Shown: positions 1 through 64,000 of the stretch, piece after piece
Numbering within the stretch: position 1 is the first letter of the stretch
How the letters are laid out: each line of letters begins with the position of its first letter
Origin: an uncultured Neomegalonema sp.
GTDB taxonomy: Bacteria; Pseudomonadota; Alphaproteobacteria; Rhodobacterales; Rhodobacteraceae
Assembly: GCA_937995735.1 (NCBI GenBank)
Contig: CALKIZ010000003.1
Location: 1 to 64,000 of the forward strand
Direction of reading: 5' to 3'
DNA length: 64,000 bases
Notes under the pieces: generated by a model
What the model was told of the DNA's origin: nothing
The model's input: the letters and a program-made list of their open reading frames with translations, nothing else
The model's database searches: none
Made by a program: the position numbers and the translations under genes

Positions 1-130
1 GAAACGATACTGGGGATGCAGGTTCTGGGGGCGGGGGTATTTCTCAACGACCAATGGTGCCATCACAGAAGACATCGTACTTCAGTACCTTGAGAAGCAT
101 ATCAATGATCCTACCGGCGTCAGCCGGTAG
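1..130 (+). CDS. tnpA: IS200/IS605-family Y1 transposase (TnpA), C-terminal end only
   Basis: The frame starting at base 2 reads without a stop to TAG at 128-130 and gives the last 42 residues of a protein. It contains FWGRGYFSTTNG followed by ITEDIVLQYLEKH, which match the C-terminal beta strand and last helix of IS200/IS605 single-strand transposases. In that family the catalytic Tyr lies on the final helix; the Y in LQYLEKH fits. The rest lies outside the window, so completeness cannot be judged. It borders the end of a leucine catabolism block, where a rearrangement is plausible. Confidence 0.8.
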   Translation, partial: KRYWGCRFWGRGYFSTTNGAITEDIVLQYLEKHINDPTGVSR

Positions 131-181
131 TCATTCAGTTCTTTTTATTGCCGTTGATTCAAACGAGAGGCAAAAGACGGC

Positions 182-913
182 GTGGACTTTGAACGGGCAT
201 TAGAAACTCAGCGGCTCAAACTGCTCCGCCTTGTTGCGGGGCTGGTCGTTTTGGTTGGGGTGTTGTCCCTTGGTCCGATCTCGCGCGGTTTCTCAATCAC
301 GGTCTGCCGCTTTGTTGGGGCGATGTTGTCCCGCGCCGAAACTGCTGCACAGTATCTGGTGATTGCACAGGCCCGCTTGATGGACTCCCGCAGCGGCATG
401 GCTATCGGCCAAAGCCAATTCTCCGAGTCTCTCGCCCGTGCGTTTCCGGCAGAGGAAAAGGATGTCTCGCTGTCTGACTGCCGCGAACGGCTTAAAGCCC
501 TGCTTGCGGTTCTGACGCATTTACCGCGCCATGCCGCGCGCCTGATACGCCGGATCGAAAAGCAAATGCGGGACTCGGCTCGCACATATCCGCTTTCGCC
601 CCACTCGGATGAGTGCCTTTCAGGAGTGCTTGATGGCTTGAGGCTGGTTGGACCCCGCATTGAGCGCCCGCCCGATAAGGGCTTGCTCGTGTCGTCGTTC
701 TTCCACCTCCCCCCGAATTCCGGGCGGGAGGCACAGGCGGTTGGTCGATGGTGCCGTCAAGGGCGTTGCCCGATCGCTATTGAAGCCGATCTTTATCACC
801 ACCACGATCCTGTTTTTCCATCATCCAGATGGAGCTTTACATACTCTGGCAGTGGCCACGCATCATGGTCTATCCCTGTCATTGAGCCGGGATTTGATCC
901 TCGGTACGCATGA
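182..913 (+). CDS. Hypothetical protein with N-terminal membrane segment; 3' half doubtful
   Basis: This is a GTG-started frame of 243 residues just after the transposase end. Residues about 15-50 are hydrophobic, and residues 50-130 look like an ordinary helical protein rich in Arg, Leu and Glu. The second half is rich in Pro, Ser, His and Trp and looks poorly coding. Its last 118 bases also overlap the convergent gene at 796-1491, which ends in a more protein-like way. The true gene may therefore be shorter, frameshifted or decayed. I do not recognise a family. Its position between a transposase and a truncated operon suggests it arrived with a rearrangement, but that is inference. Confidence 0.4.
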   Translation: MDFERALETQRLKLLRLVAGLVVLVGVLSLGPISRGFSITVCRFVGAMLSRAETAAQYLVIAQARLMDSRSGMAIGQSQFSESLARAFPAEEKDVSLSDCRERLKALLAVLTHLPRHAARLIRRIEKQMRDSARTYPLSPHSDECLSGVLDGLRLVGPRIERPPDKGLLVSSFFHLPPNSGREAQAVGRWCRQGRCPIAIEADLYHHHDPVFPSSRWSFTYSGSGHASWSIPVIEPGFDPRYA

Positions 914-1491
914 ACATAAAGTTCGCGGTGCAGCGTTACATTGACCATCGCTAGCGCGCTATCGACGACACGTTGTTTTTCGAGAATATCCGCTTCGACA
1001 GTATCCAATGCGTCATTGCCTTTGGATAAAGAAAGTAGACGGCCAATTCCCAACACGCTGCCAGCTTTACGCAAAGCCATCTTACCGCCGGTGACGGCAA
1101 CATAGAGCACAACGGTTCCTAGAAAATTGACGGCCAATGTGCCGCTTAACACATCGGTGAACTTGAATGAGAACCAGCCTTCCTTTTTAGGCATCGCTGC
1201 CTCCGCCCGCATCCGCGCAAATTCGTGGCTGAATGCTTCGCGCAAGTTTCGTGCGAAGGCACCTCGATCAAAATCGGCGCGACCTGCCCATACTTTCAAA
1301 ACGGGTCGGGCAAAAATACCAAGTTTGGCCTCACGCAAGAATCGCTCGAAGTCGATGAGAAAAGTATAGTCTTCAGGGTGAGGGCTGTTGTGAACGAGAT
1401 AGATTGGTATCTCAACATCGCGCGCAAACGAGAGGCCCGATAAAGTATCGTTGAGCCGTTCGTATGCGCTCAATAAAGTCTTTTTCGGCAT
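796..1491 (-). CDS. Conserved hypothetical membrane protein next to mccB
   Basis: This 231-residue protein starts 3 bp after the mccB stop on the same strand, so the two are almost certainly co-transcribed. The N-terminal 100 residues are soluble and charged (for example FLIDFERFLREAK). One hydrophobic segment spans about residues 114-136. The C-terminal part is rich in Lys, Arg and Asp and ends in GSWW. From memory, similar proteins sit between mccB and mccA in leucine operons of Rhodobacterales-like bacteria; this is recollection, not a search. No catalytic motif is visible and the function is unknown. The gene following it in such operons, mccA, is absent here. Confidence 0.75.
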   Translation of the reverse strand: MPKKTLLSAYERLNDTLSGLSFARDVEIPIYLVHNSPHPEDYTFLIDFERFLREAKLGIFARPVLKVWAGRADFDRGAFARNLREAFSHEFARMRAEAAMPKKEGWFSFKFTDVLSGTLAVNFLGTVVLYVAVTGGKMALRKAGSVLGIGRLLSLSKGNDALDTVEADILEKQRVVDSALAMVNVTLHRELYVHAYRGSNPGSMTGIDHDAWPLPEYVKLHLDDGKTGSWW

Positions 1492-1494
1492 TCC

Positions 1495-3081
1495 TTACAT
1501 CCTGAACACGCCAAAGTTTGTTTTGTCGATGGGCGCGTTTAGTGCCGCCGATAGGGACAATCCGAGTATGTCGCGGGTCTTGCGCGGATCGATGATGCCG
1601 TCATCCCAAAGGCGGGCGGAGGCGTAAAGCGGATGCGATTGTTCTTCGAACATATCTTCAATGGGTTTCTTGAATGCGGCCTCGTCTTCAGCGCTGTTAA
1701 ATCCGCCGCGTTTGACTTGTGCGAGGACGCCCGCCGCTTGCTCGCCGCCCATGACCGAGATGCGCGAGTTCGGCCATGTCCACAAAAAACGCGGTTGATA
1801 TGCGCGCCCGCACATGCCGTAATTGCCTGCCCCGAAAGACCCTCCTACCAGCATCGTAATTTTTGGAACAGACGAGGTTGCCACGGCAGTAACGAGTTTT
1901 GCGCCATCCTTGGCAATGCCGCCTGCTTCATACTTTCGGCCCACCATAAAGCCGGTGACATTTTGCAAGAATACGAGTGGGATGCCGCGCTGACTGCATA
2001 GCTGTACGAAATGTGCGCCTTTCAGCGCGCTCTCGGAAAACAGCACCCCGTTATTGGCGATGATGCCGCAAGGCAGTCCATGAATATGAGCGAAGCCGCA
2101 GACCAGCGTTGTGCCGTATCGCGCTTTGAATTCGTCGAACCGGGAGCCGTCAACTGTTCGGGCAATCACTTCGCGGATGTCGTAGGGCGTCTTGAGGTCC
2201 GCCGGGACAACACCAAGAATTTCCTCCGGGTCATAGGCGGGGTCTTCGGGTGTTAGCCGCTCGACCGATGCACGGGTCGGCGCGCCTAAATTGCCAACGA
2301 TCCGGCGCGCAATCGCCAAGGCATGGGCGTCATCTTCTGCCAGATGATCGGCCACTCCCGACAGCCGCGTATGGGTATCGCCGCCGCCAAGGTCTTCGGC
2401 GGAGACTTCTTCACCTGTCGCCATTTTCACCAGAGGTGGACCAGCGAGAAAGATCGTGCCTTGCTCGCGCACGATGACTGTCTCGTCCGACATGGCAGGG
2501 ACATAAGCGCCGCCCGCCGTGCAACTGCCCATCACAACAGCGATTTGGCTGATGCCTTTCGCGGACATGCGCGCTTGATTATAAAAAATGCGCCCGAAGT
2601 GATCGCGGTCAGGGAACACTTCATCTTGGTGGGGCAGATTCGCGCCGCCGCTGTCCACAAGGTAAATGCAAGGCAGGTGGTTTTCTTCTGCGATTTCTTG
2701 CGCGCGGAGATGTTTCTTCACGGAGAGCGGAAAATACGCACCGCCTTTGACGGTGGCATCATTGGCAAGGATCATACATTCGCGGTTAGCGATACGCCCT
2801 ATCCCTGCGACCATTCCAGCCGCTGGAGCCGCTCCATCATAAAGACCATGCGCCGCGAAAAGACCAACTTCGAGGAATGGTGAGCCGGTGTCGATCAGGC
2901 GCGCGATACGCTCGCGGGGGAGGATTTTTCCACGGGAGACATGCCGGTCGCGGTTTTTCTGCCCGCCGCCCGATAACCCCACCTCCGCAGCTTCAGCCAC
3001 AATAGAAAGCTGTTCCAACTGCGCTGCCTCGTTGACGCGATAAGTGTCGGAGCGCGGGGAGAGGGAGGAGGTGAGTTTCAT
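1495..3081 (-). CDS. mccB: Methylcrotonyl-CoA carboxylase, beta (carboxyltransferase) subunit
   Basis: The 528-residue protein is of the acyl-CoA carboxyltransferase family and is closest in motif to the MCC beta subunit (liuB/mccB). It carries [20 protein letters not shown] near residues 144-163 and a glycine-rich [16 protein letters not shown] in the second half. It moves carboxyl from biotin to 3-methylcrotonyl-CoA in leucine breakdown and needs a biotin carboxylase alpha subunit (MccA), not found in this window. Family length is about 535, so it is complete. I chose the ATG at 3081 (MKLTSS) over upstream in-frame starts because it fits the family N-terminus. An ivd gene lies upstream on the same strand, separated by hicAB. 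Confidence 0.93.
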
Positions 3082-3109
3082 TCTTGACATCTCGCAAATA
3101 CTATCATAT

Positions 3110-3121
3110 GTTGATATCAAC
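3110..3121. promoter_or_regulatory. Perfect 12-bp palindrome in the mccB/hicA divergent gap
   Basis: GTTGATATCAAC is a perfect inverted repeat located 29 bp before the mccB start and 66 bp before hicA. The two genes diverge from this gap. It could be an operator for HicB autorepression or for a leucine-pathway regulator. The sequence alone does not decide, and a chance palindrome of this size is possible. Confidence 0.35.
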
Positions 3122-3187
3122 CAACCACGATGATGATCGACCTATCGTTTGTAGTTTGACACCGTACTCGCGGTTGGAGGTTTCGTC

Positions 3188-3442
3188 GTGAATAAAAAGC
3201 AACGCGACACACTCGCTAAAGTATTTGAGGAACCAGCTAGTCCATCAACTCGGTGGGCTGACATAGAAAATCTCCTGATCGCAGTAGGTTGCGAAAGGCG
3301 TGAAGGAAATGGATCTCGTGTGAGGTTTAGACTGAACGATATACCACTCCATGTTCACCGACCCCATCCGACGCCGTTCGCGAAACGGCACCTAGTTCGG
3401 AAAGTGCGTGCTTTTCTGGAACAAGCAGGAATTTTACCTTGA
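3188..3442 (+). CDS. hicA: HicA-family toxin (mRNA interferase-like)
   Basis: This 84-residue basic protein starts with GTG behind a good GGAGG site 7 bp upstream. Residues about 20-84 fit the HicA double-stranded-RNA-binding-like fold: helix, then the strand VRFRLNDIPLHVH, then a basic C-terminal helix ending in EQAGI. HicA proteins cleave mRNA. The usual GSH motif with the catalytic His is GSR here, followed by HVHRPHP, as in a known variant subgroup, so activity is not guaranteed. Its stop overlaps the TTG start of hicB, a normal HicAB layout. It points opposite to ivd and mccB on either side, which marks it as an insertion. Confidence 0.85.
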   Translation: MNKKQRDTLAKVFEEPASPSTRWADIENLLIAVGCERREGNGSRVRFRLNDIPLHVHRPHPTPFAKRHLVRKVRAFLEQAGILP

Positions 3443-3798
3443 GACCATACAAGGGATTTACCGGTACGATAGAGTTTGACGAAGATGATTGCGTCTTTCA
3501 TGGTCAGATCGTGGGCATTCGCGGCATCGTCATGTACGAAGCAAAAACTGCTGAGGAATTGTTGAAAGCCTTTCGTGATAGTGTCGATGACTATCTGGAA
3601 GATTGTATCGAGCGCGGCGACGAGCCGGAGAAACCGTTTTCCGGCAATCTGTCGCTGAGAATGAGTTCTGAACTCCACAAAGAGGTTTTCAATGCCGCCG
3701 GTGCGAAAGCAAAATCGGTCAATCAATGGATCACTGATGCTCTTTCCGAAGCGGCTCAACGGGATGTCGAGAGCGGACAGACAATAGTAAAGTCTTAA
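3439..3798 (+). CDS. hicB: HicB-family antitoxin
   Basis: This 119-residue protein overlaps hicA in a TTGA stop/start. The N-terminal 65 residues (YKGFTGTIEFDEDDCVFHGQ and following) match the partially degraded RNase-H-like fold of HicB. The C-terminal part, from about residue 70 (LSLRMSSELHKEVFNAAG, then SVNQWITDAL), is a ribbon-helix-helix DNA-binding domain. HicB neutralises HicA and normally represses its own promoter. The stop codon is only 2 bp from the convergent ivd stop, so the pair fills the ivd-mccB gap almost completely. Confidence 0.87.
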   Translation: MRPYKGFTGTIEFDEDDCVFHGQIVGIRGIVMYEAKTAEELLKAFRDSVDDYLEDCIERGDEPEKPFSGNLSLRMSSELHKEVFNAAGAKAKSVNQWITDALSEAAQRDVESGQTIVKS

Positions 3799-3800
3799 AC

Positions 3801-4964
3801 TCACCCCGTCACCTCAAATAATTCCCGTCCGATCAGCATTCGCCTTATCTCTTGTGTGCCTGCGCCGATCTCGTAGAGTTTGGCGTCTCGTAACAGGCGT
3901 CCGGTTGGGTAATCATTGATATAGCCATTGCCGCCGAGCGCTTGGATGGCTTCTAACGCGCATTCCGTGGCTTTGGTTGAGGCATAGAGCAAACAGCCTG
4001 CGGCGTCTTGGCGGGTGGTTTCTCCACGATCACACGCCGCCGCAACCGCATACGTATAAGCCCGCGCGGAATTCATCGCGGCGTACATATCCGCGATCTT
4101 GCCTTGCATGAGCTGAAATGTGCCGATGGGTCGCCCGAATTGTTCGCGTTCATGCACGTATGGCATCACCACATCCAAACACGCGGCCATGATCCCAACG
4201 GGACCGCCGGACAAAACCACGCGCTCATAGTCGAGGCCGGACATCAGCACGTTGACGCCGCGTCCTTCTTCGCCAAGGACATTCTCATAGGGAACTTCGC
4301 ACTCTTCGAATACTAACTCGCAGGTGTTCGAGCCGCGCATCCCCAGCTTGTCAAGCTTTTGCGCTGTGGAGAAACCGGCCATGTCCCGCTCGATGAGAAA
4401 CGCTGTCATCCCGCGTGGCCCTGCTTCGAGATCGGTCTTCGCATAGACGACAAGCGTTTCCGCATCGGGACCATTGGTGATCCACATCTTACTGCCGTTC
4501 AGAATGTAACGGTCATTGCGCTTTTCCGCGTGCAGCTTCATTGAGACAACATCGGACCCCGCCCCCGGTTCGCTCATCGCGAGCGATCCCACATGCGCGC
4601 CGGAAATTAACTTTGGCAGGTATTTTTCTTTTTGCGCTTGCGAGCCGTTGCGCCTGATCTGATTGACGCACAGGTTTGAGTGCGCGCCATAACTGAGGCC
4701 CACCGACGCCGATGCACGGCTTATTTCTTCGACCGCGACACAATGGGCGAGATACCCAAGCCCCGCGCCGCCGAACTCTTCTTCGACTGTAATTCCATGA
4801 AGGCCGACCGCGCCCATTTCTTCCCAAAGCTCGGACGGAAAATCGTTTGACGCATCAATATCAGCGGCCATCGGCGCGATGCGGTCTTGCGCGAACTTAT
4901 GCACCATCTCACGCAAGGCTTCGATCTCTTCGCTCAAGGCGAAATTCATGCTGGCGTGAAACAT
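3801..4964 (-). CDS. ivd: Isovaleryl-CoA dehydrogenase
   Basis: A 387-residue acyl-CoA dehydrogenase. It oxidises isovaleryl-CoA to 3-methylcrotonyl-CoA with FAD, the step before MCC in leucine degradation. The catalytic Glu of the isovaleryl type is in helix G at LDYERVV (Glu247), and the C-terminal position used by other acyl-CoA dehydrogenases is not Glu ([11 protein letters not shown]). MSEPGAGSD (130-138) and WITNGPDA are family FAD and substrate motifs. Length is normal. It is divergent from the thiolase at 5098 and faces a long-spacer promoter. Downstream mccB is separated only by the inserted hicAB pair. Confidence 0.95.
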
Positions 4965-4991
4965 CGGAACCCTCTTATCGTCTTGTCAGGG

Positions 4992-5022
4992 ATACAGTTT
5001 GCGTAAGGGACGTTAAAGTCAA
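4992..5022 (-). promoter_or_regulatory. Candidate MerR/LiuR-type long-spacer promoter of ivd
   Basis: On the minus strand, TTGACT (5022-5017) and CTGTAT (4997-4992) are separated by 19 bp, the spacing typical of promoters activated by MerR-family proteins. The spacer holds an imperfect inverted motif, TTTAACGT then ACGCAAA. LiuR, a MerR-family protein, is known to control leucine and isovalerate genes in proteobacteria. The assignment to LiuR is inference. Confidence 0.4.
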
Positions 5023-5097
5023 TCGGCTTGATTTTATGTATTGATGCTCTGTATTTACGGAACAGAAAATTGGGCACTCAAGTTAACGGAAACCGTC

Positions 5098-6279
5098 ATG
5101 ACCGAAGCCATCGCCATCGTTTCCGCTGCGCGCACACCCATGGGAGGCTTTCAAGGCGAGTTATCTGATGCCGCTTGCCCGGAATTGGGAGCAGCCGCAA
5201 TCCGTGCTGCGGTAGAGCGTGCGGGTGTTGCGCCCGAAGATGTTGACGAAGTGCTGATGGGCTGTGTTCTGCCCGCCGGACAAGGGCAAGCCCCTGCAAG
5301 ACAAGCTGCGCTCGGGGCAGGGTTGCCGCTTGGCGTGCCATGCTCGACAGTCAATAAAATGTGCGGCTCGGGTATGAAGACAACCATGATGGCGATGGAT
5401 CAACTGCGCGCCGGGAATGGGTCGGTCGTGATTGCGGGCGGCATGGAGTCGATGACCAACGCGCCGTATCTGCTGCCTAAAATGCGCGGAGGCGCACGGC
5501 TCGGGCATGTCGGTGCAGTCGATCATATGTTCCTTGACGGTTTGGAAGATGCCTTTGATCAAGGGCGATTGATGGGTACTTTCGCCGAAGATTGCGCGGA
5601 GAAGTATCAGTTCAGCCGAGCCGAACAGGACGAATACGCGCTGCGCTCTCTTGATTGCGCTTTGGCGGCACAGAGCGAAGGGCGGTTTGCTGACGAGATT
5701 GCTGCGGTGACGGTCAAAACCCGCAAAGGCGACATCACGATCAGCGAAGATGAACAGCCGCGTAATGCGAGGCCGGATAAAATCCCGACGCTCAAACCTG
5801 CATTTAAGAAAGACGGCACAGTGACGCCCGCAAATTCGTCTTCCATCTCAGACGGTGCGGCGGCTCTTGTGTTGATGCGCGAAAGGGATGCGAAGGCAAA
5901 AGGGTTGACGATCCGGGGGCGGTTGCTCGCGCATGGCTCTCATGCTCAGGAACCCGGTTGGTTCACCACCGCGCCTGTTCCGGCGATGCAGACTGTTTTG
6001 AACCGGATGGGCTGGCCGCTCGATGATGTTGATCTGTGGGAAGTGAACGAGGCTTTCGCTGTTGTTCCTATGGCAGCGGAGCGCGAGATTGGCATTCCAC
6101 GGGATCGGTTGAATGTGAATGGCGGCGCTTGCGCATTGGGCCATCCTATTGGGGCATCGGGTGCGCGGATTATTGTAACTTTGCTTCATGCGTTAGAGAA
6201 ATCGGGCGGAAAGCGTGGTATCGCATCGCTTTGTATCGGAGGCGGTGAGGGAACCGCTGTTGCATTGGAGATTGACTGA
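5098..6279 (+). CDS. Acetyl-CoA C-acetyltransferase (thiolase)
   Basis: A 393-residue degradative/biosynthetic thiolase with the complete catalytic set: Cys89 in VNKMCGSGMKT, His349 in GHPIGASG and Cys379 in SLCIGGGEG. It interconverts two acetyl-CoA and acetoacetyl-CoA, which fits the end of leucine degradation (acetoacetate) and also polyhydroxyalkanoate supply, since a phasin is encoded at 26.3 kb. The start at MTEAIAIVS is preferred to one 57 bp upstream because it matches thiolase N-termini. It diverges from ivd, and a rhodanese gene follows directly. I cannot separate atoB from phaA by sequence. Confidence 0.93.
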   Translation: MTEAIAIVSAARTPMGGFQGELSDAACPELGAAAIRAAVERAGVAPEDVDEVLMGCVLPAGQGQAPARQAALGAGLPLGVPCSTVNKMCGSGMKTTMMAMDQLRAGNGSVVIAGGMESMTNAPYLLPKMRGGARLGHVGAVDHMFLDGLEDAFDQGRLMGTFAEDCAEKYQFSRAEQDEYALRSLDCALAAQSEGRFADEIAAVTVKTRKGDITISEDEQPRNARPDKIPTLKPAFKKDGTVTPANSSSISDGAAALVLMRERDAKAKGLTIRGRLLAHGSHAQEPGWFTTAPVPAMQTVLNRMGWPLDDVDLWEVNEAFAVVPMAAEREIGIPRDRLNVNGGACALGHPIGASGARIIVTLLHALEKSGGKRGIASLCIGGGEGTAVALEID

Positions 6280-6663
6280 ATGAAGCACGTTAAAGACATG
6301 GTGGCAGAGGCTAACGCTGAATTGGAATGCCTTACGGCGGAAGAAGCAATGGCATTGCATGGGAATGACGATGTTCTCTTCGTTGATCTGCGCGATCCGC
6401 GTGAGCTGACCCGTGAGGGGATGGTCCCCGGTGCGTTTAGCTGTACGCGCGGGATGCTTGAATTCTGGATTGATCCTGACAGCCCCTATGCCAAGGAGCA
6501 GTTTCAAGGCGTTAAAAAATATGTCTTCTATTGTGCTTCCGGCTGGCGGTCAGCACTATCAGCGAAAACGGCACAGGATATGGGGCTAGAGAATGTCAGC
6601 CATATCGTCAGCGGTTTCGGCGGCTGGAAAAAAGCTGGCGGAGCGGTCGAAGAAAAGAGCTGA
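6280..6663 (+). CDS. Rhodanese-like domain protein
   Basis: A 127-residue single rhodanese domain. The active loop is CASGWRS with Cys85, and the motif FVDLRDPRE (34-42) is the family's first strand and loop. Such proteins carry sulfane sulfur or bind small anions. Translation starts directly after the thiolase TGA, so the two are co-expressed. It is convergent with the Mth938-like gene, 3 bp away. No signal peptide is visible, so it is cytoplasmic. The specific substrate is unknown. Confidence 0.88.
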   Translation: MKHVKDMVAEANAELECLTAEEAMALHGNDDVLFVDLRDPRELTREGMVPGAFSCTRGMLEFWIDPDSPYAKEQFQGVKKYVFYCASGWRSALSAKTAQDMGLENVSHIVSGFGGWKKAGGAVEEKS

Positions 6664-6666
6664 CAG

Positions 6667-7044
6667 CTAGACCACCATCAAGGCCGCACCAACACGCCGT
6701 CCTTCGCCAAGTAAGACGTTGAAGGTTCGTGCCGCCGCCGGTGTGGCCATCGGCTCTACACCGATATTGCGTTCATCGAAAAAGGCTTGAACCTCGGGCG
6801 CGATCATTCTTTGGTCAGGCCCGAGGCCCATGAGGATGACATCCAAGCCGGTGATGTGTTCGCTTAATGCTTCGGCTTCCGCGCGTGTCGGACCGCCCGG
6901 AATAACTGTCCAAGGCGTCATCCGTTCGCTGGTGACAAAGACAGAGCCATCAATCCAATGTCCCCCGATGCGAAAACCGCCCGGCCCGTACCCGTCAATG
7001 GCGGTCGGTGCATTGAAATGAACTTCGCGTAGTTCAATCGCCAT
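6667..7044 (-). CDS. Mth938-like domain protein
   Basis: A 125-residue protein of the Mth938/DUF498 (NDUFAF3-like) fold. Visible features are IDGYGPGGFRIGGHWIDGSV at residues 17-36, LDVILMGLGPDQ, and the C-terminal AARTFNVLLGEGRRVGAAL. Relatives with known roles assist respiratory complex I assembly in mitochondria; the bacterial function is not established. The gene commonly follows secD/secF in alphaproteobacteria, as it does here. A terminator-like hairpin with a T-run ends right at its GGAGAG ribosome site, so expression may be reduced by attenuation. Confidence 0.85.
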   Translation of the reverse strand: MAIELREVHFNAPTAIDGYGPGGFRIGGHWIDGSVFVTSERMTPWTVIPGGPTRAEAEALSEHITGLDVILMGLGPDQRMIAPEVQAFFDERNIGVEPMATPAAARTFNVLLGEGRRVGAALMVV

Positions 7045-7056
7045 GGCTTGCTCTCC

Positions 7057-7090
7057 AAAAAATTCGGCTCCGAGCGGTAACCCGGAGCCG
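7057..7090 (-). terminator. Rho-independent terminator between secDF and the Mth938 gene
   Basis: CGGCTCCG (7065-7072) pairs perfectly with CGGAGCCG (7083-7090) around a 10-bp loop. On the minus strand it is followed by AATTTTTT. The T-run abuts the GGAGAG ribosome site of the downstream gene, an attenuator-like position. Confidence 0.75.
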
Positions 7091-7144
7091 GTATTAAAGC
7101 TAAGACCTCGGATCGGGAGCTAAGGCACATTGCGTTAAAGTTGA

Positions 7145-7179
7145 ATCGAAAGCCATGCCAAGAGTGCATGCCTTTCGAT
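7145..7179. repeat. Long inverted repeat downstream of secDF
   Basis: Arms of 14 bp (7145-7158 and 7166-7179) match with a single mismatch around a 7-bp loop (ATCGAAAGCCATGC against GCATGCCTTTCGAT). There is no strong T-run on either side. It could be an RNA-stabilising 3' hairpin for secDF or a factor-dependent terminator. Confidence 0.5.
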
Positions 7180-7211
7180 CCGTTGGTATCTCAATGTAAA
7201 CGCAAAGTGCT

Positions 7212-9803
7212 TTAGGGGGCGTCCGGTTCTCCGAACGTCACACCCGCCGGACCTTCGCCTGTTACTTTCGACCAATCCCGCTTTACGCCGAGGTATTCGA
7301 GAATTGGCGAGGCTACGAAAATTGACGAGTACGTGCCAACCAGGACACCCCAGATCATGGCAAATGTGAAGCCTTGCATCACCGGGCCACCGAGGACGTA
7401 AAGCGCGAGCAACGCCAACAAAGTTGTTAGCGATGTCATCAAGGTCCGTGACAGGGTTTCGTTGAGTGACAGGTCGATCAACTCCGGCAGCAGCATCTTT
7501 TTATATTTGCGCAAATTCTCTCTCATGCGGTCATAGACGACCACGGTATCGTTGAGCGAGTACCCGACGATGGTGAGAATCGCGGCGATGATGCTGAGGT
7601 TAAATTCGAGGTTCAAGAGCGAGAACACCCCGATGGTCAGCGCTACATCGTGCGTCAGTGCAACCACAGCTCCGACGGAGAACTGCCACTCAAACCGGAG
7701 CCAGATGTAAATCAGCACGCCGCCAATCGCGAGGACAACGGCCATGATACCAGCAGTCACCAACTCTCCAGAGACTTTCGCGCCGACGGTATCGGACGCC
7801 ATGATCTTTGCGCCCTCGATCTTACTTGGGATAGCGGACTCAACGGCATTGATCGCTTCGCGGTGAATCTTGGGATCATCATCTTGTTGATTGATACGAA
7901 CCACAACAGTCGAGGTCGTATCGCCCTCGATGACTTTACCGGGGTCTGAGATTTCCTGAACCTGCACATCGCCAAGATCAAGGTCGCTCAAGGCACTGCG
8001 GAATTCCGACGGGTCAACCTGATCCGGTGTTTCGACCATAACAATCGAGCCACCCTGAAAGTCGATGCCGTAATTCAAGCCTTTTGTTCCAAACAAGACG
8101 GCGGACAGCACGACCGCGATGATCGAACCAATCGCGGCAATCTTCTTCACTTTCATGAAGCCGACTTTCGTGCCGCTCTTGACCATCTCGAGCAGTGTGA
8201 TCTTCATCGCCTTAGGGCGTTTCCAATCATACCAGATCGATAGCAAGAGGCGTGTCAGGAACACAGCTGTAAAGACCGAGGTGACGATACCGATACCCAG
8301 CGTTACGGCGAAGCCCTTTACCGGGCCGGAACCCATTGCATAGAGAACCGCCGCCGCAAGCAAGGTGGTGACGTTCGCATCAATGATTGCGCTAAAGGCT
8401 TTTTCGTAACCGATTTCGATGGCCTTCAGCGGTTTTTTCCCGGACTCTAATTCTTCTCGTATTCGTTCAAAGATCAGCACATTGGCATCAACGGCCATAC
8501 CAATCGTCAACACGATACCAGCAATGCCCGGTAAGGTCAGCGTTGCGCCCAACCCCGATAAAGCACCGAAAATCAGCACCATATTTGCGAGCAAAGCCGC
8601 ATCAGCCATCACACCGAAGCGACCATAAATCGCGACCATGAAGATCATCACGCCGATGAAGCCGACAATACAAGCGATTGTGCCCGCGTGGATTGAGTCC
8701 GCGCCAAGTTCCGGGCCAACCGTGCGGCTTTCTTCTTCAACCAATTTGGCCGGCAACGCGCCGGATGCAATTTGAATGGCAAGCTGGCTGGAGCTTTCTA
8801 CAGTGAAGTTGCCGCTGATCTGACCTACACCGCCAAGAATAGGTTCGCGGATTACCGGGGCAGAAATTACTTTATCATCAACGACAATTGCGAAAAGCTC
8901 GCCAACATTTTGCTGTGTCCAGCGTCCAAAGGCTTGTGCCGCCGCCGCATTAAAACGGAATGCCACAACAGGTTCGCCGTTCTGATCGAAGCTGGGGTTG
9001 GCGTCGACAACTTGCTCACCACGAACCAAGGGCACTTTATCAACGAGCCAGAGCGGTCCGCCCTCTACAATATCGGGGAAAATTTCCTGATTTGGTTTTT
9101 TGATGCCTTTAACCAAATCGCCTTGACCGGAAGGTGTGACGACATGGAAATTCAGAACGGCGGCTTCATCAATAACATCCAGAATTTCCCGCGCACTATC
9201 CGCACCGGGTACCTGAATCAAAATGCGGTCCGCGCCCTGACGGGCAATTGTTGGCTCCTTGATGCCTTCGGGGTCGATACGGCGGCGCACGACTTCGAGG
9301 GCTTGGATGAGCGTGCGATCTGATAGTTCGACCTTGGCTTGTTCCGTCATCTGAAGGCGGAAAGCCTGTTTCGCTTCGTCCAGGGTGATCTCAAGGTCAA
9401 AGCTGTTGATTCCTGTAATCGCACCGCTTTGCAGAGGTTGTGGCAATTCGTTTAGCGCGACGCGCGCGCGCTCAAGGTCTGCTGCATCTCTGATGCGGAT
9501 GGTCACGGAGTCCTGTTTTACAACTGGCGTGCCACGCTTAATGTTACCGGCCTCGCGCAGAACGCGCCGAACATCTTGGGCAAGCGTATCCATCCGCTTT
9601 TGAAAAACGGCATCCATCTCGGCACTAACAAGAACATGAGCGCCCCCTTGCAGATCGAGGCCGAGGCGGATTTGTTCGCTGGGTGCCCATGACGGCAGCG
9701 AATTACGTGTGTTTTGGTCAAGAAAGTTTGGAAGAGCGAGGATAAAACCGAACAAAACTGTCAGCAGAATCATCGCCTTTTTCACCGGAGAAAAGTGAAG
9801 CAT
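7212..9803 (-). CDS. secDF: Protein translocase SecDF, fused SecD-SecF
   Basis: An 863-residue inner membrane protein with SecD and SecF in one chain, driving late steps of Sec export with proton-motive force. The N-terminal membrane segment is residues 8-25. The SecD signature GLDLQGG is at 48-54, followed by the periplasmic P1 domain, then a six-helix bundle with GMAVDANVLIFERIREE. The SecF half begins near GLNYGIDFQGG and repeats the layout, with YSLNDTVVVYDRMRENLR. I chose ATG 9803 (MLHFSPVKK) over an upstream start with no membrane-protein N-terminus. SecD and SecF are separate genes in many alphaproteobacteria. It lies downstream of yajC and a small exported protein gene. Confidence 0.96.
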   Translation of the reverse strand: MLHFSPVKKAMILLTVLFGFILALPNFLDQNTRNSLPSWAPSEQIRLGLDLQGGAHVLVSAEMDAVFQKRMDTLAQDVRRVLREAGNIKRGTPVVKQDSVTIRIRDAADLERARVALNELPQPLQSGAITGINSFDLEITLDEAKQAFRLQMTEQAKVELSDRTLIQALEVVRRRIDPEGIKEPTIARQGADRILIQVPGADSAREILDVIDEAAVLNFHVVTPSGQGDLVKGIKKPNQEIFPDIVEGGPLWLVDKVPLVRGEQVVDANPSFDQNGEPVVAFRFNAAAAQAFGRWTQQNVGELFAIVVDDKVISAPVIREPILGGVGQISGNFTVESSSQLAIQIASGALPAKLVEEESRTVGPELGADSIHAGTIACIVGFIGVMIFMVAIYGRFGVMADAALLANMVLIFGALSGLGATLTLPGIAGIVLTIGMAVDANVLIFERIREELESGKKPLKAIEIGYEKAFSAIIDANVTTLLAAAVLYAMGSGPVKGFAVTLGIGIVTSVFTAVFLTRLLLSIWYDWKRPKAMKITLLEMVKSGTKVGFMKVKKIAAIGSIIAVVLSAVLFGTKGLNYGIDFQGGSIVMVETPDQVDPSEFRSALSDLDLGDVQVQEISDPGKVIEGDTTSTVVVRINQQDDDPKIHREAINAVESAIPSKIEGAKIMASDTVGAKVSGELVTAGIMAVVLAIGGVLIYIWLRFEWQFSVGAVVALTHDVALTIGVFSLLNLEFNLSIIAAILTIVGYSLNDTVVVYDRMRENLRKYKKMLLPELIDLSLNETLSRTLMTSLTTLLALLALYVLGGPVMQGFTFAMIWGVLVGTYSSIFVASPILEYLGVKRDWSKVTGEGPAGVTFGEPDAP

Positions 9804-9899
9804 AATATATCTCTTTAAAACGATAGCGCAAAAGCGCAGGGCAAATGAAGGATGGCTCACCGCCATCCCTGTTGCCCTCTAAGCAACCCGTTGATGCGG

Positions 9900-10292
9900 T
9901 TAGTCTGTTCCGGATATTTGGGGGGGCGCTCGGGTCGGAGGGCGGATGAAAGCGCCCAGCTTTCTGAATTGAGCAGTTACTTCACCAGCGAACAGCAGTG
10001 CTTTTTGATCTTGAAACGAAAAAGAGATTTTAGCACGCGGTGCATACGGCGCTTCAAAGACGCCTTTTTCGCTTACGGCAACATTATCGGAAGCAATAGC
10101 GGTTTCTACACTGGCAGGATCAGGCGGGGTTTGGCCTTTGTCGCGATCCTGCCGGAGTGTGTCGCCGTTCCGAACTTCAACAGTAGAAAATATGCTGTTC
10201 TGAGCGGCCATCGCTTTGCCGCCACCGCATAGTGCAGCAACCGTCATTGTGATGACGGCTATAACATTGCGGATGGCAGTGAAGCGATGCAT
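9900..10292 (-). CDS. Small exported protein of unknown function between yajC and secDF
   Basis: A 130-residue protein with a clear Sec signal peptide: a short basic N-terminus (MHRFTAIRNV), a hydrophobic core, and a likely cleavage site near AMAAQ (about residue 30). The mature part is polar and Pro-rich, with SVETAIASDN and a strand-rich segment AKISFSFQDQKALLF. No family is recognised. It sits 32 bp downstream of yajC and about 95 bp upstream of secDF on the same strand, so it is probably part of the export operon. Its placement between two translocase subunits is unusual. It could be an accessory periplasmic factor or a passenger. Confidence 0.7.
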   Translation of the reverse strand: MHRFTAIRNVIAVITMTVAALCGGGKAMAAQNSIFSTVEVRNGDTLRQDRDKGQTPPDPASVETAIASDNVAVSEKGVFEAPYAPRAKISFSFQDQKALLFAGEVTAQFRKLGAFIRPPTRAPPQISGTD

Positions 10293-10324
10293 CGCAGTCT
10301 TTCAAAATTTAAAGCATTTAAGCG

Positions 10325-10660
10325 TTATTTTTTGTTGGCAGGCTCTGGCTTTGACAAAACAGCCGTCAATGTTGAGCGCAGCAAGGTAACTTTAACGCCT
10401 GATGCGATTTCAGCAGTGATTTCGTCAGTGTCGTCAGCGCCTATTCCTGTTACTTTCGCGATCATTCCCCCGGCGGTCACAACACGGTCGCCTTTTTTGA
10501 CCGCATTAATCATCGCCTGATGCTCTTTCATCCGGCGCTGTTGCGGACGGATCAGCAGGAAATACATGATGATAAAAATAAGAATAAACGGCAGGAATTG
10601 CATCAGAGGGCTGACCTGCGGTGTGCCAGCGGCCTGCGCATAGGCGGGAGTTACAAACAT
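10325..10660 (-). CDS. yajC: Preprotein translocase subunit YajC
   Basis: A 111-residue YajC protein: an N-terminal stretch, one membrane helix at about 20-38 (LMQFLPFILIFIIMYFLLI), then the signature RPQQRRMKEHQ and a soluble domain with GDRVVTAGGM. It joins SecDF in the accessory translocase complex. The start MFVTPAYAQ is preferred because GGAAAA lies about 9 bp upstream and because the N-terminus fits the family. An alternative start 27 bp upstream has no ribosome site. It is the first gene of the yajC-exported protein-secDF set. Confidence 0.95.
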   Translation of the reverse strand: MFVTPAYAQAAGTPQVSPLMQFLPFILIFIIMYFLLIRPQQRRMKEHQAMINAVKKGDRVVTAGGMIAKVTGIGADDTDEITAEIASGVKVTLLRSTLTAVLSKPEPANKK

Positions 10661-10839
10661 CTGCGGTTTTCCAGATCTTTTGCGCATGGTTGCGCATGGT
10701 TACAAAATTTCGCTGACTATATGGGTACATGGTGCTTTTGCAACAAGTCGCTGAGACGTAAATCTGTGAAACTGTGCTTTCCCTGTTGCCTTCCCCTCAT
10801 CGGTGACGCACCTGTATCGTGTCAAATGAGGAGAGATCG

Positions 10840-12429
10840 ATGAACGGAGCTGCTATCCTGACCGAAACCCTTCGTAACGCAGGGGTAAACACCGTATTCA
10901 GCCTGTCAGGTAATCAGATTATGCCGGTTTATGATGCGGCAATCGATTCCGGCCTGCGCATTGTGCATACGCGCCACGAGGCGGCAGCGGTTTATATGGC
11001 TGACGGCTGGGCGCAGGTGACGGGCGAGCTTGGCGTGGCATTGGTGACCGCTGCACCGGGCTTCGCAAATGCGATTTCGGCGCTTTATACGGCGCGAATG
11101 CAAGAAGTACCCGTTTTGTTTCTAAGTGGAGATTCGCCCGCTAACGGCGATGGAACGGGTACATTCCAAGAGCTTGACCAAGTTGCGATTGCCGCGCCTG
11201 TCGTCAAACATGCGGTTCGTGCGACGAGCGCCGAAACAATGGGCGAAACGATTGCGGAAGCCATTCGTATCGCAAAATCAGGCCGCCCCGGTCCGGTCCA
11301 TGTTGCCTTGCCTTTCGATGTCTTGAAAAACGATGGCGGTATTGCCGGAACGGATTTTGCTCCGGTCGTTCAATCTTTCAATGACGCTGAAGCGGTTCTC
11401 GAAAAGCTGAATGATGCAAAGCGTCCGCTGATTGTTACCGGGCCGACATTGACCGATAGCCGCGCTCATACCGCACTGGAGGCGCTGCGCAACGCCACGG
11501 GCGCGCCTGTCCTGCCAATAGAAAGCCCCCGTGGATTGCGTGATCCGGCTTTGGGCGCATTCCCGGTCGTGTTGAAAGAAGCTGATTTTATCTTGAGCAT
11601 CGGGAAGGTTCTGGATTTTTCTGCCGGTTTTGCCCGTCCTCCTGCTTTATCCGAAAATGTCCCTGTCATTGCCATTGATCCGGAGGCAGCGGCGCTTGAG
11701 CGTGCGGCGTTTCTATGTGGTGATCGGTTGATTGGTTCTATTCAGGCGGATTCTGTTTCTGCAATGACCACATTAACAGCGGCGGCCCAGCCGGTAGACC
11801 GATCTGAATGGTCGGCGCGAGTAGAAAGCGCTCTAAACCATCGCGACTCACATTCAGACGCCGGAGATCGTGTTCATGCGCGCAGTGTCGGCGAAGCCAT
11901 GCAGCGGATTGTTGAAACCCAGGACGACGTGATTCTATGCATTGATGGCGGCGAATGCGGTCAATGGATGCAGTCCAGCACAAATGCCAAAACGCGCCTT
12001 ATGAACGGGCTATCCGGTGCGATTGGTGGCATATTTTGTTATGCTATCGCCGCAAAGATTGCGCGCCCCGATGCGACTGTGATCGCGGCGATGGGTGACG
12101 GGACTGTAGGGTTTCATCTTGCGGAATTTGAAACGGCGGCGCGCGAGAAAGCAAACATCGTTACCATCGTTTGCAATGATGCGCTTTGGAACGCCGAGCA
12201 TCAAATCCAAATCCGGGATTACGGTGTTGAGCGGACCTATGGCTGTGGAATTTTACCGGATGCCCGATACGATCAAACAGCAATAGCGCTGGGATGCTAT
12301 GGTGCGCATGTCGTGAACTCTGACGATATTGAATCCGCATTGGCAGAAGCTCTGGCATCCGGAAAACCGAGCTGTATTGATATTGCTACTGCGAGTTTGG
12401 CTGCTCCTGTGTACACGCCATTTGAGTGA
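10840..12429 (+). CDS. Thiamine-diphosphate-dependent enzyme, acetolactate synthase-like
   Basis: A 529-residue three-domain TPP enzyme of the acetolactate synthase/benzoylformate decarboxylase superfamily. The activating Glu48 is in TRHEAAAVYMADG. The PP domain has the TPP-Mg motif beginning AAMGDGTVG and ending near VCNDALWNAE. A strong GAGGAGA site precedes the ATG at 10840. True IlvB partners with IlvN; no regulatory subunit lies here, so a role in valine/isoleucine synthesis is unlikely. Related orphan enzymes act on 2-keto acids, 2-hydroxyacyl-CoA or oxalyl-CoA. The substrate is not deducible. It stands alone between yajC and a secreted protein gene. Confidence 0.85.
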   Translation: MNGAAILTETLRNAGVNTVFSLSGNQIMPVYDAAIDSGLRIVHTRHEAAAVYMADGWAQVTGELGVALVTAAPGFANAISALYTARMQEVPVLFLSGDSPANGDGTGTFQELDQVAIAAPVVKHAVRATSAETMGETIAEAIRIAKSGRPGPVHVALPFDVLKNDGGIAGTDFAPVVQSFNDAEAVLEKLNDAKRPLIVTGPTLTDSRAHTALEALRNATGAPVLPIESPRGLRDPALGAFPVVLKEADFILSIGKVLDFSAGFARPPALSENVPVIAIDPEAAALERAAFLCGDRLIGSIQADSVSAMTTLTAAAQPVDRSEWSARVESALNHRDSHSDAGDRVHARSVGEAMQRIVETQDDVILCIDGGECGQWMQSSTNAKTRLMNGLSGAIGGIFCYAIAAKIARPDATVIAAMGDGTVGFHLAEFETAAREKANIVTIVCNDALWNAEHQIQIRDYGVERTYGCGILPDARYDQTAIALGCYGAHVVNSDDIESALAEALASGKPSCIDIATASLAAPVYTPFE

Positions 12430-12447
12430 GTACTTTTCGGGTAGCCG

Positions 12448-12516
12448 TGAGTTATTAGGATCAGGCTTCATGCTGTCAGTGGCGTGAAACCTGATTTCAC
12501 AAAACCTCAGAACGTT
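12448..12516 (+). repeat. Interspersed palindromic repeat, copy 1
   Basis: This intergenic element shares 56 of 70 positions with the reverse complement of 59151-59220. The core is a hairpin: ATCAGG-CTTCATGC faces GGCGTGAAACCTGAT. Both copies lie between convergent genes, typical of REP-like elements or shared bidirectional terminators. Confidence 0.65.
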
Positions 12517-12541
12517 GTTACGGGCTTCATCAGGTCTTCGG

Positions 12542-13012
12542 TTATTGGATGTTCACTTTGTGAGCCCAAGTTTTCCCGTCACTTAACACGATGTCAGTGA
12601 AACCAAGAATCTTAGCGAGATCATACCATGTGGCAGCGAACTGGATCCCGTTTTTCTTGAAGAACGGCGTTGTGCGGGCATGAGAGGTAAATTGTGCCAT
12701 CACTGCACGGGCACGAAAGAGGGTGCTGAAAATCTCATCATCTAATGCAATGACGATGAGATGCTGCGTTTCCCCACCTTTTCCAAAAACAGCAATGCGC
12801 GGTTTGGTAGGCTGTTTCAACTGCCCTTTTGTGATCTCGGTAATAAACGCTGTCCTGACCGCTGCGATTGCTTTCGGTGCTTTGGCAACGGTGCGATCAA
12901 ACACTTCTTCGGATGTGATTTTAGGATAGTAATAACCTTCCCGTCGATCATCAGCAAAAGCGGTGAATGGAAGAATTGACAATATGGCGCCAATAATGAG
13001 GTGTTTGAGCAT
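12542..13012 (-). CDS. Exported protein of unknown function
   Basis: A 156-residue protein with a Sec signal peptide (MLKHLIIGAILSILPFTAFA, cleavage about residue 20). The mature part begins DDRREGYYYP and contains VFDRTVAKAPKAIAAVR and an FFKKNGIQFAATWYDLAKIL segment. From memory, close relatives in Rhodobacterales-like genomes are sometimes labelled as molybdopterin-guanine dinucleotide protein A. That label does not fit, since no nucleotidyltransferase motif is present. The ATG at 13012 was chosen because it gives the signal peptide; an upstream start at 13081 would bury it. It is divergent from the acyl-CoA synthetase gene. Confidence 0.8.
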   Translation of the reverse strand: MLKHLIIGAILSILPFTAFADDRREGYYYPKITSEEVFDRTVAKAPKAIAAVRTAFITEITKGQLKQPTKPRIAVFGKGGETQHLIVIALDDEIFSTLFRARAVMAQFTSHARTTPFFKKNGIQFAATWYDLAKILGFTDIVLSDGKTWAHKVNIQ

Positions 13013-13134
13013 AGCAATGCCTTTCACGTTATGATTGTTCGATGCTAGATACGGGATGGTCGATAGCGAAACGGCCTTCACGCATTTTTGTTATGCGGTG
13101 TTTATAGCGAAACATTCTCATAGAGGAATGCCAT

Positions 13135-14724
13135 ATGCTTGCCCGTGCCAGTACCTATGATGAATTATGCCGGACTTTTTCATGGGAAATCCCTGACTGG
13201 TATAACATTGGTTGGGATGTTTGCGATAAATGGGCTGAGGTGGAACCAGACCGTGTTGCGCTGATCCTGGATGAAGAAAACCGCACAGTCAGTTTTGGCG
13301 AATTGCGGTGTCTCTCCAATCAGTTAGCAAATATTTTCCAAGAACAGGGCGTAAAACCGGGAGATCGGGTTGGTGTTCTTCTGCCGCAACAACTGGAAAC
13401 CGCAATGGCACATATCGCGGCGTTGAAGCTGGGAGCAATTACGATCCCGCTTTTTACTTTGTTTGGTGAAGAAGCCTTAGGCCATCGCTTGCAAGATGCC
13501 GGAGCGAAACTGATTGTCACCAATCATGAAGGGGCAGCGAAAGTTGCGGGGATGCGTGACCAATTGCCCGCGTTAACCACTGTGTTGAATGTCGATGATG
13601 GGGTGGGTGCGGCTTTATCATCGCAGTCAGAAGATTTTTCGATCCACGATACTGCGGCGGACGACCCAGCGATCCTGATTTATACTTCTGGGACAACGGG
13701 AAAGCCCAAAGGCGCGCTCCATGCGCATCGTGTTTTGCTAGGCCACCTGCCGGGTGTGGAAATGAGCCATGATCTTTTTCCCCATCCGGGTGATAAAATT
13801 TGGACGCCTGCGGATTGGGCGTGGATCGGCGGGTTGCTGGACGTTTTAATGCCCGCCTTGCATCACGGTATTCCGGTGATCGCACGCCGCTTTGCTAAGT
13901 TCACAGGGGAGGCGGCATTTGATCTGTTGATCCGGCAACAAGTGCGGAATGCGTTTCTGCCGCCGACTGCGCTAAAGATCATGCGCGGTGTTGTCGATCC
14001 GCCTCGCCCGAATTTAAGGACCGTTGGCAGCGGCGGAGAGAGCCTTGGTGCGGAGTTGCTCGATTGGGGTAGAAAAACGCTGGGTGTGACCATTAATGAA
14101 TTTTATGGGCAAACCGAATGCAACATGATCGTTTCATCGGCGCAATCACTAGGTATTCAACGGTCCGGCGTTATGGGATGGCGCGTGCCGGGGCATGAAG
14201 TTGCAGTGTTGGATGAGGGTGCAAACCCAGTAGTCGGCAACGAAGGTCGCATCGCGGTTAGGCGTGGTTCTCCCGTGATGTTTCTTGAATATTGGAACAA
14301 TACAAAAGCAACCGCCGAGAAGTTTGACGGCGATTGGTTGATCACTGGTGATCGGGGTGTCCAGACGGAAGATGGCGCGATCCAATTTATCGGGCGCGAT
14401 GACGATGTGATTTCTTCGGCAGGTTATCGTATTGGACCGGGCGAAGTTGAGGATTGCCTTCTCAAACATGAAGCGGTGGCTTTGGCCGGTGTGATTGGAA
14501 AGCCGGATAGTTTGCGCGGTGAGATCGTCAAAGCCTACATTGTGTTGGCAAAAGGATATGAGGCCAGCGATAATCTGGCTGGAGAAATAAGTACATTTGT
14601 TAAGACCCGGTTGGCCGCGCATGAATACCCGCGCGATGTTGTGTTCCTTGATGCTCTGCCCATGACGACAACTGGAAAGATTATCCGTCAAGAATTGCGC
14701 GAAAATGATCGAAATGGCGTATGA
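13135..14724 (+). CDS. AMP-binding acyl-CoA synthetase (acetyl/acetoacetyl/short-chain type)
   Basis: A 529-residue member of the acyl-adenylate superfamily. The P-loop YTSGTTGKPKG is at 183-193, the adenylate motif NEFYGQTECN is mid-protein, and the GDRG and GRDDDVISSAGYRIGP motifs mark the hinge. Lys515 in TTTGKIIRQEL is the A10 catalytic lysine. It activates a carboxylic acid to its CoA thioester via an acyl-AMP. The cluster with a thioesterase, HMG-CoA lyase and methylglutaconyl-CoA hydratase suggests a role in leucine or isovalerate use. An AGAGGA site lies 8 bp before the ATG. Confidence 0.9.
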   Translation: MLARASTYDELCRTFSWEIPDWYNIGWDVCDKWAEVEPDRVALILDEENRTVSFGELRCLSNQLANIFQEQGVKPGDRVGVLLPQQLETAMAHIAALKLGAITIPLFTLFGEEALGHRLQDAGAKLIVTNHEGAAKVAGMRDQLPALTTVLNVDDGVGAALSSQSEDFSIHDTAADDPAILIYTSGTTGKPKGALHAHRVLLGHLPGVEMSHDLFPHPGDKIWTPADWAWIGGLLDVLMPALHHGIPVIARRFAKFTGEAAFDLLIRQQVRNAFLPPTALKIMRGVVDPPRPNLRTVGSGGESLGAELLDWGRKTLGVTINEFYGQTECNMIVSSAQSLGIQRSGVMGWRVPGHEVAVLDEGANPVVGNEGRIAVRRGSPVMFLEYWNNTKATAEKFDGDWLITGDRGVQTEDGAIQFIGRDDDVISSAGYRIGPGEVEDCLLKHEAVALAGVIGKPDSLRGEIVKAYIVLAKGYEASDNLAGEISTFVKTRLAAHEYPRDVVFLDALPMTTTGKIIRQELRENDRNGV

Positions 14725-14756
14725 TGCGACCCGCTATTGCATGGGAAAGATCAAGG

Positions 14757-15242
14757 ATGACTGAGCATAAATTTGCGACATCGCCGGACGATTTACTGAC
14801 ACCGGCTGATTTGTCCACGATGAGCGGCTTTGATTTTATTGATGGTATTAGGCTTGGGAAATACCCGGCGCCGCCCATTGCCAAGACTTTGAACTTCAGA
14901 TTGGTTCAGGTCGAGGAAGGCCGTGTTGTGTTTTCCGGGACGCCTGAATTTGCTTCTTACAATCCGCTTGGCGGCGCGCATGGCGGATGGTTTGGAACAT
15001 TGTTGGATAGCTGTATGGCTTGTGCCGTTCAAACCACCTGTCCAAAGGGCAAGGGTTATACAACAGTCGAGTACAAAATCACGATATTGCGCCCCGCTTT
15101 TGTCACGACGCCTCCCTTACAGGCCATAGGAACTGTGGTTTCTTCCGGTCGCCGGATTGCGACGGCAACTGGCGAAATGGTGGACGAGAACGGGAAAGTC
15201 TACGCAACCGGGACAACCACCTGTTTGGTATTCGATCTATGA
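14757..15242 (+). CDS. PaaI-family hotdog thioesterase
   Basis: A 161-residue hotdog-fold thioesterase. The signature YNPLGGAHGGWFGTLLDSCM holds the conserved HGG and the central helix, and GYTTVEYKITILRPA is the following strand pair. The enzyme hydrolyses acyl-CoA esters, probably to recycle stalled CoA intermediates of this pathway. The ATG at 14757 is preferred, although an in-frame ATG at 14721 overlaps the synthetase stop. Its own stop overlaps the HMG-CoA lyase start (ATGA), so the two are translationally coupled. Confidence 0.87.
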   Translation: MTEHKFATSPDDLLTPADLSTMSGFDFIDGIRLGKYPAPPIAKTLNFRLVQVEEGRVVFSGTPEFASYNPLGGAHGGWFGTLLDSCMACAVQTTCPKGKGYTTVEYKITILRPAFVTTPPLQAIGTVVSSGRRIATATGEMVDENGKVYATGTTTCLVFDL

Positions 15243-16108
15243 GCGAGCATGTTACTATTTTCGAAATGGCTCCGCGTGACGGACTTCAGAATGAAAAGCG
15301 CCAAATCGCCACAGCGGATAAAGTCGCGTTGGTTGATCGTCTGTCCTTGTGCGGGTTTTCTAAGATCGAAGTGACGAGTTTTGTGCCGCCGAAATGGGTT
15401 CCCCAGATGGCTGATGCTGTCGATGTTATGGCGGAAATCAAAAGAGCAACGGGTGTTTCTTACGCAGTGTTGACGCCGAATATGCGCGGGTTTGAGGCTG
15501 CGATGGCTGCGAAAGCGGATGAAGTGGCAATCTTTGCTGCGGCATCGGAAGGATTTTCTAAAGCAAATCTCAATGCGACGATGCAGGAAAGTTTGGAACG
15601 GTTTCGCGATGTGGCCCTCGCCGCGCAGGAACAAGGTATTCCCGTGCGGGGATATGTTTCCGTCGTCACCGATTGCCCTTTTGATGGTCCCGTCAAGCCG
15701 GAGGTGGTGGCGCGCGTCGCCGATGCTTTGTTTGAGATGGGGTGTTATGAGGTTTCGCTCGGTGACACGATTGGTCATGCGACACCCGAAACGACTGAAG
15801 CGATGTTGGTTGAAGTTTTGAAAGTTGCCCCGGCAGAAAAATTCGCAGGGCATTTTCACGATACCAAAGGCTGTGCCCTCGAGAATATTGGAGTGTCTTT
15901 GGACCATGGATTGCGGGTTTTTGATAGCTGTGTTGGTGGTTTAGGGGGATGCCCTTATGCGCCCGGCGCGCAAGGAAATGTCGCGACAGAAGTTGTCATC
16001 CCGTTTGTGGAGGCAAAAGGATTTCATACCGGCGTTGATATGGAGGCGGTTTCTGCCGCTGCGACATTTGCAAAGGAACTTGTGGGATTCACAAACAAGC
16101 ACGAGTGA
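15239..16108 (+). CDS. mvaB: Hydroxymethylglutaryl-CoA lyase
   Basis: A 289-residue TIM-barrel lyase that splits HMG-CoA into acetoacetate and acetyl-CoA, the last step of leucine catabolism. The N-terminal APRDGLQNE motif (11-19) binds metal and substrate. The active-site loop GLGGCPYAPGA gives Cys238, and the metal-binding FHDT motif follows AGH. The start is set by the ATGA overlap with the thioesterase gene and by family length (about 300). Longer in-frame upstream starts lie inside the previous gene. It feeds the thiolase at 5.1 kb. Confidence 0.95.
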   Translation: MSEHVTIFEMAPRDGLQNEKRQIATADKVALVDRLSLCGFSKIEVTSFVPPKWVPQMADAVDVMAEIKRATGVSYAVLTPNMRGFEAAMAAKADEVAIFAAASEGFSKANLNATMQESLERFRDVALAAQEQGIPVRGYVSVVTDCPFDGPVKPEVVARVADALFEMGCYEVSLGDTIGHATPETTEAMLVEVLKVAPAEKFAGHFHDTKGCALENIGVSLDHGLRVFDSCVGGLGGCPYAPGAQGNVATEVVIPFVEAKGFHTGVDMEAVSAAATFAKELVGFTNKHE

Positions 16109-16159
16109 TCTAAGGTAGCGAAAACAACGATAATCGAGCAACCTGATGCCTTGTTTCGC

Positions 16160-17956
16160 ATGACTGAGACCCTCACGACTCTGCGTGATACGTTTGGCTT
16201 TGACGGCTTTCGGCCCGGTCAGGAAGAAATCGTCGAGGCTGCAATGGCGGGTGAAGACTTGTTGGCCATTATGCCGACCGGGGGCGGAAAATCTCTGTGT
16301 TTTCAGCTTCCTGCGATTGTTCGTCATGGGTTGACGGTGGTGGTTTCGCCGCTGATTGCGCTGATGCGTGGCCAAGTCGCGCAAATGCGAGAGATCGGCG
16401 TTGCCGCGCGGTCATTGTCGTCGGGTAATACATCCGAGGAAAACGCGCTGGCGATGACCGAGGCGGAGGATGGTGCGCTCGATATGCTGTATCTGTCGCC
16501 GGAGCGGTTGGCACGGCATGGAATGAAGTCCTTCCTCAAACGAATTGGCGTGACGATGATTGCGGTCGATGAGGCGCATTGTGTCTCGCAATGGGGGCAT
16601 GATTTTCGCCCTGAATACCGTATGATCGGCGAGGTGCGTGATGCGTTGGGCGGTGTGCAGGTTTTGGCGTTTACGGCGACGGCAGATGAACTGACCCGCA
16701 AAGACATAGAAGACAAATTATTCGCCGCAAAGCCCCGAACCTTTCTGCGTGGGTTTGATCGCCCGAATATCAGTCTAGCGATGACTCCGCGTAATAATGG
16801 CAGGAAACAGCTGCTTGATTTTCTGGCACGGCACAAAGACGAGAGCGGTATTATCTATTGCCAGTCCCGTAAGCGGGTTGAGGATACTGCGGATCATTTG
16901 CGCAAAAATGGCATCAATGCTTTGGCGTATCATGCCGGGTTAGACCCTCAAACGCGGAGCAACACACAAGACACATTTTTGCGCGAGGACGGTGTGGTTG
17001 TCGTGGCGACGGTCGCTTTCGGTATGGGGATTGATAAGCCTGATGTGCGGTTTGTCTTTCACATGGATTTGCCAAAGAATATTGAGGGTTATTATCAGGA
17101 AATTGGGCGCGGTGGGCGTGATGGCCTGCCCGCTACAGCGCATTTGCTTTATGGTATGGGCGAGGTGCGCCAGTACCGGCAATGGATAGATGAAAGCGAC
17201 GCGGGCGAAGATCAGAAACGGATTGAGCGCCAAAAACTCACGGCGCTGGTTGGCCTTTGCGAAACGACCCAATGCCGTCGCACGGCTTTGCTGGGATATT
17301 TCGGTGAAGCGGCTGGTGGCTGTGGCAATTGCGATATTTGTCGGGGCGAGGTCGAGACAATTGACGGTACTGTGCTTGCTCAAAAGGCGTTGTCCGTCAT
17401 TTTGCGAACCCGTGAAATTTTCGGTATGGAGCATTTAATCACTGTGCTTCGCGGCGAGCGCAATCCGATGTGTGACAAACATGGCCATGCCGATTTGCCG
17501 ACTTTTGGGGTGGGTGCGGATATTCCAAAAACAGAGTGGCGCAGCATCTTTCGCCAAGTTTATGCGGCGGGCTATGCCAGCGTCGATGTCGAAAACTATA
17601 GCCGTTGGACCGTGACGGAAGAGGGTTGGAAGGTCTTGCGCGGGCAACAAGCCGTTACCTTGCGTAAACCGGGTAAAACCGCGAAGACCCACGAAGCTGG
17701 CATTGATATGAGTGATGCGGATTCGGCTTTGTTTGATGATCTGAAGTCGTTGCGGCGGGAACTTGCGAAAGAGCGCGATGTACCCGCTTATGTTATCTTT
17801 GCTGATCGGACGCTGATCGAAATGGCGTCGCTTGCTCCGGTGGATGAAAACGGGTTGCGCGATGTGCATGGTGTTGGCGAGAAAAAGATCGAACGCTATG
17901 GCGCTGCATTTTTGGGCCGGATAAAACAGCATAAGCGACGGAGCGCGGCAGCATGA
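16160..17956 (+). CDS. recQ: ATP-dependent DNA helicase RecQ
   Basis: A 598-residue 3'-5' helicase. Walker A PTGGGKS is at about 39-45, DEAH at 137-140 and the aromatic-rich loop QWGHDFRPEYR directly after. The conserved CQSRKRVE and QEIGRGGRDG motifs follow, then the zinc-binding set C...CRR...CGNCDIC, a winged helix, and a C-terminal HRDC domain (LRRELAKERDVPAYVIF). It acts in recombinational repair and replication restart. ATG 16160 is preferred, with TTG 9 bp upstream as an alternative. It is oddly placed between mvaB and the hydratase gene, whose start overlaps the recQ stop. Confidence 0.96.
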   Translation: MTETLTTLRDTFGFDGFRPGQEEIVEAAMAGEDLLAIMPTGGGKSLCFQLPAIVRHGLTVVVSPLIALMRGQVAQMREIGVAARSLSSGNTSEENALAMTEAEDGALDMLYLSPERLARHGMKSFLKRIGVTMIAVDEAHCVSQWGHDFRPEYRMIGEVRDALGGVQVLAFTATADELTRKDIEDKLFAAKPRTFLRGFDRPNISLAMTPRNNGRKQLLDFLARHKDESGIIYCQSRKRVEDTADHLRKNGINALAYHAGLDPQTRSNTQDTFLREDGVVVVATVAFGMGIDKPDVRFVFHMDLPKNIEGYYQEIGRGGRDGLPATAHLLYGMGEVRQYRQWIDESDAGEDQKRIERQKLTALVGLCETTQCRRTALLGYFGEAAGGCGNCDICRGEVETIDGTVLAQKALSVILRTREIFGMEHLITVLRGERNPMCDKHGHADLPTFGVGADIPKTEWRSIFRQVYAAGYASVDVENYSRWTVTEEGWKVLRGQQAVTLRKPGKTAKTHEAGIDMSDADSALFDDLKSLRRELAKERDVPAYVIFADRTLIEMASLAPVDENGLRDVHGVGEKKIERYGAAFLGRIKQHKRRSAAA

Positions 17957-18735
17957 CCGAGACTTTACGCATCGACAGTGATGCGCGCGGTGTTGCAACA
18001 GTCACGCTCACACGCGGTGAAAAGCACAACGCGATGAATGGTCAGATGATGACCGATCTAACGCAAGTTGCCGCAACATTAGGGGCTGATCCTGCGGTGC
18101 GCGCGGTTGTTTTTGCCAGTGAAGGAAAGAGCTTTTCCGCTGGTGCTGATCTTGGTTGGATGCGTGAGCAAGTGGCGGCGGATCGAGCGGGCCGAATTGC
18201 CGAAGCCACGCGGCTTGCGAACATGCTGCGTGCGTTGAACGAGATGCCAAAGCCTCTTATTGCCCGGGTGCATGGTAATGCTTTCGGCGGGGGCTTGGGG
18301 ATTATCAGTGTTTGCGATGTGGCAATTTGTGTTGAAGACGCAAAATTCGGGTTCACGGAAACGCGGCTCGGGATTATTCCCGGAACAATCTCGCCTTATG
18401 TGCTTGCGCGGATGGGCGAGGGGCGTGCCCGGCGGGTTATGATGTCATCCCGAATATTTGGCGCGGATGAAGCAAAGGATCTGGGATTGATTGCGAAGGT
18501 TGTCACTCAGGAGGATCTCGACTCAGCGGTGGAGACAGAGATTGTTCCTTATCTGAGTGCCGCCCCTGAAGCCGTGGCTCGGGCAAAAGCACTGGTCCGT
18601 AGCTTAGGCCCGGTGATTGATGATGACGTGATTGCAGGAACTATCAATCGATTGGTGGACACGTGGGAAACAGATGCAGCGCGGGAGGGTCTCTCCGCTT
18701 TCTTTGATAAAACGAAACCGAGTTGGGTTTCGTGA
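17953..18735 (+). CDS. liuC: Methylglutaconyl-CoA hydratase (crotonase family)
   Basis: A 260-residue crotonase-fold enzyme. The oxyanion-hole segments are ASEGKSFSAGADLGWM and GNAFGGGLGI, and FTETRLGIIPGTISPYV carries the catalytic Glu in the form typical of 3-methylglutaconyl-CoA hydratase. It makes HMG-CoA from methylglutaconyl-CoA, directly upstream of MvaB in leucine degradation, which supports this call over a general enoyl-CoA hydratase. Its start overlaps the recQ stop (ATGA). mutS follows 22 bp downstream on the same strand. Confidence 0.85.
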   Translation: MTETLRIDSDARGVATVTLTRGEKHNAMNGQMMTDLTQVAATLGADPAVRAVVFASEGKSFSAGADLGWMREQVAADRAGRIAEATRLANMLRALNEMPKPLIARVHGNAFGGGLGIISVCDVAICVEDAKFGFTETRLGIIPGTISPYVLARMGEGRARRVMMSSRIFGADEAKDLGLIAKVVTQEDLDSAVETEIVPYLSAAPEAVARAKALVRSLGPVIDDDVIAGTINRLVDTWETDAAREGLSAFFDKTKPSWVS

Positions 18736-18757
18736 TGCGATATGTGTATGCTTCCCC

Positions 18758-21394
18758 ATGAGCGCGCCAACTAAAACCAGCGGCGAGAAAATCACGCCGT
18801 CAATGCAGCAATATTTCACCGTCAAAGAACAGCATCCAAAAGCGTTGCTGTTTTTTCGTATGGGCGATTTTTACGAGCTGTTTTTTGATGATGCCGTAAA
18901 AGCCGCCGCAGCGCTTGATATTGCATTGACCAAACGCGGCAAGCATCAGGGTGAAGACATCGCAATGTGCGGTGTGCCAGCCCATTCTGCCGAAGGGTAT
19001 CTCGCTCAGTTGACCCGTAAAGGGTTCACGGTGGCCATCTGTGATCAGATGGAATCACCGGCAGAAGCCAAAAAGCGTGGATCAAAATCAGTTGTTCACC
19101 GGGATGTCGTTCGAGTCGTAACGCCGGGTACTTTGACTGAAGACACGTTGCTGGATGCTCGCACTCATAATTTTCTCGCGGCTTACGCAGAAGTGCGCGG
19201 GGAGGTGGCGCTCGGATGGCTTGATATGTCATCGGGCGAGTTCGCCGTGTCGCGCACTGCTGACGGATTAAATGCGGAGCTTGCGCGGATTGCACCCTCG
19301 GAAATTTTAATTTCAGAAAAAGCCTTTGAAGATTCCGAATTGCTGTCGGTTTTAGAAGAGGTCGCTCAGGTAACACCGCTCGGTGCGGCCAGTTTCGACA
19401 GCACATCGGCTGACCGGCGGATATGCGAGCTGTTTAAAGTTAGCTCGCTTGATGCTTATGGCGCGTTCGACCGGGCCGAGCTTTCGGCAATGGGCGCATT
19501 GGTGGATTATGTTGCCATTACGCAGAAAGGGGCGTTGCCGCACATCCGTCCTCCCCGGCGGGAAGAGCTTGGGTCGGCAATGCGGATTGATGCAGCAACG
19601 CGGCGGAATCTCGAACTGACCAAGACTCTCGGTGGAGAGCGTGCGGGGTCTTTGCTTGCGACGATTGACCGGACTGTCACTGGGGCTGGCGCGCGTCTTC
19701 TTGCCTCGCGCCTTGCTGCGCCGCTCACGGATGTTGCGACGATTGTGAGGCGGCAGGATTCGGTTTCATGCCTGCGTGATGATCCGGATTTATCGGATAC
19801 CTGCCGGAGTAGTTTGAAATCTGCTCCTGATATAGCGCGGGCGTTGTCGCGTCTTTCGCTGGGTCGGGGAGGGCCGCGCGATTTATCCGCCATGCGCGAT
19901 GGATTGGCAGCAGCAGCGACCCTAGCGCGGCGATTGGAATTGATGAATGACCTGCCTGCTGAAATCGCCGAAGCGGGTGTCGCCTTGCAGGGACATGAGG
20001 CTCTGACAGATCAGTTACGTGGTGCGCTCGCCGCTGACTTGCCTATGCTGGCGCGTGAGGGAGGGTTTATAGCAGCGGGTTGGAATGCTGCCCTTGATGA
20101 ACTGCGCGGCTTGCGTGATGACAGTCGCCGTATTGTCCGCGACATGGAGGCACGGCTAAAAACCGAGAGCGGCATTAATGCGCTGAAGATTAAGTTTAAC
20201 GGTGTCCTCGGGTATTTTATCGAAGTCCCTCCGGCCCATGCCGACAAGATGACGGACGAGCAATTTATCCATCGGCAAACCCTCGCAAGTGCCGTGCGGT
20301 TTACGACGGGGGAGTTGGCCGATCTGGATGGCCGTATTTCAAGAGCAGGCGCGCAAGCCATCGAAGCGGAGCTTGCCTTGTTTGAGGAATTGCGCGCGGC
20401 GATTTTGAGTCGCGCGCCTCAGATCTCCGCAGCGGCGGAAGCACTGGCGGTGCTGGACACGTCAGCTGCGCTTGCAGAGCTGGCCGCAGATGAAGGTTGG
20501 ATTCGCCCGCGTGTGGACGGCTCTCTTACCTTTGCCGTAGAAGGCGCGCGGCATCCTGTCGTTGAAGCAGCGTTAAAGGCCGGAGGCGAGCAGTTCGTTG
20601 CCAATGATTGCGATCTTTCGGACGAGCGGCTGTGGTTGCTTACGGGGCCTAACATGGCCGGTAAGTCCACTTTTCTCAGGCAAAACGCCTTGATTGCAGT
20701 GCTAGCGCAAATGGGGTCCTTTGTTCCGGCGCGTGCGGCACATATCGGGATTGTGGATTGCCTCTTTAGCCGTGTCGGGGCGTCGGATGATCTCGCACGA
20801 GGGCGCTCGACCTTTATGGTCGAGATGGTCGAAACCGCCGCGATCCTGAATCAATCCGGCGAGCGTGCGTTGGTCATCCTTGATGAGATTGGTCGAGGAA
20901 CCGCGACTTTTGATGGGTTGAGCATTGCTTGGGCGACGGTTGAGCATTTGCATGATGTCAATAAATGCCGGGGGCTATTCGCGACGCATTATCACGAATT
21001 GACAGAGCTTGCGGCGCGGTTGGATGGGACAAAAAATGCGGCGATGAAAGTGGCTGAATATCAGGGCGACATAATCTTTTTGCACGAGGTTGAACCCGGC
21101 GCAGCCACGCGCAGTTATGGTGTGCAAGTGGCGCGCAAAGCGGGTCTGCCTGCCTCAGTCGTTGCCCGTGCGCGTGAAGTCCTCGAACGATTGGAAAAGG
21201 GCGATGCCGAGGGCGGTGAGGCGCGCATACGCGCTCTTGTGGATGATTTGCCTCTTTTTGCCGCGACTGCCGTTAAAGCTGAAGCGGAAAGTGGCCCGTC
21301 TCCGGTTGACGAAGCTCTATCGTCGCTTGATCCTGATGCGATGAATCCGCGCGAAGCTCTTGATGCGCTCTATCGACTTAAAGCTCTGATTTAA
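18758..21394 (+). CDS. mutS: DNA mismatch repair protein MutS
   Basis: An 878-residue MutS with the mismatch-wedging FYE at residues 38-40 (GDFYELF), then the connector, lever and clamp domains. The C-terminal ABC ATPase has Walker A GPNMAGKST, signature-like STFMVEM, and Walker B LVILDEIGRGT. The helix-turn-helix dimer end is QVARKAGLPASVVARAREVL. It recognises mismatches and recruits MutL. Length is normal. ATG 18758 (MSAPTK) is used; the longer frame upstream lies inside liuC. Confidence 0.97.
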   Translation: MSAPTKTSGEKITPSMQQYFTVKEQHPKALLFFRMGDFYELFFDDAVKAAAALDIALTKRGKHQGEDIAMCGVPAHSAEGYLAQLTRKGFTVAICDQMESPAEAKKRGSKSVVHRDVVRVVTPGTLTEDTLLDARTHNFLAAYAEVRGEVALGWLDMSSGEFAVSRTADGLNAELARIAPSEILISEKAFEDSELLSVLEEVAQVTPLGAASFDSTSADRRICELFKVSSLDAYGAFDRAELSAMGALVDYVAITQKGALPHIRPPRREELGSAMRIDAATRRNLELTKTLGGERAGSLLATIDRTVTGAGARLLASRLAAPLTDVATIVRRQDSVSCLRDDPDLSDTCRSSLKSAPDIARALSRLSLGRGGPRDLSAMRDGLAAAATLARRLELMNDLPAEIAEAGVALQGHEALTDQLRGALAADLPMLAREGGFIAAGWNAALDELRGLRDDSRRIVRDMEARLKTESGINALKIKFNGVLGYFIEVPPAHADKMTDEQFIHRQTLASAVRFTTGELADLDGRISRAGAQAIEAELALFEELRAAILSRAPQISAAAEALAVLDTSAALAELAADEGWIRPRVDGSLTFAVEGARHPVVEAALKAGGEQFVANDCDLSDERLWLLTGPNMAGKSTFLRQNALIAVLAQMGSFVPARAAHIGIVDCLFSRVGASDDLARGRSTFMVEMVETAAILNQSGERALVILDEIGRGTATFDGLSIAWATVEHLHDVNKCRGLFATHYHELTELAARLDGTKNAAMKVAEYQGDIIFLHEVEPGAATRSYGVQVARKAGLPASVVARAREVLERLEKGDAEGGEARIRALVDDLPLFAATAVKAEAESGPSPVDEALSSLDPDAMNPREALDALYRLKALI

Positions 21395-21443
21395 TCGTCT
21401 GCCCTTTAACCATCCGTTCACCATAAAAGTTCACGCTCGCGAC

Positions 21444-21812
21444 ATGCTTGCTCCTATTCGCCATTTAATTGGGTCGACCCGTTATTCCCTGCAAGGTGTC
21501 CAAGTGCTTGTGCGCGAGATGGCGGCGCGGATTGAGATCGGCGCTTACTTTATTGCGCTCGGTCTTTTGGCTCTTTTCGGTGCAGAGCTGCGGCACTGGA
21601 TTATCATTACCGTGCTGTTTCTTATTTTATTGGCAGTTGAAGCGTTGAATACGGCGATTGAAGCAATCGTGGATCGTATTTCACCGGAACGCAGTGATTT
21701 TGCGCGTGATGCAAAAGATCTAGGGTCTGCCGGAGTGTTCTTGGTCGTGCTGGCGACCAAATGCTATTTGATCGCGGCTATCCTGAGTTCGCTTGGTTTT
21801 TTTAATTTCTGA
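21444..21812 (+). CDS. dgkA: Diacylglycerol kinase
   Basis: A 122-residue integral membrane kinase with three predicted membrane helices (about 33-48, 52-70 and 98-117). The family signature EALNTAIEAIVDRIS (66-80) supplies the catalytic and metal-binding Glu residues (66 and 73), followed by the conserved AKDLGSAGV. It phosphorylates diacylglycerol to phosphatidate at the inner membrane, recycling lipid by-products. It follows mutS on the same strand and is close to another phospholipid gene, pgsA. Confidence 0.95.
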   Translation: MLAPIRHLIGSTRYSLQGVQVLVREMAARIEIGAYFIALGLLALFGAELRHWIIITVLFLILLAVEALNTAIEAIVDRISPERSDFARDAKDLGSAGVFLVVLATKCYLIAAILSSLGFFNF

Positions 21813-21820
21813 TCACGGTA

Positions 21821-22294
21821 CTAAGCTCGTTGGATAAAATACCGTCCTTCCGGCACACCGTCAGGGGTGGGTAACATCTCGAACCCCTCAAATTTAGCGT
21901 TCGTGACGATCAATGCACCCGGCGCGAGGATACCATGCAGAACGTTTCCGACGGCATCCGCTAATGGACGGTCTTTCCCGGGGACGCCAATGCCCAGATC
22001 ATAATGGGCGAGCGATATGGTTTTCCCGACCCGTTCCGCAAGCTGTTCGATCATCGCGACCGCTTCGCCTTCAAGATACAGCTCTTTTGGCGGGATAGAA
22101 GACGGGTGGGCTTTCATCGCACGATCAATTGACCAGATGTCACGGTCGGGCGCGATTTCGCACAAGTGATGGTATGTCCGCCCGTTTCCAAGGCCAATAT
22201 CGAGGAATTGTCCTTCGGGTGCGTGGTCAACTGCCCAGCCCAAACAGTCTCTTTGGGCGGTAAGGCGGCGAATAACACTATCTAATCTGCTCAT
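21821..22294 (-). CDS. Class I SAM-dependent methyltransferase-like protein
   Basis: A 157-residue protein. FLDIGLGNGRTYHHLCE (residues about 31-47) is a Rossmann-type SAM-binding motif I, and the next acidic strand ends in IWSIDRAMKAH. LAHYDLGIG and GILAPGALIVTN resemble later strands of the fold. It is short for the family, lacking a separate substrate domain, so its substrate is unknown and catalysis is unproven. An AGGA site lies 7 bp before the ATG at 22294; a GTG 3 bp upstream is an alternative. It is divergent from pgsA and convergent with dgkA. Confidence 0.75.
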   Translation of the reverse strand: MSRLDSVIRRLTAQRDCLGWAVDHAPEGQFLDIGLGNGRTYHHLCEIAPDRDIWSIDRAMKAHPSSIPPKELYLEGEAVAMIEQLAERVGKTISLAHYDLGIGVPGKDRPLADAVGNVLHGILAPGALIVTNAKFEGFEMLPTPDGVPEGRYFIQRA

Positions 22295-22335
22295 CACAGC
22301 TTCCTATGAGGCGTTTCTGTCGCTATCAAGGCCCA

Positions 22336-22977
22336 ATGATCTGGACCGTACCAAATATCCTCACGATTATTCGTGTTATCGCCGCGCCTTTCGTCGCGCT
22401 GTCCTTTGCGGTGTTCGAGCGTCCCTTTGCGGATTGGTTTGCATTTTGCCTGTTTATGGGCGCGGCATTTACCGATTTTGTCGATGGTTGGTATGCGCGG
22501 AAATTCAACGCCACCAGTGCTTTTGGTAAGATGCTCGATCCGATTGCAGATAAAGCGATGGTGATCATCGCGCTTTTCTCGCTCGCGGTGCTCTACGGTG
22601 TGAATTGGTGGTTTGCCATTCCAGCAACAGTGATTCTGCTGCGAGAAGTGTTGGTTTCCGGGCTGCGGGAATACCTTGGTGATATTAAGCTCGACGTGAC
22701 CAATCTGGCGAAATGGAAGACGACGGCGCAAATGTGTGCGATTGGCGGTTTGTTCCTCGCTGCGGGTTGGAACACTTATTTCGATGTCGCGGATGTCAAA
22801 ACTGCCGGAGAACTTGCTACGCGCAAGATGAAGATTGCCCGAGTTGGCGGTGGTTACGTCTTCTATCTGTCGATGGGTTTGCTTTGGGTAGCCGCTGCGC
22901 TGACTCTGATCACTGGTTGGGATTATTTCCGCAAAGGTATGCGTTATATCCGCGAGGCTGATGGAGTCGCGTCATGA
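22336..22977 (+). CDS. pgsA: CDP-diacylglycerol-glycerol-3-phosphate 3-phosphatidyltransferase
   Basis: A 213-residue multi-span membrane enzyme. The CDP-alcohol phosphotransferase motif is complete: DG-WYAR-(8)-G-KML-D-PIA-D in the segment DFVDGWYARK...GKMLDPIADK. It makes phosphatidylglycerol-phosphate, the first committed step to PG and cardiolipin. ATG 22336 (MIWTVPN) has AAGG upstream and fits the family start; a start at 22306 is possible. Its stop overlaps the start of the small gene that follows. Confidence 0.94.
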   Translation: MIWTVPNILTIIRVIAAPFVALSFAVFERPFADWFAFCLFMGAAFTDFVDGWYARKFNATSAFGKMLDPIADKAMVIIALFSLAVLYGVNWWFAIPATVILLREVLVSGLREYLGDIKLDVTNLAKWKTTAQMCAIGGLFLAAGWNTYFDVADVKTAGELATRKMKIARVGGGYVFYLSMGLLWVAAALTLITGWDYFRKGMRYIREADGVAS

Positions 22978-23219
22978 TTGGGCCTTTACTGGGTGCGATT
23001 GTATTGATCGCCGTGGTCGTATTTTACAATCGGCGGCGGGGTGTCGGACTCGGTAACAGTCAGCCAAAACCGATCAAGCGCAACTGTAAATGGGTCGCAA
23101 CTGGTGATCCTGAGCGCCGTTTGCGTGAGTATCGTTGCGATACATGCGGTGTCACCGGGTATTCATCAACTGGGAATCCGCCTGTTGAATGCAAGCAAGG
23201 TTTGAAAACCGGAAGCTGA
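22974..23219 (+). CDS. Small membrane-anchored protein with CxxC motif
   Basis: An 81-residue protein coupled to pgsA by an ATGA overlap. Residues 3-18 form one membrane helix (GPLLGAIVLIAVVVFY), followed by RRR. The soluble part holds CKWVATG, YRCDTCGVTGYSS and a last Cys (VECK), which could make a small zinc ribbon or disulfide module. The family is not known to me. Translation coupling argues that it is real and works with the membrane. Confidence 0.75.
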   Translation: MIGPLLGAIVLIAVVVFYNRRRGVGLGNSQPKPIKRNCKWVATGDPERRLREYRCDTCGVTGYSSTGNPPVECKQGLKTGS

Positions 23220-23346
23220 AGACACTCAGTATCCTTGGGTCCACAGTTTGTTGATTTGCCAATGCAGTTTGCCTCTAACAAGGCTGCGGCATTGACGCGA
23301 TGCAACAAAAACTTAGCTTGCATTCTGTTCCCCTTCGGAGATTCGG

Positions 23347-24456
23347 ATGCTAGACGACACAAACCATACAAACCTTGAGATGCACCACCCCGGCGAAGTT
23401 GGACGCCTGCAACATGCGGAGTCTGACCATCCGGCTGTACCGCGCGGTAAGGTGGGTATTCTGGTCGCGAATCTCGGAACGCCGGACGGAACAGATTATT
23501 GGTCCATGCGGCGCTATCTCAAAGAGTTCCTCAGTGATCGCCGTGTTGTGGATGTGAATCGCGCGCTGTGGTGGCCGCTATTAAATCTTGTCATCCTGAC
23601 CAAGCGCCCGTTCAGCTCTGGTGAGGCTTACAAGTCTATCTGGAACGAGGAAGCAAACGAGTCGCCTCTGCTGACGATCACAAAGGATCAAGTCGCAAAA
23701 CTGAAAGATAAACTTCACGGGCTTTATGGAGATCAAGTCGAAGTGGATTTCTGTATGCGCTATGGCAACCCTTCGACCATTCATAAGATCAAAGAGATGC
23801 AGGAAAAAGGCTGTGAGCGGATTGTCTTCTTTCCGCTCTATCCGCAATACGCCGCGCCAACAACGGGTACGGCCAATGATCAGGCTTTCAATGCGCTGCA
23901 AAAACTAAGGTGGCAGCCCTATATCCGGACTGTGCCTGCATATTATGAGCATTCCGGTTATATCGGCTCGCTCGCGAATGTTTTGAAAGAGCACATGGCG
24001 GAACGTGAAGCCAAAGGGGAGGGCAAACCTGATGTTGTGGTCGCCTCTTATCACGGAGTTCCGTTGCGCTATTTGATGTCTGGTGATCCCTATCATTGCC
24101 AATGCCAGAAAACGACGCGCTTGCTGCGTGAGCATCTTGGCTGGGACAAAGACTATCTGGAGACAACCTTCCAATCTTTGTTCGGCAAGGAAGAATGGCT
24201 GCGGCCTTATTCCGTTGAACGTGTCGCCGAGCTTGCCAAAGAAGGGAAAAAGGATCTGGTGATCTTTGCGCCCGGATTTTCTGCGGATTGTGTTGAGACA
24301 CTGGAAGAGATCAACGAGGAAATCAGGGAAGCTTTTGAGGAGGCGGGCGGCGAGCGCTTCACCTATCTGCCCTGTCTGAACGACCGCGATGATCACATCG
24401 ATATGTTGGTCGACGTGATCGGCAATGAAGCTCAGGGGTGGCTGCAACGGAATTAA
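23347..24456 (+). CDS. hemH: Ferrochelatase
   Basis: A 369-residue enzyme that inserts ferrous iron into protoporphyrin IX, the last step of haem synthesis. VGILVANLGTPDGTDYWSMR opens the fold after a roughly 35-residue N-terminal extension. The ferrochelatase signature is seen as FPLYPQYAAPTTGTAND and ASYHGVPLRYLMSGDPYHCQ, with the metal-binding His in SYHGVP and the catalytic Glu in GFSADCVETLEEI. CGGAG lies 7 bp before the ATG. It is longer than the shortest alphaproteobacterial forms because of the N-terminal extension. Confidence 0.96.
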   Translation: MLDDTNHTNLEMHHPGEVGRLQHAESDHPAVPRGKVGILVANLGTPDGTDYWSMRRYLKEFLSDRRVVDVNRALWWPLLNLVILTKRPFSSGEAYKSIWNEEANESPLLTITKDQVAKLKDKLHGLYGDQVEVDFCMRYGNPSTIHKIKEMQEKGCERIVFFPLYPQYAAPTTGTANDQAFNALQKLRWQPYIRTVPAYYEHSGYIGSLANVLKEHMAEREAKGEGKPDVVVASYHGVPLRYLMSGDPYHCQCQKTTRLLREHLGWDKDYLETTFQSLFGKEEWLRPYSVERVAELAKEGKKDLVIFAPGFSADCVETLEEINEEIREAFEEAGGERFTYLPCLNDRDDHIDMLVDVIGNEAQGWLQRN

Positions 24457-24525
24457 GCATCGCTATTTTTACGCATTGCAAGGATAAGAGCGAATAGAGC
24501 AACAAGCACGAGAAGACATTATCCT

Positions 24526-25719
24526 TTAACGCGGTTTCTTTAATCGTGAGAAACGGGACCAGTTAACTTTAACCCCAAGAAATAATAAGATTATTATGGA
24601 TAATATTGTTGCAGCAGCACCAGCAAAAATCATGAAATGATAGATGTTCATGCTTTTTCCAGTGTCTTTAAGTTTTTCATTTTCCAATCTGAGGACGATC
24701 AGTCGTTTTGGGTTGTCCGCAGCAACTTTTATTGGAATTTGATCTCCCACAGATAGTGAGCGAGCGTTTAAAAAGCTCGCAGAACTCACTGTTTTTTGCT
24801 CCCCCTTTGCCGGATGGTCGTATTTTAGATGATAGTCAGTGATCTCTGCAATTTTGTATTGTTCTTCTGAGCGGCTTTCAGCAATCGCACGTGCTTGCGT
24901 GCACGGGAGTTTTTGATTCAGTTCAAATTTGAGGAGACCTCCGTCAACGGGTGAAAGTCGGCAATGGTTTTCAATTTCAATAATTTCTGCATTAGTGTTG
25001 ATATATTCAATATCATCACCGCTTGATGAAAACGAAAACCATGCTCCCATAGCCATTACTGTGAGGCCGAAAGTAACGCCGTGAAACGACCATCGTGCTA
25101 GAAATGCTCTGAAGCCGGTGGCTGCTTCGCCAATTTTTCCGCCTTTATTGCTCTCTTTAAGATAAAGAAAGGGAGGACGTTTGTTCGCAGTTTTTGCTGG
25201 TGGCCATGCAAACGACGCAAGAACTACAAGGATTGCTGCTGTGATCCCCAGTGACGAGAGTGTTTCATGAGAACCAACTCTTGGATTATCCCCACTTCCG
25301 ACGGCAATTTTCGTACGATCTCCAATTGCCAGATGATCAATGCGTAACGACACTGACTGGCTAAGCTCGCGCTTATGCTGCTTGCCGTCTGGCCCGATCC
25401 ATTCGACGATAGCGAAGCGGGTACGATCAACTTTGAATAACCGTTCGGTGGACGTATTTTTTGTGTTTTCCGCCTGTTCACAGGATTCGGCAGGCTGGCT
25501 TTTTCTGTCACCTTCTTGTTCCCAAACCAAACTACACTCATCGCGAAAGTCGATAATTTCAGCCTGAACAGTACTTAACGTGAAAAAATTTACGACATTG
25601 CCGATGAAGCCAATACTCAGAAATATGCCAAATATAAGAGCTAAAATTCCGAAAGATCCGACATGAGCGATATAGCGCCCAATCCATGTTTTCGGCTGCT
25701 TTTTTGAAAAAAGGCCCAT
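24526..25719 (-). CDS. DUF3592-like membrane protein with two repeated modules
   Basis: A 397-residue protein with about four membrane helices (near 22-48, 155-175, 213-235 and 360-385). Two extracytoplasmic modules lie between helices 1-2 and 3-4. Each begins with a strand followed by Cys pairs (VQAEIIDFRDECSLVW and AEIIEIENHCRLSP) and ends with a VGD/IGDRTKIAV or VGDQIPIKV strand, as in DUF3592 proteins. This looks like an internal duplication. Cys content suggests disulfides in the periplasm. The gene is more A+T-rich than its neighbours, consistent with recent transfer. Function is unknown. Confidence 0.75.
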   Translation of the reverse strand: MGLFSKKQPKTWIGRYIAHVGSFGILALIFGIFLSIGFIGNVVNFFTLSTVQAEIIDFRDECSLVWEQEGDRKSQPAESCEQAENTKNTSTERLFKVDRTRFAIVEWIGPDGKQHKRELSQSVSLRIDHLAIGDRTKIAVGSGDNPRVGSHETLSSLGITAAILVVLASFAWPPAKTANKRPPFLYLKESNKGGKIGEAATGFRAFLARWSFHGVTFGLTVMAMGAWFSFSSSGDDIEYINTNAEIIEIENHCRLSPVDGGLLKFELNQKLPCTQARAIAESRSEEQYKIAEITDYHLKYDHPAKGEQKTVSSASFLNARSLSVGDQIPIKVAADNPKRLIVLRLENEKLKDTGKSMNIYHFMIFAGAAATILSIIILLFLGVKVNWSRFSRLKKPR

Positions 25720-25800
25720 AAACGATTTCTCCGGTTAAATAATGAAGTGCGAGTATATCGGTAGTATTTGCCGTAAAATGCAACGTATAAGGCGGCAAAT

Positions 25801-26142
25801 CTAATGCATCCGCGATCCATTCGGGACGGCTTGATCTGCCCCGAGCAAAACGATGTCGCCGTTTCCGTCGGAAAGGCCAAGCGTCAGGACCTCAGACATA
25901 AAGGGTCCGATCTGGCGGGGCGGGAAGTTGACCACTGCCATGACTTGTCGTCCGACAAGCGCGTCTACCTCGTAATGCACCGTGATCTGGGCCGATGATT
26001 TCTTGACGCCAATCTCATCGCCAAAATCTATCTTTAGTTTATAGGCGGGTTTGCGCGCTTCGGGGAACGGTACAGCCTCAACAATCGTACCGGCTCTGAT
26101 GTCGACTTTCAGAAAGTCATCGAAAGAAATTGTCTCTGACAT
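25801..26142 (-). CDS. csaA: CsaA-type tRNA-binding (EMAP-II/OB-fold) protein
   Basis: A 113-residue OB-fold protein. FLKVDIRAGTIVEAVPFPEARKP opens the tRNA-binding domain, and the conserved KSSAQITVHY and VVNFPPRQIGPFMSEVLTLG strands follow, as in CsaA. CsaA proteins bind tRNA and have been linked to protein export in Bacillus. Length is typical (about 110). It stands alone, upstream of the DUF3592 gene and after the phasin terminator. Confidence 0.9.
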   Translation of the reverse strand: MSETISFDDFLKVDIRAGTIVEAVPFPEARKPAYKLKIDFGDEIGVKKSSAQITVHYEVDALVGRQVMAVVNFPPRQIGPFMSEVLTLGLSDGNGDIVLLGADQAVPNGSRMH

Positions 26143-26191
26143 TGTGTTTCCCTGTTGCTTGCAGGGGAAGGGATAGAGGGATTCTTTCCAT

Positions 26192-26225
26192 AAAAAAAGC
26201 CGCTCTCCATCTCAGGAGAACGGCT
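26192..26225 (-). terminator. Rho-independent terminator of the phasin gene
   Basis: AGCCG-C-TCTCC pairs with GGAGA-A-CGGCT with one internal mismatch. On the minus strand it is followed by seven T. It lies 56 bp after the phasin stop codon. Confidence 0.85.
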
Positions 26226-26280
26226 ATCTATTGCTGACGCTAAGAAAAGGGAGGGATTTCGCGCGCCAGATATAGAGTTC

Positions 26281-26748
26281 TTAAGCAGCAGTTTTCATTG
26301 CTGATTCGGTCATTTCACGAATTTCCGTTACACCTTCGGTGAAGCGTGCGCGGATAATTGCGAAAGCGTCTTCGTTTGCTTTGCGAGCGGATTCGGACAG
26401 ATCGGTGAAGACTGCAACGCCTTTTTCGAACTGAGCTTTCGCTGCTTCCATGCGTTGCTCAGCGTTTTCAGCCGAGATTGGCGCTGTGGAAGCCTCTTTC
26501 ATCACTTCGGTCATCTCGGTGATGCTCGTTTGCATAACTTCGATCTGCTTTTTGAAAAGGGACTGGTACCCTTCAGCAGCAACGCGGTTTGCATCGACAA
26601 ATGCCTGAACGTTTTTCTTTTGAGCTTCGGTCATTGCTTCAGTGTCGAAGCCTGGGATCTGGGCACCTTCGAACATCTTGGTCATGTCGGCGGTTTTCAT
26701 CATTTCGACGTAGGTGTTTGGATCGAACCAGTTCTTTTCAGTGCTCAT
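26281..26748 (-). CDS. Phasin-family protein
   Basis: A 155-residue, fully helical, Met- and Glu-rich protein. KKNVQAFVDANRVAAEGYQS (44-63) followed by KQIEVMQTSITEMTEVMKEA is the phasin core. Phasins coat polyhydroxyalkanoate granules in the cytoplasm. It has GGAG 6 bp upstream of the ATG at 26748 and its own terminator, so it is likely a single, highly expressed gene. No PHA synthase lies in the window; the thiolase at 5.1 kb could supply precursor. An in-frame ATG 12 bp upstream is less likely. Confidence 0.9.
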   Translation of the reverse strand: MSTEKNWFDPNTYVEMMKTADMTKMFEGAQIPGFDTEAMTEAQKKNVQAFVDANRVAAEGYQSLFKKQIEVMQTSITEMTEVMKEASTAPISAENAEQRMEAAKAQFEKGVAVFTDLSESARKANEDAFAIIRARFTEGVTEIREMTESAMKTAA

Positions 26749-26860
26749 TGGATGCTCCATCGGTGAAATTTTGTGAAGGCTGTTTGCCTCTCGATGGAGT
26801 ATATATGCTGCATTGCAACAAAAACGTCAAGAGAAGTTTGTGTGCGGTGCAACATTTTTT

Positions 26861-27727
26861 CTACGTGCGGAGTTCGCGACTCCGGTTTGCTGCGGCTTTT
26901 ACGGTTTTTTGCATGAGCGAGGTAAGGCCAGATTCATCGTTCATTAACTCTACCAAGCCTGCTTCTGTGGTTCCTTTGGGGCTTGTGACATTGATTCTTA
27001 GCGTTTCAGCTGTCTCAGAAGATGCCCCAGCGAGGGCCGCTGCTCCAACAATCGTCTGCCGTGCCAAAGCCAAAGCCAATTCAGGAGCCAGGCCCTCTGC
27101 TTCGGCAGCGGCGGTTAGAGCTTCAATCATATGAAACACATATGCAGGGCCTGACCCGGACACGCCTGTCACTGCATCCATCTGGTCTTCGCTGTCGAGC
27201 CATACAGAAACCCCCACCGAGTCCGTCAGGGCCGTCGCGAGGGCTTTGTCATCCGTGGAACATGCTGCATTGGCAATCAGCGCGGATGCGCCAGCACCAA
27301 CTGCGGCAGGCGTGTTCGGCATCATCCGGACAACGGATGTTTCTGCACCTAGTAACCCTTCAAAATAGGCGAGAGGCTTACCGGCTGCGATGGAAATGTA
27401 GAGTGTATCTGGACTTGCCATGCCTGCGACGGCTGGTAGGGCTGTATCCATCATTTGTGGTTTGACCGCTAGCATAACGGCGCGCGGTGGAGGCCCATCA
27501 TACGTGCCATTGGTGAGGAGTGTCAGACCGTCAATCGCTTTGAGAGCGTCACTTGGATAAGGGTCGAGAATGATGGTTGCGCGCGGTTCTAATCCGTTGG
27601 CCAGCCACCCATCCAACAACGCTCCCCCCATATTTCCGCATCCGAGCAATAGGAATGGTTGCTCTGCGGTAAAAACAGAGAGATCAGTGGAACTGATGGC
27701 TTGTTGGTCCGAAGTTGAGGCGGTCAA
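26861..27727 (-). CDS. proC: Pyrroline-5-carboxylate reductase
   Basis: A 288-residue NAD(P)H enzyme for the last step of proline synthesis. FLLLGCGNMGGALLDGW is the Rossmann dinucleotide motif (about residues 25-41), and the C-terminal substrate region carries VSGSGPAYVFHMIEAL and the family signature INVTSPKGTTEAGL. No ATG or GTG precedes the Rossmann motif, so a TTG at 27727 is the likely start. That places the start 44 bp inside the upstream ybjN-like gene, suggesting translational coupling. Confidence 0.95.
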   Translation of the reverse strand: MTASTSDQQAISSTDLSVFTAEQPFLLLGCGNMGGALLDGWLANGLEPRATIILDPYPSDALKAIDGLTLLTNGTYDGPPPRAVMLAVKPQMMDTALPAVAGMASPDTLYISIAAGKPLAYFEGLLGAETSVVRMMPNTPAAVGAGASALIANAACSTDDKALATALTDSVGVSVWLDSEDQMDAVTGVSGSGPAYVFHMIEALTAAAEAEGLAPELALALARQTIVGAAALAGASSETAETLRINVTSPKGTTEAGLVELMNDESGLTSLMQKTVKAAANRSRELRT

Positions 27728-28211
27728 GAGCAGTCTCCGCGTTGATTTCCGCCCATGCTACGCAGTGAAACGCCGGGAACAAGAGCATATCGCATGTTCC
27801 GACCGCCGACCGCATCGCTTCGATCAAATCAAGATCGCAAGGGCTGCGTGATGCAGCCATGGACACCCAGTCTTTGTAAGTGCCATGATCTTCTTTGATA
27901 CGCAATTCCAGCAATCCGCGATGAAAGTTGCGATTCAAGCTGTCTGCGAGTTTAGAAACTTCGATCCAGCGTTCGCGGGGCGGAGCCAGCGCAAACACAC
28001 AGCTAATCTCGATGCTGTCATGGTCGGGCAATGTTCTGAGCGTCAGATCGTAATCGCTCCAATCACCCGCGACACGCAAAGTGATAGACCCGTCTGGGTT
28101 ATGATTTGAAAGGCGCCAGCCATAGTCTTGTGTCGCGCGCTCAACGCTCTCAACCAATAATGGTGATGACAGGTCGGGCGTCTGTGCCCCCCTGCTTACT
28201 CCGGTATCCAT
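27684..28211 (-). CDS. YbjN-domain protein
   Basis: A 175-residue YbjN-type protein (type III secretion chaperone-like fold). Visible are VERATQDYGWRL near the start, ISCVFALAPPRERW, and LNRNFHRGLLELRIKEDHGTYKDW. Such proteins are often found directly before proC in alphaproteobacteria. Their role is unclear; E. coli YbjN affects stress tolerance and motility. The end overlaps proC by 44 bp. Confidence 0.85.
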   Translation of the reverse strand: MDTGVSRGAQTPDLSSPLLVESVERATQDYGWRLSNHNPDGSITLRVAGDWSDYDLTLRTLPDHDSIEISCVFALAPPRERWIEVSKLADSLNRNFHRGLLELRIKEDHGTYKDWVSMAASRSPCDLDLIEAMRSAVGTCDMLLFPAFHCVAWAEINAETALDRLNFGPTSHQFH

Positions 28212-28404
28212 GCCTGCTCATCCTGCTCTGTCGATCTCGTTTAACGGATCGTTGTTATGAACAGACGATGTGGTAAATAATCTATTAAATCAAGAGGTAA
28301 TAACCATTTGTGAATGTAGTTTGCTAAATTATTAACGTAGGTATACTGATCACAAGCGGTGAAAAGGACTCGTATTGCCGGAAAAATACCGCCCTAGCGT
28401 CGGC

Positions 28405-28647
28405 TCAGCTTTTTGATTCGAGCGCTGCGAGTCGGGTTTTGAGGGCTTCGTTTTCTTCACGCGCTTTTTGTGCCATCGCACGAACAGCGTCGAATTCCTC
28501 GCGGGTGACGAGATCCATATCGGCCAGAAGACGTTCGACACGGCCCCGCACAGCGGTTTCGGCCTCGTCTTTGACGCCCTTTGCCATGCCTGCGGCATTG
28601 GTCATCAATTTCGATATATCGTCGAAGATGCGATTATTGGTCTGCAT
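28405..28647 (-). CDS. ubiK: Ubiquinone biosynthesis accessory factor UbiK (BMFP family)
   Basis: An 80-residue protein with an amphipathic N-terminal helix (RIFDDISKLMTNAAG) and a C-terminal coiled coil (REENEALKTRLAALE), the family layout. It assists UbiJ and the ubiquinone hydroxylase complex. ATG 28647 is chosen; a longer upstream frame shows no coding character. Together with COQ9 at 38 kb it supports a normal ubiquinone pathway. Confidence 0.9.
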   Translation of the reverse strand: MQTNNRIFDDISKLMTNAAGMAKGVKDEAETAVRGRVERLLADMDLVTREEFDAVRAMAQKAREENEALKTRLAALESKS

Positions 28648-28762
28648 GTCTCTATCCTTGTTTGTTATCTTTATGTGGGAGAGGCACGACGCAGCGCAAG
28701 GTACAGCTTGGCGCACCCGCAAAATTATACGTCGAATTATCGGCTTTTATCGTGCTCTTTAC

Positions 28763-28815
28763 TCAGAGCGATTTTGCGATCCGTCCAATTGCGGCTTCGA
28801 TGTTTTCTAATGAAT
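28763..28815 (-). pseudogene. Displaced original 3' end of the aminotransferase gene
   Basis: On the minus strand this segment reads SLENIEAAIGRIAKSL and stops with TGA at 28765-28763. The first 12 residues are identical to the end of the intact aminotransferase (SLENIEAAIGRI), and 37 of 39 bases match 29487-29525. Upstream of this segment homology stops at once. It is best read as the ancestral gene end, cut off by the inserted gene at 28851-29435. Confidence 0.8.
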
Positions 28816-29525
28816 AGTTAGACTACAAACTCAGTCGATTGACTCAAAAACTAATCCACCTGTTTTGGAAATTTCTCCTGCCAACGCCTCATAAGAACTT
28901 GGAAAGAAGACATTGCACTCAAAACTTCTTTAAGAGGAATAACGTCACCACCAATAACATGTAAAGCTTCCACTGGAGTGCTCAGATCATCTTGTGTAAT
29001 AGTAACATTCTCTAGTCTAAGACTGGATAACCCATTGCTCTTCATGAGCGGTAGCAGATCTTCTCGTGTTTCATATTGCTTTTGAAATCGACCTTCCCCA
29101 AGACAATATTCATTTTCATGTGCGTGAAAATCTCTGAGTTCTGAAGACCTTTTGCAACATTTTCTAAATTCCTTCAAAGCTAGCAAAAACTCTTGAGATT
29201 CAGTTTGTTTAATTTCCTTCTGAAGTGCGTTTGCCCAGTTTAAAGTCTGAGCCATTCTAATGACGAACAGGATTTCATGATTGGACACGTCCTCAGTTTC
29301 GATTTCTTTGCTGGTGTCCCCATCAGTTTGTTGAGGTTTTGCCAAGAATTCTGCATGTCGGCAGGCCTGACCGAACCTTTTTATAACATGAAGCAAACAA
29401 ATTTCTATTTTAGCCTCATTTTCTTGCGCAGTCATCGATCGCTCCCATGATACGAAATCATGATTGTCTTGACCCCAATAGTTGTCCGATCCGTCCAATC
29501 GCGGCTTCGATGTTTTCTAGTGAAT
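28777..29525. mobile_element. Small single-gene insertion bounded by 39-bp direct repeats
   Basis: 28777-28815 and 29487-29525 match at 37 of 39 bases in the same orientation, 710 bp apart. The repeats are the last coding codons of the aminotransferase. The DNA between is A+T-rich and holds one gene. The right copy is followed in frame by nine new residues and a stop, so the host gene stays open. This is the signature of integration into a gene 3' end, or of acquisition of a short island with a homologous end. No integrase is present. Confidence 0.7.
28851..29435 (-). CDS. Hypothetical helical protein with HEPN-like R-x4-H motif
   Basis: This 194-residue, mostly helical protein is encoded in A+T-rich DNA inside the direct-repeat insertion. 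Long amphipathic helices flank RDFHAHENEYCLGEGRF (mid-protein), where R-DFHA-H fits the Rx4-6H motif of HEPN RNases and toxins. The helix before it (CCKRSSELR) is also of that type. HEPN proteins are common in toxin and phage-defence loci, but I see no antitoxin or nucleotidyltransferase partner. ATG 29435 (MTAQEN) is chosen over a longer frame overlapping the aminotransferase. The HEPN assignment is tentative. Confidence 0.6.
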   Translation of the reverse strand: MTAQENEAKIEICLLHVIKRFGQACRHAEFLAKPQQTDGDTSKEIETEDVSNHEILFVIRMAQTLNWANALQKEIKQTESQEFLLALKEFRKCCKRSSELRDFHAHENEYCLGEGRFQKQYETREDLLPLMKSNGLSSLRLENVTITQDDLSTPVEALHVIGGDVIPLKEVLSAMSSFQVLMRRWQEKFPKQVD

Positions 29526-30633
29526 TGGCATAGCTAAACCGCAAAAACCCGTCGCCATTCACGCCGAAGCTGGTTCCGGCAATCGTTGCGACGCCTGCCT
29601 CTTCCAGAAGGCGGGTTTGCATTGTCTTTGCGTCAATGCCTGTGCCTTCGATATTCGGGAAGGTATAGAATGCGCCGGCAGCATCGGCACAGCGAAAACC
29701 GGGCAGGTCATTGAGCATCTTCACAATGGCAACACGGCGCTCGTCAAAGGCTTTCATCATTGTGTCGACGGCATCTTGCGGGCCTTCTAATGCAGCGATA
29801 CCGGCATATTGCGTGGCGGCATTGACGCAGGAATGAGCGTTTACACAGAACCGTTCGGCCAAATCGATCAGCTTATCGGGCCAAACCGCATAGCCGAGCC
29901 GCCAGCCGGTCATTGCATAGGTCTTTGACCAGCCGTCCAAAACAATCAGGCGGTCCCGAATTTCCGGATAGGCAAGAAACGAGACATGCTCACGCCCGCC
30001 ATAGAGCATCCGGCTGTAAATCTCATCCGACATGATCGCGACATCGGGCCAATCGGCTAATCCTGAAATCAGCTTTTCAACTTCAGCCTTCGGGGTGACA
30101 CCGCCGGTCGGGTTGCCGGGAGAGTTCACAATGATGAGCCGTGTCTTTGTCGTAATTTGATTGAGGACTTCATCGGCGCTGAAGCCAAAATCACGATTTT
30201 CATGCAATTTCATCGGGACCGGGGTTGCCCCGGAATACTCGATCATCGAGCGATAGATTGGAAAACCGGGATCGGGATAGATGATCTCTGTTCCCAGCGC
30301 GCCGAACATCAGGATCGAGAAGAACATGGTGGGCTTTCCGCCCGGCATGATCGTGATGTTCTCAGGAGACACCTCTACTCCGCGCCGTTTTGCAATATCG
30401 GCGCATACGGCTTCGCGCAGGGGCAGAATGCCTTTCGCGGGAGTGTAGCCATGATGTCCGTCGCGCAGCGCTTTGATCCCCGCTTCAACAATATGATCAG
30501 GCGTCGGAAAATCAGGCTGACCGATGCCAAGGTTGATAATGTCTTTGCCTTCCCGCTGTAATTCGGCAGCGCGGGCAAGAACGGAAAAGGCACTCTCTGT
30601 ACCAAGACGCGAGACGGCATCGGTCGGGATCAT
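29458..30633 (-). CDS. PLP-dependent class I/II aminotransferase with replaced C-terminus
   Basis: A 391-residue fold-type I aminotransferase. GYTPAKGILPLREA (63-76), NSPGNPTGGV (170-179), SDEIYSRMLYGG and the Schiff-base Lys237 in DGWSKTYAMTGWRLGY are all present, followed by FLRFSYANS. It is likely an aspartate/alanine/branched-chain-type enzyme; the substrate cannot be fixed. The last nine residues (GQLLGSRQS) differ from the ancestral end (AKSL), which survives 0.7 kb downstream after an insertion. The core is unaffected, so the enzyme is probably active. Confidence 0.92.
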   Translation of the reverse strand: MIPTDAVSRLGTESAFSVLARAAELQREGKDIINLGIGQPDFPTPDHIVEAGIKALRDGHHGYTPAKGILPLREAVCADIAKRRGVEVSPENITIMPGGKPTMFFSILMFGALGTEIIYPDPGFPIYRSMIEYSGATPVPMKLHENRDFGFSADEVLNQITTKTRLIIVNSPGNPTGGVTPKAEVEKLISGLADWPDVAIMSDEIYSRMLYGGREHVSFLAYPEIRDRLIVLDGWSKTYAMTGWRLGYAVWPDKLIDLAERFCVNAHSCVNAATQYAGIAALEGPQDAVDTMMKAFDERRVAIVKMLNDLPGFRCADAAGAFYTFPNIEGTGIDAKTMQTRLLEEAGVATIAGTSFGVNGDGFLRFSYANSLENIEAAIGRIGQLLGSRQS

Positions 30634-30663
30634 ATTCAGTCGCTCCGGTTGTTTAGGCTTACC

Positions 30664-31128
30664 TTAGCTTGCCGTTTTCAACCGCACCAGCGCTGTATCA
30701 AGGGCTTGCAGGAAGCGCGAGCGATCTTCTTTCTTAAATGCTGAGGGGCCGCCCATTTGATCCCCGCCGACACGCAGCTCTGCCATGAGGTTTCGTGTTG
30801 CGACGGCAGACCCGATGGAGTCTTTCGTGAAAGGCTTGCCCGTCGGTGCGAGCACTGTGGCATCCGCGTTCACGCCGCGCTCTGCCAGCAGAATATCTGC
30901 AGTGATAATCACCGATTTCGCATTTGCGCGCTCGGCAATCCAATCATCTGCTGCATCAGGATCAGCGGGAACCACAATTCGTTGAATCAACGGATGATCA
31001 GGGATGCGGATACCGCCATTGGACACCACCGTTACCGGAGTGTCGTGGCGGAAGGCGACTTTGTAAATTTCTTCCTTTACCGGACAGGCATCGGCATCGA
31101 CGAGAATATGCGGAGTGTTTTCGCTCAT
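30664..31128 (-). CDS. YaiI/YqxD (UPF0178, DUF188) family protein
   Basis: A 154-residue protein of the UPF0178 family with a PIN-like fold. ILVDADACPVKEEIYKVA (residues 8-25) is the family N-terminus with conserved acidic residues. VITADILLAERGVN and GGPSAFKKEDRSRFLQALD are the later signatures. PIN-like folds suggest a nuclease, but the role is unproven. ATG 31128 is preferred to one 21 bp upstream. It follows the aminotransferase start by 31 bp on the same strand. Confidence 0.92.
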   Translation of the reverse strand: MSENTPHILVDADACPVKEEIYKVAFRHDTPVTVVSNGGIRIPDHPLIQRIVVPADPDAADDWIAERANAKSVIITADILLAERGVNADATVLAPTGKPFTKDSIGSAVATRNLMAELRVGGDQMGGPSAFKKEDRSRFLQALDTALVRLKTAS

Positions 31129-31248
31129 GTCTCTACCTGTCACCCCCAATACAAACGGGCAAGCCGTTTTCCGGTGATAGGAAGTTGAATTGGAGGAAAA
31201 TCACTTCAGTCTTATCGTCAGGTAAGCAATGCGAAGGGAACGCCGTTT

Positions 31249-32037
31249 ATGTCCGCTACGATCAAACGTTTTTCGATTCGATCCTCAGCAACTGCGCTCG
31301 CCTGTTTGCTGACGTTGAATTCTGCGGTTGGCAATAGCATCGCGAATTGTAACGCGGATGCGATGCTGGTCTTTGATGCCTCGGCGTCCATGGCAGGTGT
31401 TGGCAATAGCGTGCTGTCAGTGCCCCGCATTGAAGAGGCGCGCGATGCAGTTCGGGAATCGATGCCTGATATTGCACCCTTTAGGCGGGTCGGGCTGGTG
31501 GTCTATGGTCCCGGTCCGGGAGGAACCTGTGACAACATCGACCTGCGTCTTTTGCCGCTCCCGAATGCGGCGACGCAGATTATTGCAGAAGTTGATGCAA
31601 TCGAGCCGGATGGGGGCACGCCGCTGACCAATGCCGTGCAGGATGCCGCAAACCTGTTGCAAGGCACGGGTAAACCCGGTGTTGTGGTGCTCGTCACAGA
31701 TGGTGCGGATACGTGCAAAGGGAAACCTTGCGCTTTGGCCTCCAATTTAGCGCGAACCAATGTCACGGTACATGTGATCGGGTTTAGGCTTCCTTTTGAT
31801 ACGCTCGCGTTTTCCGACCACACAACTTATGTCGAAAAAAGTGAACTGACGGCGAATGAGCGAAAGCGCCTGCATACTGAGATCAGGTGTTTGGCGGACA
31901 GCACCGGCGGCCAATTCGTGACGGCTGACTCGACTGAAGACCTTGTGACGGCAATGTACGAAGTGATGATTTGCCCGATTATTGGAGAGATTCCAGCACC
32001 TAGAGCACCGGATTACTCTCCATGGAAATGGTCGTAG
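31249..32037 (+). CDS. Exported von Willebrand factor A-domain protein
   Basis: A 262-residue protein with a Sec signal peptide (hydrophobic 14-30, cleavage near IANC). The vWA MIDAS is DASAS (Asp43-Ser45-Ser47), with a Thr in [10 protein letters not shown] and Asp in VLVTDGAD completing the metal site. Four Cys after the signal peptide suggest disulfides. It probably binds a ligand in the periplasm. It is convergent with uvrC and overlaps it by 25 bp at the 3' end. Confidence 0.87.
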
Positions 32038-33971
32038 ACTTTTTGCGCCATGGCTTTTGAGACACCTTCGACTGCGGCTAGATCGGTGACACCGGCGCGG
32101 CTGACGGCTTTTGCAGAGCCGAAATGTGCCAATAATGCGCGTTTTCGGGCGGGACCGACGCCGCTGATTTCATCCAATGGATTGACCATCTGAGACTTGG
32201 CGCGTTTGGCTCTATGTGTGCCGATGGCAAAGCGGTGGGCCTCATCGCGTAAGCGTTGCAGGAAATAGAGCGTCGGATCCCGGTGTGGCAGTGCCTTTGG
32301 CCGGTGGCCGTCGCGGTAGAACATTTCTTTGCCCGCGTCGCGTTCTTGCCCTTTGGCAACCGCGACAACGGCCACATCTTCAACGCCAAGCTCGCCCAGT
32401 GTTTCGAGTGTCGCGGTTAATTGTCCTTGGCCCCCGTCGATCAGGACCAGATCAGGCCAGTTACCTTTTTCGCGGTCCGGGTCTTCTTTCATTAGGCGTG
32501 AAAACCGCCGGGTCAGGACTTCGCGCATCATGCCGAAATCATCACCGGGGGTCAGGTCCGTGCCTTTGATGTTGAATTTGCGGTACTGGTTCTTCTGGAG
32601 GCCATCCGGTCCTGAAACGATCATCGCACCGACCGCATCCGTGCCCATGATATGTGAGTTGTCGTAGACTTCGATCCGGGAGGGGCGATCATTCAAATCG
32701 AATGCATCGACCAATCCGTCGAGCAGCCTTCCCTGTGCGGCGGAATCGGCCATGCGCCGCGCGAGGGCTTCGCGGGCATTTCGGGAAGCATCGGCGACCA
32801 ATTCGCGTTTTTCGCCCCGTGCAGGCATTGCGAGCGTGATTTTATGTCCTGCGGCCTCGGTTAATGCGGCTTGGAGTAAGTCAATTTCTCCGGGTTCGTG
32901 GGAGAGCAGGATTGATTTAGCGGGGGGGCGCGTGTCGTAGAATTGCCCGAGAAAGGCCGCCAAAACTTCTGCTTCGTCCGCATCGGAGGCCAGTCGGGGG
33001 AAATAGGCTTTGTTGCCCCAGTTTTGCCCGCCCCGGAAAAAAAACACCTGCACACATGCTTGTCCGTTTTCCATGTGCAGAGCAACCACATCAGCCTCGT
33101 CCACACCGCGCGGGTTCACGCCTTGATGGGACTGGACTTGCGTCAGAGCCTTTATCCGGTCCCGAAAGACAGCGGCGCGTTCGTAGTCCATATCCTCCGC
33201 TGCCGCGCTCATCTCTGCGGCAAGGCGCTCTTGCACCGACGTTGATTTACCCTCGAGAAAATCGAAGGCTTCGTCAGAGAGTTCTTTGTATTCTTCCGGT
33301 GAGACATAATCAACGCAGGGCGCGCAGCATCGTTTGATTTGATACAGCAAACAGGGGCGTGTCCGCCCGTCAAACATCGAGTCATTGCAGGAGCGCAGCA
33401 GAAAAGCCTTTTGCAGATGATTGAGCGTCCGGTTCACTGACCCCGCCGAGGCGAAAGGCCCGAAATACCGTCCATCAACTGATTTCGCTCCACGATGCTT
33501 TCGTAGGCGAGGGTAATCATGACCGCCTTCGATCAGGATATACGGAAACGATTTATCGTCTCGTAGCAGGACATTGTAACGCGGCTTCAGGCGTTTAATC
33601 AGATTGCTTTCGAGCAATAACGCTTCGGTTTCCGTGCGCGTGACAACGGCCACCAGCGATGCAGCGTTAGAAATCATGCGCTGAATGCGCGTCGTGTGGC
33701 CCTCGTAACGGGTGTAACTGGCAACACGGTTGCGCAGTGATCGTGCCTTGCCGACGTAGAGCACCTCTCCCTTTGTATCGAGCATCCGGTAGACTCCGGG
33801 ACCATCGGGCAAGCGCGAGAGATAAGATTTGATGACATCCGGCCCCGTCTCGCGGGCTGCCGGACTTGTGGGCGCATCAATTTCATAGGCCGTGCCTTCC
33901 TCTTCAAAGCCAATCGGTGATGATGGCTCAGGCAATGAAGGAGCGTGGTCGGGACGGCGCGCTTTTGTCAT
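32013..33971 (-). CDS. uvrC: Excinuclease ABC subunit C
   Basis: A 652-residue UvrC. The N-terminal GIY-YIG nuclease has [20 protein letters not shown] UvrB-binding UVR motif follows ([20 protein letters not shown]). The C-terminal RNase H-like endonuclease region carries [20 protein letters not shown] and [12 protein letters not shown], and a helix-hairpin-helix pair ends the protein ([13 protein letters not shown]). An N-terminal extension of about 45 residues precedes the nuclease. It makes both incisions in nucleotide excision repair. Confidence 0.96.
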
Positions 33972-34443
33972 AGCACTTCTTATAGAGCGTGTTGCCCCGG
34001 AGCTGAATTAGAATTGGAAGCAATTTGTCTGATGAAATTTCAGGGGGTTTTGTGGCTGACTAAAAGAGCATTATTTCTGTATCGAAATCAGTACAATTTA
34101 TAGGTCAATACCCTAAAATTCTTAACGTTATAGGGTGTTAGCAAATGATGTTATTCCCATTCAATTCGCCTGTGGATAACCCTGTTGGAAACATGAGTGG
34201 AAAAGTCGTCTTTCGTGGGAGACTCTAGACTCTTGGCGATTTGCTTAAAAAATATGCACATATGTTAAGCTATTGTTTAATATGAAATAAAACAAATTCA
34301 AAAGGTTAAGAAAGTGTCAAAAAGCATTTAATTATGATTCCCGCTGCCAAAATTACGAGTCAAGAATGTTTGTGCAAAACTTTCAAAGTTTTTGTTTCTT
34401 TTGATAGGAGTGTACGCTGGACAATTAAAAGATCGCGATGGCT
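33972..34443. other. 472-bp A+T-rich region without genes
   Basis: No credible coding frame is found in either strand. The stretch is clearly A+T-rich. It contains a perfect DnaA box (34171-34179), a near match ATATGCACA (34252-34260), a TTAA-N8-TTAA motif close to a CtrA half-site pair around 34265-34280, and an imperfect inverted repeat around ACCCTA/TAGGGT (about 34109-34137). Flanking genes on both sides point leftwards. Confidence 0.6.
34171..34179 (-). promoter_or_regulatory. Consensus DnaA box
   Basis: TGTGGATAA is the exact complement of the strong DnaA box TTATCCACA. It lies in the middle of the gene-free A+T-rich stretch. A single box can regulate transcription or titrate DnaA and does not prove an origin. 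Confidence 0.55.
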
Positions 34444-34656
34444 CTAGAATTTGCAGGCACAAACATCGGCGCGTGCGGTATATGCACCGCAGTCATCGCA
34501 TTTCACGTAGTCCTCGCCTTTGAGTTTTCTATGAACTGTGTTGCGCGCCCGTTCTTCTTCACGGGTCATTTTGGTATCAGCAGCGCGTCCGAGAATGCGA
34601 AATGCCATCAGTGTGCCAATGACGATACCACCTGCGATTAGAATTTTCATCAACAT
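34444..34656 (-). CDS. Small membrane protein with C-terminal zinc-ribbon-like Cys cluster
   Basis: A 70-residue protein. Residues 3-22 form a membrane helix (MKILIAGGIVIGTLMAFRIL), a charged linker follows, and the end VKCDDCGAYTARADVCACKF has CxxC and CxC that could bind zinc. It resembles the PP0621-type small proteins. GGAAAG precedes the ATG, inside the end of the S49 peptidase gene, so it is the second gene of that transcript. An internal ATG at 34650 is possible. Confidence 0.78.
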   Translation of the reverse strand: MLMKILIAGGIVIGTLMAFRILGRAADTKMTREEERARNTVHRKLKGEDYVKCDDCGAYTARADVCACKF

Positions 34657-34662
34657 GGCGTC

Positions 34663-35529
34663 TTACTTTCCGTACCGTGCCCACAATGCCCGTTCTTCGA
34701 CAGCTTCTAACGCTGCTGTCGCTGCACCGGCTCCGGCGGATTCTGCGGCCTTTAAGGTTAATGCCGCGTTAGTGCCGCCTGTTAGCTTTGATAATAGTCC
34801 CGGTTTTTTAGGGCTGAACTCACGAATAGCTGTTTCCTCGCCAAAGCGATCCTTCAGTATCGGCACAGCATGGCCAACAGCGTCAGCGATGCCGACATCG
34901 ACTGCATTCTGGCCAACCCAAACATCTCCTTGAAAGTAATCAATTTCTTCATCTAAGCGATCTTTGCGAGATCCTTTGACCCATGTAATAAAGCGCTCGT
35001 GGATTGCTTGGAGGATTGTATCGAGGCGCGCGGCGTCTTCCGGTTTTTCCTCGAGGAATGGGTCCATCAGCGATTTGCTGTTTCCGGCGGTGTGTACCCT
35101 GCGTTTTACGCCAATTTTCTCAATTGCGTCGACAGCGCCAAAGCTGGCTGAGATAACGCCGATAGAGCCAATGACCGTGTATTCATCGACAAAAATCTCA
35201 TCCGCAGCGCAGGCCAGCAAATATCCGCCTGAGGCCGCGATGTCTTCGCAGAAAGCAAAAACCGGAATTTCTTTCTCATCCGCGAGCCGCCGGATTTGTC
35301 GAGCAATCAACCCGCTTTGCGACGGGGAGCCGCCCGGTGAGTTGATAATCAACGCGACGGCTTTTGTCCGTTTTGATGCGAACGCAGCGTCAATCGATTT
35401 TTCCAACGGGGCGTGCGAGATGGACTGCGAGAACCGACCACCCATGCCGATGGCACCATACAATCTAATGACCGAAACCTGTGGCCCGCGTTTGAACCAG
35501 TTTATCGGATTCCATTTACTTTTCTTCAT
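34663..35529 (-). CDS. S49-family signal-peptide-peptidase-like protease
   Basis: A 288-residue member of the SppA/SohB clan. The nucleophile is Ser100 in DIAASGGYLLA and the general base is Lys152 in AGNSKSLMDP, 52 residues apart as expected for a Ser-Lys dyad. INSPGGSPSQSGLI is the family oxyanion region. There is no clear N-terminal membrane anchor, so it may be cytoplasmic or peripheral. The C-terminal 60 residues are Ala-rich. Related enzymes digest cleaved signal peptides. It heads a two-gene unit with the small Cys-rich membrane protein. Confidence 0.9.
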   Translation of the reverse strand: MKKSKWNPINWFKRGPQVSVIRLYGAIGMGGRFSQSISHAPLEKSIDAAFASKRTKAVALIINSPGGSPSQSGLIARQIRRLADEKEIPVFAFCEDIAASGGYLLACAADEIFVDEYTVIGSIGVISASFGAVDAIEKIGVKRRVHTAGNSKSLMDPFLEEKPEDAARLDTILQAIHERFITWVKGSRKDRLDEEIDYFQGDVWVGQNAVDVGIADAVGHAVPILKDRFGEETAIREFSPKKPGLLSKLTGGTNAALTLKAAESAGAGAATAALEAVEERALWARYGK

Positions 35530-35571
35530 GAGATGCAGGTAAGGGAAGCTGTTCGGCAGAACAAGAGCCTC

Positions 35572-36045
35572 TCATATATCTTGTGTAATAATCGCGACAT
35601 CTTCGGGCTTCAAATTCAGACCTGCAAGCTCGGCATAAAGGGCAATCAGTGTCTCTGCATCTGTATGAGAGCTTTCCAAAGCAAAACTTGCCAGATGATC
35701 CATTTGCATCCGTTCTAATGCTTGTTCTGTTTGTCCGATCTCGCTGCGGGCACGTTCGCTCAATGCTAGTGCGATGTTTTCAATGCCTGATTTAAGAGAG
35801 CGCCGTAGCGTACGAAGAGGTGTAATCGCTGCAGTTTGCCACGCATGAGAGAATGTAACGGCTTCCTTCATGGTCGTTGCAGAAATGGATCGGCCTTTCG
35901 CGCCGGACCAGAGACACCAGAGCAGCAGGGGTACATCAGCGCCATCCCGGTCTTGCAGCCGTAGAAAGGCTTCGCGCGCAACCTCGCGGTTATAAATTGA
36001 CAGGGCAAATGCCCAAAAGTGTTCTGCCGCTTTCTTCTCTGTCAT
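35572..36045 (-). CDS. TIGR02444-family protein
   Basis: A 157-residue protein with HFWAFALSIYNREVAREAFLRLQ (9-31) and GADVPLLLWCLW, the diagnostic start of the TIGR02444/DUF2390 family. The remainder is helical and charged. The function is unknown. ATG 36045 is used; the longer frame overlaps the divergent DUF465 gene. It lies between a protease gene and the purine genes. Confidence 0.85.
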   Translation of the reverse strand: MTEKKAAEHFWAFALSIYNREVAREAFLRLQDRDGADVPLLLWCLWSGAKGRSISATTMKEAVTFSHAWQTAAITPLRTLRRSLKSGIENIALALSERARSEIGQTEQALERMQMDHLASFALESSHTDAETLIALYAELAGLNLKPEDVAIITQDI

Positions 36046-36104
36046 GCCTCGGTTATAACGCGGTCTTTCAGCGCAAGAACCCTCTTTGATACCCGGATAG
36101 CAGA

Positions 36105-36314
36105 ATGAACGAAAATCATAACAGGGCTGATATAGAGGCGCGTTATCAAATGCTGCGAGAAGAACACCGCGCGCTTGATGATGAAATTTCTGGTGGAACG
36201 CTTGGACCAATCCGTGATCAGCTCGCTCTTTCCCGCATGAAACGGCGGAAACTGGCGCTGAAAGACGAGATAGAGCGGCTCTATGATCTGCTTCACCCCG
36301 ATATTATTGCATAA
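36105..36314 (+). CDS. YdcH/DUF465 family protein
   Basis: A 69-residue helical hairpin protein. [21 protein letters not shown] and [20 protein letters not shown] form the two coiled-coil helices typical of DUF465. The function is unknown. It is 14 bp upstream of purE, so probably in the same transcript. Confidence 0.88.
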
Positions 36315-36328
36315 GAGAGACGAAGCCT

Positions 36329-36820
36329 GTGACGAACACAAACACGCCTCTTGTGGGGATCGTGATGGGAAGCCAATCAGACTGGCCCACCATGAAAGCG
36401 GCGGCGGATATGCTGAATGAGCTTGATGTGCCTCATGAAACGAAGATCGTTTCTGCGCACCGCACGCCGGATAGAATGTTTGCATATGCGGAGAGCGCCG
36501 CAGAACGTGGCTTGCGCGTCATTATTGCGGGTGCGGGCGGGGCGGCCCATCTACCGGGGATGATTGCAGCGAAGACCATTGTGCCGGTGCTTGGGGTTCC
36601 AGTGCAAAGCCGGACGCTTTCCGGTTTGGATAGCTTGCTCTCTATTGTTCAGATGCCAAAGGGTGTGCCGGTGGGGACGCTTGCGATTGGCGAGGCGGGA
36701 GCAGGGAATGCGGGTCTGCTCGCGGCTCAGATTATTGCGGTGACTGATCCGGCTCTTGCAGAGCGTCTGTCTGAGTGGCGTGAAGCACAAAGTGCGTCGG
36801 TTGCTGAGACGCCGGTATGA
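36329..36820 (+). CDS. purE: N5-carboxyaminoimidazole ribonucleotide mutase
   Basis: A 163-residue class I Pur[14 protein letters not shown] holds the substrate-binding SxSD, and [13 protein letters not shown] the catalytic His. [14 protein letters not shown] and [21 protein letters not shown] complete the family. It acts after PurK in purine synthesis. Translation starts with GTG, and its stop overlaps the purK ATG by 4 bp. Confidence 0.96.
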
Positions 36821-37887
36821 ATATTGTGCCGACAGGGGGTACGCTCGGGATTCTCGGGGGCGGGCAACTGGGGCGGATGCTGGCGATGGCAGCGGCGCGC
36901 CTTGGCATTGATGTCCATATTTATGCTCCCGAAGAAAACAGCCCTGCGGCAAAGGTATCGGCGGCGTTTACATGTGCGGGATATGACGATGCGGAGGTTT
37001 TGCGTGCTTTTGCGCGATCCGTTGATGCTGTGACAACGGAATTTGAAAATGTTCCGGCTAAGACATGCGATATTCTTGCTGAATTTGTTCCCGTGCGGCC
37101 TCATGCGCGCGCGTTGGAGATTGCGCAAGACCGCGTTGCGGAAAAGTCTTTCCTGAATGATCAAGGCATCGGCACGGCTGGGTGGCGGGCTGTTTCGAAT
37201 TTGGATGATTTGCACGAAGCGGTGGAGGCTTTGGGCTTGCCCGCGATCCTCAAAACCAGACGGCTTGGGTATGACGGTAAAGGGCAAATCCGTCTTAAAA
37301 CCTCCAGCGATGTGGAGGCTGCCTTTGAAGACATGAAGGCCGCACCCTCTATTCTTGAAGGTTTTGTTGCTTTTGAGCGTGAGATCAGTGTGATCGTTGC
37401 GCGGGGCGTGGACGGGTCGATGGTTTGCTATGATCCGGGTGAGAATGTTCATGAGGATGGTATTCTTCGCCGCACCACCGTTCCTGCAAACATATCCGGT
37501 AGCGCGCATCAAGCGACGTTGGAAATTGCGCAAAAGATTGTGGAACAACTCGATTATATCGGCGTCATGGGCGTGGAGATGTTCGTTCAAGCGGATGGCT
37601 CTATTCTCGTGAATGAGGTTGCGCCGCGCGTGCACAATACCGGTCATTGGACCTTGGAAGGCTGTGCCATTAGCCAGTTTGAGCAACATATCCGCGCGGT
37701 ATGCGGATGGCCGCTCGGGTCGGTGGAGCGGCATTCAGACGCTGTGATGACAAATTTGCTTGGTGCGGAGGCCGATGATTGGCAATCGCTGGCCAGTGAC
37801 GCACAAGCGGTTCACCTCTATGGTAAGGGAGCTGCACGCCCCGGACGGAAGATGGGCCATGTCACGAGCCTGTCGCCGAAGACGTGA
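36817..37887 (+). CDS. purK: 5-(carboxyamino)imidazole ribonucleotide synthase
   Basis: A 356-residue ATP-grasp enzyme that carboxylates AIR with bicarbonate and ATP. The N-terminal [17 protein letters not shown] is the preATP-grasp signature, [12 protein letters not shown] is the ATP-binding glycine loop, and [17 protein letters not shown] the metal and substrate site. It is coupled to purE by an ATGA overlap. Length is typical. Confidence 0.96.
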
Positions 37888-37919
37888 TTTTTTAGATGCA
37901 AGGCCGTGTCTGACTGCGT

Positions 37920-38669
37920 TTAACGCCGCCCCGGAAAACCAACTGGCAGAGTATCGGGCGTGGTTTTCGTCCCCGGTGCTTTCATGCGGCTGAGAAGAGC
38001 GCGTGGGCCTGCAAGAGCGAGTTTAGCAAGAGGGTTGTTCCGCGCCATCGCTTTTACTTTCTCGATCCGCATCACGTCGTCAATGCGCCGATCCAGAAAA
38101 CGCCAAGTCGCCTCTTTATCCAGTGACGTGTCCCCAAGCCAATAAAGCAGCGTGGCGGAGTAAACACCAGAGAGTGTCATGCGCTTTGTGTACCAGTTGT
38201 AATCTGTTGAGGTGTCGCCGACGGCGGTCCAGATCGCATCTGCCGTGCCCCATGTCAGTCTCGCGCCTTCTGCGGTGTTGAGCGGCAAGGCAAACAACGC
38301 TGCGGCACGCCGCACGGCGTCCTCATATTCGCCAGCGATTTCCAATCGGATGCGGACCGCTTTTGCTATCTTCTCTCGCATCCGCAGCACATCAGCGTTT
38401 TTGTTTACCTGTTCGAGCATACGGCCATCGTCACGGCGGTGCGATTCTGCGGCCAGATCGATGGCCCCGCGCGGAAACGCCATTTTTGTTTCGGCAGGAT
38501 CGACATCGGCTTCTGAGATCGCATTGCGGAGCAAAGTCTCTGACCATCCGTCGAACGCAACATTCGGGAGCGCCGCATCAAGCACTGAATCTCGGGTTTT
38601 GTGCAGATAATCGGGCATTTTCGCGCTTGATCCAGCCTGAGAGGTATTTTCTTCACGCTTATCCGGCAT
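37920..38669 (-). CDS. COQ9-family protein
   Basis: A 249-residue COQ9 homologue. VLDAALPNVAFDGWSETLLRNA fits the TetR-like N-terminal fold of COQ9, and RMTLSGVYSATLLYWLGDTS is the conserved lipid-binding region. Mitochondrial COQ9 presents ubiquinone intermediates to COQ7, and a similar role is likely here. GGAG six bases before the ATG supports 38669. The N-terminal 17 residues (DKREENTSQAGSS) look disordered. It is divergent from rpsU, a frequent pairing in alphaproteobacteria. Confidence 0.92.
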   Translation of the reverse strand: MPDKREENTSQAGSSAKMPDYLHKTRDSVLDAALPNVAFDGWSETLLRNAISEADVDPAETKMAFPRGAIDLAAESHRRDDGRMLEQVNKNADVLRMREKIAKAVRIRLEIAGEYEDAVRRAAALFALPLNTAEGARLTWGTADAIWTAVGDTSTDYNWYTKRMTLSGVYSATLLYWLGDTSLDKEATWRFLDRRIDDVMRIEKVKAMARNNPLAKLALAGPRALLSRMKAPGTKTTPDTLPVGFPGRR

Positions 38670-38792
38670 TTTTTGCTCCAACGATTCGACAAAGACGCAG
38701 GCCATTGATATAGAGCGCGTCTCGAATTTATCCGTCATGTGGCCCATTCGCGGTTGTCATGACGCTAACGCACTCGAAGGGTGGTGAAAACC

Positions 38793-38996
38793 GTGCAGGT
38801 TTTGGTCCGTGATAACAATGTCGATCAGGCGCTTAAAGCCCTGAAAAAGAAGATGCAGCGTGAAGGTGTCTTCCGCGAGATGAAATTGCGTCAGCATTAC
38901 GAAAAGCCGTCCGAGCGTCGCGCTCGTGAACGCGCAGAAGCAATTAGACGCGCTCGTAAGCTGGCCCGTAAAAAGGCACAACGCGAAGGCATGTAG
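38793..38996 (+). CDS. rpsU: 30S ribosomal protein S21
   Basis: A 67-residue, very basic protein matching bS21: [39 protein letters not shown] and [14 protein letters not shown]. The GTG at 38793 gives the usual MQVLVRDNN start; GTGs at 38781 and 38784 are in frame and possible. GAAGG lies 12 bp before the chosen start. A strong terminator follows. Confidence 0.95.
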
Positions 38997-39046
38997 ATGC
39001 CTCCAGCAGCCAATTTTCTGGTTGCCGATTGATAGAAAAGAAAAGC

Positions 39047-39075
39047 GGCGCATCCTTAAGAATGCGCCGTTTTTG
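39047..39075 (+). terminator. Rho-independent terminator of rpsU
   Basis: CGGCGCAT (39047-39054) pairs perfectly with ATGCGCCG (39063-39070) around an 8-base loop, followed by five T. It lies about 50 bp after the rpsU stop. Confidence 0.9.
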
Positions 39076-39132
39076 TTGCTGGAAACGCTCCGAAGTTATC
39101 AAAACGCCGGTGCATCTTGATGAGGTACTGAG

Positions 39133-39160
39133 CAAAAAAGCCTATACCTCCGAATATAGG
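39133..39160 (-). terminator. Rho-independent terminator of cspA
   Basis: CCTATA (39141-39146) pairs with TATAGG (39155-39160). On the minus strand the hairpin is followed by CTTTTTT. It starts 7 bp after the cold-shock gene. Confidence 0.75.
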
Positions 39161-39167
39161 ATATATT

Positions 39168-39377
39168 TCAGTCCTGTAGCTGCAATTCTCCAGCTGAGCT
39201 GCGCCCGCGACGGTCTTCGACCATCTCGTAGCTGATTTTCGCATTATCATTTAAAGTTCTGAGGCCAGCCGCCTCCACCGCAGAAATGTGTACGAAAACA
39301 TCATCTCCGCCTGTATCCGGCTGAATAAAACCAAAACCCTTGTCGGGGTTGAACCACTTAACCGTCCCGGTAGCCAT
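39168..39377 (-). CDS. cspA: Cold-shock protein, CspA family
   Basis: A 69-residue single cold-shock domain. GTVKWFNPDKGFGFIQPD contains RNP1 (KGFGFI), and DVFVHISAVEAAG contains RNP2 (VFVHI). It binds single-stranded RNA and DNA and relaxes mRNA structure. About 175 bp without a gene lies upstream, enough for the long structured leader typical of csp mRNAs. Confidence 0.96.
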   Translation of the reverse strand: MATGTVKWFNPDKGFGFIQPDTGGDDVFVHISAVEAAGLRTLNDNAKISYEMVEDRRGRSSAGELQLQD

Positions 39378-39553
39378 TGCAGTCGCTCCATTCGAATCAA
39401 CGTCAAAAATGCTGTCGCACCCTACTTTCGTAGGCCCCCACGCGATGCTTCAGCGGCCTTACAGCGAATATTTTAATAGCATGATACGCGATTGTTAGCG
39501 ACGGCTTTCTCGTTCCGCATGATTGACGTGGCAATTTGTCATGATTGATGCCT

Positions 39554-39763
39554 CTAGAGAATAAGCCCCATTACGATGCATCCAAGCCCCATCGCAGCAA
39601 TGCCTACTGCCGCCATGTTGATCGCGAGCAAGACCTGCATTTGGGCTTTGGCGCTCTCTGGGTCGCCCGCGCGACGAATGGCTAAGGCTCGCCAAATGCA
39701 CCAGCCAAGCATGAGCAAGCCGATGATAGCGAGGGCACTTCCTACCCAGATTAATCGAGCCAT
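39554..39763 (-). CDS. Small two-helix membrane protein
   Basis: A 69-residue protein with helices at about 4-25 and 48-69, joined by a charged loop (RRAGDPESAKAQMQ). Proteins of this design and size are common in Rhodobacterales-like genomes; function is unknown. It lies alone between cspA and the Pqi-type operon, on the same strand as both. Confidence 0.72.
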   Translation of the reverse strand: MARLIWVGSALAIIGLLMLGWCIWRALAIRRAGDPESAKAQMQVLLAINMAAVGIAAMGLGCIVMGLIL

Positions 39764-39818
39764 ATCGTCCTCAAGCTTTGATCTGTTATCTGCATAGCTT
39801 TCGCTGTTTCACAGCGAC

Positions 39819-40397
39819 CTATGTGCCAGTGTCCGTGAGCCGGGATGCAATCTCTTCCGCCAGTGTTGAAATTGCATTGGAATGGGCCGCAGCGAGAGAT
39901 TTATATCCTGCACCATCAATAGGAATACGGTAGGCGAAACTGTCTTGCCTGTCAGTGTCACTGCCAGTGCGGACGATGCGATACTGTCCGGTGAATTCGA
40001 GAGAACCACCGCTTAAATCGCCGATCATCCGATCAACGGCAACATCAATACGAACGGCGGGAGAGACACTGGCAGGCCAAGGTTCTGCGACAATGGGTGC
40101 GTCAGTGCTTTGTTTGAGTGCGGCGACAAAAGTGCGGGTTGAGGCACGTGCCGGTTCATCTGCCCACCGATGATCGTCAGATAAGAAAACGGAACCATCC
40201 TCTGCTAGCGACGCTACTTGTTGCGCCCGTGCATAAAGTGGCAGGGCCAGTTCCCGAACGGCTATTGTGCCGCCGGTATATTCGGCACTCGCTTTCACAT
40301 CCGGCGTGGGCAATAGATAATAGATTGGCTCTGGCGTTGTTGCGCAGCCACTCAGCGCCGCAAGCCATGCAATCATACCAAGACTAGAAAGGCGCAT
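39819..40397 (-). CDS. pqiC: PqiC-like ABC-type transport auxiliary lipoprotein
   Basis: A 192-residue outer-membrane lipoprotein. The signal ends in the lipobox LSGC (Cys18), followed by PEPIYYLLPTPD, the start of the ABC-type transport auxiliary fold. IAVRELALPLYARAQQV and FTGQYRIVR are its conserved strands. PqiC anchors the PqiB needle at the outer membrane. It starts 2 bp after the pqiB stop, so it is the last gene of the pqi operon. Confidence 0.87.
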   Translation of the reverse strand: MRLSSLGMIAWLAALSGCATTPEPIYYLLPTPDVKASAEYTGGTIAVRELALPLYARAQQVASLAEDGSVFLSDDHRWADEPARASTRTFVAALKQSTDAPIVAEPWPASVSPAVRIDVAVDRMIGDLSGGSLEFTGQYRIVRTGSDTDRQDSFAYRIPIDGAGYKSLAAAHSNAISTLAEEIASRLTDTGT

Positions 40398-40399
40398 CT

Positions 40400-43315
40400 T
40401 TATTTTCCCAACAACAGTGAGTTCGGACGGCGTTCGACAGTTGAGGCCAGTGCCGTGATTGCGCGGGCTGCATCGCGCACTTCGCGCAAAGCGGTCGCCG
40501 CTTCATAGTTCAGCTCTGATCCAACATCGACGGATGATAAGACCGAGTCCGCTGTTTCAGCGACAGAGATAAGTTTGGGAATCATGACCGCAAGATTTTG
40601 CGATAATGTCTGAAAGGATTGACCTGCCTGCGCGACCGAGACGAGCGCACCATTCACATTGGTTGCTGTGCCGCTTTGACGGAGTTCGATGACCAGTGAC
40701 CGAATCTGATCGAGGGCCGCCGTGATGGAGCCGGGAATTTGCTCTGCACCCGGCGCACGCAAAATGCGGTCGGCATCCTGCATAACCAATGTGGTTGATG
40801 CGAGCAGCCCTTCGATGGGCATTGCATTTGCTTTCTCGGCCAGTTCGGTTAGGCGAAGTGAAAGCAGCGGCACACCTTCGACTGCACCGCTGAAGCTCTG
40901 GGCCGCGCCTTGTGCGGCGACGAGAGCATCTGATAGTTTTTGCGCGGTGTCTGCACGTTGAAGGTCAACCATCAAGGCGCGCGCGGCATTCAATGTATCG
41001 GCCAGGGCTTGCGGTGCTTGTTGTATGCCTTGGCTCGCCACCAATGCGTCTGCATCGTCAATCAACGCCTTTACGGAAAGGAGCAGGTCATTGAGCGGGA
41101 GTTTTTCGACATTGGCCGCGATGCCATTGAGGCGGGCAATAAGTTGCGGTGTTTCCTCTGCCGCTGCTGCAAAGGCTGTTGCCGCGTCCCTTGCGGCTTT
41201 CAGCGCATCAGAGAGGTTTTCGGCTGCACCTGCATCTTTTAGGTCCACCAACAGGGCGCGGGCGGCGTCTAAGGTATCCGCCAAGGCTTTCGGGGCGGCT
41301 TGTATGCCGTCACTGGCAACGAGACTGTCTGCGCTTTCCACAAGGCTTGTTGCAGCGCGGACCAAATCTTCGAAAGGCAGTTGGTTTATATTGTCTGCAA
41401 TGCCGGTCATGGTTTGAACCATGCCGGGGATATTTTCCGAGGCAGCGGTTACGCGATTGGCCGCTTCTTGTGACGCCAAGAGAACGGCTTGAAGGGTTTT
41501 CGCTGTTTCAACCTCGCGCAACCCCTCAAGGATTTCACGAAGGGCTGTTATGCTGGCATTAAGGTTTGCGGGAATTTCAGTAATGCCTTCAGCCGTAACA
41601 ACTTTATCTGCATCTTCCAGCAATGTCGTAGCGGCGGTGACCAAATCAGTGATCGGTACGTCAGCGAAGTCGTCTGACAGGCTGGTCGCGGACGTGATTA
41701 GCGCCGGTACACCAATTGACATTGTGGTGAAGGCTTGCGCCGCCGTGCTCGCGTTCTCAAGAGCGGTAACCAAAGCCTTCGCTGCGCCTGCCGCCTGTAT
41801 CTCTTCCATAACATCGCGGATTGCAGTGAGAGTTGCGGCAAGGTCTTTCGGTGCGGCCTCTAAAGCAGGATCGCCGACGATGTTTCGTGCATCTGCCAAA
41901 AGACCATTAAGATTGAGTGGTACTGATTTAGTCTCGTCAGAGCTTGCCAGCACATTCAGGTTTCGCAAAAGCTCTGTTGCCGAGAACATCATCTCTTCGA
42001 TTGGAAGACCGTTGATGCGGTTTAACACACCCTCAGCCGATGCCGTAAAATCCTCTAAGTCCGACGGAACACTTGGCAAACGCGGATAAGGTGACGCCAG
42101 TTCATCAAGCAAAGCGATTGGAGCGTCCGGTTGTTCCACCAACTCGACAAATAAAGCGCCGGTTAGAAGGCTTGCGCTCTTTAACTGCGCGCGCAAACCC
42201 CGCCGGACACCCTGTTTAATGAATTCAATCGAATCTTCGCGTTGGATGGTTCCGACTCCCAAACGAGCCGGGATAATCACAATCGTCACGATCAGCGAGA
42301 TATCTGTCTCACGTTCTCCATTAGCATTGAGGTTTGCTGCAACATTGATGACTTCGCCGACGCGCAGGCCACGATATTCGACAGGAGCACCAATTTGTAG
42401 GCCACGAACAGATCCCTCAAATTCGACGGTAAACCGCAATTGTGATGAGGGATCGTCATTGAATATGCTGCTGCGCGCTTGTTCTTCGCTGTCGTAAAGG
42501 ACGAAAGATTGTTGTTGCTCGGCAGGTGTTCCATCTGTTGTCACATTGTCGAAGGATACGCCGCCTTGTAAAAGCGATGCGAGGGAATCGACTTTAAGCT
42601 TTGCGCCATCAGCGCCGAGTTCAACGGCAATGCCTGAAAAATTCCAGAATCGTGTGCCTGAAGTGATTAAGCGGTCATAAGGCGCATTGATGAAAATACT
42701 GAAATCAACGCGCTCGCCATCTGCTGAGAGTTCTTTGCTCTCAATTTTACCGACTTCAATCCGCTTGTAGAGGATTGGTGCGCCGACAACCATCGACCCC
42801 CCGTCACTGGCGCGGAGGCGGAATCTCGTGCCTTTGTCGCTGGGTTTCGCGAGTGGAGTCTCGGTGAGTGCAGTATAGCGTTTTAGCGGTGTTCCGGTCT
42901 GACCATTCCAAGAAACTTCCATATGCGGGCCGGAGAGCACTGTCTCAAGGCCCGTAATGCCGCGTGCGCTGACTTGGGGGCGGACAATCCAAAATCGGGC
43001 GGATTCGTTTAGGTATGGTGCAAACTCACGTTCAATTCGAACGGAAGCCCGAACATCTTTCAAGCCTTCAGTGAAACCGATGTCTTCGATAATGCCGATT
43101 TCGACATCTTTATGCTTGAGAACAGTTTTACCGACTTCAAGGCCGGATGCACTTTCAAGGATAACCTGAATTAAAGGTCCGCGACTTGACCAGTTGGACC
43201 AAGCGATCCCAAGCGAAATCGCTAAGGCGATTATGGGAGCCAACCATACAAGGGAAGGGCGCAGTCTGCGATGATCCTCGCGGATTGGCTCTGCTATCCG
43301 GTCGGTATCACTCAT
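40400..43315 (-). CDS. pqiB: PqiB-like MCE protein with long repetitive C-terminal extension
   Basis: A 971-residue inner-membrane-anchored protein (helix 22-40). Three MCE domains fill about residues 45-420 (for example ASGLEVGKTVLKHKDVEIG and APVEYRGLRVGEVINVA). MCE proteins form tubes that carry lipids between membranes. E. coli PqiB is about 545 residues; here some 505 residues after the MCE part are Ala-rich helices, mostly five tandem repeats of about 93 residues (466-925). The extension may lengthen the periplasmic needle. It lies between pqiA and pqiC and overlaps pqiA by 8 bp. Confidence 0.9.
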   Translation of the reverse strand: MSDTDRIAEPIREDHRRLRPSLVWLAPIIALAISLGIAWSNWSSRGPLIQVILESASGLEVGKTVLKHKDVEIGIIEDIGFTEGLKDVRASVRIEREFAPYLNESARFWIVRPQVSARGITGLETVLSGPHMEVSWNGQTGTPLKRYTALTETPLAKPSDKGTRFRLRASDGGSMVVGAPILYKRIEVGKIESKELSADGERVDFSIFINAPYDRLITSGTRFWNFSGIAVELGADGAKLKVDSLASLLQGGVSFDNVTTDGTPAEQQQSFVLYDSEEQARSSIFNDDPSSQLRFTVEFEGSVRGLQIGAPVEYRGLRVGEVINVAANLNANGERETDISLIVTIVIIPARLGVGTIQREDSIEFIKQGVRRGLRAQLKSASLLTGALFVELVEQPDAPIALLDELASPYPRLPSVPSDLEDFTASAEGVLNRINGLPIEEMMFSATELLRNLNVLASSDETKSVPLNLNGLLADARNIVGDPALEAAPKDLAATLTAIRDVMEEIQAAGAAKALVTALENASTAAQAFTTMSIGVPALITSATSLSDDFADVPITDLVTAATTLLEDADKVVTAEGITEIPANLNASITALREILEGLREVETAKTLQAVLLASQEAANRVTAASENIPGMVQTMTGIADNINQLPFEDLVRAATSLVESADSLVASDGIQAAPKALADTLDAARALLVDLKDAGAAENLSDALKAARDAATAFAAAAEETPQLIARLNGIAANVEKLPLNDLLLSVKALIDDADALVASQGIQQAPQALADTLNAARALMVDLQRADTAQKLSDALVAAQGAAQSFSGAVEGVPLLSLRLTELAEKANAMPIEGLLASTTLVMQDADRILRAPGAEQIPGSITAALDQIRSLVIELRQSGTATNVNGALVSVAQAGQSFQTLSQNLAVMIPKLISVAETADSVLSSVDVGSELNYEAATALREVRDAARAITALASTVERRPNSLLLGK
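40541..41920 (-). repeat. Five tandem ~93-residue repeats encoded in pqiB
   Basis: Units begin with P-[IFL]-x-[DEG]-L (for example PITDLVTAAT, PFEDLVRAAT, PLNDLLLSVK and PIEGLLASTT), at residues 554, 647, 740 and 833. These four are exactly 93 residues each. A degenerate 88-residue unit precedes them at 466-553. Conserved elements are L-(2)-DAD-x-[LV][VL] and [AS]-IxxLRxxL/DAARALxVDL helices. Confidence 0.8.
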
Positions 43316-43955
43316 GGTTGCTCGTCTCGTTCATGGAATCCCATATCAATCTTTGGTCGAGGCTTTGCGCCGAAAGCATTGTAAAAATAACAGATAGCGC
43401 AAAGCTGATCGCAGCAACGCCCGGATTTACACTCGCAACAAAATTAAGCTGAATCAGGGCAGCAAGTATCGCGACAACAAAAACGTCAATCATCGACCAG
43501 CGACCAATAAATTCTGTTATTTCATAGAGATGAAGGCGTTGGTACGGATTTGATTGCCATCTCCCCCGGATGCTGGCCAATAGTAAGCCAATCACGGCAA
43601 ATTTTGCCAATGGAACAACGATACTGGCAACACCAACGACGAGTGCGACGAAATACGACTTGTACTCGATCAATTCAATAACGCCACCGATAATGGTGCT
43701 TTTTTGCTCGGTTCCGAATGTGTTGGTAATCAGCATCGGGTAAAGATTGGCGGGGATAAAAAAGATCATCCCTGCGATCAGCCATGCGAGCGTTTTTTGA
43801 AAACTTTGCGGGTCACGACTATGCAGCGCCGCGCCGCAGCGCTGACAAATCTCGCGCGGATGTTCCACGAGTCCGCATGTTGTGCAAGCGATCAAACCGG
43901 CTTTGCGGGCCGTTAAGCCTGCGTATGTTTTCCGAGGGTTTGCCAAATTGTCCAT
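43308..43955 (-). CDS. pqiA: PqiA-family membrane protein, second half
   Basis: A 215-residue protein. It opens with a zinc-ribbon-like ACTTCGLV...CQRCGAAL, followed by four membrane helices and the family motif ANLYPMLITNTFG. FIGRWSMIDVFVVAILAALI is another PqiA hallmark. It corresponds to the second half of E. coli PqiA. The start lies inside the previous pqiA gene (43-bp overlap), and it overlaps pqiB by 8 bp, so the whole set is translationally linked. Confidence 0.88.
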   Translation of the reverse strand: MDNLANPRKTYAGLTARKAGLIACTTCGLVEHPREICQRCGAALHSRDPQSFQKTLAWLIAGMIFFIPANLYPMLITNTFGTEQKSTIIGGVIELIEYKSYFVALVVGVASIVVPLAKFAVIGLLLASIRGRWQSNPYQRLHLYEITEFIGRWSMIDVFVVAILAALIQLNFVASVNPGVAAISFALSVIFTMLSAQSLDQRLIWDSMNETSNHE

Positions 43956-44545
43956 CTACAAAAGTTGTGATTTTCCAATAATAGAACGAGCACAATGGCG
44001 GTAAGCATCCAAAATGCCGGGCCGAGTGACACTTGCGCGATGCCAGCAATCTTTACCAACGCGACAACGACGCCGATGATAAAAATTTCCGCCATTGACC
44101 ACGGTTTCAGTATGTTTGCGAAGCGAAATGCCCTCGCGGCTCCCTGATAAGGCGCTCGACCGAAGCGTAAGGGCCACAGTGTATAGATGAGGGCAGAAGC
44201 CCGCATAAACGGAATCACGATAATAAAAGCGGCCACGACCAAGACAAGTGGAGTCGTTAATCCCCCTCCAAAAGCCGAGACTGCATCGATGAGAGTGGCA
44301 CTTTGTCGTGTGCCGCCACCGTCAAGCTGAATGAAGGGAAAAAACAGCGCGCCGGCGATCAAAATGGCATTTGTAACCGCCGAGGCGAGGAGCCGGTCTA
44401 TGGCGTTCGGACGACTCGATGCCAATTTTGTACCGCAGCGGGCACATCGGAGACGCTCGCCTTCGGAAATCTGTCTTGCCGCATGGAGCAAATCGCAATT
44501 CGGACAGGCAATCAGCTCAGAAGGGTCGATTGATGCGGTATTCAA
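43913..44545 (-). CDS. pqiA: PqiA-family membrane protein, first half
   Basis: A 210-residue protein with an N-terminal Cys pair (ACPNCDLL...CARCGTKL) and four membrane helices ending near HNFCRWTIWQ. LKPWSMAEIFIIGVVVALVKI matches the PqiA consensus. It is the first gene of a four-gene unit pqiA-pqiA-pqiB-pqiC. In E. coli both halves are one 417-residue protein; here they are separate overlapping genes, likely forming a heterodimer. Confidence 0.88.
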   Translation of the reverse strand: MNTASIDPSELIACPNCDLLHAARQISEGERLRCARCGTKLASSRPNAIDRLLASAVTNAILIAGALFFPFIQLDGGGTRQSATLIDAVSAFGGGLTTPLVLVVAAFIIVIPFMRASALIYTLWPLRFGRAPYQGAARAFRFANILKPWSMAEIFIIGVVVALVKIAGIAQVSLGPAFWMLTAIVLVLLLENHNFCRWTIWQTLGKHTQA

Positions 44546-44578
44546 AACCTTCCCTTCACTCTGAACAAGAGCCGGTGC

Positions 44579-46006
44579 TTACTTTACCGGCTCATCCACC
44601 CGATTATACACATCCTCGAACCGGACGATATCATCTTCGCCAAGGTAGCTGCCAGATTGAACTTCCACCATCGAAAGTGGAACCTTACCGGGGTTTTCGA
44701 GCCTGTGCGTCGCTCCAAGCGGAATATAGGTTCCTTCATTCTCGGTCAGCAACAAAACTTCGTCATTGCGTGTGACTTGAGCCGTGCCTTTGACGACAAT
44801 CCAGTGCTCTGCGCGGTGATGGTGCATTTGCAGCGACAAAGCGGCTCCCGGATTGACGCAGATATGCTTGACCTGATGGCGCTCGCCAATGTGGATGCCT
44901 TCGTAAAAGCCCCAAGGACGATAACAGCGCTTACCCGTATTGTGTTCTTCACGTCCTTCTTTGACGAGGCGTTCGACGATCTTTTTGACATCTTGCGCCC
45001 GGTCCTTGCGGGTTACCAGCATCGCGTCCGGTGTTGAAACAATGACCAGATCGTCAACGCCAACAGCAGCAATCAGCTTGTCTTCAGAGCGGATATAGCA
45101 CCCGCCCGATTCCTCGGTCATCACGTCGCCGACAGTCACATTGCCATCGCCGTCTTTGTCGCCAACTTCCCAAAGCTGTCCCCAAGAGCCGATATCCGAC
45201 CAGCCAAGGTCACACGGCGCGACGGCGGCGCGGTCACTTTTTTCCATAACGGCGTAGTCAATGGAATCAGAGCGGCATTCGAGGAACGCGGCTTCATTTG
45301 GACGGACAAAATCTAGGTCAGTCGATGCTTCGGCCATAGATTTGCGGCATTGGGCAAGAATATCCGGTGCATGGCGCTCCAGCTCTTCAAGATACCGGTC
45401 AGCTCTGAAGAGGAACATTCCTGCGTTCCAGCGGTATCCGCCATCAGCTAAAAAACCTTCAGCGGTTGCCAGATCGGGTTTTTCGATGAATTTCTCGACA
45501 TTTTTTACGTCGGGAGCCACGTCCGTTGAGCCAACACGGATATAACCGTATCCGGTGCTCGGGCTGTTTGGTTCAATTCCGAACGTGACGAGATATCCGT
45601 CGCGCGCAGCAACGGCGGCACGATCTACTGCAGCATGAAATGCCTCTGTATTGGCAATCATATGATCCGCAGAGAGCACCAATAACAACGCATCGGGTGT
45701 GTCAGCGTGAAGTGCCGCCAAAGCAACAGCGGGTGCGGTGTTGCGTCCGGCTGGCTCCAGGATAATGCCGCCGTGTTGAATGTTGGACTCTTGCAGTTGA
45801 GCCGCAATCAAAAACCGATGGTCTGAGTTGCAAAGCATGACCGGTGCGGCGAATCGCGCAGCATCGTCAACGCGGGCCACGGTTTCTTGCAGCATTGTCT
45901 GCTCAGAGAGCAGAGGCAGCAACTGTTTTGGGTAGAGGGCACGAGACATGGGCCAAAGGCGCGATCCTACGCCTCCGCACAAAATAGCGGGAATAATATT
46001 GGTCAT
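44579..46006 (-). CDS. manC: Mannose-1-phosphate guanylyltransferase / mannose-6-phosphate isomerase
   Basis: A 475-residue bifunctional type II enzyme. ILCGGVGSRLWPMSRALYPK (8-27) is the pyrophosphorylase signature, and FIEKPDLATAEGFL the sugar-phosphate site. The C-terminal cupin (GAALSLQMHHHRAEHWIVVK) is the isomerase domain with its metal-binding His cluster. It makes GDP-mannose for polysaccharides. ATG 46006 with GGAG upstream is chosen over a long in-frame extension into the next gene. It follows the exporter gene by 115 bp on the same strand. Confidence 0.95.
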   Translation of the reverse strand: MTNIIPAILCGGVGSRLWPMSRALYPKQLLPLLSEQTMLQETVARVDDAARFAAPVMLCNSDHRFLIAAQLQESNIQHGGIILEPAGRNTAPAVALAALHADTPDALLLVLSADHMIANTEAFHAAVDRAAVAARDGYLVTFGIEPNSPSTGYGYIRVGSTDVAPDVKNVEKFIEKPDLATAEGFLADGGYRWNAGMFLFRADRYLEELERHAPDILAQCRKSMAEASTDLDFVRPNEAAFLECRSDSIDYAVMEKSDRAAVAPCDLGWSDIGSWGQLWEVGDKDGDGNVTVGDVMTEESGGCYIRSEDKLIAAVGVDDLVIVSTPDAMLVTRKDRAQDVKKIVERLVKEGREEHNTGKRCYRPWGFYEGIHIGERHQVKHICVNPGAALSLQMHHHRAEHWIVVKGTAQVTRNDEVLLLTENEGTYIPLGATHRLENPGKVPLSMVEVQSGSYLGEDDIVRFEDVYNRVDEPVK

Positions 46007-46121
46007 GTCTCTGCTCCGAATTTCGTCTTTGAGTGCAGAGTAAGTCGGCATGGTAACGGAGATGTAAACAAGGCGTCCACTTTCGCAGATGCCTTGTTGT
46101 TTTTTCGTACCTTTAAGCGAT

Positions 46122-47978
46122 TTACGGTCTTGTTGCGATAGCAGCGGCGGAAACGACACTGTTAAGAGTTGGAACCAACTGCGTAACGAAGCGACTCCAG
46201 TTCGTAATTGCGCGCGGCATGACCAGAACATAATCATCCGGGCGCATCTGAAACATGGTCATTGCTGCCGTATTTGCCAGATTTCGACCGTCAAAATGGA
46301 AAATAAAAGATTCAACACTTCCGGCGACGCTGGATTTTACGCGAACAACATAGACGCGAGACGGATCGCCGGTAATCGGTGCAATGCCATTCCCGCCGAA
46401 AATTGCTTCAGCAAGCGTAAAGTGACGGTCAAATGGCAAATTGATTGTCTGCTGACTGCCGACTTCACCTGCAAGAAAGATATGGTCTTGCTCTTCGACG
46501 CCGAGATCAATGCGTGCGCGCGCCAGATCGCGACCGGCATTTTGTTCGTTTAAGTCGGCTGAACGTTGGGCTAATTCTGCTGCGCGGTCACTGCGTGTGC
46601 CATCAAGTTCTGCTAAAGCAAGCTGACGCGCAGCGCGTTGTTCACCGGCCTCTGCTAAAACAAGTTGTCGTGCAGCGCGTTGTTCACCTGCCTCTGCTAA
46701 AGCAAGTTGTCGTGCAGCACGTTGTCCGCCAGCCTCCTCTAGAGACAATTGCCGTGCGGCCCTCGCTTCTGCCGCAGCTGCCCGCGCTTCGGCATCGCGC
46801 GCTCTGGCTTCGGCTGCGTCTAAACGGGCTTCTTCACGGTCACGACGGGCTGCATCGAGTTCAGCGCGGGCATCCGCTTTTTCTGCAATTTGCACATTAA
46901 GGCGGGCAATTTCAAGTTGTTGCTCGGTAAAGAGCGCATTCTGGCGAGCAATTTCAGCCGCTTCAGCGGCACGTTGATCTTGCAAATCAGCCCTGCGTTC
47001 TTCTGCTTCAAAGCGCTCTTGCGCGCGTTGAGCTTCCTCTCGCTCAAATTCTGCCCTTCGCAATGCAAGGACATCACTGGAAACAGCGGCGGTCGCATAA
47101 GTGTTTACAAGTTCATCAAAAATCTGAATCTCATCTTCATCACGGAGAAAAACGTCATAACCATAAGTATGGCGAAGGATATCATGTCCCGGAATGGAAT
47201 AGTTCTGGCCGTCGCGACGAAGAACAACAATCTGCCTCCGTGCATCTGTGTCAATACCGCTGGAATTTTGGAGATAGACATCTCGTAATGTAATCGGTGT
47301 GCTGGTGATTGGCACAAATGAGGTAGGTTGACCCGGCGAAGAAAGCAGAACTTTTTGACTTTCGAAGCCCGTTACTGTCGCTGATGCATTAGAAGAGAGT
47401 CTGGCATCTCTGAAGCGGTCGGCGATTATTTGTCTCGCTCCAGAAACAGTTTGGCCGAGAACGTTCACTTCACCCACATCTGTCAAAAAGATATTGCCAG
47501 CGTAATCAACTGTTGTATCTCGTTGAAACGCTCTTGATGCGCCTGTCTCGGTGACAGCTTCAACGGTAACAGTGAAGATGTCACCTACGCCGATACGATA
47601 TGGCCGTGCCGGACTAGGGGGCGGGTTGCGCAAATCATCCGTGCCAGTGAAGGTGCTTACGTTTTCAGACACCTGCGCAATGAGAAAAGAACCATCCGAT
47701 TCGCCTAGTGTTGAGGCGCGTATGATTGGCGCATTCCCGACAAAGGCGGAGCTAAGTTGGAGATTTTTCGGCGTTTCGCGCGGGGTATATTTCCAAAGTT
47801 TGTTCGCTTCTAACGCTGAAGAAGGTGTTAGATCGACGACTTTGAAATTGTATGAATCGTTTTTGAAATCAACGAGTAACGGCGAAGACGGAACAAACTG
47901 CGTTGGATAAATGGCCTGACAACCGGTAACAGCAATAAGCAGCGCTGCAGGTACGAGGGCCGATTTCAAAAAGCTCAT
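46122..47978 (-). CDS. Wza-like polysaccharide export lipoprotein with coiled-coil insert
   Basis: A 618-residue outer-membrane lipoprotein: signal peptide with lipobox VTGC (Cys20), poly-export domain about 125-215 (PYRIGVGDIFTVTVEAV), and a first SLBB domain to about 290. Residues about 300-495 are a highly charged Ala/Glu/Arg coiled coil, including repeats of EAGEQRAARQLxLA. A second SLBB (FLAGEVGSQQTINLP and following) ends the protein. Wza homologues are about 380 residues, so the coiled coil is an insertion between SLBB domains. ATG 47978 gives the signal peptide. It is likely co-transcribed with the GDP-mannose gene, and a CtrA-type box lies 42 bp upstream. Confidence 0.88.
   Translation of the reverse strand: MSFLKSALVPAALLIAVTGCQAIYPTQFVPSSPLLVDFKNDSYNFKVVDLTPSSALEANKLWKYTPRETPKNLQLSSAFVGNAPIIRASTLGESDGSFLIAQVSENVSTFTGTDDLRNPPPSPARPYRIGVGDIFTVTVEAVTETGASRAFQRDTTVDYAGNIFLTDVGEVNVLGQTVSGARQIIADRFRDARLSSNASATVTGFESQKVLLSSPGQPTSFVPITSTPITLRDVYLQNSSGIDTDARRQIVVLRRDGQNYSIPGHDILRHTYGYDVFLRDEDEIQIFDELVNTYATAAVSSDVLALRRAEFEREEAQRAQERFEAEERRADLQDQRAAEAAEIARQNALFTEQQLEIARLNVQIAEKADARAELDAARRDREEARLDAAEARARDAEARAAAAEARAARQLSLEEAGGQRAARQLALAEAGEQRAARQLVLAEAGEQRAARQLALAELDGTRSDRAAELAQRSADLNEQNAGRDLARARIDLGVEEQDHIFLAGEVGSQQTINLPFDRHFTLAEAIFGGNGIAPITGDPSRVYVVRVKSSVAGSVESFIFHFDGRNLANTAAMTMFQMRPDDYVLVMPRAITNWSRFVTQLVPTLNSVVSAAAIATRP
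46612..46737 (-). repeat. 42-bp tandem repeat, three copies, in the coiled-coil region
   Basis: Units start at 46612, 46654 and 46696, with a diverged fourth from 46738. Each encodes 14 residues of the type EAGEQRAARQLALA. Copies differ by only a few bases, so copy number may vary by slippage or recombination without breaking the frame. Confidence 0.85.
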
Positions 47979-48019
47979 GTGTATACCACCAGATAAGATG
48001 CAGACGAGACTCGCCAGCG

Positions 48020-48035
48020 TTAAGACTAAATTAAC
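48020..48035. promoter_or_regulatory. CtrA-type box upstream of the export lipoprotein gene
   Basis: TTAA-N7-TTAAC (TTAAGACTAAATTAAC) matches the full CtrA consensus exactly. It ends 42 bp upstream of the export gene start codon, within the likely promoter. CtrA is the alphaproteobacterial cell-cycle and envelope regulator. Confidence 0.55.
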
Positions 48036-48233
48036 CTTACGGCTAAGGCGGCGCAACAACTACTCCGTATACTGTTCATCTAATGAAGACGTGTTGTTCC
48101 GAAGCTGCGCTCGCAAGGGATCGTGTCTTTTTAGAGGTCTTTATGAGTGACGGTGGATTACAAGCCTTGACCTGAGTAACGACCTTGGCGATGCAGAGAT
48201 ATATCCATCATCCGCCGCGCAGGAGTTTACGCC

Positions 48234-49442
48234 ATGAATGTGATGACTGAAACAAAATCTGCCGCCGTCGTATTTGACTGGGCCGACCCGTTTCTCCTAG
48301 AGGATCAACTCTCGGATGATGAGCGTATGATCCGCGATTCTGCTGCTGCGTATGCTGCAGATAAGTTGCAGCCACGAATTATAGATGCTTACGAAAATGA
48401 AACGTCTGCCCCTGAAACGTTTCGGGAAATGGGCGAAATGGGCCTGCTTGGGATTACAGTACCCGAGCAATATGGTGGGATCGGCGGAAGCTATGTTTCC
48501 TATGGCCTAGTAGCCCGCGAGATCGAGCGTGTTGATAGCGGTTACCGGTCGATGATGAGTGTTCAGTCGTCTTTGGTGATGTATCCGATCCATGCTTACG
48601 GGTCCGAAGAGCAACGGATGAAATATCTGCCGAAACTGGCCACGGGCGAGTGGATTGGGTGTTTTGGACTGACCGAGCCGGATGCCGGCTCAGACCCCGG
48701 CGGCATGAAGACGCGCGCGAAGAAAACCGACAGCGGCTATGTGCTGAACGGGTCGAAGATGTGGATTTCGAATGCGCCGTTTGCCGATGTCTTCGTCGTC
48801 TGGGCGAAATCCGAGGCGCATGACGGCAAAATCCGTGGCTTTATTTTGGAAAAGAGCATGAAAGGCCTTAGCGCGCCAAAGATCGGCGGAAAGCTGTCTT
48901 TGCGTGCGTCCACCACCGGCGAGATTGTAATGGATGGCGTCGAAGTCGGTGAAGACGCTCTACTACCGAATGTCGAAGGGCTGAAAGGGCCTTTCGGGTG
49001 CCTTAACCGTGCCCGCTATGGCATTTCGTGGGGTGTGATGGGTGCAGCGGAAGATTGCTGGCATCGCTCGCGCCAATATGGTCTTGACCGCAAGCAATTC
49101 GGCAAGCCGCTGGCGCAAACGCAACTGTTCCAGAAAAAACTGGCGGACATGCAAACCGAGATCGCACTTGGTTTGCAAGGCAGCTTGCGTGTCGGGCGAT
49201 TGTTTGATGAAGGGCGGATGGCGCCCGAGATGATCTCTATCGTTAAGCGCAACAATTGCGGCAAAGCCCTCGATATTGCCCGCCAAGCCCGTGATATGCA
49301 TGGCGGCAACGGCATTCAGCAAGAATACCAAGTCATGCGTCACGCGCAAAATCTTGAAACGGTGAACACGTATGAGGGCACGCATGATGTTCATGCGCTG
49401 ATCCTCGGACGGGCGCAGACTGGTCTTCAGGCGTTTTTCTAA
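48234..49442 (+). CDS. gcdH: Glutaryl-CoA dehydrogenase
   Basis: A 402-residue acyl-CoA dehydrogenase of the glutaryl-CoA type. [19 protein letters not shown] is the family N-terminus, [15 protein letters not shown] the FAD motif, and Glu381 in [12 protein letters not shown] the catalytic base. An Arg in [11 protein letters not shown] is the glutarate-binding position. It converts glutaryl-CoA to crotonyl-CoA, the last dedicated step of lysine degradation. AGGAG lies 8 bp before the ATG. Two probable lysine genes follow directly. Confidence 0.95.
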
Positions 49443-49443
49443 G

Positions 49444-50229
49444 ATGAAGCTCGCCCTTTTTCAGACTGAACCTCAGGCGGGCGGCGTATCTGAGGCCCTC
49501 AGGAATCTCAATAATGCAACCCGCACAGCGGGAGGGCATACGTGCGATTTGCTGATTACCCCCGAGATGTACCTGACCGGATATGATATTGGTGTGGAAA
49601 CCGTACAGTCAGCAGCACTGACGCTCAGCGGACCGACCATGCAAGAGGTGTCCGATATTGCCAAGCGCTGGGGTGTTGCCTTGTTGGTTGGTTTCCCTGA
49701 ACGGGATGGCGATGCGGTTTATAACTCGGTGCGGCTGTTTGATCGCACCGGCGAGCATGTGGCGCTCTATCGTAAAACGCATATGTGGGGCGAAGTTGAT
49801 CGCTCGCAATTCTCGCAAGGGGAATCTCTATCCGAAGTTGTGGACTTCCTCGGATGGAAAATTGCGCTTGCGATTTGCTATGACATCGAGTTCCCGGAAG
49901 TGACGCGAGCTTATGCGCTCGCCGGGGCCGAAGCCGTGTTTGTGCCAACCGCTGCGATGAAACCGCATACGACTGTTGCGACTCAGATGATCCCGTCGCG
50001 CGCCGAAGAAAATGAGATTGTCGTGGCCTATGCAAACTACATCGGATCAGAAGGCCGCACGCAGTATTTCGGCCATTCCGTTGTTGCAGGACCGGATGGT
50101 GAGGTTATCGCAAGCGCGAAAGAAGAAGACACGCTTGTTATTGCCGAGTTGGACAAGCAGGCATTCCACGGCAGGCGCGCTGAGATCAGTCATCTGCGGG
50201 ACAGACGTGCGGATTTATACGGGGATTAA
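49444..50229 (+). CDS. davA: Nitrilase-superfamily amidase, probable 5-aminovaleramidase
   Basis: A 261-residue carbon-nitrogen hydrolase with the full triad Glu41 (TPEMYLTGYD), Lys111 (YRKTHMWGE) and Cys145 (AICYDIEFPE). It starts 1 bp after the gcdH stop and is followed by a flavin amine oxidase related to lysine 2-monooxygenase. In that pathway (DavB, then DavA) this enzyme hydrolyses 5-aminovaleramide to 5-aminovalerate. The assignment rests on context; the fold alone would allow other amides. Confidence 0.78.
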   Translation: MKLALFQTEPQAGGVSEALRNLNNATRTAGGHTCDLLITPEMYLTGYDIGVETVQSAALTLSGPTMQEVSDIAKRWGVALLVGFPERDGDAVYNSVRLFDRTGEHVALYRKTHMWGEVDRSQFSQGESLSEVVDFLGWKIALAICYDIEFPEVTRAYALAGAEAVFVPTAAMKPHTTVATQMIPSRAEENEIVVAYANYIGSEGRTQYFGHSVVAGPDGEVIASAKEEDTLVIAELDKQAFHGRRAEISHLRDRRADLYGD

Positions 50230-50250
50230 AACTATGATCCGATCACGCCT

Positions 50251-51906
50251 GTGACCGAGCCTCAAATTACTCTTTTCGGGCCGGATTTTCCTTTTGCGTA
50301 TGATGACTGGCTCGCGCATCCCGATGGGATTGGATCAATCCCTGCAGAAGCACATGGGACCGAGGTTGCGATCATCGGGTCCGGGATTTCCGGTTTGGTC
50401 TGTGCCTATGAGCTGATGCGAATGGGCCTCAAGCCTGTCGTTTACGAATCGGGTCAGTTCGGGGGACGCTTGCGCTCGCAACCTTTTGAGGGTGCGGATG
50501 GCGTGATTGCTGAACTCGGTGGAATGCGCTTTCCGCTCTCCTCGCAATGTTTTTGGTCCTATGCTGATAAGCTGGGGCTGGAAGCGCAGGATTTCCCTAA
50601 CCCGTTGACGAAGGCCGCCGGATCGACGGTTATCGATATTGAGGGTCAATCTTATTACGCCGAAACTGCAGCCGACTTGCCTCAGATATTTCAAGAGGTC
50701 ATGCGAGCTTGGGATGATGCGCTGGAAGAGGGCGCAAATTTTTCTGCGTTGAAAGCGGCCATTCGTGCGAAAGATCCCAAACGTGTGCGGGAGATTTGGG
50801 AGCCGATTACGCGGGCTTGGGATGAGCGCTCGTTCTATGATTTTCTGACGACATCGGAAGCCTTTGCCAAGCTGTCTTTCCATCACCGAGAGGTGTTCGG
50901 GCAGGTTGGTTTTGGAACGGGGGGATGGGATTCGGACTTCCCGAATTCGATGCTGGAAATCCTGCGCGTGAATGCGACCGAGCAAGATGATGATCAACGG
51001 TATATCGTCGGCGGTGTCGAGCAACTGCCGCAAGGTCTATGGCGGCGCGTGCCCGAAAAGATGGCGCATTGGTCTGCCGGAACGAGTCTATCGTCGTTGC
51101 ATTGCGGGGCAACAAAAGCCGGCGTCACTAGAATATTCCGTGGCACGGGGGATCGTCTTGCAGTGACCGATCAATGGGGGCGGATGCGGAGCTATGACGC
51201 CGTTATTGCGACCTGCCAAAGCTGGTTGCTGACCACTGCAATCGAGACGGAAGAAAATCTTATCGGGTCGAAGCTGTGGCAAGCGTTGGATCGGACCCGC
51301 TATATGCAATCATCAAAAACGTTTGTGATGGTGGACCGTCCATTCTGGAAAGACAAAGACCCCGAGACGGGGCGCGATACGATGTCGATGACTCTGACGG
51401 ATCGGCTGACGCGCGGGACATATTTGTTCGATAATGGACCGGACAAACCGGGTGTCATCTGTCTGAGTTATTCATGGATGACCGATGCGAATAAGATGCT
51501 GCCTTTGCCGGTGGAAAAGCGTGTGGAATTGGCGCTGTCGGCTCTGTCAAAAATCTATCCCAAGATTGATATTGCAAGTCATATTATTGGTGATCCGGTT
51601 ACCATCAACTGGGAAGCGGATGATAATTTTCTGGGGGCCTTTAAGGGCGCGTTACCGGGGCATTACCGCTATAATTGGCGGATGTTTTCGCAGTTTATGC
51701 AATCCGGGCTACCCCCCGAAGAACGCGGACTTTTCCTTGCCGGAGACGGCGTGTCATGGACACCCGCTTGGGCGGAGGGTGCTGTGCAAACGGGTCTGAA
51801 TGCCGTCTGGGGAGTAATGACTCAATTTGGCGGTCGCTGTGCGTCAAGCAATCCGGGGCCGGGAGATGTTTGGGCTGAACGCGCACCAGTGGATTTGGAT
51901 GCTTGA
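50251..51906 (+). CDS. davB: Flavin amine oxidase, probable L-lysine 2-monooxygenase
   Basis: A 551-residue FAD protein. EVAIIGSGISGLVCAYELMR (about 38-57) is the dinucleotide motif, followed by YESGQFGGRLRSQ, and the C-terminal FLAGDGVSWTPAWAEGAVQT is the second FAD motif of monoamine oxidase-type enzymes. Length and motifs fit the lysine/tryptophan 2-monooxygenase branch. It would convert lysine to 5-aminovaleramide for the downstream-acting DavA. Translation begins with GTG. DavT and DavD, which complete the path to glutarate, are not in the window. Confidence 0.78.
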   Translation: MTEPQITLFGPDFPFAYDDWLAHPDGIGSIPAEAHGTEVAIIGSGISGLVCAYELMRMGLKPVVYESGQFGGRLRSQPFEGADGVIAELGGMRFPLSSQCFWSYADKLGLEAQDFPNPLTKAAGSTVIDIEGQSYYAETAADLPQIFQEVMRAWDDALEEGANFSALKAAIRAKDPKRVREIWEPITRAWDERSFYDFLTTSEAFAKLSFHHREVFGQVGFGTGGWDSDFPNSMLEILRVNATEQDDDQRYIVGGVEQLPQGLWRRVPEKMAHWSAGTSLSSLHCGATKAGVTRIFRGTGDRLAVTDQWGRMRSYDAVIATCQSWLLTTAIETEENLIGSKLWQALDRTRYMQSSKTFVMVDRPFWKDKDPETGRDTMSMTLTDRLTRGTYLFDNGPDKPGVICLSYSWMTDANKMLPLPVEKRVELALSALSKIYPKIDIASHIIGDPVTINWEADDNFLGAFKGALPGHYRYNWRMFSQFMQSGLPPEERGLFLAGDGVSWTPAWAEGAVQTGLNAVWGVMTQFGGRCASSNPGPGDVWAERAPVDLDA

Positions 51907-51919
51907 TCTTCAGCAATAG

Positions 51920-51973
51920 CCTCCCTCGCACCTTTCGGGACGGCCCTGTCGGACCTCCTCAAGATGAGGATAG
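51920..51973. repeat. Alphaproteobacterial REP-like palindromic element
   Basis: On the minus strand the unit reads CCTCATCTTGAGGAG, a GC-rich hairpin (GGTCC-GACA-GGGCC), then GTCCCGAAAGGTG. This layout is the widespread intergenic palindrome of alphaproteobacteria (CCTCATCCTGAGGAG ... CGAAGGATG). It lies right after davB. Confidence 0.6.
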
Positions 51974-52092
51974 ATCAAATCTTGAAGGATGCTTTACAGT
52001 ATTAAAATTCGCTGTTCCGTGTCGTGCGGAGATTGGCTTTAGCTGTCCGGTGTGATTGAAACATGATGGCCTGACTTTATGAAAGTGTCTCC

Positions 52093-52971
52093 GTGACAAA
52101 AGCCCAATCATCCAATGTATCGCGTGCTGCCCTTTGGATGGTTGGCGGAATTATTTCTTTCAGTTTGATGGCCGTTTCGGGGCGTGAAGCGGGCAAGGTG
52201 ATTGAAACCGCTGAGTTGCTGACATGGCGGGGGGCTATCGGAATTGTTATTATCGTTGCGGTTTTGGCCGCGACCGGACGATTTGCTGAAGTCAAAAGCG
52301 CTCGGATGCCGTTGCATCTGCTGAGGAATATCGGGCATTTTTTCGGACAGTATTGTTGGTATTATGCTGTAACGCTGATCCCGCTCGCACAGCTTTTTGC
52401 TTTGGAATTTACTGCGCCGATTTGGGTCGCGCTGTTCGCGCCACTTTTATTGGGAGAGCGGTTTACGGCAATCAAAGCGCTGGCAATTACTGTCAGCTTT
52501 ACCGGTGTTTTGATGGTCGTGCGCGTATGGGCCGAAGGCTTTGTCTCTGAATTCAGCGGGGGGCAGGTTTGGGGCATGTTGGCCGCGATAGGGTTTGCCA
52601 TGAACATGGTTTGCACAAAAAAACTCACATCGACCGAGACGACTTTGTGTGTGCTGTTCTGGTTGGTGATTATGCAAACGCCGATGGCGTTGATCGTTGC
52701 CGGAGAGTTGCCGATGATACCGCCGACGCCATGGATTTGGATGTGGGTTTTAATCCTGAGTGTCGCCGGGCTTTGCGCGCATTTTTGTATGACCCAAGCG
52801 TTCCGCTATGCCGATGCGACCATTGTGACTCCGATGGATTTTGCGCGCTTGCCCGTGATCGCCATTGTTGGGGCGGTGGCGTATGCGGAGCCGCTGTTGT
52901 GGAATGTGTTGGTTGGCGGTGTGCTGATTTTCCTTGGAAATTATATCAACGTGCGTTTTGCCGGACGATAG
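52093..52971 (+). CDS. EamA/DMT-family transporter
   Basis: A 292-residue protein with ten hydrophobic segments in two EamA repeats. GQYCWYYAVTLIPLAQLFALEFTAP is typical of the first repeat (helices 3-4), and MTQAFRYADATIVTPMDFARLP of the second. These carriers export or import small metabolites. No substrate can be named. The start is GTG. A 186-bp gap with a REP-like element separates it from davB. Confidence 0.9.
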   Translation: MTKAQSSNVSRAALWMVGGIISFSLMAVSGREAGKVIETAELLTWRGAIGIVIIVAVLAATGRFAEVKSARMPLHLLRNIGHFFGQYCWYYAVTLIPLAQLFALEFTAPIWVALFAPLLLGERFTAIKALAITVSFTGVLMVVRVWAEGFVSEFSGGQVWGMLAAIGFAMNMVCTKKLTSTETTLCVLFWLVIMQTPMALIVAGELPMIPPTPWIWMWVLILSVAGLCAHFCMTQAFRYADATIVTPMDFARLPVIAIVGAVAYAEPLLWNVLVGGVLIFLGNYINVRFAGR

Positions 52972-53034
52972 GGTGCTTGCATCCAGGATGTAATTGCTAT
53001 AGCCACGCGCCTCCTTTGTAAGGAGTGACAGGTT

Positions 53035-53460
53035 ATGGCAATTCAATTGACAAGACGGCAAAGCCTGACGGCGTTGGTCGGCGGAATTGCAGCCTTGTTC
53101 GGGCGCGCATCCGGTGCAAAGTCGGCTGTACCGGAACCTCTGTTCAACTTTGCCGTAGCGGGTGGATTTTACTACGGTATGCGCGGCGCTCTCGACAACA
53201 TGGCGGCGGGCGACCGGCTGTTTCTGCGCCCGGAGCCGACCAACCGATATGACCCGAATGCCATTGAAGTTCTCGACGGCACTGGTGAAAAGCTTGGTTA
53301 CATCCCGCGAAAAGCAACGGGTGCGCCGCTGGCTGCACTTGCTGAAGGGCGGGTTCTTGAAGCTGAAATTATCGGTTTTGCCGGTGCCGATGATCCCGAG
53401 GGTCTGGTTTTCACCGGATACATCAAGGGTGATCCGATCATCCGGTTATCGGCAGCCTAA
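53035..53460 (+). CDS. Tat-exported HIRAN-domain protein
   Basis: A 141-residue protein. The N-terminus TRRQSLTALVGGIAALFGRA is a Tat-type signal: twin Arg, then a Gly/Ala-rich core and AKSA cleavage region. The remainder is a HIRAN domain: GMRGALDNMAAGDRLFL, then RPEPTNRYDPNAIEV and GEKLGYIPRKAT. HIRAN domains normally bind DNA ends in helicases. Here one seems to be folded in the cytoplasm and exported. AAGGAG lies about 8 bp before the ATG. No partner gene is evident. Confidence 0.8.
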   Translation: MAIQLTRRQSLTALVGGIAALFGRASGAKSAVPEPLFNFAVAGGFYYGMRGALDNMAAGDRLFLRPEPTNRYDPNAIEVLDGTGEKLGYIPRKATGAPLAALAEGRVLEAEIIGFAGADDPEGLVFTGYIKGDPIIRLSAA

Positions 53461-53526
53461 TCTTCCAATCAGACCGGATAAATACGTTCTTATTCGGTCT
53501 GATATAAAGGGCACATGGATAGCCGC

Positions 53527-54342
53527 CTATGCGTTGGCCCATGTTTCCTTGCGCTTTCGATCTAACTCTGCATGACGCGCCAGCGCCGCTGGCTCCATAA
53601 CGCCGGTGGCGAATATGTCGGGCTGATAATGTGCATAATCGTCTTTGCCGCGCACGAGGGTCGCCGTGTCATTCTTATTGATGAGCTGACGAACCGATGG
53701 CGCGATAAACTGAGCGTTCAAACCGATGCGCCTGTCGTCCGAGGCATTGGGCATCGAGGCATGAAGCGTCCAGCCATGATGGAACGATGCTTCGCCGGGT
53801 GAAAGCGGACAGAGCACAGCGCCGCTTTCGCTAACACCTTTCACAGATTGCCCGCGAAAGAGGACATTATTTTCGTCGGCATGATCTTCGTGATCCATTT
53901 GGCCTTGCGTGTGACTGCCGGGGAGCATCCGCATACACCCACTGTCGGCATTGGCGGGTGAGAGAGCGAGCCACATCGACACCTGATCATCGCTGGAAAG
54001 ACCCCAATATGTGAGATCCTGATGCCAGCTTACAAAGCTGTCGGTGCGAGGTTCCTTCACGATGTAAGTCACGTCAAACAGCATAATGTCCGGACCGATC
54101 ATCTGCTCTACCGCATCCAGCACGGCGGGGTGTGTCACGGCTTCAGCGGCGAAATCGAGAATCGTATGTGCTTTTGTGATGTAATGCAGAGGGCCGTGTT
54201 CGGCCTCTACCGCTTCCATTTTCGCACGGTGAGCTTGGGCTTCATCAGTTGAGAGAATAGAAACCGGAGACGCAAAGCCATCCCGTTGATAGGTCGCGTC
54301 GAGGGATGTCTGGGTGATGTTTTGCTGTGCAATGGCGTGCAT
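53527..54342 (-). CDS. Phytanoyl-CoA dioxygenase (PhyH) family protein
   Basis: A 271-residue Fe(II)/2-oxoglutarate dioxygenase. The facial triad is His107 and Asp109 in SWHQDLTYWG and His194 in WTLHASMPN, with Arg204/205 (SDDRRIG) likely binding 2-oxoglutarate. GCMRMLPGSH is another family mark. PhyH enzymes hydroxylate acyl-CoAs, osmolytes or natural products; the substrate is unknown here. It stands alone before the APS kinase gene, on the same strand. Confidence 0.9.
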   Translation of the reverse strand: MHAIAQQNITQTSLDATYQRDGFASPVSILSTDEAQAHRAKMEAVEAEHGPLHYITKAHTILDFAAEAVTHPAVLDAVEQMIGPDIMLFDVTYIVKEPRTDSFVSWHQDLTYWGLSSDDQVSMWLALSPANADSGCMRMLPGSHTQGQMDHEDHADENNVLFRGQSVKGVSESGAVLCPLSPGEASFHHGWTLHASMPNASDDRRIGLNAQFIAPSVRQLINKNDTATLVRGKDDYAHYQPDIFATGVMEPAALARHAELDRKRKETWANA

Positions 54343-54464
54343 GACTGTCTCCTATTTAATGAAGAGATTCCGCGTCATGCAAGATTTCCGCTATCGCGTT
54401 TGCGTCAAAACCTGCCCGTTCGCGACCAATCGAAACGATTCATGCGTAACGAATATCGTGATTT

Positions 54465-56243
54465 TTAAGAACCGATATATCCGTTTTCTTTTAAGAATAT
54501 CAGCAGGTCTTCAGCGGCCTCTTCTGGTGATTGGTTGGTGGTTGCCAATCTGATTTCAGGATCTTGCGGTGCTTCGTAGGGGCTGTCGATGCCGGTGAAG
54601 TTTTTGATCTCACCTGAACGGGCTTTGGCATAGAGACCTTTGACATCCCGTTCTTCAGCGACTTCGAGCGGAGTGTCGACATGGATCTCTACGAACTCGC
54701 CGTCTCCCATCATCTGGCGGGCCATTTTCCGTTCTGAGCGGAAGGGAGAAATAAAAGAAACCAGCACGATCAACCCGGCTTCGACCATCAATTTACCGAC
54801 TTCGGAAACGCGGCGGATGTTTTCCACGCGGTCGGCATCGGTAAAGCCTAAATCCTGATTGAGACCGTGGCGCACATTATCTCCATCAAGGATTGCAGTG
54901 TGACGCCCCATCGCATGGAGTTTTTGTTCCAGTGCATTGGCGATGGTTGATTTGCCCGACCCCGACAAACCCGTGAACCACAGGATTGCCGGGCGTTGGC
55001 CTTTAAGCTCTGAGCGCGCTTTCTTGTCGATGTCGAGCGCTTGCATATGGATGTTTGCGGCGCGGCGCAGGGCGAAGTCGATGAGGCCAACGCCTACTGT
55101 CTCATGCGTCAGTCGGTCGGTGATTGTAAAACGTCCGGTGTCGCGGTTCTCAGCAAAAGGATCAAACGCGATTTGCCGATCGAGATAAAGGTGACAAACG
55201 CCGATGTCATTTTTCTCAAGCGTTCGCGCCGCGTGCTCATCCATCGTATCAATATCGAGTGCGTGACGGGGTTGTGCGATGGTGGCTTGCGCTGTCATCG
55301 CGCCGAGCCTCATGCCGTAGGTCCGTCCCGGTAGCAGCTCGTTGTCGCTCATCCAGAAAATCGTTGCGCGAAACTGGTCAGAGATTTCGCTAGGATGGGA
55401 TGCCGCGCTGATGATCTCGCCCGTTGAAATTTTTAGCGGGTCCGCAAAAGAAAGCGTGACAGATTGGCCGGTTGTTGCTGACCCGAGGAGGTCATGCCCG
55501 GCTTTGATCTCAGTGACGCTGCTTTCTTTGATCGAAGGCAATAGTTTGATTTTATCACTGGGCGCGACTGTGCCGCTGACGATCCGACCGGTTGCGCCGG
55601 AGTCGGTTGTCGAATCGACGATCATCCGAAACGGTTTTTCCTGTGCGGTCTGATCGAGCTGAATAGTTTCGAGCGCGGTCAGCAATGTTTGGCCGGTGAA
55701 CCATGGAATCTCGGTTGCTGTTGTTGCAATGTTGCCGCCCTTAAAAGCCGCAATTGGAAGGGCGGTGACCGCGCTGAAATTCAAATCCCCCGCAAGCGCA
55801 TTAAAGTCTGACACGATCTTGTCGAAGGCAGATTTTGTATAGCCGCTCAAATCGAGCGTATTGATGCCAAGCACGATATTCTTGATGCCCAGTTGAGAGA
55901 GCAACACCGCGTCCCACCGCGTTTGCGAGAGCACTCCGTTGCGGGCATCAATCATCAGCACCGCGATGTCAGCAGAAGATATGCTGAGTATCAAGGCTTC
56001 GGTGAGTGTATTTTCCGAGGGGGTTGCCGTGATGAGAATGCGGCGGGTCCCGCTTTCGATATAGCGATAATGCGATTGTGGTGTTTCGGAGTTTGCATCG
56101 ACTAACTGTTCGATCAAAGCCGTCTTGTTGGCGTGGTCAGAGCCGCAAACCACCACACGGATTAAGGGCTTGTTTGAGTCCGAAGCGCGATAAGCCGCGC
56201 GGCCTCTTTCGGCGATCTCTGTATAAAAAGGAAGGTGGATCAT
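54465..56243 (-). CDS. cysC: Adenylylsulfate kinase fused to a degenerate CysN-like GTPase domain
   Basis: A 592-residue fusion. From residue 425, [35 protein letters not shown] and SPFRSER form an intact APS kinase making PAPS. Residues 25-400 follow the plan of CysN (GTPase plus two beta barrels), but the GTP site is broken: the P-loop is [11 protein letters not shown] (33-43), the switch I segment is missing, DTPGHE became TATPSEN (72-78), and NKxD became NTLD (128-131). No cysD is nearby. The domain may be structural or regulatory. A TTG at 56252 is an alternative start. cysQ lies upstream. Confidence 0.87.
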
Positions 56244-56284
56244 GCCAAGCAACCAAGCCTTTCGGTACGATAAAACAAGAGAAC

Positions 56285-57055
56285 TTACGCCAGAGTTACA
56301 CCGGCAGCATAGGCTACGAAATGTGGATTGTAGAGGTCCGATTTTCCGTATAAAAGCGGGCCACCTTCCATCCGTTCAACGAAACCACCAGCGGCACGAA
56401 GGACGGCATCGCCTGCACCTGTGTCCCATTCCATTGTGGGTCCAAGGCGCGGGTAAAGGTCAGCCTCCCCCGTTGCCACCAGACAGAATTTTAGGCTGGA
56501 GCCTGCGGATTTATAATCTGACACCTGATAGCGGGAAATGTATTCTTCCGTTTCAGGGTTCTTATGTGATTTTGTGGCGACGACGCGCAGGGCGCTGTTA
56601 TCGGGCTTGGCTACCGTGATGTGCCGAGGGGCGGCGTTGCCTTCTTGCAGCATCGCTTTGCCATCATCTGCGGTCCAGAACATACGGTCCAGCACGGGCG
56701 CATAGACATAGCCGCGCACAGGAACGCCGTTTTCGATCAGTGCAATATTGACCGTGAAATCTCCGCCGCGTTTGACGAATTCTTTTGTACCATCGAGCGG
56801 GTCGATGAGGAAAAACTGATCCGGGCGTTCGCCTTCATGGGACGCCGCGCGCTCTTCTGTGACGACGGCAATGTCCGGAAAAGCATTTTCCAATGCGGCG
56901 ACAATGATCCGATCAGCGGCGAGGTCAGCCTCGGTTACGGGCGAGTCGTCTGCTTTGGCGCGGGCCTCAAAATCTGTGTTGTAGACTTGCATAATCGCAG
57001 CGCCAGCCTCTCGGCAAAGCGGCAACAGCAGTGCGTCAAGGTTAGAAATTTTCAT
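56285..57055 (-). CDS. cysQ: 3'(2'),5'-bisphosphate nucleotidase CysQ
   Basis: A 256-residue inositol-monophosphatase-fold enzyme. [12 protein letters not shown] (37-48) and [16 protein letters not shown] hold the metal ligands, and [15 protein letters not shown] the C-terminal motif. It hydrolyses PAP, the by-product of PAPS use. Placement directly before the APS kinase fusion (42 bp) ties both to sulfate activation. Confidence 0.93.
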
Positions 57056-57084
57056 TAAATGACTCCAAACGAACCAGACAACAA

Positions 57085-58653
57085 TCAGTGCCGGAAATGG
57101 CGCATACCGGTGAACACCATCGCGAGGCCGAGATCATTAGCCGCCGCAATAACCTCTTCGTCGCGCATTGATCCGCCGGGTTGGATGAGCGCTGTTGCGC
57201 CTGCTTCTGCGGCAGTCTTCACGCCATCTGCGAAGGGGAAGAAAGCATCGGAGGCAACGACGGACCCGCGCGTCAAAGGTTCTGGTAAGCCCATTGCTTC
57301 GGCCATGTCGACGGCTTTGCGTGCAGCAATGCGGGTGGAGTCGACACGGCTCATTTGACCCGCACCGATGCCAACCGTTGCACCGTCTTTTACATAGACG
57401 ATGGCGTTGGATTTGACGTGCTTTGCAACGCGCCATGCGAACATCAGATCGCGCAATTCTTCCGCTGTGGGTTCTCGTGTTGTCGCCGTGGTGAGATCAT
57501 TCGCAGAAACATGGCCTCCATCACGGTCCTGCAAAAGAAAACCACCGGAGACAAATTTGGGCGTGCGCGCGGCGGTCGCCGGATCGGGCAAGCCGTCGAC
57601 GGTCAAGAGGCGCAGGTTTTTCTTTGCGGCAAAGACGGCGCGGGCCTCTTCATCTGCGCCGGGGGCGATGACAACTTCGGTGAAGATTTCGGCGATTTTG
57701 TTTGCTGTCTCTCCGTCCAGCGGACGGTTACACGCGACGATACCGCCGAATGCAGAAACGCGGTCGCAATTATAAGCGCTCTCGTATGCTGCGGCTAAGG
57801 ATGGACCCGTTGCCACACCGCATGGGTTTGCGTGTTTGACAATCACGATGGCGGGGTCATCAAACTCGGCGACGGCCTCATAAGCGGCGTCGGTATCGTT
57901 GATATTATTATAGCTGAGTTCTTTGCCTTGAAGTTGGGTGGCAGAAGCCACACCGGGGCGTTTATCGCCCGTTACATAAAAGGCTGCTGATTGGTGAGGG
58001 TTCTCACCATAGCGCAAAGTCTGGCGCAATGTTCCGGCGAAGGCGGCGGAGGTTGGCGTTTTCTCGCCCAGCGCCTCGGCATACCAACCGGAAATCGCAG
58101 CGTCATAGCGTGCGGTGCGGGCATAGGCTTTTGCGGCGAGGGCTTTGCGCGCGGGATCATCCAATCCGTCGGGAAGGGACGCGAGAATGGTTGCGTAATC
58201 TTCCGGCTCGGTAACGACAGCGCAATGCTGCCAGTTCTTTGCCCCTGCGCGGATCATCGCCGGTCCGCCGATGTCGATATTCTCGATGCAGGTATCGAAA
58301 TCAGCCCCGCCCGCGACTGTCCTCTCGAACGGGTAGAGATTGACCACAAGCAAATCGATTCCGCCGATGCCGTGCGCGTCCATGGCCTTTGCGTGTTCGG
58401 GATTATCGCGTAGGGCAAGCAAGCCACCATGCACAGCCGGATGCAATGTCTTGACGCGGCCATCCATCATCTCAGGGAAACCGGTTAGCTCGGCAACATC
58501 TTTAACTGGCATTCCGGCATCCGAAATTGCCTTAGACGTGCCGCCCGTGGATATTAATTCTACGCCCGCATCATGAAGAGCCTGCGCAAATTCGAGCAGC
58601 CCAGACTTATCGGAAACCGAGATCAGTGCGCGTTTTAAGGGTCTTACGGTCAT
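57085..58653 (-). CDS. purH: AICAR formyltransferase / IMP cyclohydrolase
   Basis: A 522-residue bifunctional enzyme for the last two steps of IMP synthesis. The N-terminal cyclohydrolase domain begins [18 protein letters not shown] and has [16 protein letters not shown]. The formyltransferase domain has the catalytic KHANPCGVA and [18 protein letters not shown]. Length is normal. ATG 58653 ([10 protein letters not shown]) is preferred to one 21 bp upstream. It is divergent from the DUF2853 gene. Confidence 0.97.
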
Positions 58654-58790
58654 GGAAATCTCGCTTTTGTGCAATGCACCATGACCTAGCGGAGAATACG
58701 GTTCGGCTCAAGTGTTGCGATACTTTGACTCTCCCCGCGTTTGGCGTAGGCTCTGCGCCGCAACAAGTAGTGTTTTGGGAGATCAAATTT

Positions 58791-59123
58791 ATGAGTGAAC
58801 AAAAAGAAAAGCTGGCCAAGTATAAGGCCGAAGCTGAGGAACAACTGAAAGCGTCAGGCGAATCAAAAATTGATGATGCAATGCTGACCGAGCGCTGTAA
58901 TGCGTTGCGTGTTCTCATGAACAACCGCGATGCGCTTTATGTGGCCGGAACGGACCCGAGCGAATTGGAAACCGTGCGTAAGAATTTCATCGTGAAAAAG
59001 CTCGGCATTGAAGACAAAGCCAAGGGCGAGGCGACGTGTAAGGCAGTTGCAGAGAAAATGAAAAGCAGCCGGATGAAAAACCGCGCCGCGTTCTATTACC
59101 TTTGTGCAAAAGCACTCGGATAA
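58791..59123 (+). CDS. DUF2853 family protein
   Basis: A 110-residue helical protein. MSEQKEKLAKYKAEAEEQL begins it, TERCNALRVLMNNRDALYVAG and ETVRKNFIVKKLGIED are the family core, and a four-helix bundle is expected. Function is unknown. A GGGAG site lies 9 bp before the ATG at 58791. It is followed by an interspersed repeat and a bidirectional terminator. Confidence 0.87.
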   Translation: MSEQKEKLAKYKAEAEEQLKASGESKIDDAMLTERCNALRVLMNNRDALYVAGTDPSELETVRKNFIVKKLGIEDKAKGEATCKAVAEKMKSSRMKNRAAFYYLCAKALG

Positions 59124-59150
59124 GTCTGAGATTTTAAAAATCTGATTTTT

Positions 59151-59220
59151 GAGCGTTTTGGGATTTTGCTGAATCAGGTTTCACGCCAAGAACCGCATGA
59201 AACCTGATCCTTATAACTCA
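59151..59220 (-). repeat. Interspersed palindromic repeat, copy 2
   Basis: The reverse complement of this segment matches 12448-12516 at 56 of 70 positions. Its hairpin, ATCAGGTTTCACGCC against GCATGAAACCTGAT, is nearly perfect. It lies between the DUF2853 stop and a terminator, in a convergent gap. Confidence 0.65.
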
Positions 59221-59245
59221 AATTTATCTCAAAAGGCTCTAACAG

Positions 59246-59279
59246 AAAAGCCGCCCCGAATAAACGAGGCGGCTTTTTT
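59246..59279. terminator. Bidirectional rho-independent terminator
   Basis: AAAAGCCGCC (59246-59255) pairs perfectly with GGCGGCTTTT (59268-59277) around a 12-base loop, with T-runs on both strands. It serves DUF2853 (+) and the hypothetical gene at 59313 (-). Confidence 0.88.
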
Positions 59280-59312
59280 GTAACTTTTTAAACATGCAGT
59301 GCGATGTCTCGT

Positions 59313-59813
59313 TCAATCGCCATAACGAAATGCCGCAGCAATCTGATGCTCAGGTGAAACGATTAAAACGCGGTTCCATGCGCGGAATGCCCATGAACCT
59401 GGATGGTACAACATCAAATCTAATGTGGTTCTTAGATCGCGGTTCAGTTCATCTCTACAGTTGTTATAGGCGTCGTCCTCTACAGCAGAGACCGGTGTTT
59501 TTTTGAAATTTTCAGGTGATGGCCATCTTGCGCCAAATTGTCGTTGTCGCCTTTTTCGGGGACGAAACGTTTGTGCCTCAAGCCCACCTGCTAAGATTCT
59601 ATTTTTAGTATTTTCCGAGAAACGCACAACTGCATAAGTGCATCCGCGTCTGAGAGGGCTTGAACCCCAATGCCACGCTTTACTCGCGAGCGTTTCAACG
59701 ATTTCTAACTCAGGTGAATAATAATTTCCGGCGTAACGGGTGTTATCCCATAGGATTTTTGTCGCTATCAGCCCGACAATTATTAGAAGTAATTTTCCTA
59801 AAGCCTTAAACAT
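59313..59813 (-). CDS. Hypothetical membrane-anchored protein
   Basis: A 166-residue protein with one N-terminal membrane helix (LGKLLLIIVGLIATKIL, 5-21). The remainder is polar and Arg-rich with three Cys or fewer, including RRGCTYAVVRFSENTKN and AYNNCRDELNRDLR. Base composition is more A+T-rich than the neighbouring groEL. It belongs to no family I recognise. It sits between a terminator and groEL, on the groEL strand, about 160 bp after its stop. Confidence 0.65.
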   Translation of the reverse strand: MFKALGKLLLIIVGLIATKILWDNTRYAGNYYSPELEIVETLASKAWHWGSSPLRRGCTYAVVRFSENTKNRILAGGLEAQTFRPRKRRQRQFGARWPSPENFKKTPVSAVEDDAYNNCRDELNRDLRTTLDLMLYHPGSWAFRAWNRVLIVSPEHQIAAAFRYGD

Positions 59814-59943
59814 TCAGGCTTCAACTTCTAAGATGTGATGGTCGACATTGCCGACCATCCGCCTTTGATATGAACATGCGGACTCTCAATAGTGCTTCGC
59901 ACCATTTGCCGCTGTGATGTCGGGAGCCTTTGTCTGACTCCCT

Positions 59944-59971
59944 GCGTTCGACGGCTTCGCCATCGAAACGC
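59944..59971 (-). terminator. Hairpin directly after groEL
   Basis: GCGTTCGACGGC pairs with GCCATCGAAACGC around a 3-base loop with two irregular positions. It begins right at the groEL stop codon. There is no T-run, so it may stabilise the mRNA or act with Rho. Confidence 0.4.
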
Positions 59972-59972
59972 T

Positions 59973-61640
<1,668 letters not shown>

Positions 61641-61682
61641 TCAGAATTCTGGATTGTTACGGGAAAGCGAGATGGAATTGGC

Positions 61683-61970
61683 TCAGCTGAGCACGCCCAT
61701 GATGTCGCTCTCTTTCATGATCAACAGTTCTTCACCGTCGATTTTGACTTCCGTGCCTGACCATTTGCCAAACAGCACTTTGTCACCTGCTTTAACGTCA
61801 AGTGGGGCAATCTCGCCGCTGTCTTTGCGGGCGCCGGTTCCCACGGAGACGATTTCGCCTTCCTGTGGTTTCTCTTTTGCGGAATCAGGGATGATCAAAC
61901 CCCCGGCAGTTTTTTCGTCGCTTTCAATGCGCTTTACGAGCACACGGTCGTGGAGTGGGCGAAAAGCCAT
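61683..61970 (-). CDS. groES: Co-chaperonin GroES
   Basis: A 95-residue lid protein. [26 protein letters not shown] (with mobile loop) and [21 protein letters not shown] match GroES fully. AGGAG lies 7 bp before the ATG at 61970; a longer in-frame start is not needed. It is the first gene of the groESL operon, with CIRCE 68 bp upstream. Confidence 0.98.
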
Positions 61971-62037
61971 AGCGTCGCTCCTGGATGCTAAATAAATTTT
62001 GTTCCCCTCAAGCATCAGCTGACCCGGATGTCGTGTG

Positions 62038-62064
62038 TTGGCACTCTATCCGGACGAGTGCTAA
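62038..62064. promoter_or_regulatory. CIRCE operator of groESL
   Basis: TTGGCACTC-N9-GAGTGCTAA differs from the CIRCE consensus (TTAGCACTC-N9-GAGTGCTAA) at one base. HrcA binds it to repress groESL. It lies between the promoter and the groES start. Confidence 0.93.
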
Positions 62065-62082
62065 TGCTTGCGAGAAACTGAG

Positions 62083-62109
62083 GTAAGGGGCGCGGCTCTC
62101 AGAGTCAAG
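62083..62109 (-). promoter_or_regulatory. Candidate sigma-32 promoter of groESL
   Basis: On the minus strand CTTGAC (62109-62104), a 13-bp spacer and CCCCTTAC (62090-62083) resemble the heat-shock consensus CTTGAA-N13-CCCCATTA. The CIRCE element lies just downstream, near the expected transcript start. Confidence 0.6.
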
Positions 62110-62156
62110 AGATCGGTGTGACAGAATTTTTCTGATTTTGGATTTTGCACTTTCGA

Positions 62157-62194
62157 GGCACTCTTTGTGCTGTTTTACGGGTTAAAAGAGTGCC
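62157..62194. promoter_or_regulatory. Wide-spaced GCACTC palindrome before moxR
   Basis: GGCACTCTTT (62157-62166) and AAAGAGTGCC (62185-62194) are perfect inverted arms 18 bp apart. Each arm contains the CIRCE half-site core GCACTC/GAGTGC. It lies about 140 bp upstream of moxR and 93 bp from CIRCE. Confidence 0.45.
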
Positions 62195-62335
62195 GATTAA
62201 CGGATTTTACCAGACATTTTAGCTGGTTTTCTCTGTCGGGTTCCTGATCTTGCAGGAGTTTTTACGCGATTTTCCATGCCTCGACAAAGCTATGGTCTAT
62301 GTGATCCTCTGAACGCTTGAACGAGGGGAGGGCTT

Positions 62336-63271
62336 ATGGCCGGAGATTTCGAGTCGATTGATGATGTCCAGCGCCGTCTCGCAGAGGTCAATTACGTGTG
62401 CGGGAGGGGCCTCGCGACGGTTGTTTTCCTGTCTTTAAAACTCGGACGACCCATCTTTCTGGAAGGCGAGGCTGGTGTTGGAAAGACTGAAATAGCTAAA
62501 GCAATCAGTACGTTACTTGGTCGAAAATTGATCCGCTTGCAATGTTATGAAGGGCTGGATGCGGCATCCGCCGTGTACGAATGGAACTACGCTGCGCAGA
62601 TGGTCGAAATCCGTTTGGCCGAAGCGGTTGGGGTGGAGGATCGCGATGCGATAGCTTCGGATGTCTTCTCCGAAAAGCATTTGATTTCAAGGCCTTTGCT
62701 GGAAGCGATGCGCCCGCAGGACGGCGGCGCACCTGTTTTGCTCATCGACGAAATCGACCGCGCGGATGAACCTTTTGAAGCGTTTCTGCTCGAGGCCCTA
62801 AGCGATTTTCAGGTTACAATTCCGGAGGTTGGCGTGATCAAAGCGCCCGAACCGCCCATCGTGATCGTCACTTCAAACCGCACCCGCGAAGTCCATGATG
62901 CCCTCAAACGCCGCTGCCTCTATCACTGGGTAGATTATCCGAATTTCGAGCGTGAATTAGAGATTTTGCAGGCGAAAGCACCCGAAGCATCCGAAACGTT
63001 ATCTCGTGAAGTTGCTGCATTTATTCAAAGGCTTAGGAATGAGGATCTGTTCAAAAACCCCGGTGTTGCGGAGACATTAGATTGGGCAAAAGCACTGGTT
63101 GCGCTCGATGCGGTTGCACTTGATCCTCAGTCCATCTCTGACAGCTTGGGCGCACTCCTGAAATACCAAGATGACATCGCTAAAATGCAAGGCTCAGAAG
63201 CGAGCCGTATTCTTGATGAAGCGCGTCAAGATTTAACAGGCCGAAGCACTGAAGCAAAGGGCCGAACGTGA
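62336..63271 (+). CDS. MoxR-family AAA+ ATPase
   Basis: A 311-residue AAA+ protein. Walker A is GEAGVGKTEIAKA (about 43-55), Walker B is LLIDEIDRAD, and sensor 1 is VTSNRTREVHDALKRRC, as in the MoxR/CoxD group. Such ATPases mature metalloenzymes or act in stress responses with a VWA partner. A GTGA overlap with the next gene, which encodes a VWA protein, fits that pairing. GGGGAGGG precedes the ATG. Confidence 0.93.
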   Translation: MAGDFESIDDVQRRLAEVNYVCGRGLATVVFLSLKLGRPIFLEGEAGVGKTEIAKAISTLLGRKLIRLQCYEGLDAASAVYEWNYAAQMVEIRLAEAVGVEDRDAIASDVFSEKHLISRPLLEAMRPQDGGAPVLLIDEIDRADEPFEAFLLEALSDFQVTIPEVGVIKAPEPPIVIVTSNRTREVHDALKRRCLYHWVDYPNFERELEILQAKAPEASETLSREVAAFIQRLRNEDLFKNPGVAETLDWAKALVALDAVALDPQSISDSLGALLKYQDDIAKMQGSEASRILDEARQDLTGRSTEAKGRT

Positions 63272-64000
63272 CAGCAGACTTTTACGATTCCCCCACGAAA
63301 CTATCTGAAAACATTGCACATTTTGCGCGTGCTCTGCGCAAAGCCGGTATACCGCTCGGGCCTGCTAGATTGGTGGATGCCATCCATGCTGTTGAACAGG
63401 CCGGCTTTTCTTCGAAGATCGATTTTTATCACACTCTGCGAGCCTGTTTCGTTTCCAAACGCAGCCAAATAACTGTTTTTGATCAATGCTTTCGCATGTT
63501 TTGGCGTGACCCTCAATTCCTAGAGCGCATGATGGGTGCGCTGATGCCAGAGATGAAAGCGCCGACGAACCGCGAGAAGCAAGCCGCTGAGCAACGCGCT
63601 TCAGAAGCCTTGTTGGATGGTGCGGAAAAACCGCCTTTGCCGCCTTCGGCCGAACAGGAAGAAGACACGATAGAATTTGATGCCAGCTTATCGTTTTCGG
63701 GTACGGAAAAGCTGGCTTCCCGCGATTTTGAACAGATGACAAATGAGGAAATCCGCGCCGCTGAAACGATGATAGCGACGTTGAGACTGCCCGTTCAACC
63801 TTTGCCCACGCGACGAACGGTCAAGGCACAGCGGGGCAGTCGTCCTGATTGGCGCGGTGCAATGCGAACTGCCATGAAGCCCGGTGCAGTTCCGATTTTA
63901 CCGGTAAAACAACGCTCTAAAATGTGGCCCTCGCTTGTGGCTTTGTGTGATATTTCGGGGTCAATGAGCAACTATTCACGGATGTTCCTGCATTTTCTCC
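63268..64000 (+). CDS. VWA domain CoxE-like protein, N-terminal part (cut by window end)
   Basis: A GTG start overlapping the moxR stop opens a frame that runs to the window end (244 residues). The N-terminal 200 residues are helical and charged (FARALRKAGIPLGPARLVDA, FDQCFRMFWRDPQFLE), as in CoxE-type proteins. At the end, VALCDISGSMSNYSRM begins the VWA domain, with the MIDAS D-I-S-G-S. It probably works with the MoxR ATPase just upstream. Confidence 0.88.
   Translation, partial: MTADFYDSPTKLSENIAHFARALRKAGIPLGPARLVDAIHAVEQAGFSSKIDFYHTLRACFVSKRSQITVFDQCFRMFWRDPQFLERMMGALMPEMKAPTNREKQAAEQRASEALLDGAEKPPLPPSAEQEEDTIEFDASLSFSGTEKLASRDFEQMTNEEIRAAETMIATLRLPVQPLPTRRTVKAQRGSRPDWRGAMRTAMKPGAVPILPVKQRSKMWPSLVALCDISGSMSNYSRMFLHFL

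Follow-up and report, generated by a model that had tools for sequence, protein, structure and literature searches.

Restriction–modification genes are said to have been inserted with a long target duplication in the cases reported by Nobusato in 2000 and by Furuta in 2010. In the passages cited for this class of insertion, an empty site is found together with a duplication of tens to about a hundred bases (PMC3874152, PMC2749054, PMC1643837, PMC3031569, PMC4978471). In Escherichia coli, clones were tested by PCR after conjugation of a small plasmid that cannot replicate and bears a segment of the lacZ end: 56 of 60 gave the product that marks duplication of the gene end. This outcome was ascribed to a single crossover (14 were sequenced), and true homology-facilitated illegitimate recombination (HFIR; homologous recombination at one end with illegitimate joining at the other) was rare in this assay, at 3 in 10^10, according to the cited part of that report (PMC3240628). 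HFIR is also the process to which displaced orphan immunity genes and Rhs 3′ ends at Vibrio T6SS loci were attributed in the section cited (PMC5361080). For the H47 genomic island of E. coli, which measures 12.6 kb, the cited part describes an experimental demonstration of both excision and integration (PMC3191183), and among small variable segments 10–18% were placed between direct repeats, with illegitimate recombination favoured (PMC2884548, cited passage).

The locus described here lies in the window, i.e. the whole stretch of 64,000 nucleotides that was analysed, where the end of an aminotransferase gene is duplicated on the two sides of an insert carrying a single orphan gene, X. As far as the cited parts of these reports go, it resembles the lacZ-end assay in that inserted DNA is bracketed by a duplicated gene end, homology presumably being confined to that one end, and differs in being a natural event, in the length of the duplication (39 bp here, 109–950 bp in the assay) and in that the incoming tail appears to supply the working gene end (PMC3240628). 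With the Vibrio T6SS loci it would share an incoming allele anchored by upstream homology and a resident 3′ part displaced downstream, whereas the anchor here is a housekeeping gene and the displaced part amounts to about 17 codons plus the stop (PMC5361080). The restriction–modification insertions are alike in their empty site and long direct duplication around a foreign gene, but X is no recognisable restriction–modification gene and a homologous incoming tail is likely in this case. Imperfect direct repeats and the absence of an own recombinase recall H47, from which our locus differs in its size of 0.7 kb and in being known from sequence alone (PMC3191183); it is also flanked by direct repeats like the small variable segments, whereas 66–94% of the repeats in those were shorter than 30 bp (PMC2884548).

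The aminotransferase locus and the same slot in relatives

The locus comprises the following features:

28405..28647, minus strand: BMFP-family gene (Pfam PF04380, E 2.5e-29), the native downstream neighbour and right flank of the empty site, which adjoins the aminotransferase gene in G012 and G007
28763..28776, minus strand: the original end of the gene, now displaced (AKSL and TGA here, GKLL in G012) and running directly into native downstream DNA
28777..28815, minus strand: displaced copy of the 39-bp repeat (from repeat comparison and core search)
28816..28850, minus strand: non-coding right end of the insert, with ...TCTAACT abutting the repeat (from reading the sequence)
28851..29435, minus strand: ORF of orphan gene X, 194 aa from ATG, belonging to no family; it begins 22 bp after the aminotransferase stop, with GGGAG before the ATG
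29458..29486, minus strand: new 3′ end, apparently brought by the insert, which completes GQLLGSRQS and the stop and resembles the ends GKLLG and GTLLG of close relatives
29487..29525, minus strand: copy of the 39-bp repeat on the gene side, which remains part of the coding sequence, within NSLENIEAAIGRI (from repeat comparison)
29458..30633, minus strand: ORF of the aminotransferase gene, class I/II, aspartate aminotransferase-like (Pfam PF00155, Aminotran_1_2, E 4e-60), the host gene with a rebuilt 3′ end

The two copies of the direct repeat are identical at 37 of 39 positions, with a longest uninterrupted match of 19 bases, whereas five shuffled versions of a 10-kb part of the window gave no better 39-mer match than 20–21 of 39. 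The initial annotation had taken this repeat for the end of the aminotransferase coding sequence, and re-measurement returned the same coordinates, 710 bp apart. Its reading of an insertion at a gene 3′ end with that end rebuilt is likewise borne out by the direct repeats and the regenerated end: on the minus strand the gene now terminates in ...IGRI-GQLLGSRQS, the nine residues past the repeat being new, as had been claimed, and the displaced copy reads ...IGRI-AKSL-TGA and continues unbroken into the leader of the BMFP gene, through DNA that is native in G012, the closest genome in the comparison. The annotation had also regarded AKSL and its TGA as the original end of the gene; a displaced end is indeed present there, but AKSL is probably a decayed form of it, since the G012 orthologue, which shares 97% amino-acid identity, ends in GKLL.

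In G012 the site is empty, the aminotransferase gene ending in ...GRIGKLL-stop and being followed by the BMFP gene with nothing between, and the DNA identity to G012 is about 92% on both flanks of the insert, over kilobases. The site of G007 is likewise empty, and relatives with an uninterrupted end and no inserted gene had in fact been predicted. In G001 the aminotransferase is followed by other genes over about 2.7 kb, including what we take, from reading the sequence and not from a family search, to be a YoeB/YefM-like pair. In G011, whose contig ends before any BMFP gene, the slot holds an ORF that we read in the same way as AIPR-like. There is no repeat and no aminotransferase tail remnant in either genome. 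Because relatives range from an empty site (G012, G007) to other genes (G001, G011), the slot behind the aminotransferase is variable in this clade. A search of the 3.0–8.0 kb of downstream DNA at 19 loci of relatives gave no tail remnant scoring higher than shuffles (best scores 9–13, shuffles 9–13), and among the loci compared, drawn from one genome per species and from species other than that of the window, the duplication is seen in this genome only. Other cargo downstream of the aminotransferase, without tail duplication, is present at loci L115 (G001) and L127 (G011).

The insert (28816-29486) is of foreign composition, being AT-rich with 39.8% GC against 53% for the window. X is its sole ORF of note and lies on the same strand as the aminotransferase, with a GC content by codon position (0.53/0.33/0.33) that fits coding DNA; an alternative TTG start within the repeat would extend it to 215 aa, and it would presumably be expressed from the aminotransferase operon. 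No match to X was obtained in Pfam, PADLOC or PHROGs, and a single NCBIfam match (E 0.076) is at chance level and far under the model cut-off. Relatives of X were found neither in genome or viral contigs by peptide-pattern scans, whose reach is close relatives only, nor in plasmids and phages by tblastn (E 0.01), nor in 60 related genomes; at E 0.001 there was no match outside its own genome in 393 family, 384 class and 397 phylum genomes (overlapping sets), and one family-level match at E 0.018 is taken as chance. PDB sequences gave no match either (best E 0.34), and the structure model, with a mean pLDDT of 38.8, is unusable. X contains an RDFHAH motif that may resemble an HEPN motif, and we make no claim of an HEPN assignment. 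The insert as a whole had no match at E 0.05 in the relatives' loci (2.68 Mb) or the window flanks, and of the three inverted pairs found (arms of at least 14 bases) none brackets it in the manner of IS or MITE terminal inverted repeats. Each of the two inner sides of the repeat carries the 7-mer AACTATT, perhaps as an arm site, perhaps by chance; by eye, no extended homology beyond it was seen at the other junction of the insert.

Displaced gene tails elsewhere in the genome

In order to survey such tails, we sought a copy of the last 78 bases of ORFs of at least 120 aa within 4 kb downstream, in 1,839,404 of the 3,690,917 genome bases, a non-random half consisting of the window contig, the integrase contigs and then contigs by number and size. 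A downstream copy scoring at least 23 was found for 7 of 1499 ORF tails, against a maximum score of 16 in the reversed-sequence control. Displaced single-gene tails account for four of the seven, namely the aminotransferase (the starting case), pyrB, ubiG and, as a weaker case, uvrB. These names, and that of pyrC, are our own assignments from reading the sequences. The tail copy at C3:140604 was dropped as an ORF in intergenic palindromic repeats, and those at C49:3449 and C3:194590 as tandem paralogues. We found no description of displaced housekeeping-gene tails as a class in the open-licence literature searched.

The pyrB gene lies at G000:C12:111643-112608, in a pyrB–pyrC slot spanning G000:C12:111643-114503 (locus L233), where it is followed in order by ParDE1, a joint of a pyrC head of about 30 bp with a 105-bp copy of the pyrB tail, ParDE2 and pyrC, both ParD/ParE pairs being identified by Pfam. 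The pyrB tails are identical at 76 of 78 bases and the pairs diverge (77% identity for ParD, 51% for ParE), which gives the two units the appearance of alleles and not of a simple tandem copy. This unequal divergence of tails and cargo makes a plain tandem duplication less likely; one whose cargo was exchanged later is the alternative reading. The joint of pyrC head and pyrB tail is as expected for the product of a closed fragment of pyrB tail, toxin–antitoxin pair and pyrC head after a single crossover. Different sequence, without a ParD or ParE match, lies between pyrB and pyrC in G012 and G007.

A like layout is seen at ubiG (locus L212, G000:C51:16928-19761), where a displaced 28-bp copy of the tail (27/28) lies 2046 bp downstream and adjoins the native neighbour, with two orphan ORFs inside the insertion. 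This copy reads VNYALLAEKPN-stop, compared with VNYALVAEKPR-stop in G011, and the gene itself now ends in AEKAGA, so that the new end is AGA and the displaced end, PN, stands beside native DNA. In G011 and G001 the next gene directly adjoins ubiG, and G012 shares part of the insertion, including the displaced tail; in the G007 ubiG stretch the neighbour gene was not seen. The uvrB gene has a similar displaced tail, common to G012, to which we give less weight because the copy runs on into repeated intergenic DNA.

The dispersed orphan family orfB, present in both the ubiG and uvrB inserts, was considered as the mover and rejected, 21 of the 25 copies inspected being without flanking direct repeats, with several copies so near contig ends that just one side was testable. 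A dispersed family of proteins of about 170 aa without Pfam match is seen at window 188-688 and at loci L212 and L299-L317; its copies at E <1e-10 number 12 in its own genome, 10 in G012 and 4 in G011, with weak or no matches in the other 38 of the 41 genomes searched. Among gene heads, 4 of 1474 scored at least 24, two being self-match artefacts and one a true copy (C35:8675); the head copy on C24 we take to be a lipoyl-domain paralogue. At G000:C35:8625-8863 (L196), a second copy of the first 51 or so bases of a gene (46/51) lies 188 bp upstream, a head duplication with palindromic intergenic repeats between the copies. Dense clusters of palindromic intergenic repeats occur at G000:C3:140500-142700 (TCATACCCCGCGCAGGCGGGGTATCC type) and G000:C80:15830-16520, and the cluster behind uvrB contains the uvrB tail copy.

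Proposed integration at the gene tail and competing explanations

Because the same layout recurs at unrelated genes, we lean towards general recombination with a relative's DNA, and the reading as a special element is weakened. In our judgement it is moderately probable that a gene tail with its cargo was integrated by a single crossover or by homology-facilitated integration, the resident tail being displaced. A DNA fragment of a closely related strain, bearing the aminotransferase 3′ end and X, would have entered the cell and joined the chromosome via homology at the gene tail alone, either by circularising and integrating through a single crossover, or by homologous recombination at the tail and illegitimate joining at the other end (HFIR). 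The resident tail would thereby be displaced downstream, giving the order of gene with incoming tail, X, resident tail and BMFP gene; the donor, the order of the steps and the recombination enzymes of this integration are what we infer. Selection may explain why such events are located at gene ends, since at such a position the host gene keeps a working end. Against this model, the longest match of 19 bases is short for homologous recombination, although the overlap with the donor could differ; in E. coli a threshold near 30 bp is quoted in the cited passage (PMC2884548). The position of the duplication at a gene end, which is attachment-site-like, also counts against a single crossover or HFIR, as do the right end of the insert, which, unlike pyrB, bears no vestige of the native downstream gene, the rarity of true HFIR in the lacZ-end assay, and the lack of any donor with aminotransferase tail and X in the genomes, contigs, plasmids and phages searched.

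The two tails themselves carry some trace of their origin. AAC and GGA are common to the two repeat copies, at codons where G012, G011, G007 and G001 have AAT and a third base C, and since these two bases are absent from the four closest relatives, the duplicated core would seem to come from the host's own or a very near lineage. On the other side, AAC or a third base A is likewise present in some of the more distant members of the genus, and gene conversion may have evened out the repeat copies. Past the core the two ends diverge, the new end GQLLG being the one that resembles those of relatives. Against 51 orthologue ends, GQLL scores 3.75 bits and AKSL 1.76, compared with 7.5–8.2 for the relatives' own ends, which are part of the profile; about 2% of random tails score as high as GQLL. 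An aminotransferase-like new end that derives from the incoming tail is thus a suggestive, not a decisive, interpretation. No donor tract is visible upstream of the repeat in the identity to G012 along the gene (50–59 of 60 per step).

A non-autonomous or internally deleted integrative element, for which the 39-bp repeats would be attL and attR and the tyrosine recombinase would be encoded elsewhere, accounts for the restored gene 3′ end and for the imperfection of the direct repeats, and the 7-mer could be its arm site. The own genome has eight Phage_integrase matches, two of which we take to be XerC/XerD, that could supply the enzyme in trans. We nevertheless consider this explanation, which includes the recombinase-type island of the initial annotation, unlikely. 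There is no recombinase in the insert, where X, without Pfam match, is the only ORF of note, and no third copy of the core: it is found twice in its own genome, as the two copies described, and once in G012, at the empty site, and, with up to 3 mismatches allowed, is absent from the remaining 12 genomes of the genus and, as an exact pattern, from viral contigs. Other genes at the same 39-bp site elsewhere, which had been proposed as a check, did not appear in the 19 loci, none of which has a tail remnant above shuffles. Across 99 aminotransferase loci, of which 93 extend 1.5 kb or more downstream and at least two are the same contig, ORFs of at least 80 aa were searched with an HMM built from seven own-genome integrase ORFs, all seven seeds being recovered by construction, and no integrase was found tied to the aminotransferase end. 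The one integrase-like ORF among these loci (in L034), presumably a neighbour of tRNA-Leu, is not linked to the gene tail. The cores at pyrB and ubiG, moreover, look unrelated by eye, although mobilisation of a recombinase-less island in trans does have a precedent in the cited part of the H47 report (PMC3191183).

Insertion with a long target duplication of the Nobusato and Kobayashi type, in which a transposition-like process duplicates the target around a selfish gene, fits the empty site, the long direct duplication and the low GC content. It appears quite improbable here: the class was described for restriction–modification genes, and X has no match to any family, be it of restriction, defence or another kind; the new end of the host gene looks like that of an aminotransferase, and a simpler account is available for the pyrB joint. 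Recombination between the repeats would also yield a clean empty site if the arrangement were ancestral and X had been deleted in G012 and G007; this requires several independent losses, and, with X in no other genome searched and AT-rich, and with the displaced tail altered relative to the GKLL of G012, we regard it as very improbable. We give equally little credence to an assembly error in which haplotypes of two strains were joined: the sequence is a draft of 113 contigs, but unique insert sequence abuts the repeat at each junction, which reads should span, and both flanks align to G012 at the identity given above over kilobases.

Under integration of gene tail with cargo, the case illustrates a way of placing an additional gene behind a housekeeping gene, with the latter left intact and no integrase in the added DNA. 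A broader and more doubtful extension, which we put forward tentatively, is that the housekeeping 3′ ends of this clade are recombinase-free docking sites for fragments of gene tail and cargo. If so, cargo such as toxin–antitoxin pairs and orphans would be added behind a gene through recombination at its tail, with the end rebuilt and the displaced tails remaining as scars, and could accumulate without an integrase, much as in an integron minus the enzyme. Such scars can be counted in any genome, and therefore the share of cargo gained by single-crossover or illegitimate integration is testable.

The genome also has a CRISPR array at G000:C19:12663-18408 (L180), near a contig end, with a 36-bp repeat in 18 exact copies and spacers of 29–30 bp, beside a 1053-aa ORF that we take to be Cas9; none of the spacers flanked by exact repeats has a 14-mer in common with window 28701-29600. 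Within the window, an imperfect 42-bp tandem repeat of about five units occupies positions 46567-46776.
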